From positions 1-44,222 of the forward strand of contig QNYQ01000020.1 of the NCBI GenBank assembly GCA_003978665.1: a stretch of DNA of 44,222 nucleotides. The letters are read 5' to 3'. Origin of the DNA: Hyperthermus sp. (lineage in GTDB: Archaea > Thermoproteota > Thermoprotei_A > Sulfolobales > Pyrodictiaceae). Below the pieces are notes generated by a model, which saw only the letters and a list, made by a program, of their open reading frames with translations, had not been told where the DNA came from and searched no databases. The translations under genes were made by a program, and so were the position numbers. The stretch's first letter is position 1. The number at the start of each line of letters is the position of its first letter. Positions 1 through 44,222 of this stretch are shown piece after piece.

Positions 1-196
1 CAAGCACGCTCTCATAGCCCTGTCTCTCAGCGCAAGGCGTGTCAACAGCCATGAGCGCCCATGCGACAGCATCCCAGAACGGGTATGCCGTCGTATAATG
101 TAATAGAGGCTTTGTGAACGTTTTGCCCTGGCTCACCTTAACCGCTAGGGTGGGGGCGTGGGGCCACCCATATACTTGTAGGTAGAGGAGAGCCAC
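1..196 (-). CDS. Partial unknown protein, runs off the left edge
   Basis: A minus-strand frame stays open from a GTG at 194-196 to base 1, about 65 codons. A good Shine-Dalgarno (GGAGGG in mRNA sense, bases 205-210) lies about nine bases upstream of the GTG. The visible residues are aromatic-rich and contain AYPFWDAVAWALMAVDTP. I recognise no family, and there is no Cys/His motif or nucleotide-binding loop. The gene would lie 40 bases after the RNR stop on the same strand, so it could be co-transcribed with it. The other frames here close quickly. The call rests on the open frame and the SD only. Confidence 0.4.
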   Translation of the reverse strand, partial: MALLYLQVYGWPHAPTLAVKVSQGKTFTKPLLHYTTAYPFWDAVAWALMAVDTPCAERQGYESVL

Positions 197-236
197 AGCA
201 TCAGCCCTCCCTGCTCTCCCGGCCTAGTGGGACAGC

Positions 237-3200
237 TTAGATCTCGCATGTCTTGCACGTACTGTTTTCCGTTAGCTGTACCACTACCTCGCCGGCAGCC
301 GTAGTCTCCTCCCTGAGCTGGAAGAGCTCCTTCAGCCTAGTGTCCACTTCCGCCTCCTGTTTCTTCATCCTCTTCTTTAAGTGGATCATTCTCATCGGCT
401 TTCTAGGCCTTCTCTTTATCGGTATCTTCGAGAGCCTCCTCTGCTGGCCTCCATAGTAGATTACTTGCCTGGTCTTGCTCTCGTCACGGTACACTGTGAC
501 TCCCTTAAGTCCTCCCAGCCATGCCGTGAAGTATACCGTGTAGACCTTGTCCTTGTCGGCGTCTCTTGGAAGGTTTATTGTCTTGCTTATGGCCTGGTCA
601 ACGTAGAGTTGAGCGGCGATCTGGTGGGCTAGGTGATACCAAGGGTCGAAGTCCATGCTTGTGGTGAATGTTTTGGCCAGTTTTTCCACCTCTGCCAGGA
701 AACCATTAACTATGCCCATTTCTATGAGCCTGTCCCTGACCTCTTCCAGCGCCCAGCGGAGGCTGCCTTTATGCCTGCTGATCACCTCGTAAACCATTTT
801 CACCGCCTCCACTGGTGCGCCAGTCCTCCGTGCCGCCTCCAGCAGCCTGTCCCGGAACTCTCTCACCACCTCTAGGAATTCTCCCACGGTGACGGAGCGC
901 TTGTAGACTAGTGCGAAGTATGGTTCTATGCCGCTGCTTGTTCCAGCTATTATGCTTATCGTTCCTGTTGGAGCGACCGTTGTGGTTACCGTGTTCCTGG
1001 GCGCTTTCGCCCCGATCCTCCTGCCGTACTCGGCGAGTTTCCTCCAAGCCTCCTGGGGCCTCCAGAGGGCGAGCGCGAGGAGGTGTTTGGGGTTCTTCAC
1101 GGTGTTCTCAGCGTCCATGGCTAGGGCTTCCGAGACCAGTCTCTTGGAGATGCCGAACACCTCGCGTGCAACCCGCTCCAGCACGTCTTCCCGGACGAGC
1201 TTCAGGGAGCCGTCGCGTCCAACCCTGCCGCGCGACTCTCCCCTAAGCCTTGACAGCACCTCCTCTGGTATGTTCACTTTGTGGTAGCGTACCCTCAACC
1301 ATCCATTCTCGAACCAGGACACCTCGCCAGCCTTTACTAGGGCGGGCGTGTGCAGGGCGAGTAGCTCCTCTGGCCTGCCCTTCTCGACGCACTCCATTCT
1401 ATTCCAGTCGTACCGCCTACACTCGAAGGCTGGAGCGTGGCCGCGTACCGCACCGAGCTCCCAGCTCCGCCTCCAACTAAACGCCTCCAGGGCAGCCATG
1501 ACTATCAGAGTGAACGCGACAGCTTCCTCACTGTCGTATGGATAGCCGAGCCTCGCCAGCGCATCAGCTAGACCCATAATACCGAGCCCGATCTTCCTCG
1601 TAAACTTGTTCGCCACCTCCTGGCGGGGATCCGGGTGACGGTTAAGGTCAATGACGGCATCCATGGCGTCCACGGCAACCATGACATCCCTCATAAACCC
1701 CTCCACATCAAACCTGCCAGCAGCAACATACTTCTCAATACTCATACTACCAAGATTACAGCTCTCGAAAGGATATAATGGTTGCTCACCACAGTTATGG
1801 TGCACCAAGCCAGCCGCGATGTAACGGTGAACACCAGGGACAGTGAAGTCGTAGAAGTCCACTAAGCCAGCATCCTCAATCTTCTCTACTGTAGCCCAGA
1901 CAGGATCAATCTTGGTCTTGGCTAGGCTGAGCTTCCCAGTTTTCTCGGCTGACTCAAAGCCGACAAGCTCGGCGAAGATGCGGCGGCTGTAGCCACTTAT
2001 GATTAGCTCGTAGTAGCCCTTTGTCTCGTATGCTCTCTCCTCTCCGTCTACGGTTGTGTATTTAAATGTCCGCTTGTAGGGTCTCTCATATATCTTGCTG
2101 AAGATTCCTAGCGCTGTCAAGAGTACTTGGACATCCTTGAGAAGCTCTAAGCTACTGCTGGTGAGGCGTACCGCCCTGTCGACGTCAACTGTGCCGTCTG
2201 CCGTGAAGAGGCCGCGGAGGAAGGCGGCGAGGCTCCTCGGGGCCAGGTGCCACGCTATCTCGGGGAGTCTCCGCTCTGGCGACCTGGGCATAGTGCCGCC
2301 CACGAGCTCCATGACTCGTCCATAAACCTTAGTGCCAACATTGAACTGGAGCATCCACTCATTACCGCGGAAACGTAAGTGAGCCTCTGGATTACCACCG
2401 AGCCTGGTCACGGCCCTCTTTACACGCTCCAATGCCGCTTCATCGCCAGGGCCGAAGTACCAGGCCACATAGTACTCGTTCATGGTACCGTCTCCGACGA
2501 GCCAGCCGAGGGCGAATGCAAGGTCCTCGTCAAGCTCGACGCCGCCCAGCGTCTTGATAGCGATTGCCGGGTGGAGCCTAGCTACTGCTATCTTGTCGCC
2601 AGGTTTCAGTGCCTCAGCCGTCTTCCAGCCCTCTGGGGTGAGGAACCGGTGCTCCCTTGTAACGACGACCTCGTAGCCCTCCTTGGTTATAACGCGTAGC
2701 CCTGGCTTCTTACCAACATGCCATACCCATGCAATCACCGTTGCGGGAGCCGCGAGTTTCAACTCCCTGCCGTGGGCTGTCTTATAGACTAGCTCCTCGC
2801 CAACTGATGTGATTAAAGTAGTCTCATACGCTACGGCCTCACCACCTTCACCCAGCGCATCCTCGTCCACCAGCACCGCCACAGCCTTGGAGCCCCTCTT
2901 CACTGCTTCCTCCCAAATCTCGCGAGCCGTCCTCCAGCCCTCTGGGGTGAGCACCCTGGTGTCCCCGGAGACGCAGGGATTTGTAGCCGTTATAGCGCCA
3001 AGCCATGGTGTTGGACTCCACTTGTTGTGATTATCCAGGAATATTAGGCCGGGGTCGCCTGCCGCCCACGCGTTCTCAACAATCTTGTCCCATATTGCGC
3101 GCGCCGGGTAATGCCACACGTGGGGGTTTTTGGTGTCGGGCGTAATGTTCCAGCCCTGCTCCCTCGACTGCTCTCTCAACGCCTCCAGCGCTCTCCCCTT

Positions 3201-4418
3201 AGCCTCCTCCACCACGTCCTCGAACACGTTGAGGTACGGGTTGTCTAGGAGCCAGGGGTGATCCGTTACCAGCCCTCCCAGTCTCCCGAGACCCGTCGCC
3301 CTACTGGCGGCATAGTGGATCCTGTACACGCCAGTATCGGGGTCGGCGCTGTAGCGTGGATTCACCATCCACCAGTCTTCTCCGCGCAGTACAGCATCCA
3401 TGAACGCGTCATTCACTGCCACGCTTATGTTGAAGTTGGTCAGGTTAGTGTCTTGGAGGGGGGGCTCCTTAGCCTGTATGAACCCAGCATCCTCTACAGT
3501 ATCCCAGCCAGCCTCAGCCAGCCTCTCAACCATCTCCTTGTAGGCCGGGTCAACCTCGTAGCCCTCCTTCTCCAGTACATCTATGAGGGTCTTAGTGGTT
3601 TCCAGGAGTGCTTGAACCTGGGGCGGGAGAGTATTGCGGAGCGCGTGCCAGGGGTTGAAGCCCGGGTTGATAATATCTGGATGCCAGACATGCATTATAC
3701 CCATATTAGCGCCACGTCTCTTACCGCCCTGCTTCACCATCTCGGTCATCTCGGTCACAATATCAAATATCTGCATGAAACTCATTGGGCCGGAGGCGTG
3801 ACCACTGGTGCCCCTAACAACATCCCATCGTGGCCTTAGCTCACTGAAACTAAACCCTTGCCCTCCACCCCACTTGAAGGTCAATGCTTGCACAACTGCA
3901 GCATCCATTATAGCCTTCATGTCGTCATGTACAGGTGTTACGTAGCACGCCGAAAGAGTGCCGCGTGCACCGTCCACGTACATGTTGAAGAGTGTGGGCG
4001 AATTAAACATGAATCTTCTGGATATAAGCAGGGAATACAATACCTCCGGGTTGACCCTCCCCGAAAAACCTAGGGCGACCCGTCGCATGACCATGCTAGG
4101 AGTCTCCATAACCAATCCGTGCTCATCACGCACCATATACCTAGCCAGCAAAACTCTCAAAGCGTTATAGGTGAACTCGTAGTCGTCTCTACAAGGCAGC
4201 CTCTCCGTACCCTTCAGAAACCCCTCCACACACTGAGGCAGAGGCGCTAAGACACCGTTGTTAACAGCTCTCTCACGATACGAACCCAAAACCATCCTAT
4301 ATACATCCCGCAATAACAGCAGCTTAGCCTCATCCTCGGCCTCAGGCTTAACGAGACTCATCCTAATCAATTCTAATTGCTTGGCATCACTGCTGGTAGC
4401 CAATTCACACACCACCAA
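237..4418 (-). CDS. nrdJ: Class II (adenosylcobalamin-dependent) ribonucleotide reductase with intein
   Basis: Converts ribonucleotides to deoxyribonucleotides in the cytoplasm. The 1393-residue precursor holds a 394-residue intein (residues 482-875), leaving a host protein of about 999. Residues seen are LSACYV (first redox Cys), the split active site N-P-C-G-E with the thiyl-radical Cys at 876 directly after the intein, ESCNLGS (second redox Cys, 887), the phosphate loop PTGTISII, and a C-terminal CxxC (STCKTCEI) for thiol transfer. This NPCGE...SCNLGS arrangement fits the B12-dependent NrdJ family; no NrdB gene is nearby. I see no obvious N-terminal ATP cone. The start is TTG at 4418; downstream Met20 (4361) is an alternative. 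A TATA-like element lies at about 4460. Confidence 0.93.
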   Translation of the reverse strand: MVVCELATSSDAKQLELIRMSLVKPEAEDEAKLLLLRDVYRMVLGSYRERAVNNGVLAPLPQCVEGFLKGTERLPCRDDYEFTYNALRVLLARYMVRDEHGLVMETPSMVMRRVALGFSGRVNPEVLYSLLISRRFMFNSPTLFNMYVDGARGTLSACYVTPVHDDMKAIMDAAVVQALTFKWGGGQGFSFSELRPRWDVVRGTSGHASGPMSFMQIFDIVTEMTEMVKQGGKRRGANMGIMHVWHPDIINPGFNPWHALRNTLPPQVQALLETTKTLIDVLEKEGYEVDPAYKEMVERLAEAGWDTVEDAGFIQAKEPPLQDTNLTNFNISVAVNDAFMDAVLRGEDWWMVNPRYSADPDTGVYRIHYAASRATGLGRLGGLVTDHPWLLDNPYLNVFEDVVEEAKGRALEALREQSREQGWNITPDTKNPHVWHYPARAIWDKIVENAWAAGDPGLIFLDNHNKWSPTPWLGAITATNPCVSGDTRVLTPEGWRTAREIWEEAVKRGSKAVAVLVDEDALGEGGEAVAYETTLITSVGEELVYKTAHGRELKLAAPATVIAWVWHVGKKPGLRVITKEGYEVVVTREHRFLTPEGWKTAEALKPGDKIAVARLHPAIAIKTLGGVELDEDLAFALGWLVGDGTMNEYYVAWYFGPGDEAALERVKRAVTRLGGNPEAHLRFRGNEWMLQFNVGTKVYGRVMELVGGTMPRSPERRLPEIAWHLAPRSLAAFLRGLFTADGTVDVDRAVRLTSSSLELLKDVQVLLTALGIFSKIYERPYKRTFKYTTVDGEERAYETKGYYELIISGYSRRIFAELVGFESAEKTGKLSLAKTKIDPVWATVEKIEDAGLVDFYDFTVPGVHRYIAAGLVHHNCGEQPLYPFESCNLGSMSIEKYVAAGRFDVEGFMRDVMVAVDAMDAVIDLNRHPDPRQEVANKFTRKIGLGIMGLADALARLGYPYDSEEAVAFTLIVMAALEAFSWRRSWELGAVRGHAPAFECRRYDWNRMECVEKGRPEELLALHTPALVKAGEVSWFENGWLRVRYHKVNIPEEVLSRLRGESRGRVGRDGSLKLVREDVLERVAREVFGISKRLVSEALAMDAENTVKNPKHLLALALWRPQEAWRKLAEYGRRIGAKAPRNTVTTTVAPTGTISIIAGTSSGIEPYFALVYKRSVTVGEFLEVVREFRDRLLEAARRTGAPVEAVKMVYEVISRHKGSLRWALEEVRDRLIEMGIVNGFLAEVEKLAKTFTTSMDFDPWYHLAHQIAAQLYVDQAISKTINLPRDADKDKVYTVYFTAWLGGLKGVTVYRDESKTRQVIYYGGQQRRLSKIPIKRRPRKPMRMIHLKKRMKKQEAEVDTRLKELFQLREETTAAGEVVVQLTENSTCKTCEI
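1794..2975 (-). other. Intein with LAGLIDADG homing endonuclease inside RNR
   Basis: The in-frame insertion is 394 residues. Block A begins at Cys1 (CVSGDTRVLTPEGW). Block B has TREH (TxxH) at intein residues 106-109. The two dodecapeptide endonuclease motifs are ALGWLVGDG (155-163) and FLRGLFTADG (252-261). Block F/G is FYDFTVPGVHRYIAAG followed by VHHN, then Cys+1 of the extein. All splicing residues (Cys1, block B Thr/His, penultimate His, terminal Asn, Cys+1) are present, so splicing should work. Both motifs keep an acidic residue (GDG and ADG), so the endonuclease may be active. The site lies between Pro and the radical-carrying Cys, so the enzyme cannot act before splicing. Confidence 0.95.
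2617..2951 (-). repeat. Near-identical 26-base repeat pair inside the intein
   Basis: Bases 2617-2642 and 2926-2951 match at 25 of 26 positions. They lie 309 bases (103 codons) apart in the same reading frame. They encode LTPEGW(R/K)TA at intein residues 9-17 and 112-120, the equivalent strands of the two pseudo-symmetric halves of the Hint fold. Recurring peptides are expected there, but nearly identical codon choice is not. Confidence 0.85.
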
Positions 4419-4454
4419 GCGCTCTCTTAGAGCACCCCGGAGAGTTTGGCTAAC

Positions 4455-4470
4455 TATGTCTTAAGCCACC
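4455..4470 (-). promoter_or_regulatory. Possible TATA element of the RNR gene
   Basis: In minus-strand sense, GGCTTAAGAC is centred near 4462, which would place transcription start near 4436, about 18 bases before the TTG start. A second TATA-like stretch (ACTTTAAAGG, minus sense) lies near 4635-4645, just past the stop of the 4661-5137 gene. Either could serve RNR. The rest of 4419-4660 holds no ORF I can support. Confidence 0.3.
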
Positions 4471-4660
4471 GTATTACTCGTTTAGAGAGGAAGAATAGAA
4501 TAAAGGAACCGGCTCTTAAACTGCAGATTGCCCTGATGGCAAGACAATTGCCCTATGAGTATCACTCAGTAATACCTTACACCTTTCCATCCTGTCAGGC
4601 TTAGAAATAGAGGGAAGGAGGCAGCAACCCTACCCTTTAAAGTCCTCGGCCAGGCAAAGC

Positions 4661-5137
4661 TTAGACTATGTACACCGTCACCTCAGCCGAGCCCTCCTCC
4701 TCGTAATATACCTTACGCTTTATAGGTAGCTGAACCAGCAGCTCGTGGCTCGTGACCACACTGTAGTTGTAAAGTGATGCCGAAGGAGGGATTATGGTTA
4801 AGTATTTTTCGAAGCCTAAATCAGTAGCTATCACCTCATAGCTCGAATCGATTATACCCCTTCCAACAACATCTATTCGAGGCGCCTTGAACGGTTTGAG
4901 CTCCTGCCTCCACATAACATAGACGTTTCTCTGATTCCTCATCTCTCTCTCGAACCTCTTAGTAAAGGGTATAGTAACCTTTACTGTACGTGGCTCAAAT
5001 ACTATGCTGCCTTCCCTTGTTATGAGCTCAAGGGCTTCGCCACGCGCCTCCAATACTAAAGCCTCTCCACTCCCCCATTTTACATAGACACGCCGAGACA
5101 TGGCGTACAGCCCTAGTTGCCCGCATTGGTCTCCCAT
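4661..5137 (-). CDS. Unknown beta-rich protein, last gene of the QueD-like/KaiC-like operon
   Basis: 158 residues, or 146 if translation starts at the internal ATG at 5101 (MSRRVYVKWG), which I think more likely because the first 12 residues look unlike the rest. The sequence alternates short hydrophobic and charged runs typical of beta strands. It has no signal peptide, membrane segment or Cys/His cluster. It follows the KaiC-like gene by 27 bases on the same strand, so it is probably translated from the same mRNA. I do not recognise the family. The linkage suggests a partner or effector of the ATPase, which is inference only. Confidence 0.7.
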   Translation of the reverse strand: MGDQCGQLGLYAMSRRVYVKWGSGEALVLEARGEALELITREGSIVFEPRTVKVTIPFTKRFEREMRNQRNVYVMWRQELKPFKAPRIDVVGRGIIDSSYEVIATDLGFEKYLTIIPPSASLYNYSVVTSHELLVQLPIKRKVYYEEEGSAEVTVYIV

Positions 5138-5164
5138 GCCTGGCTATGAGCCTGATTTCTAATG

Positions 5165-6004
5165 CTAGATGGGGTTATCTGGGGTTTCAATAAGCTTTTT
5201 GAGCTCAGAGACGATCATGCGTGCCGTTACATGCTGGGGTAAGGAGAAGTCCTCTTTCCGGTATTCAGTGCTGCCAACGACTCTCATCCCTTTACCATTG
5301 ACTATCTCAATCTCGTGCATCGTTAAGCTATGCTCCGTCTGCCTCATCTTCTCTACTATCACGTATCTATGCATCCTCCCTTTTACAATTGACTTGCGGA
5401 AGCGGATCACGCCATCGGCTACGTGCTCTATGCCGAACCCGAAGCCTAGACTGGTAGTTACCGCGTATTGGCTTGTGAGTAGTGCTGTGAAATCCCATCT
5501 ATACAGTACACGTTTTATATTATAGCTATACTTCCTAGCCATAGCCGGCTTATCCAGCCAAAAAGCAGACATAGAGTCTATTACAAGCCTTGCCCTCCCA
5601 TAGCCCAGGTATCGCTTGGCCTCTATGATCTTATTAATGAGCTCATCCACATCAAGCTCATGAAGGCTCCATGGATCGTCACGGTGACCCATTAGCGCAT
5701 CTATTATAACTAGCTTCCTATCGTTAATCGCTCTCTCGAAATCAAACCCAAACATGCTAGACTGCTTGATCAAGCTGTCCCTGGACTCCTCGGTAGTAAC
5801 ATAGATATTCTTATCACCTACACGTATCCCCTCTGCTATAAAGTGAATGGAAAAAACAGTCTTGCCTACCCCCGGCTCACCGACAACGGCCACAAAGAAG
5901 CCCCTGGGGATCCCGCCACCTATTAGCTGATCAAATCCGGGAACTCCGGTACCTAGCCTCTCGATAACACGCCTTTGATGATGCACGTCACCATCACGTC
6001 TCAC
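5165..6004 (-). CDS. KaiC-like RecA-superfamily ATPase (COG0467 type)
   Basis: 279 residues, a single KaiC domain. Walker A is GEPGVGKT (42-49), preceded by the typical GTGVPGFDQLIGGGIPRG. The TEES segment (71-74) holds the presumed catalytic Glu, and Walker B is LVIDS (140-144). Archaeal single-domain KaiC-like proteins are widespread ATPases, often linked to signalling or regulation; the exact role is usually unknown. The start ATG overlaps the stop of the upstream QueD-like gene by four bases (6001-6004), indicating translational coupling. It is not RadA: the helix-hairpin-helix N-terminus is missing. Confidence 0.9.
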   Translation of the reverse strand: MRRDGDVHHQRRVIERLGTGVPGFDQLIGGGIPRGFFVAVVGEPGVGKTVFSIHFIAEGIRVGDKNIYVTTEESRDSLIKQSSMFGFDFERAINDRKLVIIDALMGHRDDPWSLHELDVDELINKIIEAKRYLGYGRARLVIDSMSAFWLDKPAMARKYSYNIKRVLYRWDFTALLTSQYAVTTSLGFGFGIEHVADGVIRFRKSIVKGRMHRYVIVEKMRQTEHSLTMHEIEIVNGKGMRVVGSTEYRKEDFSLPQHVTARMIVSELKKLIETPDNPI

Positions 6005-6408
6005 TCTAAGCCCTTAAGTCTTATGTAAGAGCATCTGCCGCGGGGTGTACATACAGCCATTAACACTGGTATTAAACCTTGCGGTAAATGTTGCACTACA
6101 CAATCCAGAAGCGCTCTTGCCACCTCCTCTGCAGAAGCATTATCGCTACCCAGTGTCTCGTTCAGAAAACTATAGTCAAAGGGATCCACACACTCCTTCA
6201 AGATACCATGAAGGATTTCATGATCAACAACTACACCAGATTTTAGCTCACCCTCAACACACAATACCACCTTATAGTCGTGGCCATGAAGCCTAGCCGC
6301 CCTGCCACCAAGATCCCTAATGCTTAACGCTGCCGAGAGCCACTCCTCGACGCACACCCCGTAGACTAACAGTTTCTCCGCGAGGCCTTGCCTATTCTGT
6401 CCTGGCAA
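6001..6408 (-). CDS. Degenerate QueD / 6-pyruvoyl-tetrahydropterin synthase homologue
   Basis: 135 residues with the PTPS/QueD fold signature: LHGHDY (40-45), GVVVDHEIL (59-66), DPFDYSFLNE (75-84) and ASAEEVARAL (91-100). Aligned by eye to E. coli QueD, the first zinc His (FEAAH) is Leu28, the catalytic Cys (CGRLHGH) is Ala37, the catalytic His (LDHHYLN) is Tyr79, and the substrate-binding Glu (KET) is Val. Canonical chemistry is therefore unlikely; a ligand-binding or structural role is possible. The start is TTG with a strong SD (GGAGGAGG, about 6414-6421). It is first in an operon with the KaiC-like ATPase. Confidence 0.78.
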   Translation of the reverse strand: MPGQNRQGLAEKLLVYGVCVEEWLSAALSIRDLGGRAARLHGHDYKVVLCVEGELKSGVVVDHEILHGILKECVDPFDYSFLNETLGSDNASAEEVARALLDCVVQHLPQGLIPVLMAVCTPRGRCSYIRLKGLE

Positions 6409-6472
6409 GGGACCAGCCTCCTCCCCCGGCTGCCCGCCGAAAATCTTACGTACAACGGCATCCGCTACAACT

Positions 6473-6480
6473 GTTATAAC
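6473..6480. promoter_or_regulatory. Palindromic TATA between divergent QueD-like and dUTPase-family genes
   Basis: GTTATAAC is its own reverse complement and sits in the 165-base divergent gap, so it could serve as TATA for either strand. Predicted starts would be near 6450 (minus) and 6503 (plus). The plus-strand transcript would begin at a 6-bp hairpin (6500-6505 with 6514-6519). Confidence 0.3.
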
Positions 6481-6573
6481 CGTGGGAAGCAGAGGCTTGC
6501 GTGGCCTGTTAATGCCACGTTATCCTATTCTTGGCTATTCTGTTTCCGTATTCTAAGGTTCTGGTGAGAGTGC

Positions 6574-7059
6574 ATGGCAGCTGTGCCTGGATGGATAGCC
6601 AGCTACATAGCAGCAGGTGGATCGCCGAGCCTTGAAGCTATACAGCCTGCAGGCATAGATTTGAGTCTCGACAAGGTATACGAGTTCCTTGAGGCCGGGG
6701 TCTTGAGTAGAGGAGGACGCAAACTGCCGGGAACCCGTGAACTCCGCGAAGAAGAGGGAAGATGGGTTCTCAAGCCAGGCGCCTATAAGATAAGGTTCTC
6801 GGAACGGGTATTCATCCCGCAAAGTTTTCTTGGACTATGCCTCCCGCGGAGTAGTCTTTTGAGGATGGGAGCCCTATTGAGCTGTGCCCTATGGGATCCC
6901 GGGTATCATGGGAGAGGGGAGGCTCTCTTGACCGTGCATAATCCCCACGGTCTTGTTATAGAGAAAGGTGCCAGAGTGGCCCAGCTGGTGCTAATTAGGA
7001 TAAAGCCTACGCCCTACGAGCTCTACAGGGGCTTTTATCATGGTGAGAACCTTACGTGA
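6574..7059 (+). CDS. dUTPase / dCTP deaminase family protein
   Basis: 161 residues. Family motifs are QPAGIDLSL (motif near residues 24-32), LPRSSLLRMG (Ser/Arg of the active-site loop), WDPGYHGRG (Asp and Gly-Tyr of the uracil pocket) and IEKGARVAQLVL (the GxxxAQ motif). The family hydrolyses dUTP, deaminates dCTP, or does both, feeding dTMP synthesis and keeping uracil out of DNA. The DPGYHGRGEALL pattern looks closer to archaeal dUTPase than to bacterial Dcd, but the two cannot be separated safely by eye. The start ATG follows GGTGAGAGTGC, a GGTG-type SD. The stop overlaps the next GTG start by three bases. Confidence 0.85.
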   Translation: MAAVPGWIASYIAAGGSPSLEAIQPAGIDLSLDKVYEFLEAGVLSRGGRKLPGTRELREEEGRWVLKPGAYKIRFSERVFIPQSFLGLCLPRSSLLRMGALLSCALWDPGYHGRGEALLTVHNPHGLVIEKGARVAQLVLIRIKPTPYELYRGFYHGENLT

Positions 7060-7715
7060 TAGTTTCTACCTCTAGCTCCCAACCCTGGCTTAAACCAAGT
7101 AGCTTAGGCTCGGGGTTCGAGTCAGCGTTAAAAAGCTCCCTTAGCAGGCTTAGGGGTGCTTCTAGGGAGGAGAGAATGAGCGTCGCGGAGCAGCTAGCCT
7201 TGGCTGTCAAAGGAATAGATAGTGTAACGAGCAGGATTAGATCTAGTATAAAACCCGCGAGGTCCCTTGTGGAAGTCAAGATCAACAATACGCTCCACAG
7301 CATCGCTAACGTTTTCGAGGAGATAGGTTTGGGTTTAAGAAGGTTAAAGTGTATAGTGGAAGTTAGTAGGGTAGAGGGAGAGAACATAGGAATCTGCGGT
7401 ACATGGAGAATAACTAGCAATGATAGTAGCCTAATCATTGCCAGGCTTAAGCAAGCTACGGTCATGAGGTTCGAACCCAACAAAGTCTTATTCTACAGCA
7501 AGGGATCCAAGATAGTTGCCGAAGGAGCTTCCATAAATATGTGTAAGGGAGATTACTGCAGAGAAGTAAACCTTGCTGATACGAGGACTCTTAGAGAACA
7601 GCTTCAGCAAGTAATATACCTACTGAAGCCGCTACTGAACTCGGCGGCAAAAGTAATGGAGGCGATAACCGTCTGCGCCAGAAGGGAGGCACCAGATTGT
7701 GCACGCGCCCGTTGA
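7056..7715 (+). CDS. Unknown helical protein coupled to the dUTPase-family gene
   Basis: 219 residues from a GTG that overlaps the preceding TGA (GTGA). The N-terminal half is predicted helical, with charged and Leu/Ile heptad-like spacing (residues 20-100). A middle part with four Cys (CIVEV, GICGTW, NMCKGDYC) follows, and the C-terminus is again helical. It has no membrane segment or catalytic motif I know. The stop overlaps the start of the nucleotidyltransferase gene by 17 bases, so the three genes form one transcript. I do not recognise the family. Confidence 0.8.
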   Translation: MIVSTSSSQPWLKPSSLGSGFESALKSSLSRLRGASREERMSVAEQLALAVKGIDSVTSRIRSSIKPARSLVEVKINNTLHSIANVFEEIGLGLRRLKCIVEVSRVEGENIGICGTWRITSNDSSLIIARLKQATVMRFEPNKVLFYSKGSKIVAEGASINMCKGDYCREVNLADTRTLREQLQQVIYLLKPLLNSAAKVMEAITVCARREAPDCARAR

Positions 7716-8601
7716 AGAGGAAGGTATTAGAGTAGGGCCCGTTGAAGGCTGGATGGTAAGGACTAGGTCCACGATCGGCTTTGTAAAAGGATGTCTTCAC
7801 CCCTTGCCTTACCTTTACTACGTCCCGCGTGTGATTGCCGGAATAAAGCTGTATGATGAGCCAGGTATTACTAGTGCTGTGAAGTTTGCTGAGCCAGAGC
7901 TAATCCGCGAGGATCCCTGCCTAGGCCTCAGGACAACTCTGGTGCATATAAAGGAGGCTGGTTTCACAACGCCCTGGGATGCTGCTAGGAGGCTTTTAAA
8001 AACATGCAAGAGGAGAATCTGCCAGACAGCGTTGAGTCTCATCGAGCAGATCGAGAATGCTAACCCCCGAGTCCTAGTTGGTGTCACTGGTAGCCTCGCC
8101 TACAACCCCACTGAGGCAGAGGATATAGACATCGTAGCGTATTCTCAGCCGAGCGAGCTGCAAGACGTTTACAGACTCCTAGCAGAGCTTCGCGAAGAAG
8201 GTTATCTGAAGCCATACCATGGCGAAGGGCATCAATGGTCTTCTAGCGATAAAGAGCTTAACTTAAGGCTTAGCGAGAAACGGGTTCTACTAGGCATTGT
8301 CGACTCATTTGAATACAATGTTAAACTAGTTGCTTGCCTAGCCCCAGCTAGATGTGTGAGGCTTCGCAGAATAGGAGAAACCGTGTGGAGGGGGCGAGTA
8401 TGCACCTCGATCAATTACACTATCCCATCACTGTACGTTATATGTAATGGAGGCCGGCGTGTCAACATGTTAACCTACCGGATCCGTTACACCGAGATTC
8501 CGGCGGGAGTAGATATAGAAGTGAGAGGCTGGCTTGAGGAGTGGTGCAGCGGCTTAAAGGTGCTCGTACCCGATCATGGCGGGCATGTCAAGCTATTATA
8601 G
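7699..8601 (+). CDS. Predicted nucleotidyltransferase (COG1665-like)
   Basis: 300 residues. VGVTGSLAYNPTEAEDIDIVAYS (residues 127-149 region) has the GS...DxD signature of polymerase-beta-type nucleotidyltransferases: GS at 131-132 and Asp at 142 and 144. A third conserved acid cannot be assigned by eye. Such archaeal proteins are annotated only as predicted nucleotidyltransferases; the substrate (RNA end, protein or small molecule) is unknown. The start is GTG inside the end of the upstream gene. The operon with a dUTPase-family protein hints at nucleotide or nucleic acid metabolism (inference). Confidence 0.8.
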   Translation: MHAPVEEEGIRVGPVEGWMVRTRSTIGFVKGCLHPLPYLYYVPRVIAGIKLYDEPGITSAVKFAEPELIREDPCLGLRTTLVHIKEAGFTTPWDAARRLLKTCKRRICQTALSLIEQIENANPRVLVGVTGSLAYNPTEAEDIDIVAYSQPSELQDVYRLLAELREEGYLKPYHGEGHQWSSSDKELNLRLSEKRVLLGIVDSFEYNVKLVACLAPARCVRLRRIGETVWRGRVCTSINYTIPSLYVICNGGRRVNMLTYRIRYTEIPAGVDIEVRGWLEEWCSGLKVLVPDHGGHVKLL

Positions 8602-8643
8602 TTCGAGACCCCGTCTCTACGCTAGGGGATTTCGGGAGAAGCT

Positions 8644-9675
8644 ATGGTGGGTTCGATGAAGAGGCCTAGACTCTTTGTAACGAGAAGGCTGCCCGGGCCT
8701 TGTTTTGCCAAGCTCCTTGAGGAGTTTGATGCAGAGGTTTGGGGCGAGTGGAGGCATCCACCCTATGAGATCCTCTACGAGAAGGCTGGCCAAGTAGATG
8801 CAATAGTCAGCTTGCTGACTGACAGAATTGACTGTGAACTTCTTCGCTATGGGTCTCAGAAGAGTCTTAAGATCGTTGCCCAATACGCCGTGGGCTACGA
8901 TAATATTGATGTGGAGTGTGCAAGCAAGTACGGAATATATGTGACAAATACGCCCAACGTGCTAACAGAGGCTACAGCCGAGCTCACCTGGGCACTCATA
9001 CTGTCTCTTGTACGCAGAATAGTCGAAGCTGATAGCTATGTAAGGAGCGGTGAATGGTATAGGGCTGGAACAGGCTGGCACCCCGAGCTATTGTTGGGAT
9101 TCGAGCTACGGGGTAAGACACTGGGCATTATCGGTTTTGGGCGGATAGGCAGGGCTGTAGCACGTATCGGTGCACATGGCTTTGGAATGAAAGTGCTATA
9201 TTATAGCAGGCATCGTGCACCCGAGAATGTTGAGAAGAGTATAGGCGCTACATATGTTGACCTCGACACGCTGCTAAAAGAGTCCGATATAGTGAGCATT
9301 CATGTACCATTGACTAAGGATACTGTTGGGTTAATTGGTGAGAGGGAGCTGAAAATGATGAAGCCTTCGGCCATACTAGTTAACACCGCACGAGGCGCTG
9401 TTATAGACATGGATGCCCTGCTCCGTGCCCTAGAAGAGGGCTGGATAAAGGGTGCAGCCCTCGACGTTTTCCCCTGGGAGCCCCTACCCCCGGACAACCC
9501 ATTAACAAGGATGAAGAATGTCGTATTAGCGCCCCACATAGGAAGCGCTACTAGAGAGGCTAGAGAAGCAATGACTTGCGCTGTTCTCAGCAACCTAGTA
9601 TCGTTCAAACAAGGGAAAATACCTCCAAATCTCGTAAACCCTCAGGTTGCGAGCACGCGAAAACCGGGCTTTTAA
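8644..9675 (+). CDS. gyaR: D-isomer-specific 2-hydroxyacid dehydrogenase, glyoxylate reductase type
   Basis: 343 residues. The NAD(P)-binding loop is GFGRIG (164-169). The catalytic triad of the family is visible: Arg in NTARGAVID (250), Glu in DVFPWEPL (279) and His in APHIGSAT (298). VGYDNIDVECASKYGIYVTNTP is the typical substrate-domain segment. These enzymes reduce glyoxylate or hydroxypyruvate (or related 2-ketoacids) to the D-hydroxyacid with NAD(P)H. The substrate cannot be fixed from sequence. An alternative start is the ATG five codons downstream (8656). It is preceded by a short gap after the nucleotidyltransferase gene and converges with the glutamate dehydrogenase gene. Confidence 0.9.
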   Translation: MVGSMKRPRLFVTRRLPGPCFAKLLEEFDAEVWGEWRHPPYEILYEKAGQVDAIVSLLTDRIDCELLRYGSQKSLKIVAQYAVGYDNIDVECASKYGIYVTNTPNVLTEATAELTWALILSLVRRIVEADSYVRSGEWYRAGTGWHPELLLGFELRGKTLGIIGFGRIGRAVARIGAHGFGMKVLYYSRHRAPENVEKSIGATYVDLDTLLKESDIVSIHVPLTKDTVGLIGERELKMMKPSAILVNTARGAVIDMDALLRALEEGWIKGAALDVFPWEPLPPDNPLTRMKNVVLAPHIGSATREAREAMTCAVLSNLVSFKQGKIPPNLVNPQVASTRKPGF

Positions 9676-9728
9676 CGGCGGCTTTAAACCTCCCCAAAAA
9701 CTGTTTCATGATAACATTATTGTTGTTC

Positions 9729-11030
9729 TCACATGTACCCACGTAACTGCATAGCCTCAACCACCCGTTTAACTGCCAGGGCGTACGCAGCGTCTCTCAT
9801 AGTATGCTTGCCGGGGTCAAGCTCACTCTCCCAGAACTTCCACACGGCCGCGAGATTACTTGACATTTTGTTTTCAAGGATCCTTAGCGCTTCTTCCTCC
9901 GTTATATAGTTGCCGATGCGGTTATTCATCCACTCGATATGACTTACTATGACGCCTCCAGCATTAGCTAATATATCCGGTATTATTACTACATGTCGCC
10001 GCAATGAGAGAAAATACGATGCATGCTCTGTCAAAGGACCATTTGCACCCTCTACTATAAGCTTCGCTCTCACATCACTCATATTCTCCTCGGTTATCAC
10101 ATGCTCTATTGCAGCTGGCACGAGCACATCTACGTCAAGGCTGAGTAGTTCTTCATTGCTTATCCTCTTCTCCACATGCCTATAGTAGATTACTGAGCCT
10201 GTTGAGCTCTTAGTCCTCTTGACGGCTTCGGGGTCTAAACCCTTAGAGTCAAAGACTCCGCCTTTACTATCACTTACAGCTACTATCTTGGCTCCCATCT
10301 CATGGAGAAACTTTGCCGCGTAATAGCCTACATTCCCATAACCCTGTACTGCAACTGTTTTTCCCTCAATAGTACCCCATAGCCTCTTTGCTGCCTCTCT
10401 CGCGACCACTGCAACTCCGAAGCCAGTGGCATATGTTCTTGTAGATAATCCACCCAAGACTTTGGGTTTTCCCGTAACAACACTTGCAGCATTCCGGCCC
10501 GTCAGCCTATAATACTCGTCCAGAATCCACGCCATTACCTGCTGGTTCGTATACACATCCGGCGCTGGCACATCCTCGTCCGGACCCACATACTTATATA
10601 TCCCTCTAACATACCCGCGCGTCAACTCCTCCAACTCTCTTACACTAAGCTTGCGAGGATCGACTCTAACACCGCCCTTACCCCCACCGAAGGGTAAGCC
10701 TGCAAGCGCATTCTTCCAGGTCATCATCATGCTTAAGGCCACTACATCGTCAACGCTCACTGAGGGATGAAACCTAACACCGCCCTTGTAAGGGCCTAGC
10801 GCACTATTATGCTGGCTCCGCCAGCCCACAAAAACCCTGGAGCCTTGGCCGGGCGATCTAACGATAATCTTTACCTGTATGACCCGCTCTGGTAACCTAA
10901 GAACCTCGTAAACGTTATCGTCAAGCCCTAAAAGGGATACCACCCTCCTTAACACATTCTCTTGGTCGCTGAGGAAGGACCTTGAAGAAGCTGCTCCCCT
11001 AGCCTTTCCCGGATTCAAAGCCTTCTCCAC
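9729..11030 (-). CDS. gdhA: Glutamate dehydrogenase
   Basis: 433 residues, the usual length for hexameric archaeal GDH. Motifs are LGPYKGGVRFHPSVS, the active-site Lys in PFGGGKGGVRVDP, PAPDVYTN (catalytic Asp region), the Rossmann loop GYGNVGYYAA and PAAIEHVIT. It interconverts glutamate and 2-oxoglutarate plus ammonia, a central step in peptide-using hyperthermophiles. The start is GTG. No SD is close, and a TATA-like TTTTACC stretch about 25-30 bases upstream (minus sense, near 11060) suggests a leaderless or nearly leaderless message. Coenzyme choice (NAD or NADP) is not clear. Confidence 0.95.
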   Translation of the reverse strand: MEKALNPGKARGAASSRSFLSDQENVLRRVVSLLGLDDNVYEVLRLPERVIQVKIIVRSPGQGSRVFVGWRSQHNSALGPYKGGVRFHPSVSVDDVVALSMMMTWKNALAGLPFGGGKGGVRVDPRKLSVRELEELTRGYVRGIYKYVGPDEDVPAPDVYTNQQVMAWILDEYYRLTGRNAASVVTGKPKVLGGLSTRTYATGFGVAVVAREAAKRLWGTIEGKTVAVQGYGNVGYYAAKFLHEMGAKIVAVSDSKGGVFDSKGLDPEAVKRTKSSTGSVIYYRHVEKRISNEELLSLDVDVLVPAAIEHVITEENMSDVRAKLIVEGANGPLTEHASYFLSLRRHVVIIPDILANAGGVIVSHIEWMNNRIGNYITEEEALRILENKMSSNLAAVWKFWESELDPGKHTMRDAAYALAVKRVVEAMQLRGYM

Positions 11031-11186
11031 CGCATTATCAGTCTGAGGAGGTATGGTGGTAAAAGCTCTAATTGATCACGGCAAGACATGCACTAACTCA
11101 ATATTCGTTACAATACGCGTTAGCTTTCACCGAGAGGAAGGTATTGAGGTAGCACTCTCATACTAGAGAGGTTCCGGGGACAAGTA

Positions 11187-11636
11187 TTGGGGCAAACGGG
11201 TAAGGGACTTGTTGAGGGAACAGTCGTGGTTATAGACCTGGACAAGTTTGAGCAAGTGGTGGCTGAGAGAGGGTGGAGTGAATACGAGCCTAACCCTGCT
11301 ACAGCTCTGCTAACAGAGCTTGTCAAAGCGTTTACTTCAAAATGGAGCGCCTACGTGGTTTACGGGCTTGACGAGGAGAGGGGTACCGAGGAGGCTGTAA
11401 TTGAAGTGCCTTTCACTGAGCCGGACGAGCTTCTAGAGGATCTCAGGGAGATAAAGAGAAGGATCAATGGGCTTGGAGTGGGTGTAACTATTGTGGCTGT
11501 AAAAGGCTATGTAGGACTGATACAACGCACAAGGAATAGGCGAGCAGCCTATAAGGCAACGCCAACAAGGCGTTATGCCCTTAGATTGCTGCGAAATGCG
11601 AAGAGAAAGGGAGGCAACATCATAGTGGTTGCATAG
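11187..11636 (+). CDS. Small single-domain protein resembling a degenerate GGDEF/Cas10 palm
   Basis: 149 residues. The order of elements matches nucleotidyl-cyclase (GGDEF, Cas10 palm, GTP cyclohydrolase III) folds. VVVIDLDKF (13-21) resembles the first strand with two metal-binding Asp. YGLDEERG (59-66) sits where GGDEF/GGDD occurs, about 42 residues later, followed by AVIEVP. GVGVTIVAV (97-105) resembles the VTxSxG strand, and ALRLLRNAKRKGGN (131-144) resembles the AxxALYxAKxxGxN ending. I infer a palm-like domain; activity is uncertain because the second motif is not GGDEF. The start is TTG. No CRISPR or cas gene is nearby. Confidence 0.75.
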   Translation: MGQTGKGLVEGTVVVIDLDKFEQVVAERGWSEYEPNPATALLTELVKAFTSKWSAYVVYGLDEERGTEEAVIEVPFTEPDELLEDLREIKRRINGLGVGVTIVAVKGYVGLIQRTRNRRAAYKATPTRRYALRLLRNAKRKGGNIIVVA

Positions 11637-11665
11637 GTTAGGGAGCATGGCTTTCCCCATGGCCG

Positions 11666-13792
11666 CTAGAATAAAAACTCGAGCACCAGTCTAGCAGTAA
11701 TGGACAGGAGCGTGGCTACAGCGATAGAGTACACTAGGGAGGCTGATGTTATCTTTAGGCTGCGGGTCTCCGCATATATGCTAGCTAAGGTAGCAATACA
11801 CGGCATGTAGAGGGTTACCAGTATTAGCAGTGGGATAGACTGGTAGGGCTCAAGCTTGTACGCCTTAAGCGTGGCCACATGTCCTTCTTCAGTAGGCTTG
11901 GCAGGAGAAACTGCTGCAAGAGAGTCTAAGAAAACCTCTTTGGCTACAAGACCGTTAAGGAGGCTAAAACCAATTCTCCATGAGACGTCGTCATCAACCC
12001 CAGCCACGAGCTTAGCGTAGCCGGAAAGCTTTCTTCCAACCAGGGCTGCATAGCTGTCCTCAACGTTCTCCCAGGAAACATAGCCTTTGGGGCCATAGTT
12101 TGACAGGAACCAAAGGGCTATGCTTGCGAGCATTATTATGGTTCCGGCTCTCACTATGAAGTGTTTAAGCTTATCCCACGTAAGCCACCAGACAACCCTG
12201 AGGCTGGGAGTCTTTAGGCGTGGAAGTTCAAGTATTAGTTCTGTGGCTTCAACCCTCTCAATCCTAGTCACAAGCCTTATTGTGAGCAAGTGGAGTAGGA
12301 TGGCTATCATGTATACTGTAAACGCTACAATAATTCTCATTACACCATGAAAGTAGGCTATCGAAAAAGCCATTATTACCGTGTAACGTGCCGTGCATGG
12401 TATAAAGGGGGCTGCCATGATCACTGCTATGCGCTCCCTATAGGTATCCATAATTCTTGTAGACAATACACCTGGAACATTACAGCCAAAGCTTATCAGT
12501 GCTGGAAAAACCGCCTTACCGCTAACGCCGAAACGGCGGAAGACCTTATCCATGCCGGCTGCTATTCGAGGTAATAGGCCCGAATCCTCAACCATGGCTA
12601 CAAGCGCCATGAAAACTCCAATCAACGGTATGAAGGATACGACAAGCCCAACCCCATAACCTGAAGAGAATATACCCTTACTTAGCAAGTCAGCAAGCCT
12701 TGGATCTGGTGCGAGCCCAGCTATCTTCTCAGCCAACCAGTCCATGAAGCTTGCCGTTAAGCTTACTGGATTATAGGCTGATATAAGCTCCGAGAGGCCT
12801 TTAAGGCCTAGCTTCCGCGCTATAATGTCTAGGGGTGAACCTAGCGCAATTAGGTAGGCCAGTGTAAACAGTGATAGGAGTGTTGCGAAGCTGATTACTG
12901 GACCTATCACGGGATGTAGGTATAGGGTGTCTATTTTGCTTACCTTTACCTCGCTCTCTCTTGGACTCTTGACTTTTACGAACTTAGAGTAGAGTTTACT
13001 GATCTTATTGTACCGGTCGGTTATGATGTCTAATTCGATCTCAGCGCTACTTTTTATGCCTAGCACGTTTCCGAGCTTCTTAATAATAGCCTCGTAGTCT
13101 TTGACGTCGATCAGCTTCTTCAGACGACTCCTAGCCTCCTCTATGTTAAGAATAAGCTGTAGAGCCAGTCTCTCGGCAACAGCCCTGCTTAAGCCCCTTC
13201 TCACTAAGAAATCCCTTATCTCATTGTATGCTTCACTGAAAACTGGGGGTACCAGAAGCTCTATACGCGGCTCAAGCTTGAGCCTACCCTTACATAACCT
13301 CAGCATTAGTTCTTTCAGCTCCGAGAGCCCTATGCCTTGGAGAGCGCTGATCTCGACTACGGGTACACCAAGCGTCTCGGAAAGCCCTTTCACATCTACA
13401 CTTATCCCCCTCTCTTTCGCCTGGTCGATTTTCGTTAACGCTATAACCACGTTATCGTATAGTTCTAAGACCTCTAGGGGAAGGTAGAGGCTTCTCTCAA
13501 GGTTGGTAGAATCGGCAAGCACGATTACCGCATCGGGCTTATTTCGTGAAATGAACTCTCTAGTCACCCTCTCCTCAGCGCTTGCACCCTTAACGCTGTA
13601 GACCCCTGGAAGGTCTACTAGGCATATCCTCTCGTTGCCTATAGTTATCTTAGAGTAGTCTATGGCTATTGTAGCGCCAGGCCAGTTCGCTACCATGCTA
13701 CTTGAGCCTGTTAATCTATTAAATAGTGTTGTCTTACCAGAGTTTGGGGCTCCTAAGAGCGCTATTACGCATTTGCAATCGCTGCCTTGCAT
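11666..13792 (-). CDS. feoB: Ferrous iron transporter FeoB
   Basis: 708 residues. The N-terminal G domain has GAPNSGKT (14-21), the G2 region with Thr around NWPGATIAI, DLPGVYS (60-66) and LTKID (119-123). It is followed by a helical spacer and a C-terminal membrane domain with gate-type repeats (PLIGVFMALVAMVEDSGLLPRIA, FGCNVPGV and PCTARYTVI). Fe(II) crosses the cytoplasmic membrane through this protein, gated by GTP. No FeoA gene adjoins it. The promoter holds a 16-base palindrome (13828-13843), possibly a metal-responsive operator. The start ATG is clear. Confidence 0.95.
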   Translation of the reverse strand: MQGSDCKCVIALLGAPNSGKTTLFNRLTGSSSMVANWPGATIAIDYSKITIGNERICLVDLPGVYSVKGASAEERVTREFISRNKPDAVIVLADSTNLERSLYLPLEVLELYDNVVIALTKIDQAKERGISVDVKGLSETLGVPVVEISALQGIGLSELKELMLRLCKGRLKLEPRIELLVPPVFSEAYNEIRDFLVRRGLSRAVAERLALQLILNIEEARSRLKKLIDVKDYEAIIKKLGNVLGIKSSAEIELDIITDRYNKISKLYSKFVKVKSPRESEVKVSKIDTLYLHPVIGPVISFATLLSLFTLAYLIALGSPLDIIARKLGLKGLSELISAYNPVSLTASFMDWLAEKIAGLAPDPRLADLLSKGIFSSGYGVGLVVSFIPLIGVFMALVAMVEDSGLLPRIAAGMDKVFRRFGVSGKAVFPALISFGCNVPGVLSTRIMDTYRERIAVIMAAPFIPCTARYTVIMAFSIAYFHGVMRIIVAFTVYMIAILLHLLTIRLVTRIERVEATELILELPRLKTPSLRVVWWLTWDKLKHFIVRAGTIIMLASIALWFLSNYGPKGYVSWENVEDSYAALVGRKLSGYAKLVAGVDDDVSWRIGFSLLNGLVAKEVFLDSLAAVSPAKPTEEGHVATLKAYKLEPYQSIPLLILVTLYMPCIATLASIYAETRSLKITSASLVYSIAVATLLSITARLVLEFLF

Positions 13793-13827
13793 GGAGCTGG
13801 CTCGCCGTCACGATACTGCCTCCCCTA

Positions 13828-13843
13828 AGCGTTATTTAACGCT
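13828..13843 (-). promoter_or_regulatory. 16-base palindrome containing the feoB TATA
   Basis: AGCGTTATTTAACGCT is a perfect inverted repeat (7-base arms, 2-base centre) whose centre reads as a TATA box (TTAAATAA) in the feoB direction. With the usual 25-27 base spacing, transcription starts near 13810, before the ATG at 13792. A repressor bound here would block TBP, the arrangement of metal-dependent DtxR/MDR1-type control of iron uptake in archaea. The regulator itself is not in the window. Confidence 0.5.
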
Positions 13844-13893
13844 GGTTGAAAAAATATGCGAAACAGCTTCTAAAACGAACTATACGCTGGGAA

Positions 13894-15051
13894 TCAGGCT
13901 GAAATGTTCTCCTTCAAGCCGCCTAGCTCGGTGAGGGGGGCCTGCAAGAATACCGTGTCTACATCTATTGACGAGTATTCCTCCCACGCTATACTTGAAC
14001 CATCAATTAACTGCTTCAGCAGCTCCTCTATCCTAGACGCGTTAAGCTGGCGTAGTACCAGAGCCTTCTGGTAAAGCTTACTAAACGCTTTACTCAACCC
14101 GTTATAGCCGTGAAAGTTCTCTGAGACGAACTTAAGAACCCATGCATTGAAAATTGCTCTAGCTTCGAAACTCTCTACGAGATCCTCGTAGGTTACATCT
14201 ATAGTCCTTGAAGCCATATCAAGATACTTCGCCAGGATCTCCTCCTCCTCGCCTTTAAGTGTAGCCGGACCGAAAGAAACCTTCCTACCACTCACATGTC
14301 TCTCGCCCAGCCCTGGTATGATGATTTTCCCGTAAGCCGCCTTTAGCCTCCATGTCTGCGTGTCGCCGCTCTCGACACCAATAATCCTCAACAGGGGTAT
14401 CATAGTGGCTGACGCCAATCCTAACGCGTGTAACCTGCCCTTCCATAGTTTACGGAGAAGAGCAAGGAATAGAAGAGCCTTCTCACGGGAACCCCGCCCC
14501 GACTTCTGCATAACGTAGGGTATAAGACCCCCGGCCGCAGCTATCTCAGCATAGGAGTCGTAGACAGCCAATTGCAGTCTAAGAGAGGCATCAGTTGATA
14601 GGTGAAAGACTGGTATCAGCCTCCCTTCGTCAACAAGATGCCTTAATTTATGGGAGAGCTTAGTGAAGCTGTTTATTGAACGAGTTATATACCACGCCCT
14701 CTGCTCAAGGGATGCTTGCGGGCCGGGAGGATAGTCAAGACTCACATAATAGTCGGCATCCACCCTACTATAGAGTTCAGCTATTTTACTGGGGTCAATT
14801 TGTCTCAGCACATTCCTTCTCTTTCCGCCACCATTACCATTAAGGAATTGATAGCCCCCACTGTCAATCCACAACTCAACATCATCAGGAAGGTTGAGAA
14901 GTTTCCGAAGCCCCCTACCTCTAATCTTGTATGTATCCCCCCTCATTAACAAGTCGTAACTACTTACCATTACGGCTCTTATATCCATATAAAGCCAGGG
15001 CTGCACTGTAGTTGTAAGCGGTGTTCCAAGAATTAACGTGAAGCTCCTCAT
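13894..15051 (-). CDS. TGT-like transglycosylase (archaeosine TGT/DpdA superfamily), no PUA domain
   Basis: 385 residues. WIDSGGYQF (61-69) matches the substrate-pocket SDSGGYQ of tRNA-guanine transglycosylases. Asp106 (SLDYPP) fits the second base-binding Asp, and Asp230 (VESGDTQTW) fits the nucleophile position before a strand ending in GKIIIPG. AAGGLIPYV (172-180) resembles the family Gly-Gly loop. Archaeosine TGT is usually much longer because of C-terminal PUA-type domains, and has a CxCxxC...H zinc site. Neither is visible here, and the protein has no Cys. It could modify tRNA, or DNA like DpdA, or another target. A TATA (TTTTATC, minus sense, near 15090) lies just upstream. Confidence 0.72.
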   Translation of the reverse strand: MRSFTLILGTPLTTTVQPWLYMDIRAVMVSSYDLLMRGDTYKIRGRGLRKLLNLPDDVELWIDSGGYQFLNGNGGGKRRNVLRQIDPSKIAELYSRVDADYYVSLDYPPGPQASLEQRAWYITRSINSFTKLSHKLRHLVDEGRLIPVFHLSTDASLRLQLAVYDSYAEIAAAGGLIPYVMQKSGRGSREKALLFLALLRKLWKGRLHALGLASATMIPLLRIIGVESGDTQTWRLKAAYGKIIIPGLGERHVSGRKVSFGPATLKGEEEEILAKYLDMASRTIDVTYEDLVESFEARAIFNAWVLKFVSENFHGYNGLSKAFSKLYQKALVLRQLNASRIEELLKQLIDGSSIAWEEYSSIDVDTVFLQAPLTELGGLKENISA

Positions 15052-15222
15052 AGTATGACGCCGTACCAGCGGGTGTTACCAATCAAGATAAAAGACTTCC
15101 AGCAAGCTACAACGTATATACGATAAACGCGTGTAGCCCATAGCATGGTAGGAGCGGCCGAGTAAATTAACAACCACAAAGAAACCTTTTAATATGGCCA
15201 ACTCCTGCCCGTAGAAAATGGG

Positions 15223-15330
15223 ATGAAGACGCTCGAAAGGTCTGAAGCAAACGAGAACACGTACTTGGTGTTGAACCGCGCAGCGCTAGACCCAGACACA
15301 TACTGGAACGACGGGCTTATGAAACGTTAG
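15223..15330 (+). CDS. Possible small ORF, 35 codons
   Basis: ATG to TAG encodes MKTLERSEANENTYL followed by 20 more residues, with no family I know. A clear TATA (CTTTTAATAT, 15186-15195) lies about 28 bases upstream, so a transcript starts near 15218-15223; a leaderless message would begin at or beside this ATG. Alternatively the transcript is non-coding: 15220-15226 is box C-like and CTGA occurs at 15242-15245, but the second half of a C/D RNA is missing. The rest of the 320-base gap 15052-15371 has nothing else I can support. Confidence 0.25.
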   Translation: MKTLERSEANENTYLVLNRAALDPDTYWNDGLMKR

Positions 15331-15371
15331 GGACAAGGGAGTAGGGTAGCGGCGTTTCACTAGACAATCCT

Positions 15372-16205
15372 TCAGGGCATGTAAGTGTACTTTCTGTTGG
15401 GTTTCACGCCAATATCCAATAAGAACTTCAGCCTTCGCTTAACACTCGAGTAAAGGACAAGAGGCTCCAGCTCAACTAGCCCCAATACTTCCTCACTGAT
15501 CTCTGTAGCAAGTCTTTCAAGAAGAGACCTCCAACATTTTTCTGTCCCAAAACCCATGAATAATGAAAAGTGGAAGCTAATGTTATTTTCGTAGAGGAGT
15601 TTGATTGCTTTTAGAGGTAAGTGAAAGAAGCGTGAATCGGCGCCCGTTAATACTTTAAACCATTGTGAATTACATGCCTTGAGCGACACGCGTACATGAA
15701 TCCTCCCGAAACCATTCAGAGCTTTGACGCGTGAGGGATATGCGGCTAGGAGGATCCCATTGGTCTCCAGGACAAATACGACCTTGGGATCCTCGTTTTC
15801 GATGTGACCTATTAGTTCTAGCAAATGTCTCCAACCAAGCGTGGGCTCACCTGCTGATAACCGTACTATGTTGTAGCCTTTACTTCGAGCTATTGAAAGT
15901 AAGATCCTAGATGCTTTAGCCGGAGATACGAAAAAACCTATGCGGGGATCGTCACGAGGCCTTCCTGTCCAACAGAAGATGCAGCGAAGATTGCAGAGGA
16001 CTACATCGCCGACCGCACTCCCACCGTAAAAGCGGCTGGCCCTAAAACGGTAGTATTTTCTATCTAGGCCTCTCACCACCCTCTTCTCTAGGATCTCGGA
16101 GAGTTTCACGGGATCGAAACCCTTCAGTCTTTCAGCAGCTAACTCAGCCACTCTGTCAGCTTCGCCAGCAGCGTTGCTGGCAGCGTAGCTCACTTCAGTC
16201 ACCAA
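15372..16205 (-). CDS. Radical SAM protein, function unknown
   Basis: 277 residues. CNLRCIFC (71-78) is the CxxxCxxC that binds the 4Fe-4S cluster, and SAGEPTLG (117-124) is the SAM-contacting GGEP-type motif. FVLETNG and IHVRVSLKA continue the TIM-barrel strands. It resembles activating-enzyme-like archaeal radical SAM proteins (COG2108 type). It is larger than QueE and lacks an obvious SPASM or second cluster. The start is TTG; an alternative lies further in. It sits between the TGT-like and DUF89 genes on the same strand, so a role in modified-nucleoside chemistry is possible but unproven. Confidence 0.85.
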   Translation of the reverse strand: MVTEVSYAASNAAGEADRVAELAAERLKGFDPVKLSEILEKRVVRGLDRKYYRFRASRFYGGSAVGDVVLCNLRCIFCWTGRPRDDPRIGFFVSPAKASRILLSIARSKGYNIVRLSAGEPTLGWRHLLELIGHIENEDPKVVFVLETNGILLAAYPSRVKALNGFGRIHVRVSLKACNSQWFKVLTGADSRFFHLPLKAIKLLYENNISFHFSLFMGFGTEKCWRSLLERLATEISEEVLGLVELEPLVLYSSVKRRLKFLLDIGVKPNRKYTYMP

Positions 16206-16298
16206 TAGCAGTAGGGAATAATTTGCTAATCACCTGGATAACGTTTGTCTCCACCCTGTTTGGAGGAGTAGCTTAAAGGATGGTTGAGGAGTAGCCGT

Positions 16299-16368
16299 AG
16301 AGGTAGCGATGTGGGAGAGAACCCCGGCTGATTGACGTGTGATGAATCCTATCCTGGCCGAAGCTTCT
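16299..16368 (+). ncRNA. Candidate box C/D guide RNA, overlapping the 3' end of the DUF89 gene
   Basis: Elements in order: a stem arm AGAGG (16299-16303); box C-like GCGATGT (16306-16312, five of seven to RTGATGA); a 15-base guide; D' CTGA (16328-16331); a seven-base spacer; a perfect C' GTGATGA (16339-16345); a 12-base guide; D-like CCGA (16358-16361); and the second stem arm CTTCT (16364-16368). A TATA-like AGCTTAAAGG lies at 16270-16279. Two boxes are imperfect and it is antisense to a gene end, so this is a weaker candidate. Confidence 0.33.
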
Positions 16369-17314
16369 CACGAACATTTCTTAGTATTATATTGAGGCTT
16401 TTAAGAGGTATATTGAATACTTTCGAGACGAGGCTGCAGTTGGCTGTGAAAAGCAGGGCTAGTGGTGCTTGAGGCGGATGGTTTAGCGCATGCAGTGCTT
16501 GCAGGGCCCCTTTAAAAATCACTAGCCCTGCGCCGCGAAACATGTTGTATATGTGTTCTGCTTCATCACCTATTAGCGTGGCGTTAGCTGCAGAGAACTC
16601 TATTAAGTCATCTAGATACTCTATGTACCCTAGTCTCTCCAGGTCTGCAACGGTTAAATGGTCCTCAAATCTTTCAATTTTTGCGATACCAATCACTTTA
16701 ATGTTAAACTCTTCCCTAACCTTACGTATCAATGCCATGTCGTATGGTGCTTCGAGGACGCCTCGAAAAACATAGTATAGTGGTTTCCCTCTTGCAGCAG
16801 CCTCCCTCATTAATTCTACAACTTTACTGCTGTCATCTATCCCTACTCTCGGACTCACCATGTCCAAGTCGGATGGTGGCTCCTCGAGTATCGACGCCAC
16901 TGACAATACTCTGAAACCTGATGCTAAAGCTGCAGCCCTAAGGAGAACTGAAATGGAACTAACAACGTCAAGTTTTTCTACAGATTCCTCTATTTTCTTG
17001 GATCGGTTAATAGCAAGGCTTATGTACTTGTCTATAAGGTTTTCATAAAGCTTATCCAAGGGTACGACATCCTTAGCTCTCTTAAATGCTACAGTCGCAA
17101 GCTCTGCAGCATCTATATCGGGGCCTATATAGAGGTTTACAGCCTCAATTATATCCCTTAGGACTGGTAGACTACGTCTGGCATTATCATGGCCAAATAA
17201 AAGTTCGAGCTCAAAGGAGCGGCGAGATAGGCTGCACGCCACACAACTAGGTGTAACTTTCAACCATCTACACCTTACAGCTGACGCGAGAGAATGCTCA
17301 TGACTCACAAGCAT
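16349..17314 (-). CDS. DUF89 (ARMT1/damage-control phosphatase family) protein with altered metal site
   Basis: 321 residues. SCVACSL (23-29) is the N-terminal CxxC typical of archaeal DUF89. PLYYVFRGVLEAPYD (178-192) aligns with the family segment around LLDNAGEIVFD: Glu188 and Asp192 fit, but the metal-binding Asp-Asn pair is Arg184-Gly185. FKGALQAL (267-274) keeps Lys-Gly of KGQxN but not the Asn. The family dephosphorylates damaged or excess phosphometabolites with a divalent metal. These changes argue against normal catalysis here. The start is ATG region 17314. The 3' end overlaps a candidate sRNA on the other strand. Confidence 0.75.
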   Translation of the reverse strand: MLVSHEHSLASAVRCRWLKVTPSCVACSLSRRSFELELLFGHDNARRSLPVLRDIIEAVNLYIGPDIDAAELATVAFKRAKDVVPLDKLYENLIDKYISLAINRSKKIEESVEKLDVVSSISVLLRAAALASGFRVLSVASILEEPPSDLDMVSPRVGIDDSSKVVELMREAAARGKPLYYVFRGVLEAPYDMALIRKVREEFNIKVIGIAKIERFEDHLTVADLERLGYIEYLDDLIEFSAANATLIGDEAEHIYNMFRGAGLVIFKGALQALHALNHPPQAPLALLFTANCSLVSKVFNIPLKSLNIILRNVREKLRPG

Positions 17315-17455
17315 ATGTATGTGAGAAAAAATGACGTACTAACTCCACACGCCACTACCATCACATTCTTGGCGTTCATGCTGTCTCGGCCCCTAATTGG
17401 GATAATTGAGATTATAGCTTCCGACAAAACCAGCCGGGAGGGTGGAAACTGAGTG

Positions 17456-17992
17456 TTAAGAGGAGGCTGACTTATAACGTTTTATAGCATCCAGGATCCT
17501 CTTCTTCGCATCCTCTACACTTCTCCACTCTCTTACTCGAACCCATTTGCCTGGTTCAAGCTCCTTGTAGTGTTCGAAGAAGTGCTTTATCTTATTCCTT
17601 ATGGCCTCTGGTAGATCCGTGACGTTCTTTATCTCTTTGAATTGGGGGTCAAGCTTGTCCTTGGGAACAGCGACTATCTTGCTGTCTGGCCCCTCCTCAT
17701 CCTCCATTATTAAAACGCCTATAGGTCGGGCTTCTATTAGGGAGCCTGGGTGAACTGGCTGCGAACTTATTACTAGTACGTCGACAGGGTCGCCATCCTC
17801 TTCGAGTGTTCCAGGGATGAAGCCGTAGTTGAAGGGGTAAGCCATGGCTGTATAGAGGAAACGGTCTACACGTATTACACCCGTATCCTTATCTACTTCG
17901 TACTTGACGTTGCTGTTCATTGGTATCTCAACTATCACGTTAACAATATCTGGGGCTTTTTCGCCTGGACCTATCCTATCATAGATGCTCAT
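17456..17992 (-). CDS. ppa: Inorganic pyrophosphatase, family I
   Basis: 178 residues, usual length. Family I residues are visible: [35 protein letters not shown] and [10 protein letters not shown] (the D-x-D-P-x-D metal site). VPKDKLDP and [17 protein letters not shown] are also conserved. It hydrolyses pyrophosphate released by tRNA charging, nucleic acid synthesis and nucleotide metabolism. It is divergent from folE, with which it appears to share an AT-rich promoter. The start is ATG. Confidence 0.97.
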
Positions 17993-18036
17993 ATCTCGGC
18001 ACCCCGGTAGTGCCGTGCCCTCATCATGTCCGCGCC

Positions 18037-18050
18037 TATTTGATATAAAG
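18037..18050. promoter_or_regulatory. Shared divergent TATA region for ppa and folE
   Basis: TATTTGATATAAAG reads as a TATA element on both strands and is framed by the inverted arms CGCCT (18033-18037) and AGGCG (18049-18053). A plus-strand start of transcription would fall near 18070. That is after the first ATG at 18062, which argues for the folE start at 18134. The minus-strand start would be near 18020, giving ppa a leader of about 28 bases. Confidence 0.45.
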
Positions 18051-18133
18051 GCGTAACGTTCATGGACCCCGGCGGGCTGTCAACGGTAAGTAGCTGCGAT
18101 GTCTACCTTGCCGTGAGCAGTAGGGGTGATAGG

Positions 18134-18703
18134 ATGGCTATAGACAAGGAGCGCATAGAGAAGGCTGTGAGGATGATCTTAGAGGCTATAGGCGAGAATC
18201 CTGACCGGGAGGGACTCCGTGAGACTCCTCGGCGCGTTGCTAGCATGCTGGAGGAGCTTCTCGAAGGCTATCAGATCGTCGACGAATATACATGGTTTAC
18301 TGAGAGGAGCGACCTGGTTGTGGTTAGTGGGATAAGGTTTTATAGTTTATGCGAGCATCATATACTACCGTTTTTTGGCAGCGTGCATGTGGCGTATATG
18401 CCCCGGGGCAAAATCATTGGCTTGAGTAAGATCGTGCGTATTGTACATAAGTTCTCGCGGAGGCTTCAGATTCAAGAGAGGATGACGCAGCAGATAGCCG
18501 AAGAGGTTTCTAAGGCAGCTAACACGCCGGATGTCATGGTTGTCTCGGAGGCCATACACCTATGCATGGCTATGCGTGGCGTTAGAACCCCAGCCCCTAC
18601 TGTGGTTGCCGCTGTAAGGGGGATCTTCTCGACCGATAGGTCGCTGAAAGAGGAGGTGTACACAATAATACATCCTTATAGGCTGAGAGGGCTTCTACTC
18701 TAG
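18134..18703 (+). CDS. folE: GTP cyclohydrolase I (FolE type)
   Basis: 189 residues from ATG 18134. An upstream in-frame ATG at 18062 would add 24 poorly conserved-looking residues and lies before the predicted transcription start. A GGTGAT SD precedes 18134. SLCEHHILPFFG (zinc Cys and His), the active-site GKIIGLSKIVRIV and SEAIHLCMAMRGV (second zinc Cys) are complete. It converts GTP to dihydroneopterin triphosphate, the entry to pterins and, through QueD/E/C, to 7-deazaguanines such as archaeosine. It overlaps the convergent SPOUT gene by nine bases. Confidence 0.95.
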   Translation: MAIDKERIEKAVRMILEAIGENPDREGLRETPRRVASMLEELLEGYQIVDEYTWFTERSDLVVVSGIRFYSLCEHHILPFFGSVHVAYMPRGKIIGLSKIVRIVHKFSRRLQIQERMTQQIAEEVSKAANTPDVMVVSEAIHLCMAMRGVRTPAPTVVAAVRGIFSTDRSLKEEVYTIIHPYRLRGLLL

Positions 18704-19156
18704 CTCCCTCTGCTTCATCCACGATGATACCTGGTAGAGCGCCATGACAAGTGACGCTACAACATTGTAGCTTGAGCCCTCCACTGCTACGGGGATTTTT
18801 ACAAGGAATTTATCTCCTGGAAGCCTATCCAAGACCTCTCTGGGTACACCATAGTCCTCTGCCCCAACTACTATGAAGCAGACGTCTTGGATACTACAGA
18901 TCCTGGTCTCGTTTAGCAGCCTTGAAGCGTAGGTTTCAAGCACAAGTATTTTAGCATTGGACGGTATAAATTGGGCAAGTTCGCTTAGAGATTCTACACA
19001 CCTAACGTTTTCATAAATTGCTGCATCCTTACACGCTACACCACCCTGCCGACGAGCCACAAGGTATAAGTCTATGCCTAGCTCGCTAGCTATGATAGCC
19101 ATATCCCTCACGTTACGGGGTTCCTTGGGATGATAAAAGATGATAGAGAGCTTCAT
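18695..19156 (-). CDS. SPOUT (SpoU/TrmH-type) RNA methyltransferase
   Basis: 153 residues, the size of a minimal SPOUT domain. FIVVGAEDYGVP corresponds to the SpoU motif 2 (xxxGxExxGxxx), and VKIPVAVEGSSYNVVASLVMALYQ to motif 3 (IPMxGxxxSLNVxxAxxI), which form the knotted SAM pocket. The family methylates 2'-hydroxyls or bases in tRNA or rRNA; the target is unknown. No motif 1 Arg is obvious near the N-terminus. Its start lies inside the start region of the divergent gene at 19130, so the two genes share 27 bases. Confidence 0.82.
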   Translation of the reverse strand: MKLSIIFYHPKEPRNVRDMAIIASELGIDLYLVARRQGGVACKDAAIYENVRCVESLSELAQFIPSNAKILVLETYASRLLNETRICSIQDVCFIVVGAEDYGVPREVLDRLPGDKFLVKIPVAVEGSSYNVVASLVMALYQVSSWMKQRELE

Positions 19157-20020
19157 GTAGTAGTTGCCTCCCCAGGCGACCCCTTCGATGTAGCACTCCT
19201 ACTACGCACCCTTTATGTAGGCTTAGGGTTAGATGGGTGGAGGATGACCCTGATATCTCACCAGCCTCCTGACCTATTAAAGCTGGCTATTAACTCTAGG
19301 GTACCACTAATGGTTATAAAAAGAAACTTTTCCTGCACTACGTCTCCAGCAACGCTCCTCCGGAGCATTAGTGGAGGTGAAACCGTTATAGCAATAGATC
19401 CCGAAGGCGACGACTTGGAAGAGGAGGGAGGAAAACCTACAACGATCATTGTCGACTACAAGGGGCTTTTAGCAGGATACGAGTTTAAGCGCGTCCGGGG
19501 AATAGGAACGAGACTACTCTCCTATGAGGCTATTGCCGTGATTTACGGGCTACTGGCGAGAATGCGTAAGCATAAAGCCGAGGCACAAGCAATGCCGATT
19601 AGCGGCGATATTCACAAGCTGTTTTACATCGCAAAGAAAATAGGGGAGGCCATACGCATAGTGGACAACCACCTCCTGCTTGCACCAAGCATCATAGGCT
19701 ACGTACTACGTAAGGTCTATCTGGCGCAGGGCTACGTTCTTGACCCCCTTAAAACGGAGATAGACATAGATCATGTATCTGGGAAGGTTACTCAGTCAAT
19801 AACCTTAATCGCTTATGAAAGGAAGGGGTTAAGGAAGGTAGGGATTGTAGTATTGAGAGCTCACGGCAACAGCGTGGTCCTAGAGGACTGGAGGGGGACA
19901 AAAATACTTCTCCATATAGATAGGGATAGGCAGAAGATATGTATAGCTCCCAGCCTATGCTATCCGAGAGAGGAGTATGAAGTAGACTATGCAGCAATAT
20001 CCCAGCTCTATAATAAGTGA
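19130..20020 (+). CDS. Unknown archaeal protein, divergent from the SPOUT methylase gene
   Basis: 296 residues from ATG. The N-terminal part alternates strands and helices (HVVVASPGDPFDVALLLRTL, ETVIAIDPEGDD, TTIIVDYKG), like a Rossmann or other alpha/beta fold. The C-terminal part (from about 210) is strand-rich (KVTQSITLIAYE, KVGIVVLRAHGNSVVLEDW). It has no membrane segment and no motif I can name. No good start lies nearby downstream in this frame, so the overlap with the divergent gene start (19130-19156) seems real. FkbM follows 88 bases later on the same strand. Confidence 0.8.
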   Translation: MIKDDRELHVVVASPGDPFDVALLLRTLYVGLGLDGWRMTLISHQPPDLLKLAINSRVPLMVIKRNFSCTTSPATLLRSISGGETVIAIDPEGDDLEEEGGKPTTIIVDYKGLLAGYEFKRVRGIGTRLLSYEAIAVIYGLLARMRKHKAEAQAMPISGDIHKLFYIAKKIGEAIRIVDNHLLLAPSIIGYVLRKVYLAQGYVLDPLKTEIDIDHVSGKVTQSITLIAYERKGLRKVGIVVLRAHGNSVVLEDWRGTKILLHIDRDRQKICIAPSLCYPREEYEVDYAAISQLYNK

Positions 20021-20108
20021 CATAGCCCAAACAATTATTACACAAGCACTTCACCAGGAGAACTCGCGTGAAACAGAGGCGAGGAGATGCGGCAAGGGGC
20101 TATAAATC

Positions 20109-20996
20109 GTGAGGGCTGATACAAGATATTGCTCTGGCTCTGAGAGGAGCATGGAGGCCCTAGGGGATGAGGACGAGATTTCAGGGTACTTGGAATGGCT
20201 TATATCCCTCTCGGAGGGATGCATAGATGCGAATAGCTTGGATAAACTAGTGGATTCCTTTCTCTACTCCACACTCTACGAGGAGAACTTGGCTGGGTAT
20301 GGTGAACTTGACGAGATAATTCTCCCCAACAAGACAAGGCTTGTTTATCCCAGGCAGTTAGCACCGAGTGTATGGGCTAACATAGTCCACGTTTACTGTC
20401 TTGACGACTATAAGCTCAAAGAGGTTGCTGGAAGCGTCGACGTATACATTGATGCTGGCTCCTTTATAGGTGTAAGCGTGCTCTACGCTGCTACTCTCTT
20501 CCCCAGGGCCCGGCTCGTGGCCATAGAACCTAATCCTTCCGCGTATAAAATACTCGAATACAATGTACGGTTAAATAATCTCGCAGAGAGAACCCGTCTA
20601 GTCCACGCCGCTCTATCAAACCATACTGGCTGGGCAGAGCTAATAGTGCCATTAAACTGGGTTAACGCCAGCCTGCGAAAATACAGCAGGCTCAGCGACG
20701 AGGAAATATGGGCTAGGATTAGGGTGAAAAGCTTGAGAATACGCGACGTGATACGTTCCATGAAGGGTGCGAGGACGGTATTAAAGATGGATGTAGAGGG
20801 GGCGGAAACTGACCTGGTAAAGAATATGGACGGCCTGGAGGAGGATGAGCTCCCATATATTACCATAGTCGAGGCACATAGTGGGAGGAGTGCCAGGATT
20901 GTGCTGAGGCTCTTGAGGCAGAAGGGGTATGTGTGCAGCGTGGACGAGCTCGACACCTTATCTCAGTGGATAGTTAGGTGTAAGCTTAATGTTTAA
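20109..20996 (+). CDS. FkbM-family SAM methyltransferase
   Basis: 295 residues from GTG, or 281 from the ATG at 20151. VDVYIDAGSFIGVSVLYAA is motif I of the SAM site, VAIEPNPSAYKILEYNV is motif II, and LKMDVEGAETDLV is the FkbM hallmark KxDxEGxE. The family methylates oxygen on sugars, lipids or small molecules; the substrate is unknown. The last 11 bases overlap the convergent ABC permease gene. No glycosyltransferase genes adjoin it to suggest a glycan pathway. Confidence 0.87.
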   Translation: MRADTRYCSGSERSMEALGDEDEISGYLEWLISLSEGCIDANSLDKLVDSFLYSTLYEENLAGYGELDEIILPNKTRLVYPRQLAPSVWANIVHVYCLDDYKLKEVAGSVDVYIDAGSFIGVSVLYAATLFPRARLVAIEPNPSAYKILEYNVRLNNLAERTRLVHAALSNHTGWAELIVPLNWVNASLRKYSRLSDEEIWARIRVKSLRIRDVIRSMKGARTVLKMDVEGAETDLVKNMDGLEEDELPYITIVEAHSGRSARIVLRLLRQKGYVCSVDELDTLSQWIVRCKLNV

Positions 20997-22200
20997 CCAG
21001 CCTTTCTGGGCTATAGCTCTTCACAGCAGCCGTGAGTGATGCCAAAGTGAGAATTAAGGGTACGCAGCTGTACATGATCGACTTATTTACTTCGCCCAAA
21101 GCGAACGCTTCTATGGCCAATGCGATGTGAGTATAGGGGATCAGGTAGAGGGGTAGTTTAATGCTTAATGGCAGGCTCCCTATGTCCACGAATAAGGCTG
21201 TAAAGAATACCATTATCGCCATCCCCGTCACCAGACTTGTGGAGAGTGTGGCTGCACGCTGGCTGGTGACATAGAGTGATACCAACATTGTTATAGACAT
21301 GGTGGCTAATATAGCGAGGAGGGTTTGAATCATGTGGAACAAGGCCAGCTCAGTATAATTGGTGAAAGATACAGAAAATACCCCATAGACTAGGGCTGCC
21401 GCCAGGTCGAGAATCCCCGCTAGAAGCAGCGCAGTTAATGAGCCAGCTATCTTCCCTAGCACGAACTCTAGCCCGGTCACAGGAGTCGTTACCAGGATCT
21501 CTCCCGTGCCACTTTCCCTCTCCCTGGCCACATTATCTGCGATAGCTATCGCTGTAGGATTCAACACGAAGAAAACAGAGAATGCTAGGAAACGGGCAAT
21601 CGAGGCTTTCTCGCTCACCTCTGGGGACAGAGGGGTTCCAGAGGGGGTCACAGACTTAGATACAAGACGCAAGGGATTGAGTAATGCCTCTACATCAACA
21701 GAGACACCAGCCTCCCCAGCGAGCAGAGATACCCTTTCTCTAATAATGCGTCTGGCATAATCCTTCAACGCCAAGTATACTAGAGATTTAACCTCCTCTG
21801 CCGCAGCACTCCCAGCAACCTCGTAGACTTTAACGACGGCAACGCCATCCAACAGTGACATGTTATGCGTAAAGCCCCGAGGCAAGACTATAGTTACTGT
21901 TGCGCCTTGAGGTGGAGAACAATCACCAGTATCTATTACAGTGAGGTTGTAGGGCGAATACTGCCTAATGATCTTGGACAATAGTTTCGCAAAATCATGG
22001 GCGTAGCTACCATTATCACACAGCTTTAACACAACAAGAACCTGCTGATGAGATTTAAGGCCTGTAGTGAAGACTCCCAGGAATGGGAATAAGAAGGCTG
22101 AAACGATCATCAGTACTATGCTCTTTCTATCCCTAAGGAATTCCAGTGAATCTTTCCATGCAATTGCTTTAACGCGCAGCTTGTTCAAGGCAAGGCTCAC
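20986..22200 (-). CDS. ABC-2 type transporter permease
   Basis: 404 residues. One membrane segment lies near the N-terminus (about residues 28-48). A large outside domain follows (about 50-200, with CDNGSY, a Cys in TGDCSPP, and PRGFTHNMS). After that come five or more membrane segments (FLAFSVFFVLNPTAI, FVLGKIAGSLTALLLAGILDLAA, LLAILATMSITMLVSLYV, TGMAIMVFFTALFV). NPTAIAIADNVARERESGTGEILVTTPV is the typical ABC-2/NatB loop. The protein pairs with the ATPase encoded just upstream (ATGA overlap). The substrate is unknown; NatB-like sodium export or drug/lipid export are options. Confidence 0.9.
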   Translation of the reverse strand: MSLALNKLRVKAIAWKDSLEFLRDRKSIVLMIVSAFLFPFLGVFTTGLKSHQQVLVVLKLCDNGSYAHDFAKLLSKIIRQYSPYNLTVIDTGDCSPPQGATVTIVLPRGFTHNMSLLDGVAVVKVYEVAGSAAAEEVKSLVYLALKDYARRIIRERVSLLAGEAGVSVDVEALLNPLRLVSKSVTPSGTPLSPEVSEKASIARFLAFSVFFVLNPTAIAIADNVARERESGTGEILVTTPVTGLEFVLGKIAGSLTALLLAGILDLAAALVYGVFSVSFTNYTELALFHMIQTLLAILATMSITMLVSLYVTSQRAATLSTSLVTGMAIMVFFTALFVDIGSLPLSIKLPLYLIPYTHIALAIEAFALGEVNKSIMYSCVPLILTLASLTAAVKSYSPERLVKH

Positions 22201-22955
22201 CAGACCCCTCTCTCGACGACTGTCCTTACAGCCTTGATGAACGCCTCTTCGAGATCCTTTGCGTCATACCTCGCTAGTAGAGCGTTGGGAGGGGCGACAT
22301 CAACTATCACGCCATTGTTTAGGAATGCAACCTTATCAGCTATCTTCTCTACTTCGAACATGTTGTGTGATGTTACAACAACAGCGCGTCCTCTATCAGC
22401 CTCCCTTCTAATCAGCCTTCTCACGTGCACAGCAGTGTAAACATCAAGTCCAGAGGTGGGTTCATCAAGCACTAGGAGGGGGGTGTTGATCGCCATTGCC
22501 AGGCCGAGCAGCAGTCTTCTCTTCATACCCTTACTGTAATCTCCCACCCTTCTCTCTAAGACATCGCCTTCCAGGCCAGAATATTGCCAGGCCTTACGCG
22601 CTATTATATCGGCCTCTCTCCTGTCTCCTGCGTAGAGGAGCGCGTAGAAATAGAGTACTTCACGACCCTTAAGCCTGGAATAGACAGCTGTCTCTTCGGG
22701 AACATAGAATACGAGGCTACGAAACCCCTCGACCCTACCGCAAATTCTTACAACACCAGCATTAGGCTTGTAGATGCCAGCCATTAATCTGAGCGTGGTC
22801 GTCTTCCCCGCTCCATTAGGCCCTATTATCGCGAAAACTTCTCCTCTCTTCACATGTAAAGTTATTGGCCCTATCCTAGGTCCTCTCTTAAACTCCTTTA
22901 CAACACCAAGCATCTCTACAACGAAGCTGGAGCTTCCACATGAGAGATTATTCAA
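22197..22955 (-). CDS. ABC transporter ATP-binding protein
   Basis: 252 residues. Walker A is GPNGAGKT (45-52), the signature is DYSKGMKRRLLLG, Walker B is LLVLDEPTSGLD, and the switch His is in VTSHNMFEVEKIAD. This is the NatA/CcmA/DrrA-like subgroup that pairs with ABC-2 permeases. It overlaps by four bases both with the permease gene (downstream) and with the UlaG-like gene (upstream), so all are made from one mRNA. Confidence 0.95.
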   Translation of the reverse strand: MNNLSCGSSSFVVEMLGVVKEFKRGPRIGPITLHVKRGEVFAIIGPNGAGKTTTLRLMAGIYKPNAGVVRICGRVEGFRSLVFYVPEETAVYSRLKGREVLYFYALLYAGDRREADIIARKAWQYSGLEGDVLERRVGDYSKGMKRRLLLGLAMAINTPLLVLDEPTSGLDVYTAVHVRRLIRREADRGRAVVVTSHNMFEVEKIADKVAFLNNGVIVDVAPPNALLARYDAKDLEEAFIKAVRTVVERGVW

Positions 22956-23680
22956 GATCGCCTCCTCCCAGGCGGCTGTAGCACTAGAATCGTTCTCTCC
23001 CCGGGAAGGTCGTGCTTGTCAATAACTACTCGATTATCTTCGAGTTGTAACACCTTGAAGTTCCTAGCATGGTTGATGAACACGTCCAAAGGCTCTAAGG
23101 GAAGTTGTACACCGGGAAGCCAGTAGTGTATGGGAATTATTATCTTAGCGTCTAACATGTCTACAACATCAATAACCTTTGACGGAGGAAGCGTATAAAC
23201 GCCCCCCACCGGTGCGAATACTATATCAACACTTCCGAATTCTCGGGCCTCTTGGTCCCTAAGAGGCCTGCCTAGGTCCGATAAGTGGGCCAGTGATAAG
23301 CCTTCCACGGTAATCTTATAGGCTACTACAAAACCCCTAAGCCTACCCTCAAACTCGTCATGAGGCAGCTTAACCCCTTTGACGCGGAACGGAGGAAGCT
23401 CGAAACTTCCCTCACGCTCACGTATGATTAACGGTCCTCTGCCGCCCTTGGCACTAAACAGGTTAACAGCATTATGGTCGTAGTGTTCATGCGTCACCAG
23501 AATGTAGTCGGGCTTAGCCGTGGGCGGAGTAAACCCTACACCCAAACTACCTCCATCATGAGGGTCTATGAGAAGGCTCTTTCCGCCTGCAATCAACTCT
23601 ATACATGAGTGAAGGTGCCATACTATTTCTACAGCCACAAGCCCTCCCTCGACCAAAAACAACAAACCCTTTAGAGTCAT
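22952..23680 (-). CDS. UlaG-like metallo-beta-lactamase-fold hydrolase
   Basis: 242 residues. THEHYDHNAV (63-72) is the HxHxDH metal site, with IDPHDGG before it, HLSDLGRP later (Asp ligand) and IIPIHYW (final His). The pattern matches UlaG/UPF0173 metal-dependent hydrolases; the substrate is unknown. The first 18 residues may be extra, since the conserved part starts near VEIVWHLHSCIEL. The start overlaps the end of the upstream gene (ATGA) and the stop overlaps the ABC ATPase gene, an unusual operon partner. A related hydrolase is encoded at 35987-36676. Confidence 0.88.
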   Translation of the reverse strand: MTLKGLLFLVEGGLVAVEIVWHLHSCIELIAGGKSLLIDPHDGGSLGVGFTPPTAKPDYILVTHEHYDHNAVNLFSAKGGRGPLIIREREGSFELPPFRVKGVKLPHDEFEGRLRGFVVAYKITVEGLSLAHLSDLGRPLRDQEAREFGSVDIVFAPVGGVYTLPPSKVIDVVDMLDAKIIIPIHYWLPGVQLPLEPLDVFINHARNFKVLQLEDNRVVIDKHDLPGERTILVLQPPGRRRS

Positions 23681-24273
23681 GCGGGCTTATAGCCCGTAAG
23701 GTCTAGTAACGCTCTAACTTGAGCCTTTGCCTGACTCCTCAGAGGCCTGGCAACAGCGTAGCGGCAAAGCACCAGGCCATTCCTCTGCGCGCAGGCTACG
23801 CTAGTAGAGTTGAGTGATCTAAACGCTTGCATGTTAATGTTGAACACCGAGTCAAGCACCCTGGCTAAACGATGTTCGTAAGTCTTTTGGCTTAAGCTGT
23901 TCGCAGCAATATACAAGTCTAGAGCCTTCTTATCATCCTCAAATGATATGAGGCCGCTTCTCCAGAGGAAAGCCATGTAAACTGCAGCCGCCTTATAGTC
24001 TCCTGCCACCTCAGCAAACTCCTTAAAGGATGGAGACCTACCACTACTCCTCGCCCTGCCATGCACAAGTATTGCGGCGTATTCAAGCCTAGATAGAGAG
24101 CCCTCAGAGAGCTCTATGATCCTCCGCCTCGCACGTATACGTAAACTAGCCCTAGGCAGGGCATACACGACCACCCTAAACAAGCCGCTGGAGATAACAC
24201 TCTTAGCATCATCCACCTTGCCCGAAACAACATCAGCAATATCGATGGTTCCCACAGCCTGCGCCACCATCAC
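23677..24273 (-). CDS. Unknown protein, first gene of the UlaG/ABC operon
   Basis: 198 residues. Mostly helical by composition, with several Arg-rich stretches (SLRIRARRRIIE, HGRARSSGRSP) and two Cys near the C-terminus. No membrane segment or catalytic motif. The start may be GTG 24273, ATG 24270 or GTG 24267. An AGGTGAT SD-like stretch overlaps the first two, which makes the third plausible. It shares ATGA with the next gene, so it belongs to the four-gene unit. I do not recognise the family. Confidence 0.75.
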   Translation of the reverse strand: MMVAQAVGTIDIADVVSGKVDDAKSVISSGLFRVVVYALPRASLRIRARRRIIELSEGSLSRLEYAAILVHGRARSSGRSPSFKEFAEVAGDYKAAAVYMAFLWRSGLISFEDDKKALDLYIAANSLSQKTYEHRLARVLDSVFNINMQAFRSLNSTSVACAQRNGLVLCRYAVARPLRSQAKAQVRALLDLTGYKPA

Positions 24274-24409
24274 CTAGCCCCTCCACAGGAAACGCTACAC
24301 CACCCCCCTTCCAGCTTTTCAACCCTTCTCTAACGTGAAGCCAGCAGCCAGCCGACACGCAAGGCTATAGCACAATGAGGCAGAGCTCAGTATAGTATGC
24401 GTTCTTCAC

Positions 24410-24481
24410 AACCCCCAGAGAGGAGAGGGGGGTTCCGCTCCCGGATTCCACTTCACAGCCCCACTACGTCTCCCGGGGAGC
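24410..24481 (-). terminator. Two GC-rich hairpins after the Nudix gene
   Basis: AACCCCC (24410-24416) pairs with GGGGGTT (24428-24434), and GCTCCC (24437-24442) pairs with GGGAGC (24476-24481). They lie within 15-85 bases after the Nudix stop in the minus direction. They may end that transcript or be a structured RNA; no classical T-run follows directly. The remainder of 24274-24493 shows nothing else. Confidence 0.25.
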
Positions 24482-24493
24482 AGAGCCAGACAT

Positions 24494-24985
24494 CTAGTCT
24501 CCTCCCACGTCAATGTTCACCAGGTATATTGGGGCCCTATAGTGCTTTAGCCCGCTGGAGGCAAGAAGCTCCTTTAAGTAAGCAGCCAGTACTGATGGCC
24601 TAAACGAGTCCGGAGTTATCTCACTAGCCTTCACCCATTTAACTCGAAGATGACTCTCCTTAGGCTCAACCTCCCCGGGATCCACACCATCACAGAGGAA
24701 ATAGAAGCCGAGTTCATGGACTATGCCGTTGCGCCTCCTATAGAAAGAGTCAACAACGTAGAGCAACAACGGGTTATCAATCCTATCTAAACCAAGCTCC
24801 TCCCTAAGCTCACGCTGTAAACCTTGTACAAGAGTCTCTTCAGGCCTCACCCTTCCTCCAGGAAGCCTATAGAAGTCTCCATGCTTACTTAACTGAACAA
24901 GCACACTTGAATCCCGCATTATTATACAGCGCGCAGTGACACGGAAAAGCATCAGATCCCCCAGAAGAAGCCGGGAAGGACGCAA
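24494..24985 (-). CDS. Nudix hydrolase
   Basis: 163 residues. The Nudix box is complete: G44-x5-E50-x7-R58-E-L-R-E62-E63-L-G-L, with LPGGRVRPEE at its start. This family hydrolyses nucleoside diphosphates linked to another group, for example oxidised nucleotides, ADP-ribose or NADH; the substrate cannot be read from the sequence. YRRRNGIVHELGFYFLC and LRVKWVKASEI are typical flanking strands. The start may be at the internal ATG (residue 12, LMLFRV). The downstream end meets GC-rich hairpins. Confidence 0.92.
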   Translation of the reverse strand: MRPSRLLLGDLMLFRVTARCIIMRDSSVLVQLSKHGDFYRLPGGRVRPEETLVQGLQRELREELGLDRIDNPLLLYVVDSFYRRRNGIVHELGFYFLCDGVDPGEVEPKESHLRVKWVKASEITPDSFRPSVLAAYLKELLASSGLKHYRAPIYLVNIDVGGD

Positions 24986-25007
24986 CCTTAAACCCTAATC
25001 CCTCTCA

Positions 25008-25745
25008 CTACACAACTATACTCGCTTCATAACGATAACCAATCCCCGAAAAAGCTAAGGAAGCCATCACAGCGTCATCCTCGTCCTCTACCACGGCTAA
25101 AAGCAGCCTGCCACTGTAATCCGGCACCACAAATAACGCCCCTGAACGTAAGGCTTCACGAACACTCTCCCCTAGCAACCCGTGCATGACCAGTTGACGT
25201 GAGACTTTAAGGAAAGAATCAAAAACGGAATCAGTATCATCAAGAAACATGCCGGGAATGTTATCCAGAAGCATCACCAACATCTTGTGAACGAAATCTT
25301 GAGGCAAACGCTTATACAACCTAACCACGACAGCCCATAACCCATTAAGCATCCTTAAAGGAACCCTGTGATCGCCAACAATGATGCTGGAGCCCATAAT
25401 AGATGAGGCCGCAAGCTCGCTCGAATCCAAGCCAAAAAGACTCTGCCGCCTCAGCCTATCATGGCTAAACACGTCAACTATAATCCTTGACAAAATCCTC
25501 CTTAACCCCTCAGACGAATAAAACAGTCCACGGCCCTCAACCCTCACCACTACATCCTCAACAGCAGCCACCGAACCGGCCCCACAAGCTTCAACATGTA
25601 TGGGGGAATCAAAAGCAATAGCCATGCCGACACCTAGCATCGAAGGCAGCAAACCAATCACTCCATTAGCACTTAAAGACACGCATTTAGAAACCCCGGA
25701 AATCGTTAACACTATACCTCTATGAACGACCACTGTTGAAGCCAA
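25008..25745 (-). CDS. Unknown protein upstream of the Nudix gene
   Basis: 245 residues from a TTG. The N-terminal 80 residues are strand-like and hydrophobic (VVVHRGIVLTISG, GVIGLLPSMLGVGMAIAF). The middle is helical (LLRILSRIIVDVF, LNGLWAVVVRLYKRLP), and the end again strand-like (LFVVPDYSGRLLLAVVEDEDD). A tail near 227-243 reads FSGIGYRYEASIVV. No catalytic motif is visible. It sits 22 bases before the Nudix gene on the same strand, so they are probably co-transcribed. I do not recognise it. Confidence 0.72.
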   Translation of the reverse strand: MASTVVVHRGIVLTISGVSKCVSLSANGVIGLLPSMLGVGMAIAFDSPIHVEACGAGSVAAVEDVVVRVEGRGLFYSSEGLRRILSRIIVDVFSHDRLRRQSLFGLDSSELAASSIMGSSIIVGDHRVPLRMLNGLWAVVVRLYKRLPQDFVHKMLVMLLDNIPGMFLDDTDSVFDSFLKVSRQLVMHGLLGESVREALRSGALFVVPDYSGRLLLAVVEDEDDAVMASLAFSGIGYRYEASIVV

Positions 25746-25888
25746 GCCATTAAACCCCTACTAGAAGCCTAACAAGAACACAACAAGATTGAGAATTGAC
25801 AGCAAATAATATCAGAGTATTACCTTAACCACTGCCTACAAAGCACCAACATAACGAGCGATCCAAGCAACTGCAAAGCCCGAGAATA

Positions 25889-25939
25889 AGACCCTATAAC
25901 AGATAGCCTGACAGGCCAGAGGCTAGATAGGGTCTCACA
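25889..25939 (+). ncRNA. Candidate H/ACA-like guide RNA hairpin
   Basis: A perfect 9-bp lower stem (AGACCCTAT 25889-25897 with ATAGGGTCT 25927-25935) is followed one base later by ACA (25937-25939). Inside, TAGCC (25904-25908) pairs with GGCTA (25921-25925), with an asymmetric loop on the 5' side and a terminal loop carrying TGA ... AGA, compatible with a K-loop. The distance from upper stem to ACA (11-14 bases, depending on pairing) is slightly short of the usual 14-16. The rest of the 396-base gap 25746-26141 holds no other feature I can support. Confidence 0.38.
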
Positions 25940-26141
25940 GGAGAGGTAGGTAAAATCCACACACTTCAGGAGAATAGCGGAGGACAGTCATTGACTCCTA
26001 CTACACTATTACCGTTACGCGAGGATAACAAGCGCCTTTACTCTCACTCTCCTGAAGAGAAGCATCAACCACTACACTCCCATACCAGGACGGGCAGTCC
26101 AGATCCTTCCTGGATAAAGCTAGTAGGGAGAGACGATAATT

Positions 26142-26771
26142 ATGAAAGGAAAGTCTGACGAGGCACTAAGGAGAGCAAACAGCATCATACTACCCTTAAT
26201 GAGGGCTGCTAAAAGATATGAAAGGCTCATAGAAAACGTGAGAAGGAGGCCGGCAAGAATCCTAAACTACTATGTCACCGGCGACCACAGGGTTTACATG
26301 CTCTTAATAGATTTACCAGCATCCAATCCTCTCCTATTGGTACTGTACAGCTCAGTACAGGATACAAGACCCGTGGCCCCAAGCCAGTTAACGCGAAGAT
26401 ACATGAGAATGAGAAGGATTATTGAAAAATGGAGGGGGAAGCTCTTCGTAACCGCTGACATAGTATACCTATACTTGACCAAAGCAAGGCTGACGAGACC
26501 AGCCTATCGTTTAGCCAAGGAGATGAGACTCTATGTAGCCCTCAGCGTAGAAAAAGCACGCGAAATGCTATCAAAATATCTTATCAAGAGGTATAATAGG
26601 CTCAAAAAGACCAAAGAGAGGAGATCCAGACCGGAACTCTTAGCCCTGTTGAAAAACATGCTCTATCACATGAGCCAAGAAATCAGTGTAGGGAAGCCCT
26701 TGATTAGGGACGGTACTTTACAGTATCCCACACGCCTTATATATAGTAATTCTCACAGCAACAACAGCTAG
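26142..26771 (+). CDS. Unknown basic protein
   Basis: 209 residues, rich in Arg and Lys, mostly helical. A short strand-rich part (RVYMLLIDLPASNPLLLVLYSS) sits near residues 50-70. A very basic stretch (KRYNRLKKTKERRSRPE) near 148-164 suggests nucleic acid binding (inference only). The start ATG follows GTAGGGAGAG, an acceptable SD. It has no known motif or membrane segment. The gene stands alone between two long gaps, and the last residues (SNSHSNNS) look like untidy read-out. Confidence 0.62.
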   Translation: MKGKSDEALRRANSIILPLMRAAKRYERLIENVRRRPARILNYYVTGDHRVYMLLIDLPASNPLLLVLYSSVQDTRPVAPSQLTRRYMRMRRIIEKWRGKLFVTADIVYLYLTKARLTRPAYRLAKEMRLYVALSVEKAREMLSKYLIKRYNRLKKTKERRSRPELLALLKNMLYHMSQEISVGKPLIRDGTLQYPTRLIYSNSHSNNS

Positions 26772-28094
26772 TACCGTGAAAACAGTCATGACTATAACAC
26801 AGCCCACGTAGTGCTACACGGCATAGTATCAGCATACATATCCTCGCTAGTATCAATCATGCTTCACTCCTCGCAGAAACAATTATGGTCAGGAAACATG
26901 ATGCATGTGTAACCATGCTTGCCCCCTGCTTGATAAGAATTACGTGGATGCTCCTGCCCCCTGATCACGCCGACAAGAGCTCCCTTAAGCCACCTATAAC
27001 ACATGTAGCCGATTATGTCAGAGATTTTATTCATGAACCGTTAGAGAGGTGGCAAAAGCTTATCCATATCATTTGCGCCACCATACCAAAGCACAACCCC
27101 TACCTAAGACCATGGAATAGCCAACTACTGGCCTAGGCTAGGATTATTTTATAATGCGGCATTAGAGTGGTGTTTTTCCATTCTATTCCACAATCGCCTG
27201 TCTCACTATCGCTCTCCGACTACTTCAACTGACATATATGTAAATTCACGTGTTCAAGTCTAGGCTTTTTGAACCAAACCTTGCTCCACATGAACAAGTT
27301 GTAACATGCATTACTGCATTATCTTAAAACGCTTCAGGAGAGCCAAGAGCGGCAAGCCTTGGAGAGGACGCCTTCGCCTGAATTCAAGCTCGTGTAGTCT
27401 CCATAGTTGTATCTTAAAACAACTACTAGAAATCTTATCTAGATATATTGTGTAGTTTTGTAAGATTCTTGCTAGGATTCTTGTGTTACCTTAGTCTTTA
27501 ATTTGGCTTGTTAGAAGGGATCTTTTAGGAAGTGGCTCCTGGTGATGGCAAGGATGTAAGCGATGAGAGTGAAGGGTCTTGTCGCTCTTGAGCATTGGCC
27601 TTAGGTTGAGAGTGTGGTTGCAGAGGTTTGTGGGAGAACGGGAGCGTGTAGTTGATGATGGAATTGATTTAAAAAGCGTCTTGGAGAGTGTTTGATGAAA
27701 CTCCACGAGGCTTAGAGTCTATGTAGATTAATTGGGCAGTCTTGCCCGTCAGATCCAATGTGCTAAGAGAAGACAGATCTATTCGCGTTGGGCGAGTTGT
27801 TTGACTTATACCATCGGATTACCCGGGGAAGAGCCGAAGGTTCAATGCTTGTCTTCTTCGTTGTCCTACTTCTTCAAGCTACGAGTATGCAGAATGGTCT
27901 TTAGAGAGCCCTGTGTTATCGTGAGGAGTAATATAGTGTGGTGGAGCGTATACTGGCGTGGGATCAGGTCATGTGAGACGAGAATCCTGGTGTGTTAGCA
28001 GGCATATGTTTTCCTTTCGAACTGCTTATGACTACTAGCTCAATTTATTAGGTTGGGCTAGCTGAGTGAAAATCGTCTTCATGGGAGGTCTTTC
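26772..28094. other. 1.3-kb gap without a recognisable gene
   Basis: Short ORFs here have no SD, no familiar motif and odd composition. Parts, especially 27240-27500, look more AT-rich than the flanks. Visible structure: two ATCTTAAAAC (TATA-like) copies at 27321-27330 and 27411-27420; a nested hairpin (TTCAGG 27333-27338 with CCTGAA 27377-27382, and CCAAG 27343-27347 with CTTGG 27358-27362); and a 7-bp hairpin 27404-27425. Between about 27560 and 27900 short open stretches in changing frames (for example ERERVVDDGIDLKSVLESV) could be remnants of a decayed gene. I cannot assign it. Confidence 0.5.
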
Positions 28095-28748
28095 GTGGGC
28101 GAGCACTCTTTCGTTGATGTTGCTTCTAAAGTTATAGGGGCTGTTGGCGTGCTGAAGGAGCTTCCGCGTACTGGTTGGCTTCTTAGGGGTGTTCCAAGCG
28201 CTGTTGCAGAGACTGTTGCAGCCCATTCTTTTGAGTCTGCTATTATTGCTTTCTTATTGTCGTTGGAGTTTAAGCGTGGCTGTGGCCTGGAGGTAGATCC
28301 TTTGAAGGCATCGTTGATAGCGTTGTTTCATGATATTGGTGAAGCCTATATTGGTGATATTGTTAAGAGAGCTTCCCGGCTCATAGGGGAGTCTGTGAAG
28401 GACGAGCTGGAGCTCAAGGTTATTGAGGAAGAGTATGGAGGATCCTCTCCAGTGTATAGTATTGTGAAGGAGTATGTTTCACGAGAGTCTCTTGAAGCAA
28501 GAGTTGCTAGACTGGCTGAGTCTCTCTCGACGCTTGTTCAATCATATAGGTATGTAGCATCTGGCTATATGGCTGTATGTGAGATCCTCGCATCAATGTA
28601 CGAGAAGCTTCGCAGGGATGCCGAAGAGTTTTCGTCAGAGTGCGTGGCTAGGCTTTTTGAGCTGGTAGATCTCCTTATGGAGCGTGACGATATTTTTGGG
28701 AAGTGCTATCAAGTGGCCGGGAGCCCCGAGGTCACGGAAGCCCGCTAG
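28095..28748 (+). CDS. HD-domain hydrolase, YfbR-like 5'-nucleotidase
   Basis: 217 residues. LPRTGWLLRG (23-32) fits the RxxW-type segment of the YfbR family. His44 (AAHSFESA), His79-Asp80 (FHDIGEAYIGDI) and Glu83 form the HD metal site. The final Asp of HD proteins is Glu142 here (RLAESLSTLV), unless the alignment by eye is shifted. The family removes phosphate from deoxynucleoside monophosphates. The start is GTG with a strong GGAGGT SD seven bases upstream (28084-28089). An ATG at 28081 is in another frame. Confidence 0.85.
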   Translation: MGEHSFVDVASKVIGAVGVLKELPRTGWLLRGVPSAVAETVAAHSFESAIIAFLLSLEFKRGCGLEVDPLKASLIALFHDIGEAYIGDIVKRASRLIGESVKDELELKVIEEEYGGSSPVYSIVKEYVSRESLEARVARLAESLSTLVQSYRYVASGYMAVCEILASMYEKLRRDAEEFSSECVARLFELVDLLMERDDIFGKCYQVAGSPEVTEAR

Positions 28749-28804
28749 AGTAGCGGTCTCCCTCGGGTGTCGCGGTATCCAGCGCTAGATCCTCAAGCCA
28801 TCAT

Positions 28805-28815
28805 GGCTTAAATAG
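28805..28815 (+). promoter_or_regulatory. TATA element identical to that of the 5S rRNA gene
   Basis: GGCTTAAATAG occurs here and at 35630-35640 before the 5S rRNA gene. The distance from its first base to the RNA is 39 in the 5S case. The same distance here lands on 28844, two to three bases before box C of the candidate sRNA. Confidence 0.55.
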
Positions 28816-28844
28816 TGTTTTCTCCTAGGCTCCTCCCGTTCTCT

Positions 28845-28905
28845 TAATGGTGCTGAGTCTCCTTCACTGAGCTCTGGCAGTGATGTATCGGATTTCGGCT
28901 GAGAA
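28845..28905 (+). ncRNA. Candidate box C/D guide RNA
   Basis: Order of elements: box C-like ATGGTGC (28847-28853, five of seven); a 13-base guide; D' CTGA (28867-28870); a nine-base spacer; C' GTGATGT (28880-28886, six of seven); a 12-base guide (28887-28898); and D CTGA (28899-28902). CTT before box C can pair with AAG after box D. By the fifth-base rule the targets would be G opposite base 28862 and A opposite base 28894; I did not identify the target RNAs. It sits in the convergent gap between the HD and valS genes with its own TATA. Confidence 0.5.
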
Positions 28906-28911
28906 GTTGTG

Positions 28912-31380
28912 CTACACTATGAATACTTCATCGCCTATTCTTTCTGCTTCGGGCGGCGGGTCTCCTGCTATGATTTTTGCCTTATGCATATCGCTTAGAT
29001 CTCTCGTATATGCCGATAGCTTACTTGCCACTATAATTGTCCTCTCCTTTATTGGCTCCGAGAGTTTGAGGTTGTTCTTCTTTTTCCAGGACCATACTGC
29101 AGTATTGACTGAAATTAGCTTATCGAAGTCGGCAGCTCTCTCCTCCACTCCCTCGCTAATGCTTGAGGGGAATGGTTGTTTATGCACGCTTACTCCGTAT
29201 AGTCTCCGATATAATGCGTCTGTTATGAAAGGCAGTACTGGTGCGAGCATTCTGAGTATTGCATCGAGTGTAGTGTGTAACGTGTACCATGCTCCCTTCT
29301 GCTCCTCTAAGCTATATTCTAGGCCTCGGTTATATGCTCTCGTCTTCACTAGCTCTATGTAGTGTGATGCGAATATGTTCCATGTGAAATTGTAGAGCGT
29401 GTTTATGGGTTCGTAGACGTCTAGCTCCTGGCCGTAATAGAAGTCTACTCGACGTATTATCTGGTTTAGTTTACCGAGGAATGCCTTGTCAACGTCCCGA
29501 AGCCTATAGTCTCTAGGCTTTGGGAAGGAAGAGATGAATCTAGCTATGTTCCAGAGCTTGGTCAGGAACAGCTTGCCCGTCCTAATAATCTTTATGTTGA
29601 AGCGGTAGTCCTCCCCCAGCTTTGCAGCACTTGCCGCCCAGAACCGGAAGGCTTCTGCACCATACTCCTCAATGTATGGTTCCGGATCTATCACGTTCCC
29701 CAGGCTTTTATGCATAGCTCTACCTCTCTGGTCAAGCCCCATCCCCGTCACACGTACCCATCGGAAAGCAGGCTTGCCAGTTAACTGGTACACTCTAAGA
29801 GTCGTAAAGTGGAGCCATGTACGTATTATATCGTAGCCCTGCGGCCTTAGAGTATATGGTAGCTCTTCCTCTCGCGGGAATGCCTGCCTAAAGAGCTCAT
29901 TATCATACATGTAGCCCGACGCGTAAAGCACACTTATACTTGAATCAAACCATGTATCAAACACTCTTGTTTCTCCTTCGAGCTCGCTGGCTGGTGCACC
30001 ACAATGAGGACACTTATCCCATGGTGGTTCCTCCCGCCAAGGCCTATAGTATCGTCCGGGCTCTGGAAGAAGTTTGGAGCCACAGCGCTTACAAGTCCAT
30101 ATTGGTATCTCTGTGCCATAATAACGCGTCCTAGATATAGGCCAGTCACCCTTCAAGCTTCTTATCCAGTCTATAAGTTTCCTCCTATGCTTCTCGGGTT
30201 TGAAGATCATTTTCTGGGCCAACTTAAGCAAGGCTTCTTTATAAGCTATCTGCTTTAGGAAATACTCCTTTACATGCACGATCTCTATAGGTGTTTTACA
30301 CCTCCAGCACACAGGCACACTATGCTTTATCTCCTCCTTTTTTACTATGAGGCCTCGCGATTCAAGCTCCTTGACTATTCTCTCTCTAGCCTCCCTTACC
30401 GTTAAGCCTTTAAGGAGCCCGGCCTTCTCAGTCATAACGCCCTCTCTACTTATTATCGTTCTCGGTTCAAGCCCTAGCTCCCTGATTATAGTTACATCAG
30501 TCCAGTCGCCATAACTACTTATCATTACTAGCCCGGTACCAAACTCGGGCTTAGCTGCTGGGTGCTCTAGTATGGGAACCTTATACTCGTAGAGAGGTAC
30601 AACAGCGTGCCTGCCCTTGAGATGCTTATATCTCTTGTCCTCAGGGTTATAGATCACGGCTCTTGCAGCGCCTATGAGCTCGGGCCTAGTGGTAGCTATT
30701 ACGATGTCTTCGCCGGTCTCGTGCACCTTCCATTTGACGTAGTAAAGGTACCCTGTTTCATCCTTATGCTCTATTTCAGCCTCGCTTAGGCTTGTTCCGC
30801 AGCGTGGGCACCATGTTACGGGCTTCTCATCCTCGTAGATTAACCCTCTTCTCCAAAGCTCTATGAATGTTGCCTGTGTAATAGCCCTGTAGCGGGGGCT
30901 ATCGGTCCCCTCTTTCACGTAGGTAAAACTGCATCCTAGCCTCCTCCACAGCTTTACGAACTCGGCTTCTATAGCGTCAAGCTCTTTCATGCAAAGCTTA
31001 AGGAATTTCTCTCTGCCCTCTTTTGTTTTCGCCACTTCTTTCGCGAGAATATTGTATTTTTTCTCAACAGTCACCTCAACGGGCAGCCCGTTTCTGTCAG
31101 CATACCATGGTACTATTACGTGCCATCCTTTCATACGGAAGTATCTGGCTATCATATCTATCTGTGCATAGTGCGCGGCAGCACCCACGTGCCATTTTCC
31201 GCTAGGATATGGGGGTGGCGTATCTATTACAAGCACCTTTCCCTTGGGAGGGGTGAGCCTCTTCTCCCCTAACTCCCTCTCCCATATTTTTAGGAGCTCT
31301 ATCTCAATATCCTTGCTCCACCTATTCTCCTCAATCCTTGGCCTCAACGTGTACTCTGCGTTTCCGCTGGACGAAAGCAA
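28912..31380 (-). CDS. valS: Valyl-tRNA synthetase
   Basis: 822 residues. The class I signature is PPPYPSGKWHVGA (HIGH variant HVGA) and the KMSKS loop appears as RAMHKSLGN. Zinc-ribbon pairs WCPRCG, CWRCKTP, WTCKRCG and CPHCG lie in the editing and insertion parts. VTWCPRCGTSLSEAEIE and VFDTWFDSSISVLYASGY are typical of ValRS/IleRS, and the overall pattern fits ValRS. It charges tRNA-Val. The start is TTG 31380, or another TTG at 31347 (LRPRIEENRW), nearer the conserved start. Confidence 0.95.
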   Translation of the reverse strand: MLSSSGNAEYTLRPRIEENRWSKDIEIELLKIWERELGEKRLTPPKGKVLVIDTPPPYPSGKWHVGAAAHYAQIDMIARYFRMKGWHVIVPWYADRNGLPVEVTVEKKYNILAKEVAKTKEGREKFLKLCMKELDAIEAEFVKLWRRLGCSFTYVKEGTDSPRYRAITQATFIELWRRGLIYEDEKPVTWCPRCGTSLSEAEIEHKDETGYLYYVKWKVHETGEDIVIATTRPELIGAARAVIYNPEDKRYKHLKGRHAVVPLYEYKVPILEHPAAKPEFGTGLVMISSYGDWTDVTIIRELGLEPRTIISREGVMTEKAGLLKGLTVREARERIVKELESRGLIVKKEEIKHSVPVCWRCKTPIEIVHVKEYFLKQIAYKEALLKLAQKMIFKPEKHRRKLIDWIRSLKGDWPISRTRYYGTEIPIWTCKRCGSKLLPEPGRYYRPWREEPPWDKCPHCGAPASELEGETRVFDTWFDSSISVLYASGYMYDNELFRQAFPREEELPYTLRPQGYDIIRTWLHFTTLRVYQLTGKPAFRWVRVTGMGLDQRGRAMHKSLGNVIDPEPYIEEYGAEAFRFWAASAAKLGEDYRFNIKIIRTGKLFLTKLWNIARFISSFPKPRDYRLRDVDKAFLGKLNQIIRRVDFYYGQELDVYEPINTLYNFTWNIFASHYIELVKTRAYNRGLEYSLEEQKGAWYTLHTTLDAILRMLAPVLPFITDALYRRLYGVSVHKQPFPSSISEGVEERAADFDKLISVNTAVWSWKKKNNLKLSEPIKERTIIVASKLSAYTRDLSDMHKAKIIAGDPPPEAERIGDEVFIV

Positions 31381-31497
31381 CCACCCCCTAGCCGCGTGGC
31401 CCTCGCTGCCTCTACCTCCCTTCCCTTATAATGGTTTTAACTAGAGTCTCTCTCATGGCTGGGAAGAGGGCAGGAATCTGGAAGGGAGACTGGTAGG

Positions 31498-31515
31498 TTA
31501 CCGGCTTACCGGTAA
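31498..31515. repeat. 18-base inverted repeat between divergent valS and cren7
   Basis: TTACCGG (31498-31504) and CCGGTAA (31509-31515) are separated by CTTA. The element is also partly direct (TTACCGG occurs twice). It lies about 140 bases before cren7 and 120 bases before valS and could be a regulator site or a hairpin in a leader. Confidence 0.35.
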
Positions 31516-31651
31516 TACAGTTGTATTTCTATAGTGTGCTTTCGGGTTAGTTAACTCTCCTTCAGTACCCAAACGTAAAGTCTATAAGACTGTTCTGCTC
31601 TGTATCTACTCTGACTTGAGAGACAAAGAGTGGCTTCTGGGGTGAGGTATC

Positions 31652-31840
31652 ATGGCATGTGAAAAGAGTGTTAGGGTTCGTGACCCGACTACTGGCAAGG
31701 AGGCGGAGCTAGTTCCCATCAAGGTCTGGCAGCTCGCGCCAAGAGGTAGGAAGGGAGTAAAGATAGGTCTATTCAAGAGCCCGGAGACCGGCAAATACTT
31801 CCGTGCTAAGGTGCCCGACGACTACCCCATATGCAGCTAA
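31652..31840 (+). CDS. cren7: Chromatin protein Cren7
   Basis: 62 residues. [17 protein letters not shown] followed by [19 protein letters not shown] and KVPDDYPI is the Cren7 signature (Crenarchaeota). The protein is a small SH3-like fold that binds the minor groove of double-stranded DNA and compacts the chromosome at high temperature. The start ATG follows GGGGTGAGGT. A TATA-like CTATAAG lies near 31580. A T-run (31872-31877) after the stop may end the transcript. Confidence 0.97.
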
Positions 31841-32075
31841 CACTCCTAGCCTCGACGACTGCAAACCCGTGTTTTTTATAGCGCCTCTACCCCCGAATCC
31901 TCCTTCTTCCCTGAGATGCTCGCATTCCTCTGCTTCTCGCATCGCTGTATGAGGCTTGTTTAGTGCGTCTGCTGCACTGGCCACGGTCGTGACTATATGT
32001 GTTTCCTTCTCTCTTAGGAAATGTGCGCAAGGCTTTAGTGTTTAGCCCACACCTTGGTTTACTGGGGATATTATT

Positions 32076-33095
32076 GTGGCTATAGTGGAAACGTGCAGTG
32101 CCTCTGCTCCGGCCAAGGTCATAATTACTGGTGAACACTGGGTGGTACATGGATCAGCTGCACTTGCAGCTGCCGTGGGCTTACGGTCTAGGGTTAAATG
32201 CATGGAGGCTAGGGGGCCAGGAATCACGATTAAGAGCTTACGATTAGGCTCATTCACTTTCACTCTGGGTCAGGATAGCTGCAGGGGGCCTCATTGCGGC
32301 TTTTACTATGCTGCTTCCCGCATAGTAGAAGTTTGTGGCGAGGCTAAACCGGCTACATGCATAGTGGATTCAGACATACCAATAGGTGCAGGGCTTGGGA
32401 GCAGTGCCTCGGTGGCTGTCTCCTTCTCAGCAGCATATCTTGCACTCTGCAGGGGAGGGAAAGACCTATCCTTAAGTGATGTCAGTAATGCAGCATCGGG
32501 TTTTGAGAAGTTCGTTCATGGTAACCCAAGTGGCATAGATACCGCTGTCGTTCTTCACGGCGGCTTCATAGTGTATCGCAGGGGCGAAGGCATAATTATG
32601 AGGATTAATGAATCCTTAGCTGATACAGATGCAGTAGTGTTGATCGTGGATACTGGGATAGCAAGGTCAACCAAGGAGGCTGTGGCAGCATTTACCCAAA
32701 ACCTGTCAAGACTAGGGTCTTTCTCGAAAATACTCGTGAACCTCGCAGAGCAAATAACGTGGGAGGTTGTGGGCTCACTTAAGGCTCGTGACACTAAGCG
32801 CTTAGGCAGCCTCCTCTATTTATCGCATGGCCTCCTTTCAGCTCTCGGTGTATCCCACGAGAAGCTTGAGGAAATAGTTCAAGCAGCCCGTGCTGAGGGA
32901 GCGCTCGGAGCAAAACTCACTGGTGCTGGTATGGGCGGTACAGCACTGGTTTTAGCTGCGCGTGAGCACTCGCACCGTTTAGAGAAGATCTATGAGTCGA
33001 AGGGGTTCAAGGTCTATAAAGCAACACTAGGTGTCCCCGGGCTACAAATTAACTGTGATGTCTCCGGTAGAGCAGCGATGGTGGAAGGTACTTAG
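32076..33095 (+). CDS. mvk: Mevalonate kinase
   Basis: 339 residues, GHMP kinase fold. APAKVIITGEHWVVHG is the N-terminal motif 1, IPIGAGLGSSASVAVS (102-117) is the ATP-binding motif 2 and AKLTGAGMGGTALVL is motif 3. FVHGNPSGIDTAV carries the catalytic Asp155. It phosphorylates mevalonate, a step toward isoprenoid lipids. The start is GTG. It is followed 15 bases later by the methionine aminopeptidase gene, and the two probably share an mRNA. Confidence 0.95.
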   Translation: MAIVETCSASAPAKVIITGEHWVVHGSAALAAAVGLRSRVKCMEARGPGITIKSLRLGSFTFTLGQDSCRGPHCGFYYAASRIVEVCGEAKPATCIVDSDIPIGAGLGSSASVAVSFSAAYLALCRGGKDLSLSDVSNAASGFEKFVHGNPSGIDTAVVLHGGFIVYRRGEGIIMRINESLADTDAVVLIVDTGIARSTKEAVAAFTQNLSRLGSFSKILVNLAEQITWEVVGSLKARDTKRLGSLLYLSHGLLSALGVSHEKLEEIVQAARAEGALGAKLTGAGMGGTALVLAAREHSHRLEKIYESKGFKVYKATLGVPGLQINCDVSGRAAMVEGT

Positions 33096-33110
33096 TAGGG
33101 TGCCGATACC

Positions 33111-34013
33111 ATGGAGGGTTTTCAAGAGTACGTTCTGGCCGGGAAAATCGCATCAAAGGTGCGGGAAAATGTTACGAGGACCGTAAAGCCTGGCCTAAAG
33201 CTGATCGATATATGCAACATGGCCGAGTACACGATTAGAGAGCTTGGAGGACAACCCGCCTTCCCCTGCAACATATCAATAAACCATATCGCAGCACACT
33301 ACACCCCCCTCATCAACGATGAGATGGTCGTACCCGAAGAGAGTGTTGTGAAGATAGATATAGGCGTACACGTCAACGGTTACATTGCCGATACAGCTAT
33401 CACCATAAACTTTAACGATAAGTATGCCCCACTTGTTGAAGCGGTACGTGAAGCACTCGATAAGGCTATAGAAACCGTAAGGCCTGGGGCTCCCTTCTCC
33501 GTGACAGGTAAGGCTATAGAATCGACTATAAAGGGATACGGGTTTAAGCCAATAGTCAACCTTGGGGGCCATAGCCTGGGTAGGTTCCGGGTTCATGCTG
33601 GAGAAAGTATCCCTAACGTCTACGATCCCTTAGTTACAGGGAGATACGAGAAAGGAAAGGCCTACGCTATAGAACCCTTCGGCACGACAGGACGTGGCGT
33701 GGTTTACGAGGAAAGGCTCACTACAATATATGCCCTAGTAAGGCCTAATCTTAAGAGGAGGCTGGATCCTACTTCACGCAAGCTACTCTATGCTATAATG
33801 GATAGATTCAAGAGCCTCCCCTTCACGGAGAGATGGTTGAGTGATGTGGTTAATGATGTCAAGACGCTTAGGAGAACACTGGAACGATTGGCTAAAATGG
33901 GATTTCTGATGAAGTACCCGGTGCTCGTTGAGCGAAGCGGTAGCGTGGTGGCTCAGTTTGAGCACACAGTGCTCGTAAGCGACTCTGGAGAAGTAATAGT
34001 TACTACACTCTAG
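33111..34013 (+). CDS. map: Methionine aminopeptidase type II
   Basis: 300 residues. Metal ligands in order are Asp in KIDIGVHVNGYIADTA (two Asp), His in NLGGHSLGRFRVHAGE, Glu in YAIEPFGTTG and Glu in VAQFEHTVLV. An insert of about 60 residues between the last two marks type II. It removes the N-terminal Met from new proteins. The start ATG follows GGGTGCCG. It is placed between mevalonate kinase and DUF1512 genes, all on the plus strand. Confidence 0.95.
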   Translation: MEGFQEYVLAGKIASKVRENVTRTVKPGLKLIDICNMAEYTIRELGGQPAFPCNISINHIAAHYTPLINDEMVVPEESVVKIDIGVHVNGYIADTAITINFNDKYAPLVEAVREALDKAIETVRPGAPFSVTGKAIESTIKGYGFKPIVNLGGHSLGRFRVHAGESIPNVYDPLVTGRYEKGKAYAIEPFGTTGRGVVYEERLTTIYALVRPNLKRRLDPTSRKLLYAIMDRFKSLPFTERWLSDVVNDVKTLRRTLERLAKMGFLMKYPVLVERSGSVVAQFEHTVLVSDSGEVIVTTL

Positions 34014-34051
34014 CAGTTCCTAATACAGCCTTGAAGCAGCTGGTGTCCTCC

Positions 34052-35254
34052 ATGACGATTCACAATAACATATACAATGTACTCCTTATACACGGTTTCT
34101 TCCCATTCTCATCAAATACCTCAACTACTGAAACAGGTTCATCACTAGCTACATGGATAATAGCGTTGAGCATACTGGCTTCAACCATAATGTCCATGCT
34201 GGCATTTCTTGGAATAAGCCAAGGCATGCAGCTTAGAATATGGAAGAACCAGGTTGAGTCCAAGCTAAGGATCATTGAAGGCTACGTAAGAGAAGCCGAA
34301 TCCTCAGCCCTTGAGCTACTTAAGAGCAGTGGTGCAAGAAACCCACAAGATGTTGTAGCACGCGTAAAGGACTTTTTCATGATAGGGCCTGTAACCATAG
34401 AGCCCATTGACATAATAAGGAGGCTAGAGAGTATTATCCGTACAGGAGAGGTGCACATTGAGCGCATAGTTAAGGATTCACTGCCTTCAAGTATAAGTGA
34501 ACATATCCTAAAGAACACTGTAACACTCTTATCGCTACTTAACGCCTTAAACACGATATATAAGTACTTACGCCATTTGCTACTGCTCGGAGTCAAATCG
34601 AAAAACGCAATGCTAGTAGCCCAAGTGTGGATGATGATGCCACTCTACCTGCGCATAGCCAAAGCCTACAGGGAAGCAGTTAACGCAGTATCCAAAGGCA
34701 TACCCATAGGTGACTCGGCAGGCCCCCTTGCAGCATATAAGATAGCCATGGAATCGAAACCACTAAGTAAAATGAAGGAGATCGTAAAAGACACAGTCTA
34801 CGGTGAATACAACTATGAAGATAGGAGACTTATAGTGGTGAAAGCAAAAGGTCCAGGCAGCACTGTAGGCAGGCCCGGAGAGGCTGTAGAAAAACTACTC
34901 GAAGATACTACAATAGCGTCAAGCCTTGCGGCAATAATAACCATTGACGCAGCCTTAAAGTTTGAGGGAGAAGAGACAGGTACAATAGCTGAGGGTATAG
35001 GAGTAGCTATGGGAGACCCGGGCCCAGAGAAGATAAGAATAGAGCGACTGGCCTCTAAACTCAGGGTACCCCTCTACGCGATAGTAGTCAAAATGAGTAT
35101 GGAAGAGGCAATAAATGCAATAACACAGAACATAGTGGAAGGTGTCACAAAGGCTGTAGAGAAAGCCAAAAGAATCATAAAGGAATCCACGAGACCAGGC
35201 GATACGATCATCCTGGTAGGCGTAGGTAACAGCATAGGTGTAGGTCAAGCCTAA
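34052..35254 (+). CDS. DUF1512 archaeal protein, membrane-anchored
   Basis: 400 residues from ATG 34052, which has GGTG seven bases upstream; an upstream TTG at 34031 would add seven residues. A single membrane segment (TWIIALSILASTIMSMLAFLGI) lies near residues 33-54, followed by a long helical part (RIIEGYVREAESSALELLKSS) and a C-terminal alpha/beta part rich in Gly (KAKGPGSTVGRPGEAVEK, IAEGIGVAMGDPGPEK, IILVGVGNSIGVGQA). The family is restricted to archaea and has no established function. It lies between methionine aminopeptidase and the zinc-ribbon gene. Confidence 0.85.
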   Translation: MTIHNNIYNVLLIHGFFPFSSNTSTTETGSSLATWIIALSILASTIMSMLAFLGISQGMQLRIWKNQVESKLRIIEGYVREAESSALELLKSSGARNPQDVVARVKDFFMIGPVTIEPIDIIRRLESIIRTGEVHIERIVKDSLPSSISEHILKNTVTLLSLLNALNTIYKYLRHLLLLGVKSKNAMLVAQVWMMMPLYLRIAKAYREAVNAVSKGIPIGDSAGPLAAYKIAMESKPLSKMKEIVKDTVYGEYNYEDRRLIVVKAKGPGSTVGRPGEAVEKLLEDTTIASSLAAIITIDAALKFEGEETGTIAEGIGVAMGDPGPEKIRIERLASKLRVPLYAIVVKMSMEEAINAITQNIVEGVTKAVEKAKRIIKESTRPGDTIILVGVGNSIGVGQA

Positions 35255-35295
35255 AACAGCTGAGGCGGGCTAGTCTTAAGAAAGAAGGTGAAAGT

Positions 35296-35640
35296 ATGCA
35301 GGCAGAAATCCCACTAATAATCTTGCTTACACTCTCCCTTTACTCCCTAGTGATGGTTATCTTAACGGCCGTGGGAATAAGGTCCCAAAGAAGAGTTAGG
35401 GGACGCGAAAGAATCATTACACAAGTGGTATGCGAGAATTGCGGCTATAAGGTTACCCGATCCTTTACGCCTGGCGACTACGTAGGAGCTAAGACGAGAG
35501 AAAAGTGTCCACGTTGCGGTTCACCAATGAGGATTTCACTCATATTTGTAGAGAAGGACGCTAGTATTTCACGCTATCTTTTCACCTCAAGAGAACCCGG
35601 GAATGCGGGCTACTACAAATCCCTAATAAGGCTTAAATAG
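35296..35640 (+). CDS. Membrane-anchored zinc-ribbon protein
   Basis: 114 residues. One N-terminal membrane segment (IPLIILLTLSLYSLVMVILTAVGI, about 5-28), a basic stretch (RSQRRVRGRERI), then a zinc ribbon from two CxxC pairs (CENC at 50-53 and CPRC at 76-79). The ribbon side should face the cytoplasm by the positive-inside rule. The function is unknown; it may serve nucleic-acid or protein binding at the membrane. It follows DUF1512 by 41 bases, so the two may act together. The stop codon overlaps the 5S rRNA TATA. Confidence 0.78.
   Translation: MQAEIPLIILLTLSLYSLVMVILTAVGIRSQRRVRGRERIITQVVCENCGYKVTRSFTPGDYVGAKTREKCPRCGSPMRISLIFVEKDASISRYLFTSREPGNAGYYKSLIRLK
35630..35640 (+). promoter_or_regulatory. 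5S rRNA TATA element
   Basis: GGCTTAAATAG ends in the TAG stop of the zinc-ribbon gene. The 5S RNA begins about 39 bases after its first base. The same 11-mer precedes the candidate sRNA at 28845. Confidence 0.6.
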
Positions 35641-35668
35641 GACTCCACGCCCCTTTGTCCCCTCTCTT

Positions 35669-35796
35669 GGCCCGACCCGGCCATAGCGGCTGGGCAACAC
35701 CCGGTCTCATTTCGAACCCGGAAGTTAAGCCAGCCGCGTTGGGGGTAGCCGTGGGGTCCGCGAGGCCCCGCAGCTCCCCCAAGCTGGGATCGGGCC
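35669..35796 (+). rRNA. rrf: 5S ribosomal RNA
   Basis: About 128 bases beginning GGCCCGACCCGGCCATAGCG and ending GGGATCGGGCC, whose ends pair as helix I (GGCCCGA with TCGGGCC). The internal segment ACCCGGTCTCATTTCGAACC followed by CGGAAGTTAAGC is the conserved 5S core. GC is very high, as expected in a hyperthermophile. The gene stands alone: no 16S or 23S lies within the window, as is common in Crenarchaeota. The ends may be off by one or two bases. Confidence 0.95.
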
Positions 35797-35986
35797 GTCA
35801 AAGGAACGCTGCAAGGTTGATCCACCATACAACAACTGCTTAGTCCTCTCCTGGCTAGTCCCCAACCAGGTAGCGGTGTAGAAGCTTGAAGCATAACACC
35901 TTTTACCTTCACCGTCCAGCTACAATCCCTGGTCAACGCTTCTAGCTAATCACTCTCATGACGAGTGGCCTAAGTAGGTGTTGGTC

Positions 35987-36676
35987 TTGAGCGGTTATAT
36001 AAGATGGCTCGGGCACTCAGCGTTCGAGATCTACCTGGCTGGTAATGTGATTCTTGTTGACCCCTGGATCTCAAACCCGTTATCGCCAGTTTCGGTGGGA
36101 GAGTATCGCGGAAGAGTTGACTTGATCGTAGTGACTCATGATCACATGGATCATGTTGGTGACACGCTAGAACTGTTAAAGATTAATCCGGGCGCACGGC
36201 TTGTGGCCGTCTATGAGCTTGCCAACCATATTGGTGAACAACTAGGTGACCCCGGGAGGGTAGTAGGCGCTAACATAGGTGGTCCAGTTAGAGTTGAGGG
36301 GGTAAACACAACGATTCTCTTCTTTCCTGCAACCCACAGCTCTACTAGAGGTGTTGCAACCAGTGTACTGCTATCAGATGGTAAAACCAGTGTATTCCAT
36401 GCGGGCGATACAGGCCTCTTCTCTGAAATGGAGCTAATAGGCGAGCTCTATGGTGTAGATATAGCATTAGTGCCTATTGGGGGACACTTCACCATGGATG
36501 CCTTGCAGGCGGCGAAAGCAGTGCAAATGCTTAAAGCTAAGGTGGCAATACCCATGCACTACAACACGTTCCCCCTCATATCAGCGAACCCTGACGACTT
36601 TGAGAGAAAGGTTAAGCAGCTTTCCCCTTCGACGAGAGTGATTGTACTGAAGCCTGGCGAAAAATACGAGTTCTAG
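35987..36676 (+). CDS. UPF0173-type metal-dependent hydrolase
   Basis: 229 residues from TTG 35987, which has GGTG six bases upstream; a GTG at 35978 would add three residues. YIRWLGHSAFEIYLAG is the usual start, VVTHDHMDHVGD the HxHxDH metal site, FHAGDTGLF the Asp ligand and PMHYNTFPLI the last His. It is a metallo-beta-lactamase-fold enzyme with no known substrate. It is separated by about 115 bases from pheS and is probably a separate unit. Confidence 0.9.
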   Translation: MSGYIRWLGHSAFEIYLAGNVILVDPWISNPLSPVSVGEYRGRVDLIVVTHDHMDHVGDTLELLKINPGARLVAVYELANHIGEQLGDPGRVVGANIGGPVRVEGVNTTILFFPATHSSTRGVATSVLLSDGKTSVFHAGDTGLFSEMELIGELYGVDIALVPIGGHFTMDALQAAKAVQMLKAKVAIPMHYNTFPLISANPDDFERKVKQLSPSTRVIVLKPGEKYEF

Positions 36677-36790
36677 ACGTGTATTGGCAAAGAGGATGGC
36701 TGGTATTGTAGCCGTAGTACCGCATCTAGAGTATAGGAGCATAGGAGACCATCCCAGTAGTCCAGCAGAGCGGCAGGGGTGTATTCGGTA

Positions 36791-38305
36791 ATGAACGTTC
36801 GCCAAGTCTTTCTTTCAGAGGCAGAGTATGAGTTTCTGAAAAAGCTGAGTGAAAGAATGGTGGGAGGCGAGAGGAGACTTTACAGTGTAGACGAGCTCTC
36901 TAAACTCACGGGTATCAGTAAGAGCTCGATAGAGTCTCTCATAAGGCTTCTTGAGGAGAAGGGCTTAGTAAGGATAGTTAGAAGAGAAAGGGAGATATAT
37001 AGCTTAACCAGCGTTGCTAGGAAGTACATGGAGCAGGGTTTTCCTGAGGAGAGGCTTGTAAGAAAGCTCCAGGAGTCCGGCGGGGAGTTGCCTGTAAAAT
37101 CTGTTCAAGAGCTCATGGGCGGCGAGGCGGCCATAGCTATTGCCCACGCGCTACGTAAAAAGTGGATACGTTTATCCTCCGGCAAGGTAGAACTAGTAGT
37201 GGATCCCGGGGAAGCATTGGCAGTAGAACGTAAATACTTAGAGGCCATAGCCTCGAACAAGCCCCAAGCTCTTCCTAGAAGTGTGGTCGAGGAGCTCAAG
37301 CATAGGAAGTTGTTGAGCGTGGAGAGAAGGGCTGAGAGCCTAGTCGAGTTCCTAGCTGATCCCCGCGAGATTATAGCTAAGAGTACCGTGGAAATTGGCG
37401 CGCTCACCAAGGATCTAATAGTTTCAGGGGCTTGGAAGAGGGCTAGACTAAAGAGCTATGATATCACAGCCAGCCCGCCTCACATAAGAATGGGTAGGAC
37501 TAACTTTTTCCGCGAGTTTATAGACTATATTAGGGAGTTGATGAGGGAACTAGGCTTCATCGAGGTGGAATCTCCTCCTATTGAGTTAGAGTTCTGGAAT
37601 TATGATGTACTCTACCAACCCCAGTTCCATCCAGCCCGGCAGGCTACGGACACATTTATTGTTGAATCCCCTAGCCGGGGCACTGTAGGTGACGCTTCAA
37701 TAATTGAAAGAGTTAAAAAGCTGCATGAGGTGGGAGATGATGAGTCAACGGGCTGGCAGTATTCATGGAGTCTGGAGAGGGCGCTGAGAATAATACTTAG
37801 AAGTCATACTACAGCTGTCTCAGCTAGAGTGTTGGCAGCCAGGCCTACTCCTCCTTTCCGCTACTTTACCATAGGTAGAGTCTACAGAGTTGAAAAAATA
37901 GACGCGAACCATCTACCAGAATTCCATCAGGTTGACGGTATTGCCTCCGAGGATGATGTGGATCTTAGGTGGCTTTTAGGCTTCTTAAGCGAGTTTCTTG
38001 AAAGACTCGGGTTTGCGGAATATAAGTTTAGGCCAGCCTATTTCCCCTTTACCGAACCCAGTATTGAGGGGTATGTACGCATAGGCGGTAGGTGGCTCGA
38101 AATACTGGGTGCTGGCCTCTTCCGCCCCGAAGTGCTCCGGGCTGTTGGAGTAGACTATACTGTTGCAGCTTGGGGTATGGGTATAGAAAGGCTCGCCATG
38201 GCTCTCTATGGCCTAAATGATATAAGACAACTATACAGCTACAATGCCAGCTTTGTAGAGTCCATTCCCATAGGGTGGCGTGTTTATGCCGGTGCTAAAG
38301 TTTAA
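36791..38305 (+). CDS. pheS: Phenylalanyl-tRNA synthetase alpha subunit
   Basis: 504 residues from ATG 36791 (GGGGTG SD); a GTG at 36779 would add four residues. The N-terminus has winged-helix repeats (LTGISKSSIESLIRLLEEKGLVRI), as in archaeal PheS. The class II core has motif 1 (FFREFIDYIRELMRELGFIEVE), motif 2 (FTIGRVYRVEKIDANHLPEFHQVDG) and motif 3 (AWGMGIERLAM). It charges tRNA-Phe as an alpha2beta2 complex with PheT, encoded immediately downstream and overlapping. Confidence 0.95.
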   Translation: MNVRQVFLSEAEYEFLKKLSERMVGGERRLYSVDELSKLTGISKSSIESLIRLLEEKGLVRIVRREREIYSLTSVARKYMEQGFPEERLVRKLQESGGELPVKSVQELMGGEAAIAIAHALRKKWIRLSSGKVELVVDPGEALAVERKYLEAIASNKPQALPRSVVEELKHRKLLSVERRAESLVEFLADPREIIAKSTVEIGALTKDLIVSGAWKRARLKSYDITASPPHIRMGRTNFFREFIDYIRELMRELGFIEVESPPIELEFWNYDVLYQPQFHPARQATDTFIVESPSRGTVGDASIIERVKKLHEVGDDESTGWQYSWSLERALRIILRSHTTAVSARVLAARPTPPFRYFTIGRVYRVEKIDANHLPEFHQVDGIASEDDVDLRWLLGFLSEFLERLGFAEYKFRPAYFPFTEPSIEGYVRIGGRWLEILGAGLFRPEVLRAVGVDYTVAAWGMGIERLAMALYGLNDIRQLYSYNASFVESIPIGWRVYAGAKV

Positions 38306-39941
38306 GCCGGGTAGGATAGAGGAAGTGATAGGAGCGTCTTTAAACGAGTCGTTGAGGATAATTGAGTCGTTAAAAATCGAAGTTGAACTACACGACTATG
38401 TGGAACTAGAGGTGGAGGTAGATAGGCCCGACATGTACAGTCTTGAAGGGATAGCTAGGCAGGCCAGGGGCGTGATGGGGCTTGAGGAGGGTCTGCCGTC
38501 TTATGAGCTCTTAGATACACCATATGAGATCAAGGTATCGCATGTTGCTACAAGACCCTATATAGCGTCAGCCATAGTATGGGATGTTAATGTTGACGAG
38601 GACTATCTAGAAGAGCTTATTCAGTTCCAGGAGAAACTCCATATAAGTATAGGCTCTGGTAGAAGTCGAGTAGCTATAGGCCTGCACGACCTAGAGAAGC
38701 TCCCTTCAACCCGTTTAACCTACGCTTTTGAAGATATAGACAACGTAGTCTTCACTCCACTAGGCTACGAGAAGAAGATGAGCCTAAGGGAGGTTTTCAG
38801 CATTACGGAGCAAGGCAGAAAGTACGGTGGTATTTCGAGGAGCGGCAACAAGCATCCTGTCCTACGTGCTGGCGGTGAAGTGATAAGCGTACCCCCCGTA
38901 ATTAATGCCGAGCTCACACGTATAGAGCCTGGTACTAGACACGTGTTTATAGACGTAACTGGTCCAGAGCTTAAACCCGTACTAGATACATTATCCATCC
39001 TTGTAGCTAACCTGGCGGAGAGGGGAAAAGGAAGGATAGGCAGGGTTACTGTTAAGACGTCTTACGGGATAATGAGAGAACCTACACTAAATCATACTAC
39101 ACGTAGGCTAAGGCTAAGCTACGTGGAAAGAGTGCTGGGTATAAGGCTTGATCCCTTCACTGCAATACACCACTTGAGGCGTATGCGCTATGATGCACGA
39201 CCCTTAGACGAAGAGATTATCGAAGTACTTGTTCCGAGATATAGGATAGACGTGATGCATCCTATAGACCTTGTAGAGGATATAATGTTAAGCATAGGGC
39301 TTCACAATTTGAAGCCGAAGAGGCCCAGAAGACTTCTGAGGGGCAGACTCAAGCCCTCGTACTACTGGGGAAGAGAGGCTAGGAGAATACTGGCTTATAT
39401 GGGGTTTGTAGAGTTAATGGGTTATACCCTCGTACCCTGCAGTTACATAGAATTCTCACCCGGGGCCCAAAAACCCATAAAGTTGGCTAACCCTGTAGGT
39501 CCAGAGTCGGCTTGTATACGTTCCTCACTGGTACCCTTGCTGCTTCGTGCCGCGTCAAGAAATCAGCATTATGTGCCGCTCAAGGTGTTTGAGTCTGGCG
39601 AGGCTTATGTGCGCGACGAGTCCTCGGATGTCAAGGTTTCTGCGCGTAAGCGTATTGCTATGTTAATTATGAACCATAGAGTAGGATATGAGGATATCCA
39701 AGCATACACATACAAGCTGCTCGCAGCGCTGGGAGACCAGGTGGTCGAGGTGAAAAGGTTTTCGCACAGGATTTTCATCGAGGGCAGGGCGGCCCACATA
39801 AGGACGCAAAACAAAGTTGAAATAGTCCTAGGCGAGGTACACCCGCAAGTCCTAGAAGAATTTGGCATAACGTATCCAACTGCTATTGCCGAGATAGATT
39901 ACACCAGTCTGGACACACTAGTGGGAGAAACCAAGCCATAA
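38286..39941 (+). CDS. pheT: Phenylalanyl-tRNA synthetase beta subunit
   Basis: 551 residues from ATG 38286. A GTG at 38280 lies only two bases after the SD GGGTGG, which favours the ATG. The start lies within pheS (20-base overlap). Features are VEVDRPDMYSLEGIARQARGV (B3/B4 region), FIDVTGPELKPVLDTLSILV, the B5 domain (VLVPRYRIDVMHPIDLVEDIMLSIG) and the catalytic-like core (ANPVGPESACIRSSLVPLLL). The archaeal form is shorter than the bacterial one, as here. Confidence 0.95.
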   Translation: MPVLKFKPGRIEEVIGASLNESLRIIESLKIEVELHDYVELEVEVDRPDMYSLEGIARQARGVMGLEEGLPSYELLDTPYEIKVSHVATRPYIASAIVWDVNVDEDYLEELIQFQEKLHISIGSGRSRVAIGLHDLEKLPSTRLTYAFEDIDNVVFTPLGYEKKMSLREVFSITEQGRKYGGISRSGNKHPVLRAGGEVISVPPVINAELTRIEPGTRHVFIDVTGPELKPVLDTLSILVANLAERGKGRIGRVTVKTSYGIMREPTLNHTTRRLRLSYVERVLGIRLDPFTAIHHLRRMRYDARPLDEEIIEVLVPRYRIDVMHPIDLVEDIMLSIGLHNLKPKRPRRLLRGRLKPSYYWGREARRILAYMGFVELMGYTLVPCSYIEFSPGAQKPIKLANPVGPESACIRSSLVPLLLRAASRNQHYVPLKVFESGEAYVRDESSDVKVSARKRIAMLIMNHRVGYEDIQAYTYKLLAALGDQVVEVKRFSHRIFIEGRAAHIRTQNKVEIVLGEVHPQVLEEFGITYPTAIAEIDYTSLDTLVGETKP

Positions 39942-39967
39942 TAAATTATGACACTAGAAACAACCAG

Positions 39968-40040
39968 TGTGCCCCGCCCCTAACACCCCAGGTTCATCGA
40001 GCCTCCTCTGAGGCCCTCTTGGGGCTCCAGAAGGCGGGGC
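39968..40040 (-). ncRNA. Candidate H/ACA guide RNA between pheT and tyrS
   Basis: In minus sense, GCCCCGCC (40040-40033) pairs with GGCGGGGC (39978-39971), and ACA (39970-39968) follows directly. Above the 8-bp stem is a pocket with 5' side TTCTGGAG and 3' side TGTTAGG, then a 5-bp stem CCCCA/TGGGG, an asymmetric loop with GA on both sides, and a 7-bp hairpin capped by AGAG. The distance from the pocket top to ACA is 15, matching the H/ACA rule of 14-16. The predicted target is CCUAACA-UN-CUCCAGAA, not identified. On the plus strand no ACA follows the hairpin. A terminator is the alternative. Confidence 0.45.
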
Positions 40041-40200
40041 CATGTATGCAGAAGCTGCCTCTCGCCTGTTTTCACTCTAGTGTCTAACCAGTAACCCTTA
40101 TAGTCTTGCTTGCTCGTTGACAGCTCTCGTGCACTCCTAGGGGAAGTTCATGGACTAACGACGGGCTTATTGAAGCTTAACTGCCTGAGGGGTTTAGCCC

Positions 40201-41286
40201 ATGGACATAGAGGATAGGGTCAATCTAATAACAAGGAACCTACAAGAGGTTGTGACCCTCAAAGAGCTTTACGCTCTACTTGAGGTAAACGACAAGCCCA
40301 AAGGCTATATAGGCTTTGAGCCCAGCGGCCTTTTCCACATAGGTTGGCTTATCTGGGCCAATAAGGTAAAAGATTTAGTTAATGCTGGAGTCGACTTCTA
40401 CCTCCTCGCTGCCACATGGCATGCATGGATTAATGACAAGCTTGGAGGAGACATAGAGCTAATAAGGAAGGCAGCTAAGCACGTCATACATGTGCTTGAA
40501 GCAATAGGGGTCGACACCTCTAGGATTCACGTGGTCTTCTCTGAGGAGATGATATCCGACAGCGATTATTGGACCCTCCTGCTTAAGGTTGCTAAGTCTA
40601 ACACTCTTGCTAGAGTGAGGAGAGCGTTGACCATTATGGGTAGGCGCGCTGAAGAAGCTGACCTTGATGTATCCAAGCTCATATACCCCTTGATGCAAGT
40701 TACCGATATCTTCTATTTAGATCTAGACATAGCTCTAGGGGGCATGGATCAAAGAAAGGCGCACATGCTGGCGCGGGATACGGCGGATAAAATCGGTATG
40801 AAGAAAGTAATCGCTCTACATACCCCTCTGCTTACCGGGCTACAGGGCGCTAGGAGAATGAATTCACATAAGGAGTTAGACGAGCTAGCGTTGGACGTGA
40901 AAATGAGCAAGTCGAAACCAGAGACGGCAATATTCGTGTTCGATGATCCAGAGGAGGTCGAAAGGAAAATACTTAAGGCGTACTGTCCCCCGAGAAGCGT
41001 TGAGTTCAATCCTATAATCGAGATAAACAAGTATATATTGTTCACGGAACCAGGATTTGAATTATTAGTCGAGCGTCCAGCAAAATACGGAGGAACAATA
41101 ACCATAAGCTCTTATAGTGAGCTAGAGAAAATGTATGTGGAAGGCAGCCTACATCCCCTTGACCTCAAGAAGGCAACTGCATCAGCCCTTAATAAGGTAT
41201 TAGAGCCCATAAGGAGATACTTCAGAGCCAATAAAGACGCTAGAAATCTGCTTGAAGAACTCAGAAAGGTTGAAGTTACAAGGTGA
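40201..41286 (+). CDS. tyrS: Tyrosyl-tRNA synthetase
   Basis: 361 residues, archaeal/eukaryotic type. YIGFEPSGLFHIGWL holds the HIGH-like HIGW (46-49), and VKMSKSKP the KMSKS (234-238). TDIFYLDLDIALGGMDQRKAHMLAR is the Tyr/AMP-binding strand with Gln and Asp. It charges tRNA-Tyr. TrpRS is an alternative, but the GMDQRKxHMLAR segment and length fit TyrRS. The start ATG has a GAGGGGTTT SD. A TATA-like CTTATAG lies near 40098-40104. Confidence 0.95.
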   Translation: MDIEDRVNLITRNLQEVVTLKELYALLEVNDKPKGYIGFEPSGLFHIGWLIWANKVKDLVNAGVDFYLLAATWHAWINDKLGGDIELIRKAAKHVIHVLEAIGVDTSRIHVVFSEEMISDSDYWTLLLKVAKSNTLARVRRALTIMGRRAEEADLDVSKLIYPLMQVTDIFYLDLDIALGGMDQRKAHMLARDTADKIGMKKVIALHTPLLTGLQGARRMNSHKELDELALDVKMSKSKPETAIFVFDDPEEVERKILKAYCPPRSVEFNPIIEINKYILFTEPGFELLVERPAKYGGTITISSYSELEKMYVEGSLHPLDLKKATASALNKVLEPIRRYFRANKDARNLLEELRKVEVTR

Positions 41287-41342
41287 TGATGGATAGTATA
41301 AGAGTGCATGTTAACAGCCTCTTCCAGAAGGCCGCGGGGTAG

Positions 41343-41354
41343 TAAACTAGTTTA
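41343..41354 (+). promoter_or_regulatory. Palindromic TATA upstream of the small ORF and dnaG
   Basis: TAAACTAGTTTA is a perfect 12-base palindrome that merges into the TATA-like GTTTATAG (41350-41357). Transcription would begin near 41380, giving a 25-base leader to the ATG at 41405. It could serve as promoter plus operator. Confidence 0.4.
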
Positions 41355-41404
41355 TAGCGCCCTTACACTGCAAGCTACTGGTGGAGTCTCGCGGAGGCTT
41401 AGAC

Positions 41405-41533
41405 ATGCTCAACCCCATGCATATTGCTATCAATATCAATTTGGTTGAGCCCAGTACTCTCTACTCCACGATCGTATTGTGGGTAACTCTGCATTGCAGT
41501 TCAAGACCAAAGTTAGCTCTTGTAACGGGGTAG
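41405..41533 (+). CDS. Likely small protein gene upstream of dnaG, 42 residues
   Basis: ATG to TAG. A clear SD GGAGG (41393-41397) lies seven bases before the ATG, and a palindromic TATA about 25 bases before the predicted transcript start. The residues begin MLNPMHIAININLVEPSTLY and end RPKLALVTG; the middle is hydrophobic (TIVLWVTLHCSS), possibly one short membrane segment or a strand. The ORF ends 27 bases before the dnaG start, so it could also be a leader peptide. I recognise no family. Confidence 0.45.
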   Translation: MLNPMHIAININLVEPSTLYSTIVLWVTLHCSSRPKLALVTG

Positions 41534-41560
41534 GGGACTTATTCGGAGAGGGGACTCGAC

Positions 41561-42805
41561 TTGAAGTACTTAGTTAAAGCAAAGATAACAGTTGAAGGCC
41601 TAGTGAATAAGCACGACATAATAGGGGCAATATTTGGTCAGACAGAGAATCTTTTTGGCGAGGAATTTGACCTACGCGAGCTGCAAGAGAGGGGTAGGAT
41701 AGGTAGGGTTCAAGTAGAAGTTAAACACCAAGAAACCCGTACCACTGGCGAGGTAACAGTACCATCAAATCTTGACAGAGTGGAGACAGCCCTCATAGCA
41801 GCGATGCTTGAATCCGTAGAAAAAGTGGGACCCTATCCCGCTAAGATACAAGTGTATGATATCATCGATGTGAGAGCTGAGAAGATAAAGCGTATTGTAG
41901 AGCGGGCTAAAGAGATACTACGTATCTGGAGCTTTGAGAAGACTCCTGATCTCCGAGAGGTACTGAGAGATATTAGTGAAGCCGTGAAGAGGGGAGAGTT
42001 AATATCGTATGGCCCGGAAAAGCTGCCAGCAGGCCCTGACATAGAGAAGAGTGACGAGATCATAATAGTTGAGGGCCGTGCTGATGTCATAAACCTGCTT
42101 AGGTATGGTTACAGGAATGTAATTGCCCTTGAGGGTGCCAGAGGTAAGATACCGGAGACCATAATAAAGCTCGCACGAAGCAAGAGAACAATAGCCTTTG
42201 TTGACGGGGACCGAGGCGGCGACCTCATACTATGGGAGCTTCTAAGGGTAGCCGACATAGACTATGTTGCACGCGCACCTCCAGGCAAGGAGGTAGAGGA
42301 GCTGACAGGGAAGGAAATAGCTAAGGCATTGAGGAACTTGATGTCAGCAAAAGAATACAGAGAGATTCTTGAAAAGAAGATGCGTGGGTACGAGAAACCC
42401 TTACAAGCAAGTGAGGTACAGATACAGCCCTCTCGAATACGCGAGACTATTGAGCAGCCTCAAACATATGGGCAGCAGCCCATACAAATAGAAGTTGAGA
42501 GAATAGAAATACCCGAGAGCGTAGTAGAGCATATGAAGAGTCTTGTAGGCAGTCTCGAAGCCTTAATATTTGACAAAGATTGGAATGTTGTACAGAAGGT
42601 TCCTGTAAGAAATCTCTACGAGGTATTGGAGGGCATGGAACCTGGCAGAGCATATGCCATCATATATGATGGTATAATAACTCAAAGGATGTTAGACATA
42701 GCTTCTACGAAGGGGGTTAAGCTCCTGATAGCCCATAGGCTAGGTTCTGTAGAGAAAAGGCCGGTGGGTGTGAGTATACTAACCTTTACCGACATCATAG
42801 AGTAA
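41561..42805 (+). CDS. dnaG: Archaeal DnaG (TOPRIM-domain primase-like protein)
   Basis: 414 residues from TTG, with a GGAGAGGGG SD about seven bases upstream. The TOPRIM domain is IIIVEGRADVINLL (catalytic Glu171) and FVDGDRGGD (DxD at 215-217). The N-terminal part (VKAKITVEGLVNKHDIIGAIFGQTENLFG) is the archaeal-specific domain. Archaeal DnaG associates with the exosome and has primase activity in vitro. The C-terminal half has a disordered-looking stretch (QIQPSRIRETIEQPQTYGQQP) before the last domain. Confidence 0.95.
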   Translation: MKYLVKAKITVEGLVNKHDIIGAIFGQTENLFGEEFDLRELQERGRIGRVQVEVKHQETRTTGEVTVPSNLDRVETALIAAMLESVEKVGPYPAKIQVYDIIDVRAEKIKRIVERAKEILRIWSFEKTPDLREVLRDISEAVKRGELISYGPEKLPAGPDIEKSDEIIIVEGRADVINLLRYGYRNVIALEGARGKIPETIIKLARSKRTIAFVDGDRGGDLILWELLRVADIDYVARAPPGKEVEELTGKEIAKALRNLMSAKEYREILEKKMRGYEKPLQASEVQIQPSRIRETIEQPQTYGQQPIQIEVERIEIPESVVEHMKSLVGSLEALIFDKDWNVVQKVPVRNLYEVLEGMEPGRAYAIIYDGIITQRMLDIASTKGVKLLIAHRLGSVEKRPVGVSILTFTDIIE

Positions 42806-42836
42806 CCTTACGGTCATCCCGGATTACTCGGCTGGC

Positions 42837-43994
42837 TTATAACCTTAGGCTTGGTAGTATGATCGCTAATGTGGCTGCAGATACAATGTACGTTATCACT
42901 GTACTCACCCTTCCCTTCACCTTTATTTTAAGGATGTCTTCAACAACACGCGCTCCATCAGTTATAAATAAGGGGGCAGAGTTTATTAATGCCAGGCTTA
43001 TGTTTATTAGTGCAGCGTATAGTAAGATTGCTGTTATGGCAATGGCCGTCTTAGGCTCAAAAAACTTGACAAGAATCTTGGACACAGGATACATATATAT
43101 ACCTATTCTATCATAGTACTTGGTGTCGCTACTGTCTTGCGGTGCGGCAGGCTTGATTATACTCACGTTCCCCCCTTTTGATACGAAGACCATTAAGAGT
43201 TCAAGATGAGCTATTGTTCCATTGTTCTTAGCTCGAAGCTCGTTAAGGTAGTGTATGAGATCGTTCATAGTATTAAGCCTTGTGCCATTAACCTCAAAGT
43301 AATCGATTAGCATTCCTGGCTTAATGCCGCTTCGATCCGCAATTGACCCCTTCTCTACGTCCACGATTACTGTGGAGAACCCGTTGCTTGCCAAAAGAGC
43401 TAATAGTAGTTTTATTGCCAGGAAGGCAAGTATGTTGGCAAGCACGCCAGCAGAATAAATTCTTAGCCTGCTTCTGAGCCTCAGTTTCCTGATCTCTTCT
43501 TCACCCGGCTCAACGAAAGCAGCAGGTAGAAGCCCGGCTATCACCATTATTCCTGAGGAACGTATTCTTACTCCCTCGTGCCTTGCGGCGAGCGCATGCG
43601 AAAGTTCGTGAGCTATTATGGCTAGTGAGAGGCCTGGTAACATGTAGAGGAAGGTTTTGACCCCTATTGTGACGCCTGGCACGATAGGTGTGAGGGCGGC
43701 AGTGGCTCCTTTACCGCTCAAGTAGGTTATGAGTGAGCTGATGAAGTAGCTGTAGAAGAAGAGCATTGAAGCTAATATGATAGCAATGCCGCTATCAAGA
43801 AGCAGGTTGAGGAGCCTGCTCCCCTTCAATCTATCAAGGAAGGTAAATGCTAAGGGCACCCTCCATACAACTATGAGCGGTGCTATGGATAATCCTCTGG
43901 CGTTGCCCCTATAGTATTTGGAGGCGATTGCAGTAACTATAGCCCATGCAGCAACATAGTATGCAAGAAACACCTCAGCTTTCATCACAGCCAC
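42837..43994 (-). CDS. Site-2 protease-like membrane metalloprotease (M50)
   Basis: 385 residues. Multiple membrane segments (about 10-25, 65-95, 120-135, 185-202, 318-336, 365-383). HELSH (129-133) is the HExxH zinc site, and NSAPLFITDGARVV (338-351) carries the third ligand (Asp346). A PDZ-like domain sits between (about 205-275: GIKPGMLIDYFEVNGTRLNT). It cuts membrane-embedded substrates; targets here are unknown. It converges with dnaG. A TATA (CTCATTTATAG, minus sense, near 44040) lies about 45 bases upstream. Confidence 0.92.
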   Translation of the reverse strand: MAVMKAEVFLAYYVAAWAIVTAIASKYYRGNARGLSIAPLIVVWRVPLAFTFLDRLKGSRLLNLLLDSGIAIILASMLFFYSYFISSLITYLSGKGATAALTPIVPGVTIGVKTFLYMLPGLSLAIIAHELSHALAARHEGVRIRSSGIMVIAGLLPAAFVEPGEEEIRKLRLRSRLRIYSAGVLANILAFLAIKLLLALLASNGFSTVIVDVEKGSIADRSGIKPGMLIDYFEVNGTRLNTMNDLIHYLNELRAKNNGTIAHLELLMVFVSKGGNVSIIKPAAPQDSSDTKYYDRIGIYMYPVSKILVKFFEPKTAIAITAILLYAALINISLALINSAPLFITDGARVVEDILKIKVKGRVSTVITYIVSAATLAIILPSLRL

Positions 43995-44137
43995 CGCGAG
44001 ATGCAGAGCACATCCAGTGCCGTTGTCCAGGGTTCACTATAAATGAGGGTTTTGGATCCTCCCGTACAGCCTAGAAGGGCCGCCTCAAGGCTCTAAAAGT
44101 GGGTTTTTCCAGCCTATCCTTAGCCTACCCTGGCATC

Positions 44138-44222
44138 GTGGAGGATAGAGCGTGCATGGTAAGGGAGAGGCTTGAAAAGCGCGGCGAGACGAGGTCGGTG
44201 TACTACACGAGGCTTCATTGGG
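44138..44222 (+). CDS. Partial unknown gene, runs off the right edge
   Basis: From GTG 44138 (or ATG 44156) the frame stays open to the window end (28 codons): VEDRACMVRERLEKRGETRS, then VYYTRLHW. A TATA-like CTCTAAAAG (about 44090-44098) lies about 40 bases upstream. No motif is visible yet. The very short view makes the call tentative. Confidence 0.4.
   Translation, partial: MEDRACMVRERLEKRGETRSVYYTRLHW

Follow-up and report, generated by a model that had tools for sequence, protein, structure and literature searches.

The palm gene and its flanks

The window, that is, the whole stretch of 44,222 nucleotides that was analyzed, carries a short ORF predicted to encode a GGDEF-type palm protein. 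The ORF and the sequence elements discussed below are as follows:

11187–11636, + strand: reading frame for the GGDEF-type palm protein (149 aa, starting with TTG and counted with its stop)
11235–11243, + strand: DLD (residues 17–19), end of strand 1, with the presumed metal ligand D17 (alignment, model, hhalign)
11292–11303, + strand: N-x2-T (residues 36–39), start of helix 2, family-specific (invariant in 80/80 rows)
11379–11393, + strand: RGTEE (residues 65–69), whose acids E68/E69 stand where GGDEF domains have GG(D/E)EF (alignment, hairpin of the model)
11601–11618, + strand: KRKGGN (residues 139–144), counterpart of the AKxxGRN of GGDEF domains (alignment, hhalign)

The original prediction had claimed a 149 aa ORF at 11187–11636 with the motifs VVVIDLDKF, YGLDEERG, GVTIVAV, and ALRLLRNAKRKGGN; the ORF was present there, and all four motifs were found in the window protein. 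The ORF is flanked by a gene for glutamate dehydrogenase (9729–11030, − strand) and by feoB (11666–13792, − strand), both confirmed by Pfam. As both flanking genes are on the − strand, the palm gene stands alone on the + strand. The start codon is uncertain: the TTG at 11187 was the sole in-frame start leaving strand 1 whole, and the next one, the GTG at 11226, would cut strand 1.

Strong relatives (E ≤ 1e-30, almost full length) were detected in 31 of 58 related genomes, the raw tally of 32/58 being lowered by one since the match in genome G047 (0.005) was counted as spurious. Changes at codon positions 1/2/3 relative to four near relatives were 38/24/91, 35/22/84, 39/26/88, and 39/27/88, and this richness in third-position changes indicates that the window protein is under selection. 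Judged from these sequence comparisons, the window ORF is a real gene and not a chance reading frame.

Spread and inheritance of the family

Alignment A1, the 30 rows of which were chosen without a motif criterion, revealed invariant D17, D19, G29, N36, T39, G60, RGTEE (65–69), and K139, among others. A genome scan gave 80 loci in Pyrodictiaceae, other Desulfurococcales, Acidilobaceae, some Sulfolobales, Methanomethylicota, Geoarchaeota, Theionarchaea, and the Asgard groups Loki-, Heimdall-, Jord-, Frey-, and Sigynarchaeota. A second alignment of 45 diverse rows, A2, was the basis of a family profile. With this profile, exactly one copy was found in each of 40 of the 397 Thermoproteota genomes (weakest match 4e-30), and one match each in 2 of the 115 genomes of the Theionarchaea phylum and in 9 of the 148 Asgard genomes, the latter set including genomes that were sources of the profile. 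These matches (40 + 2 + 9 = 51) were not picked by exact motif, and 39 of the loci were read. In one Thermoproteota genome (G044), the only family member is located at 1.178 Mb.

The tree of 78 rows, which omits L107, L116, and L122, was broadly taxonomic. The three Heimdall rows grouped together, a second group united Jord, Frey, and Sigyn, and the Loki and Theionarchaea rows were long branches of unsure placement. As far as the aligned sequences go, inheritance of the palm gene was shown to be broadly vertical with one copy per genome, and the pattern suggests a core gene that individual lineages retained or lost rather than a mobile one. Its members share the signature DLD...N-x2-T...GTEE...AKRxGGN, which marks them as one conserved subfamily in archaea. 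The palm protein thus belongs to a conserved family and is not an isolated oddity, which could not be seen from the window alone. In Acidilobaceae-type members (L080, L087, L096, L100, L106, L107, and L116), an N-terminal tail with PSLTxT precedes strand 1; this tail is absent from the window protein.

Active-site residues

D17 and D19, which hhalign aligned to the DxD of GGDEF domains, and the GTEE element were each found in 80/80 rows, an invariance that is partly due to selection because the scanned loci were picked via patterns containing GLDxxRGTEE or DLDxF. GTEE was also present in 39/39 of the profile-matched loci read, all of which satisfy the pattern DxD..N..T..GTEE by which they were located and many of which come from genomes with A2 rows. 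The longer RGTEE was kept in 36 of these 39 loci, and three Asgard profile matches had His or Glu in place of its Arg, with GTEE retained. K139 was found in 79/79 rows having a residue at that position. L122, which has an in-frame stop, was left out of the column counts.

Eight residues after the first Asp, 8/8 E. coli GGDEF domains carry an Asn, which we take from the PleD structure to be the guanine-reading residue. Passages of PMC12657218 are consistent with this assignment. Asn occurred at this position in 0/80 family rows, being replaced by Val (50), Thr (14), Ile (6), Met (6), Ser (3), or Ala (1), and GG(D/E)EF, the other hallmark of a canonical diguanylate cyclase, was likewise absent from all 80 rows. 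In addition, the Arg of GRN was changed to Gly in 76 of 77 rows. According to passages of PMC2904730, metal in GGDEF domains is bound by the Asp on strand 1 together with the acids of the hairpin, and the metal site of the family is assigned by analogy with these. The acids are invariant, but the guanine Asn is missing and the GRN Arg has become Gly, suggesting that the metal center was kept and the guanine pocket lost. By this analogy, NTP chemistry other than c-di-GMP synthesis would be expected.

Predicted fold

The window protein was modeled with AlphaFold2 and alignment A1 (pLDDT 91.9, pTM 0.87). The model consists of a strand (9–18), two helices (21–28 and 37–53), and a hairpin (56–59/69–75), followed by a helix (79–94), a strand (100–109), and a helix (126–140). 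Among the matches listed by a Foldseek search of the PDB with this model were adenylyl cyclases of class III, several GGDEF domains, mCpol 9pd0, and Cmr2. In VIA comparisons, where rows less than 1 Z unit apart count as ties, the window model matched the class III cyclase 5d0e (Z 12.7, 2.8 Å, 124 aligned), the GGEEF domain 6eib (Z 12.5, 2.7 Å, 122 aligned), DosC 4zvh (Z 12.2, 3.0 Å, 124 aligned), and mCpol 9mnr (Z 12.0, 2.5 Å, 110 aligned).

A second AlphaFold model, of a Freyarchaeota member (A3), reached a pLDDT of 92.5. GGDEF domains ranked first in its fold search (SadC at 4.7e-6, WspR, and DosC), and VIA gave Z 13.7 for DosC 4zvh (2.9 Å, 131 aligned) and 13.5 for mCpol (2.4 Å, 111 aligned). 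No structure of GTP cyclohydrolase III (GCH III) was among the 50 matches listed for the window and Freyarchaeota models. Both models confirmed a predicted nucleotidyl-cyclase/GGDEF palm fold, like that of GGDEF domains, cyclases, and mCpol, and so bore out the earlier suggestion, for which structure prediction had been named as a check, of a minimal palm protein of GGDEF/Cas10/cyclase type that stands alone. As modeled, the palm has acids at the end of strand 1 and on the hairpin, as is characteristic of the GGDEF superfamily. The predicted fold by itself does not separate GGDEF domains, class III cyclases, and mCpol.

Assignment to the GGDEF branch

Profile comparison was more discriminating. 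In hhalign, in a comparison set that left out mCpol, A2 matched eight E. coli GGDEF domains with a probability of 97.1 (E 7.8e-11, 123 columns), with DLD paired on DxD, GTEE near GGDEF, and AKRKGGN on AKRRGRN. The probabilities were 1.4% for 20 GCH III proteins and 1.3% for 13 Cas10 palms, and the controls gave 1.4% (TBP) and 0.1–0.7% (six other unrelated families); the E values for GCH III, Cas10, and the seven unrelated families were 0.036–0.63. Kinship with GCH III or Cas10 was rejected at the sequence level, as both stayed at control level. The GGDEF/Cas10 palm likeness proposed at the outset is thereby refined: of the comparators, GGDEF matched by sequence, and Cas10 and GCH III did not.

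Searches of the 45 A2 members were consistent with this. In NCBIfam, the GGDEF model TIGR00254 matched 14/45 members (best 1.2e-7), SiaD 15/45, and PRK09894 10/45 (best 1.6e-8); Pfam GGDEF (PF00990) matched 12/45 (best 1e-4), and PF22335, searched as a test for Cas10, matched 1/45 (0.0012). Class III adenylyl/guanylyl cyclases are among the best fold matches of the window model (5d0e); their families were absent among the Pfam and NCBIfam matches listed for A2, whereas GGDEF models were present. Single-sequence searches of Pfam and NCBIfam with the window protein gave nothing useful, PHROG matches were weak and scattered, and BFVD returned diguanylate cyclase-like matches plus weak ones. PDB sequence matches to designed proteins, de novo TIM barrels among them, were taken as composition artefacts; because they score at least as high as the GGDEF match 3ign, hhalign was relied on instead. 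Together, the window protein is placed in the palm branch of the GGDEF domain superfamily by profile homology over the whole domain.

Across whole genomes, PF00990 found nothing in 151 Thermoproteota genomes, in line with the expectation that canonical GGDEF domains are rare in Crenarchaeota, and nothing in 12 gene-bearing genomes either. This failure of the Pfam model is a possible reason for the family having escaped notice.

Comparison with known palm proteins

Two described archaeal GGDEF relatives, MK0296 of Methanopyrus kandleri and APE1864 of Aeropyrum pernix, are the likely counterparts of the window family. Passages of PMC2904730 describe a small family of such relatives in archaea, with MK0296 as its type, as predicted to be active from three acidic residues and untied to signaling domains, and a passage of PMC1183210 describes MK0296 and APE1864 as truncated GGDEF-like sequences. 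The window family is very probably this family. Those passages on MK0296 and APE1864 mention neither its wide Asgard/Desulfurococcales spread nor its GTEE element nor the loss of the guanine Asn. A literature search, out of whose reach most subscription journals lay, found no functional study of the family, which, as far as this search shows, seems to be in print only as passing mentions.

The family shares with the bacterial diguanylate cyclases (DosC, WspR, PleD) the fold, a full-length profile match, the metal positions, and AK..G.N. It differs in having GTEE for GG(D/E)EF and GGN for GRN, in lacking the guanine Asn and a sensor domain, and in residing in genomes without EAL; EAL phosphodiesterases were found in 0 of 56 related genomes.

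Genomic context

The gene had been described as lacking CRISPR context, and this held: the flanks are glutamate dehydrogenase and FeoB, no array-like repeat was found in the window, and no Cas10 palm was matched in the source genome (61% complete). Among 56 genomes, 14 had both the gene and Cas10, 17 the gene only, 12 Cas10 only, and 13 neither, a distribution indicating no association between the two. No CRISPR-cas context was thus seen in the neighbors, the array search of the window, or these 56 genomes.

In the genome set examined for TBP, it lay within 2 kb of the gene in 12 of the 14 gene-bearing genomes outside the taxonomic family of the window; in the two exceptions it was 65 kb away (G026) or on another contig (G287). 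Inside that taxonomic family, TBP was near the gene in 0 of 6 genomes, and the source genome had no TBP match. TBP was rejected as an operon partner: it is often adjacent, but the orientation varies (same strand on either side, convergent, or divergent), indicating that the two genes do not form an operon. A metallophosphoesterase near the gene in 32 of 81 loci was also rejected as a partner because it stands beside TBP also in genomes where the searches found no copy of the gene (e.g., G049, G020, G040, G029, and G160), and is thus a neighbor of TBP. The pair of calcineurin-like phosphoesterase and TBP is conserved across the order (loci L215–L244), genomes without the palm gene included. In 6 of 81 loci, each from Asgards or Methanomethylicota, TgtA overlapped or abutted the gene. 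In 5 of 81 loci (L088, L123, L127, L128, and L130, the last with PF13263), which belong to Methanomethylicota, Lokiarchaeota, and Heimdallarchaeota, the gene is immediately followed by one for a PHP-type protein; as a partner this protein is a lead only. No stable operon partner, signaling-pathway neighbor, or recognised effector neighbor was found in the loci examined.

Three other neighboring ORFs were noted. The window encodes at 13897–15051 (− strand) a 385-aa protein with a DSGGYQ stretch, which we take to recall tRNA-guanine transglycosylases (TGT). It had no Pfam family at 1e-4, a PADLOC TGT value of 0.012, and no PDB relative at 0.1; it may be a divergent enzyme of TGT type that is conserved across 7 loci of Pyrodictiaceae. 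A radical SAM protein (PF04055) is encoded at 15375–16205 (− strand) and lies near the palm gene in 7 Pyrodictiaceae loci. At L202 (Asgard genome G635), a 201-aa ORF on the strand opposite the family member presumably reads, by motif, as an RSH/SpoT-type HD hydrolase, a possible nucleotide-hydrolase neighbor at this one locus.

Proposed function and alternatives

We propose, with a probability of roughly 55%, that the window protein is a single-domain palm of the GGDEF branch, single-copy and vertically inherited, that acts as a metal-dependent nucleotidyl cyclase or transferase and does not make c-di-GMP. D17 on strand 1 and E68/E69 on the hairpin would hold Mg ions, and K139 would bind phosphates. 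Two subunits, or one subunit and another partner, would face each other and link or cyclise nucleoside triphosphates, releasing pyrophosphate. The product would be a linear nucleotide or a cyclic mono- or dinucleotide, most likely not c-di-GMP because the guanine-reading Asn is never present and canonical GGDEF and EAL domains are absent around it. Having no sensor domain, the enzyme would be constitutive or controlled via expression, and its role would be housekeeping rather than defence.

The origin of nucleotide messengers in archaea is for the most part poorly understood, and the family offers a conserved single-copy palm with an intact predicted metal site. According to passages of PMC8646023, most archaea probably rely for cAMP on a class of cyclase still to be discovered and have almost no GGDEF proteins. 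If the palm protein is an enzyme, many archaea would carry an unrecognised nucleotidyl cyclase, and the family bears on how bacterial GGDEF signaling relates to archaeal palms. A bolder version, that this is the missing archaeal cyclase class, making a cyclic mono- or dinucleotide (not c-di-GMP) in Desulfurococcales, Acidilobaceae, some Asgards, and Theionarchaea and founding a second-messenger pathway common to Thermoproteota and Asgards, is rather unlikely; even if true, it would not explain cAMP in organisms without the gene.

The palm may instead be a non-catalytic GGDEF derivative that binds nucleotide or RNA, its metal and phosphate contacts sensing an NTP, an alarmone, or an RNA end like degenerate GGDEF domains, which we consider possible but doubtful. 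Loss of both the base-reading Asn and the GRN Arg would fit nucleotide binding without turnover, the Pfam model of the degenerate GGDEF_GdpP domain matched 8 of the 45 A2 members (best 0.0015), and neighbors such as TBP and TgtA belong to information processing. However, acids are invariant at both metal positions, which would go beyond the usual need of binding.

A metabolic role like that of GCH III, in which the palm would hydrolyse or rearrange a purine nucleotide and make no signal, is quite unlikely. GCH III is also a stand-alone, single-copy archaeal palm enzyme, and its profile (PF05165, 246 positions) found no match in the source genome (61% complete). However, GCH III has two palms per chain, sequence affinity to it did not exceed the controls, and the gene co-occurs with GCH III in several genomes (e.g., G005, G007, G024, and G044). 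Replacement of GCH III by the palm gene was ruled out by this co-occurrence. Replacement of Thg1 was rejected in the same way, as 16 of the 31 gene-bearing genomes hold Thg1 too; the Thg1 profile PF04446 had no match in the source genome.

The mCpol/OptS proteins of Panoptes are minimal stand-alone palms of similar size and fold, and mCpol 9mnr matched both models (Z 12.0 for the window, 13.5 for Freyarchaeota). That the palm is a defence polymerase of this kind, or a Cas10 palm gone astray, and produces an antiviral cyclic nucleotide is nevertheless very improbable: the palm gene has no defence context, follows a vertical pattern with a single copy per genome, and shows neither association with Cas10 in the 56 genomes nor a recognised effector neighbor, and no defence model of PADLOC 2023, a version whose coverage of mCpol is unconfirmed, fitted the window protein.

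That the gene is a relic, as had also been considered, or a spurious ORF is scarcely credible despite its small size, its TTG start, and the stops in one distant relative (L122) and one genome (G287), given substitutions rich in third positions, invariant motifs with active-site acids in every member read, a single-copy gene under selection, and open frames in 39 of the 40 profile matches in Thermoproteota genomes. The in-frame stop in L122 (Tiamatella) and the TGA inside the match on contig C20 of G287 each reflect a pseudogene or a sequencing error.
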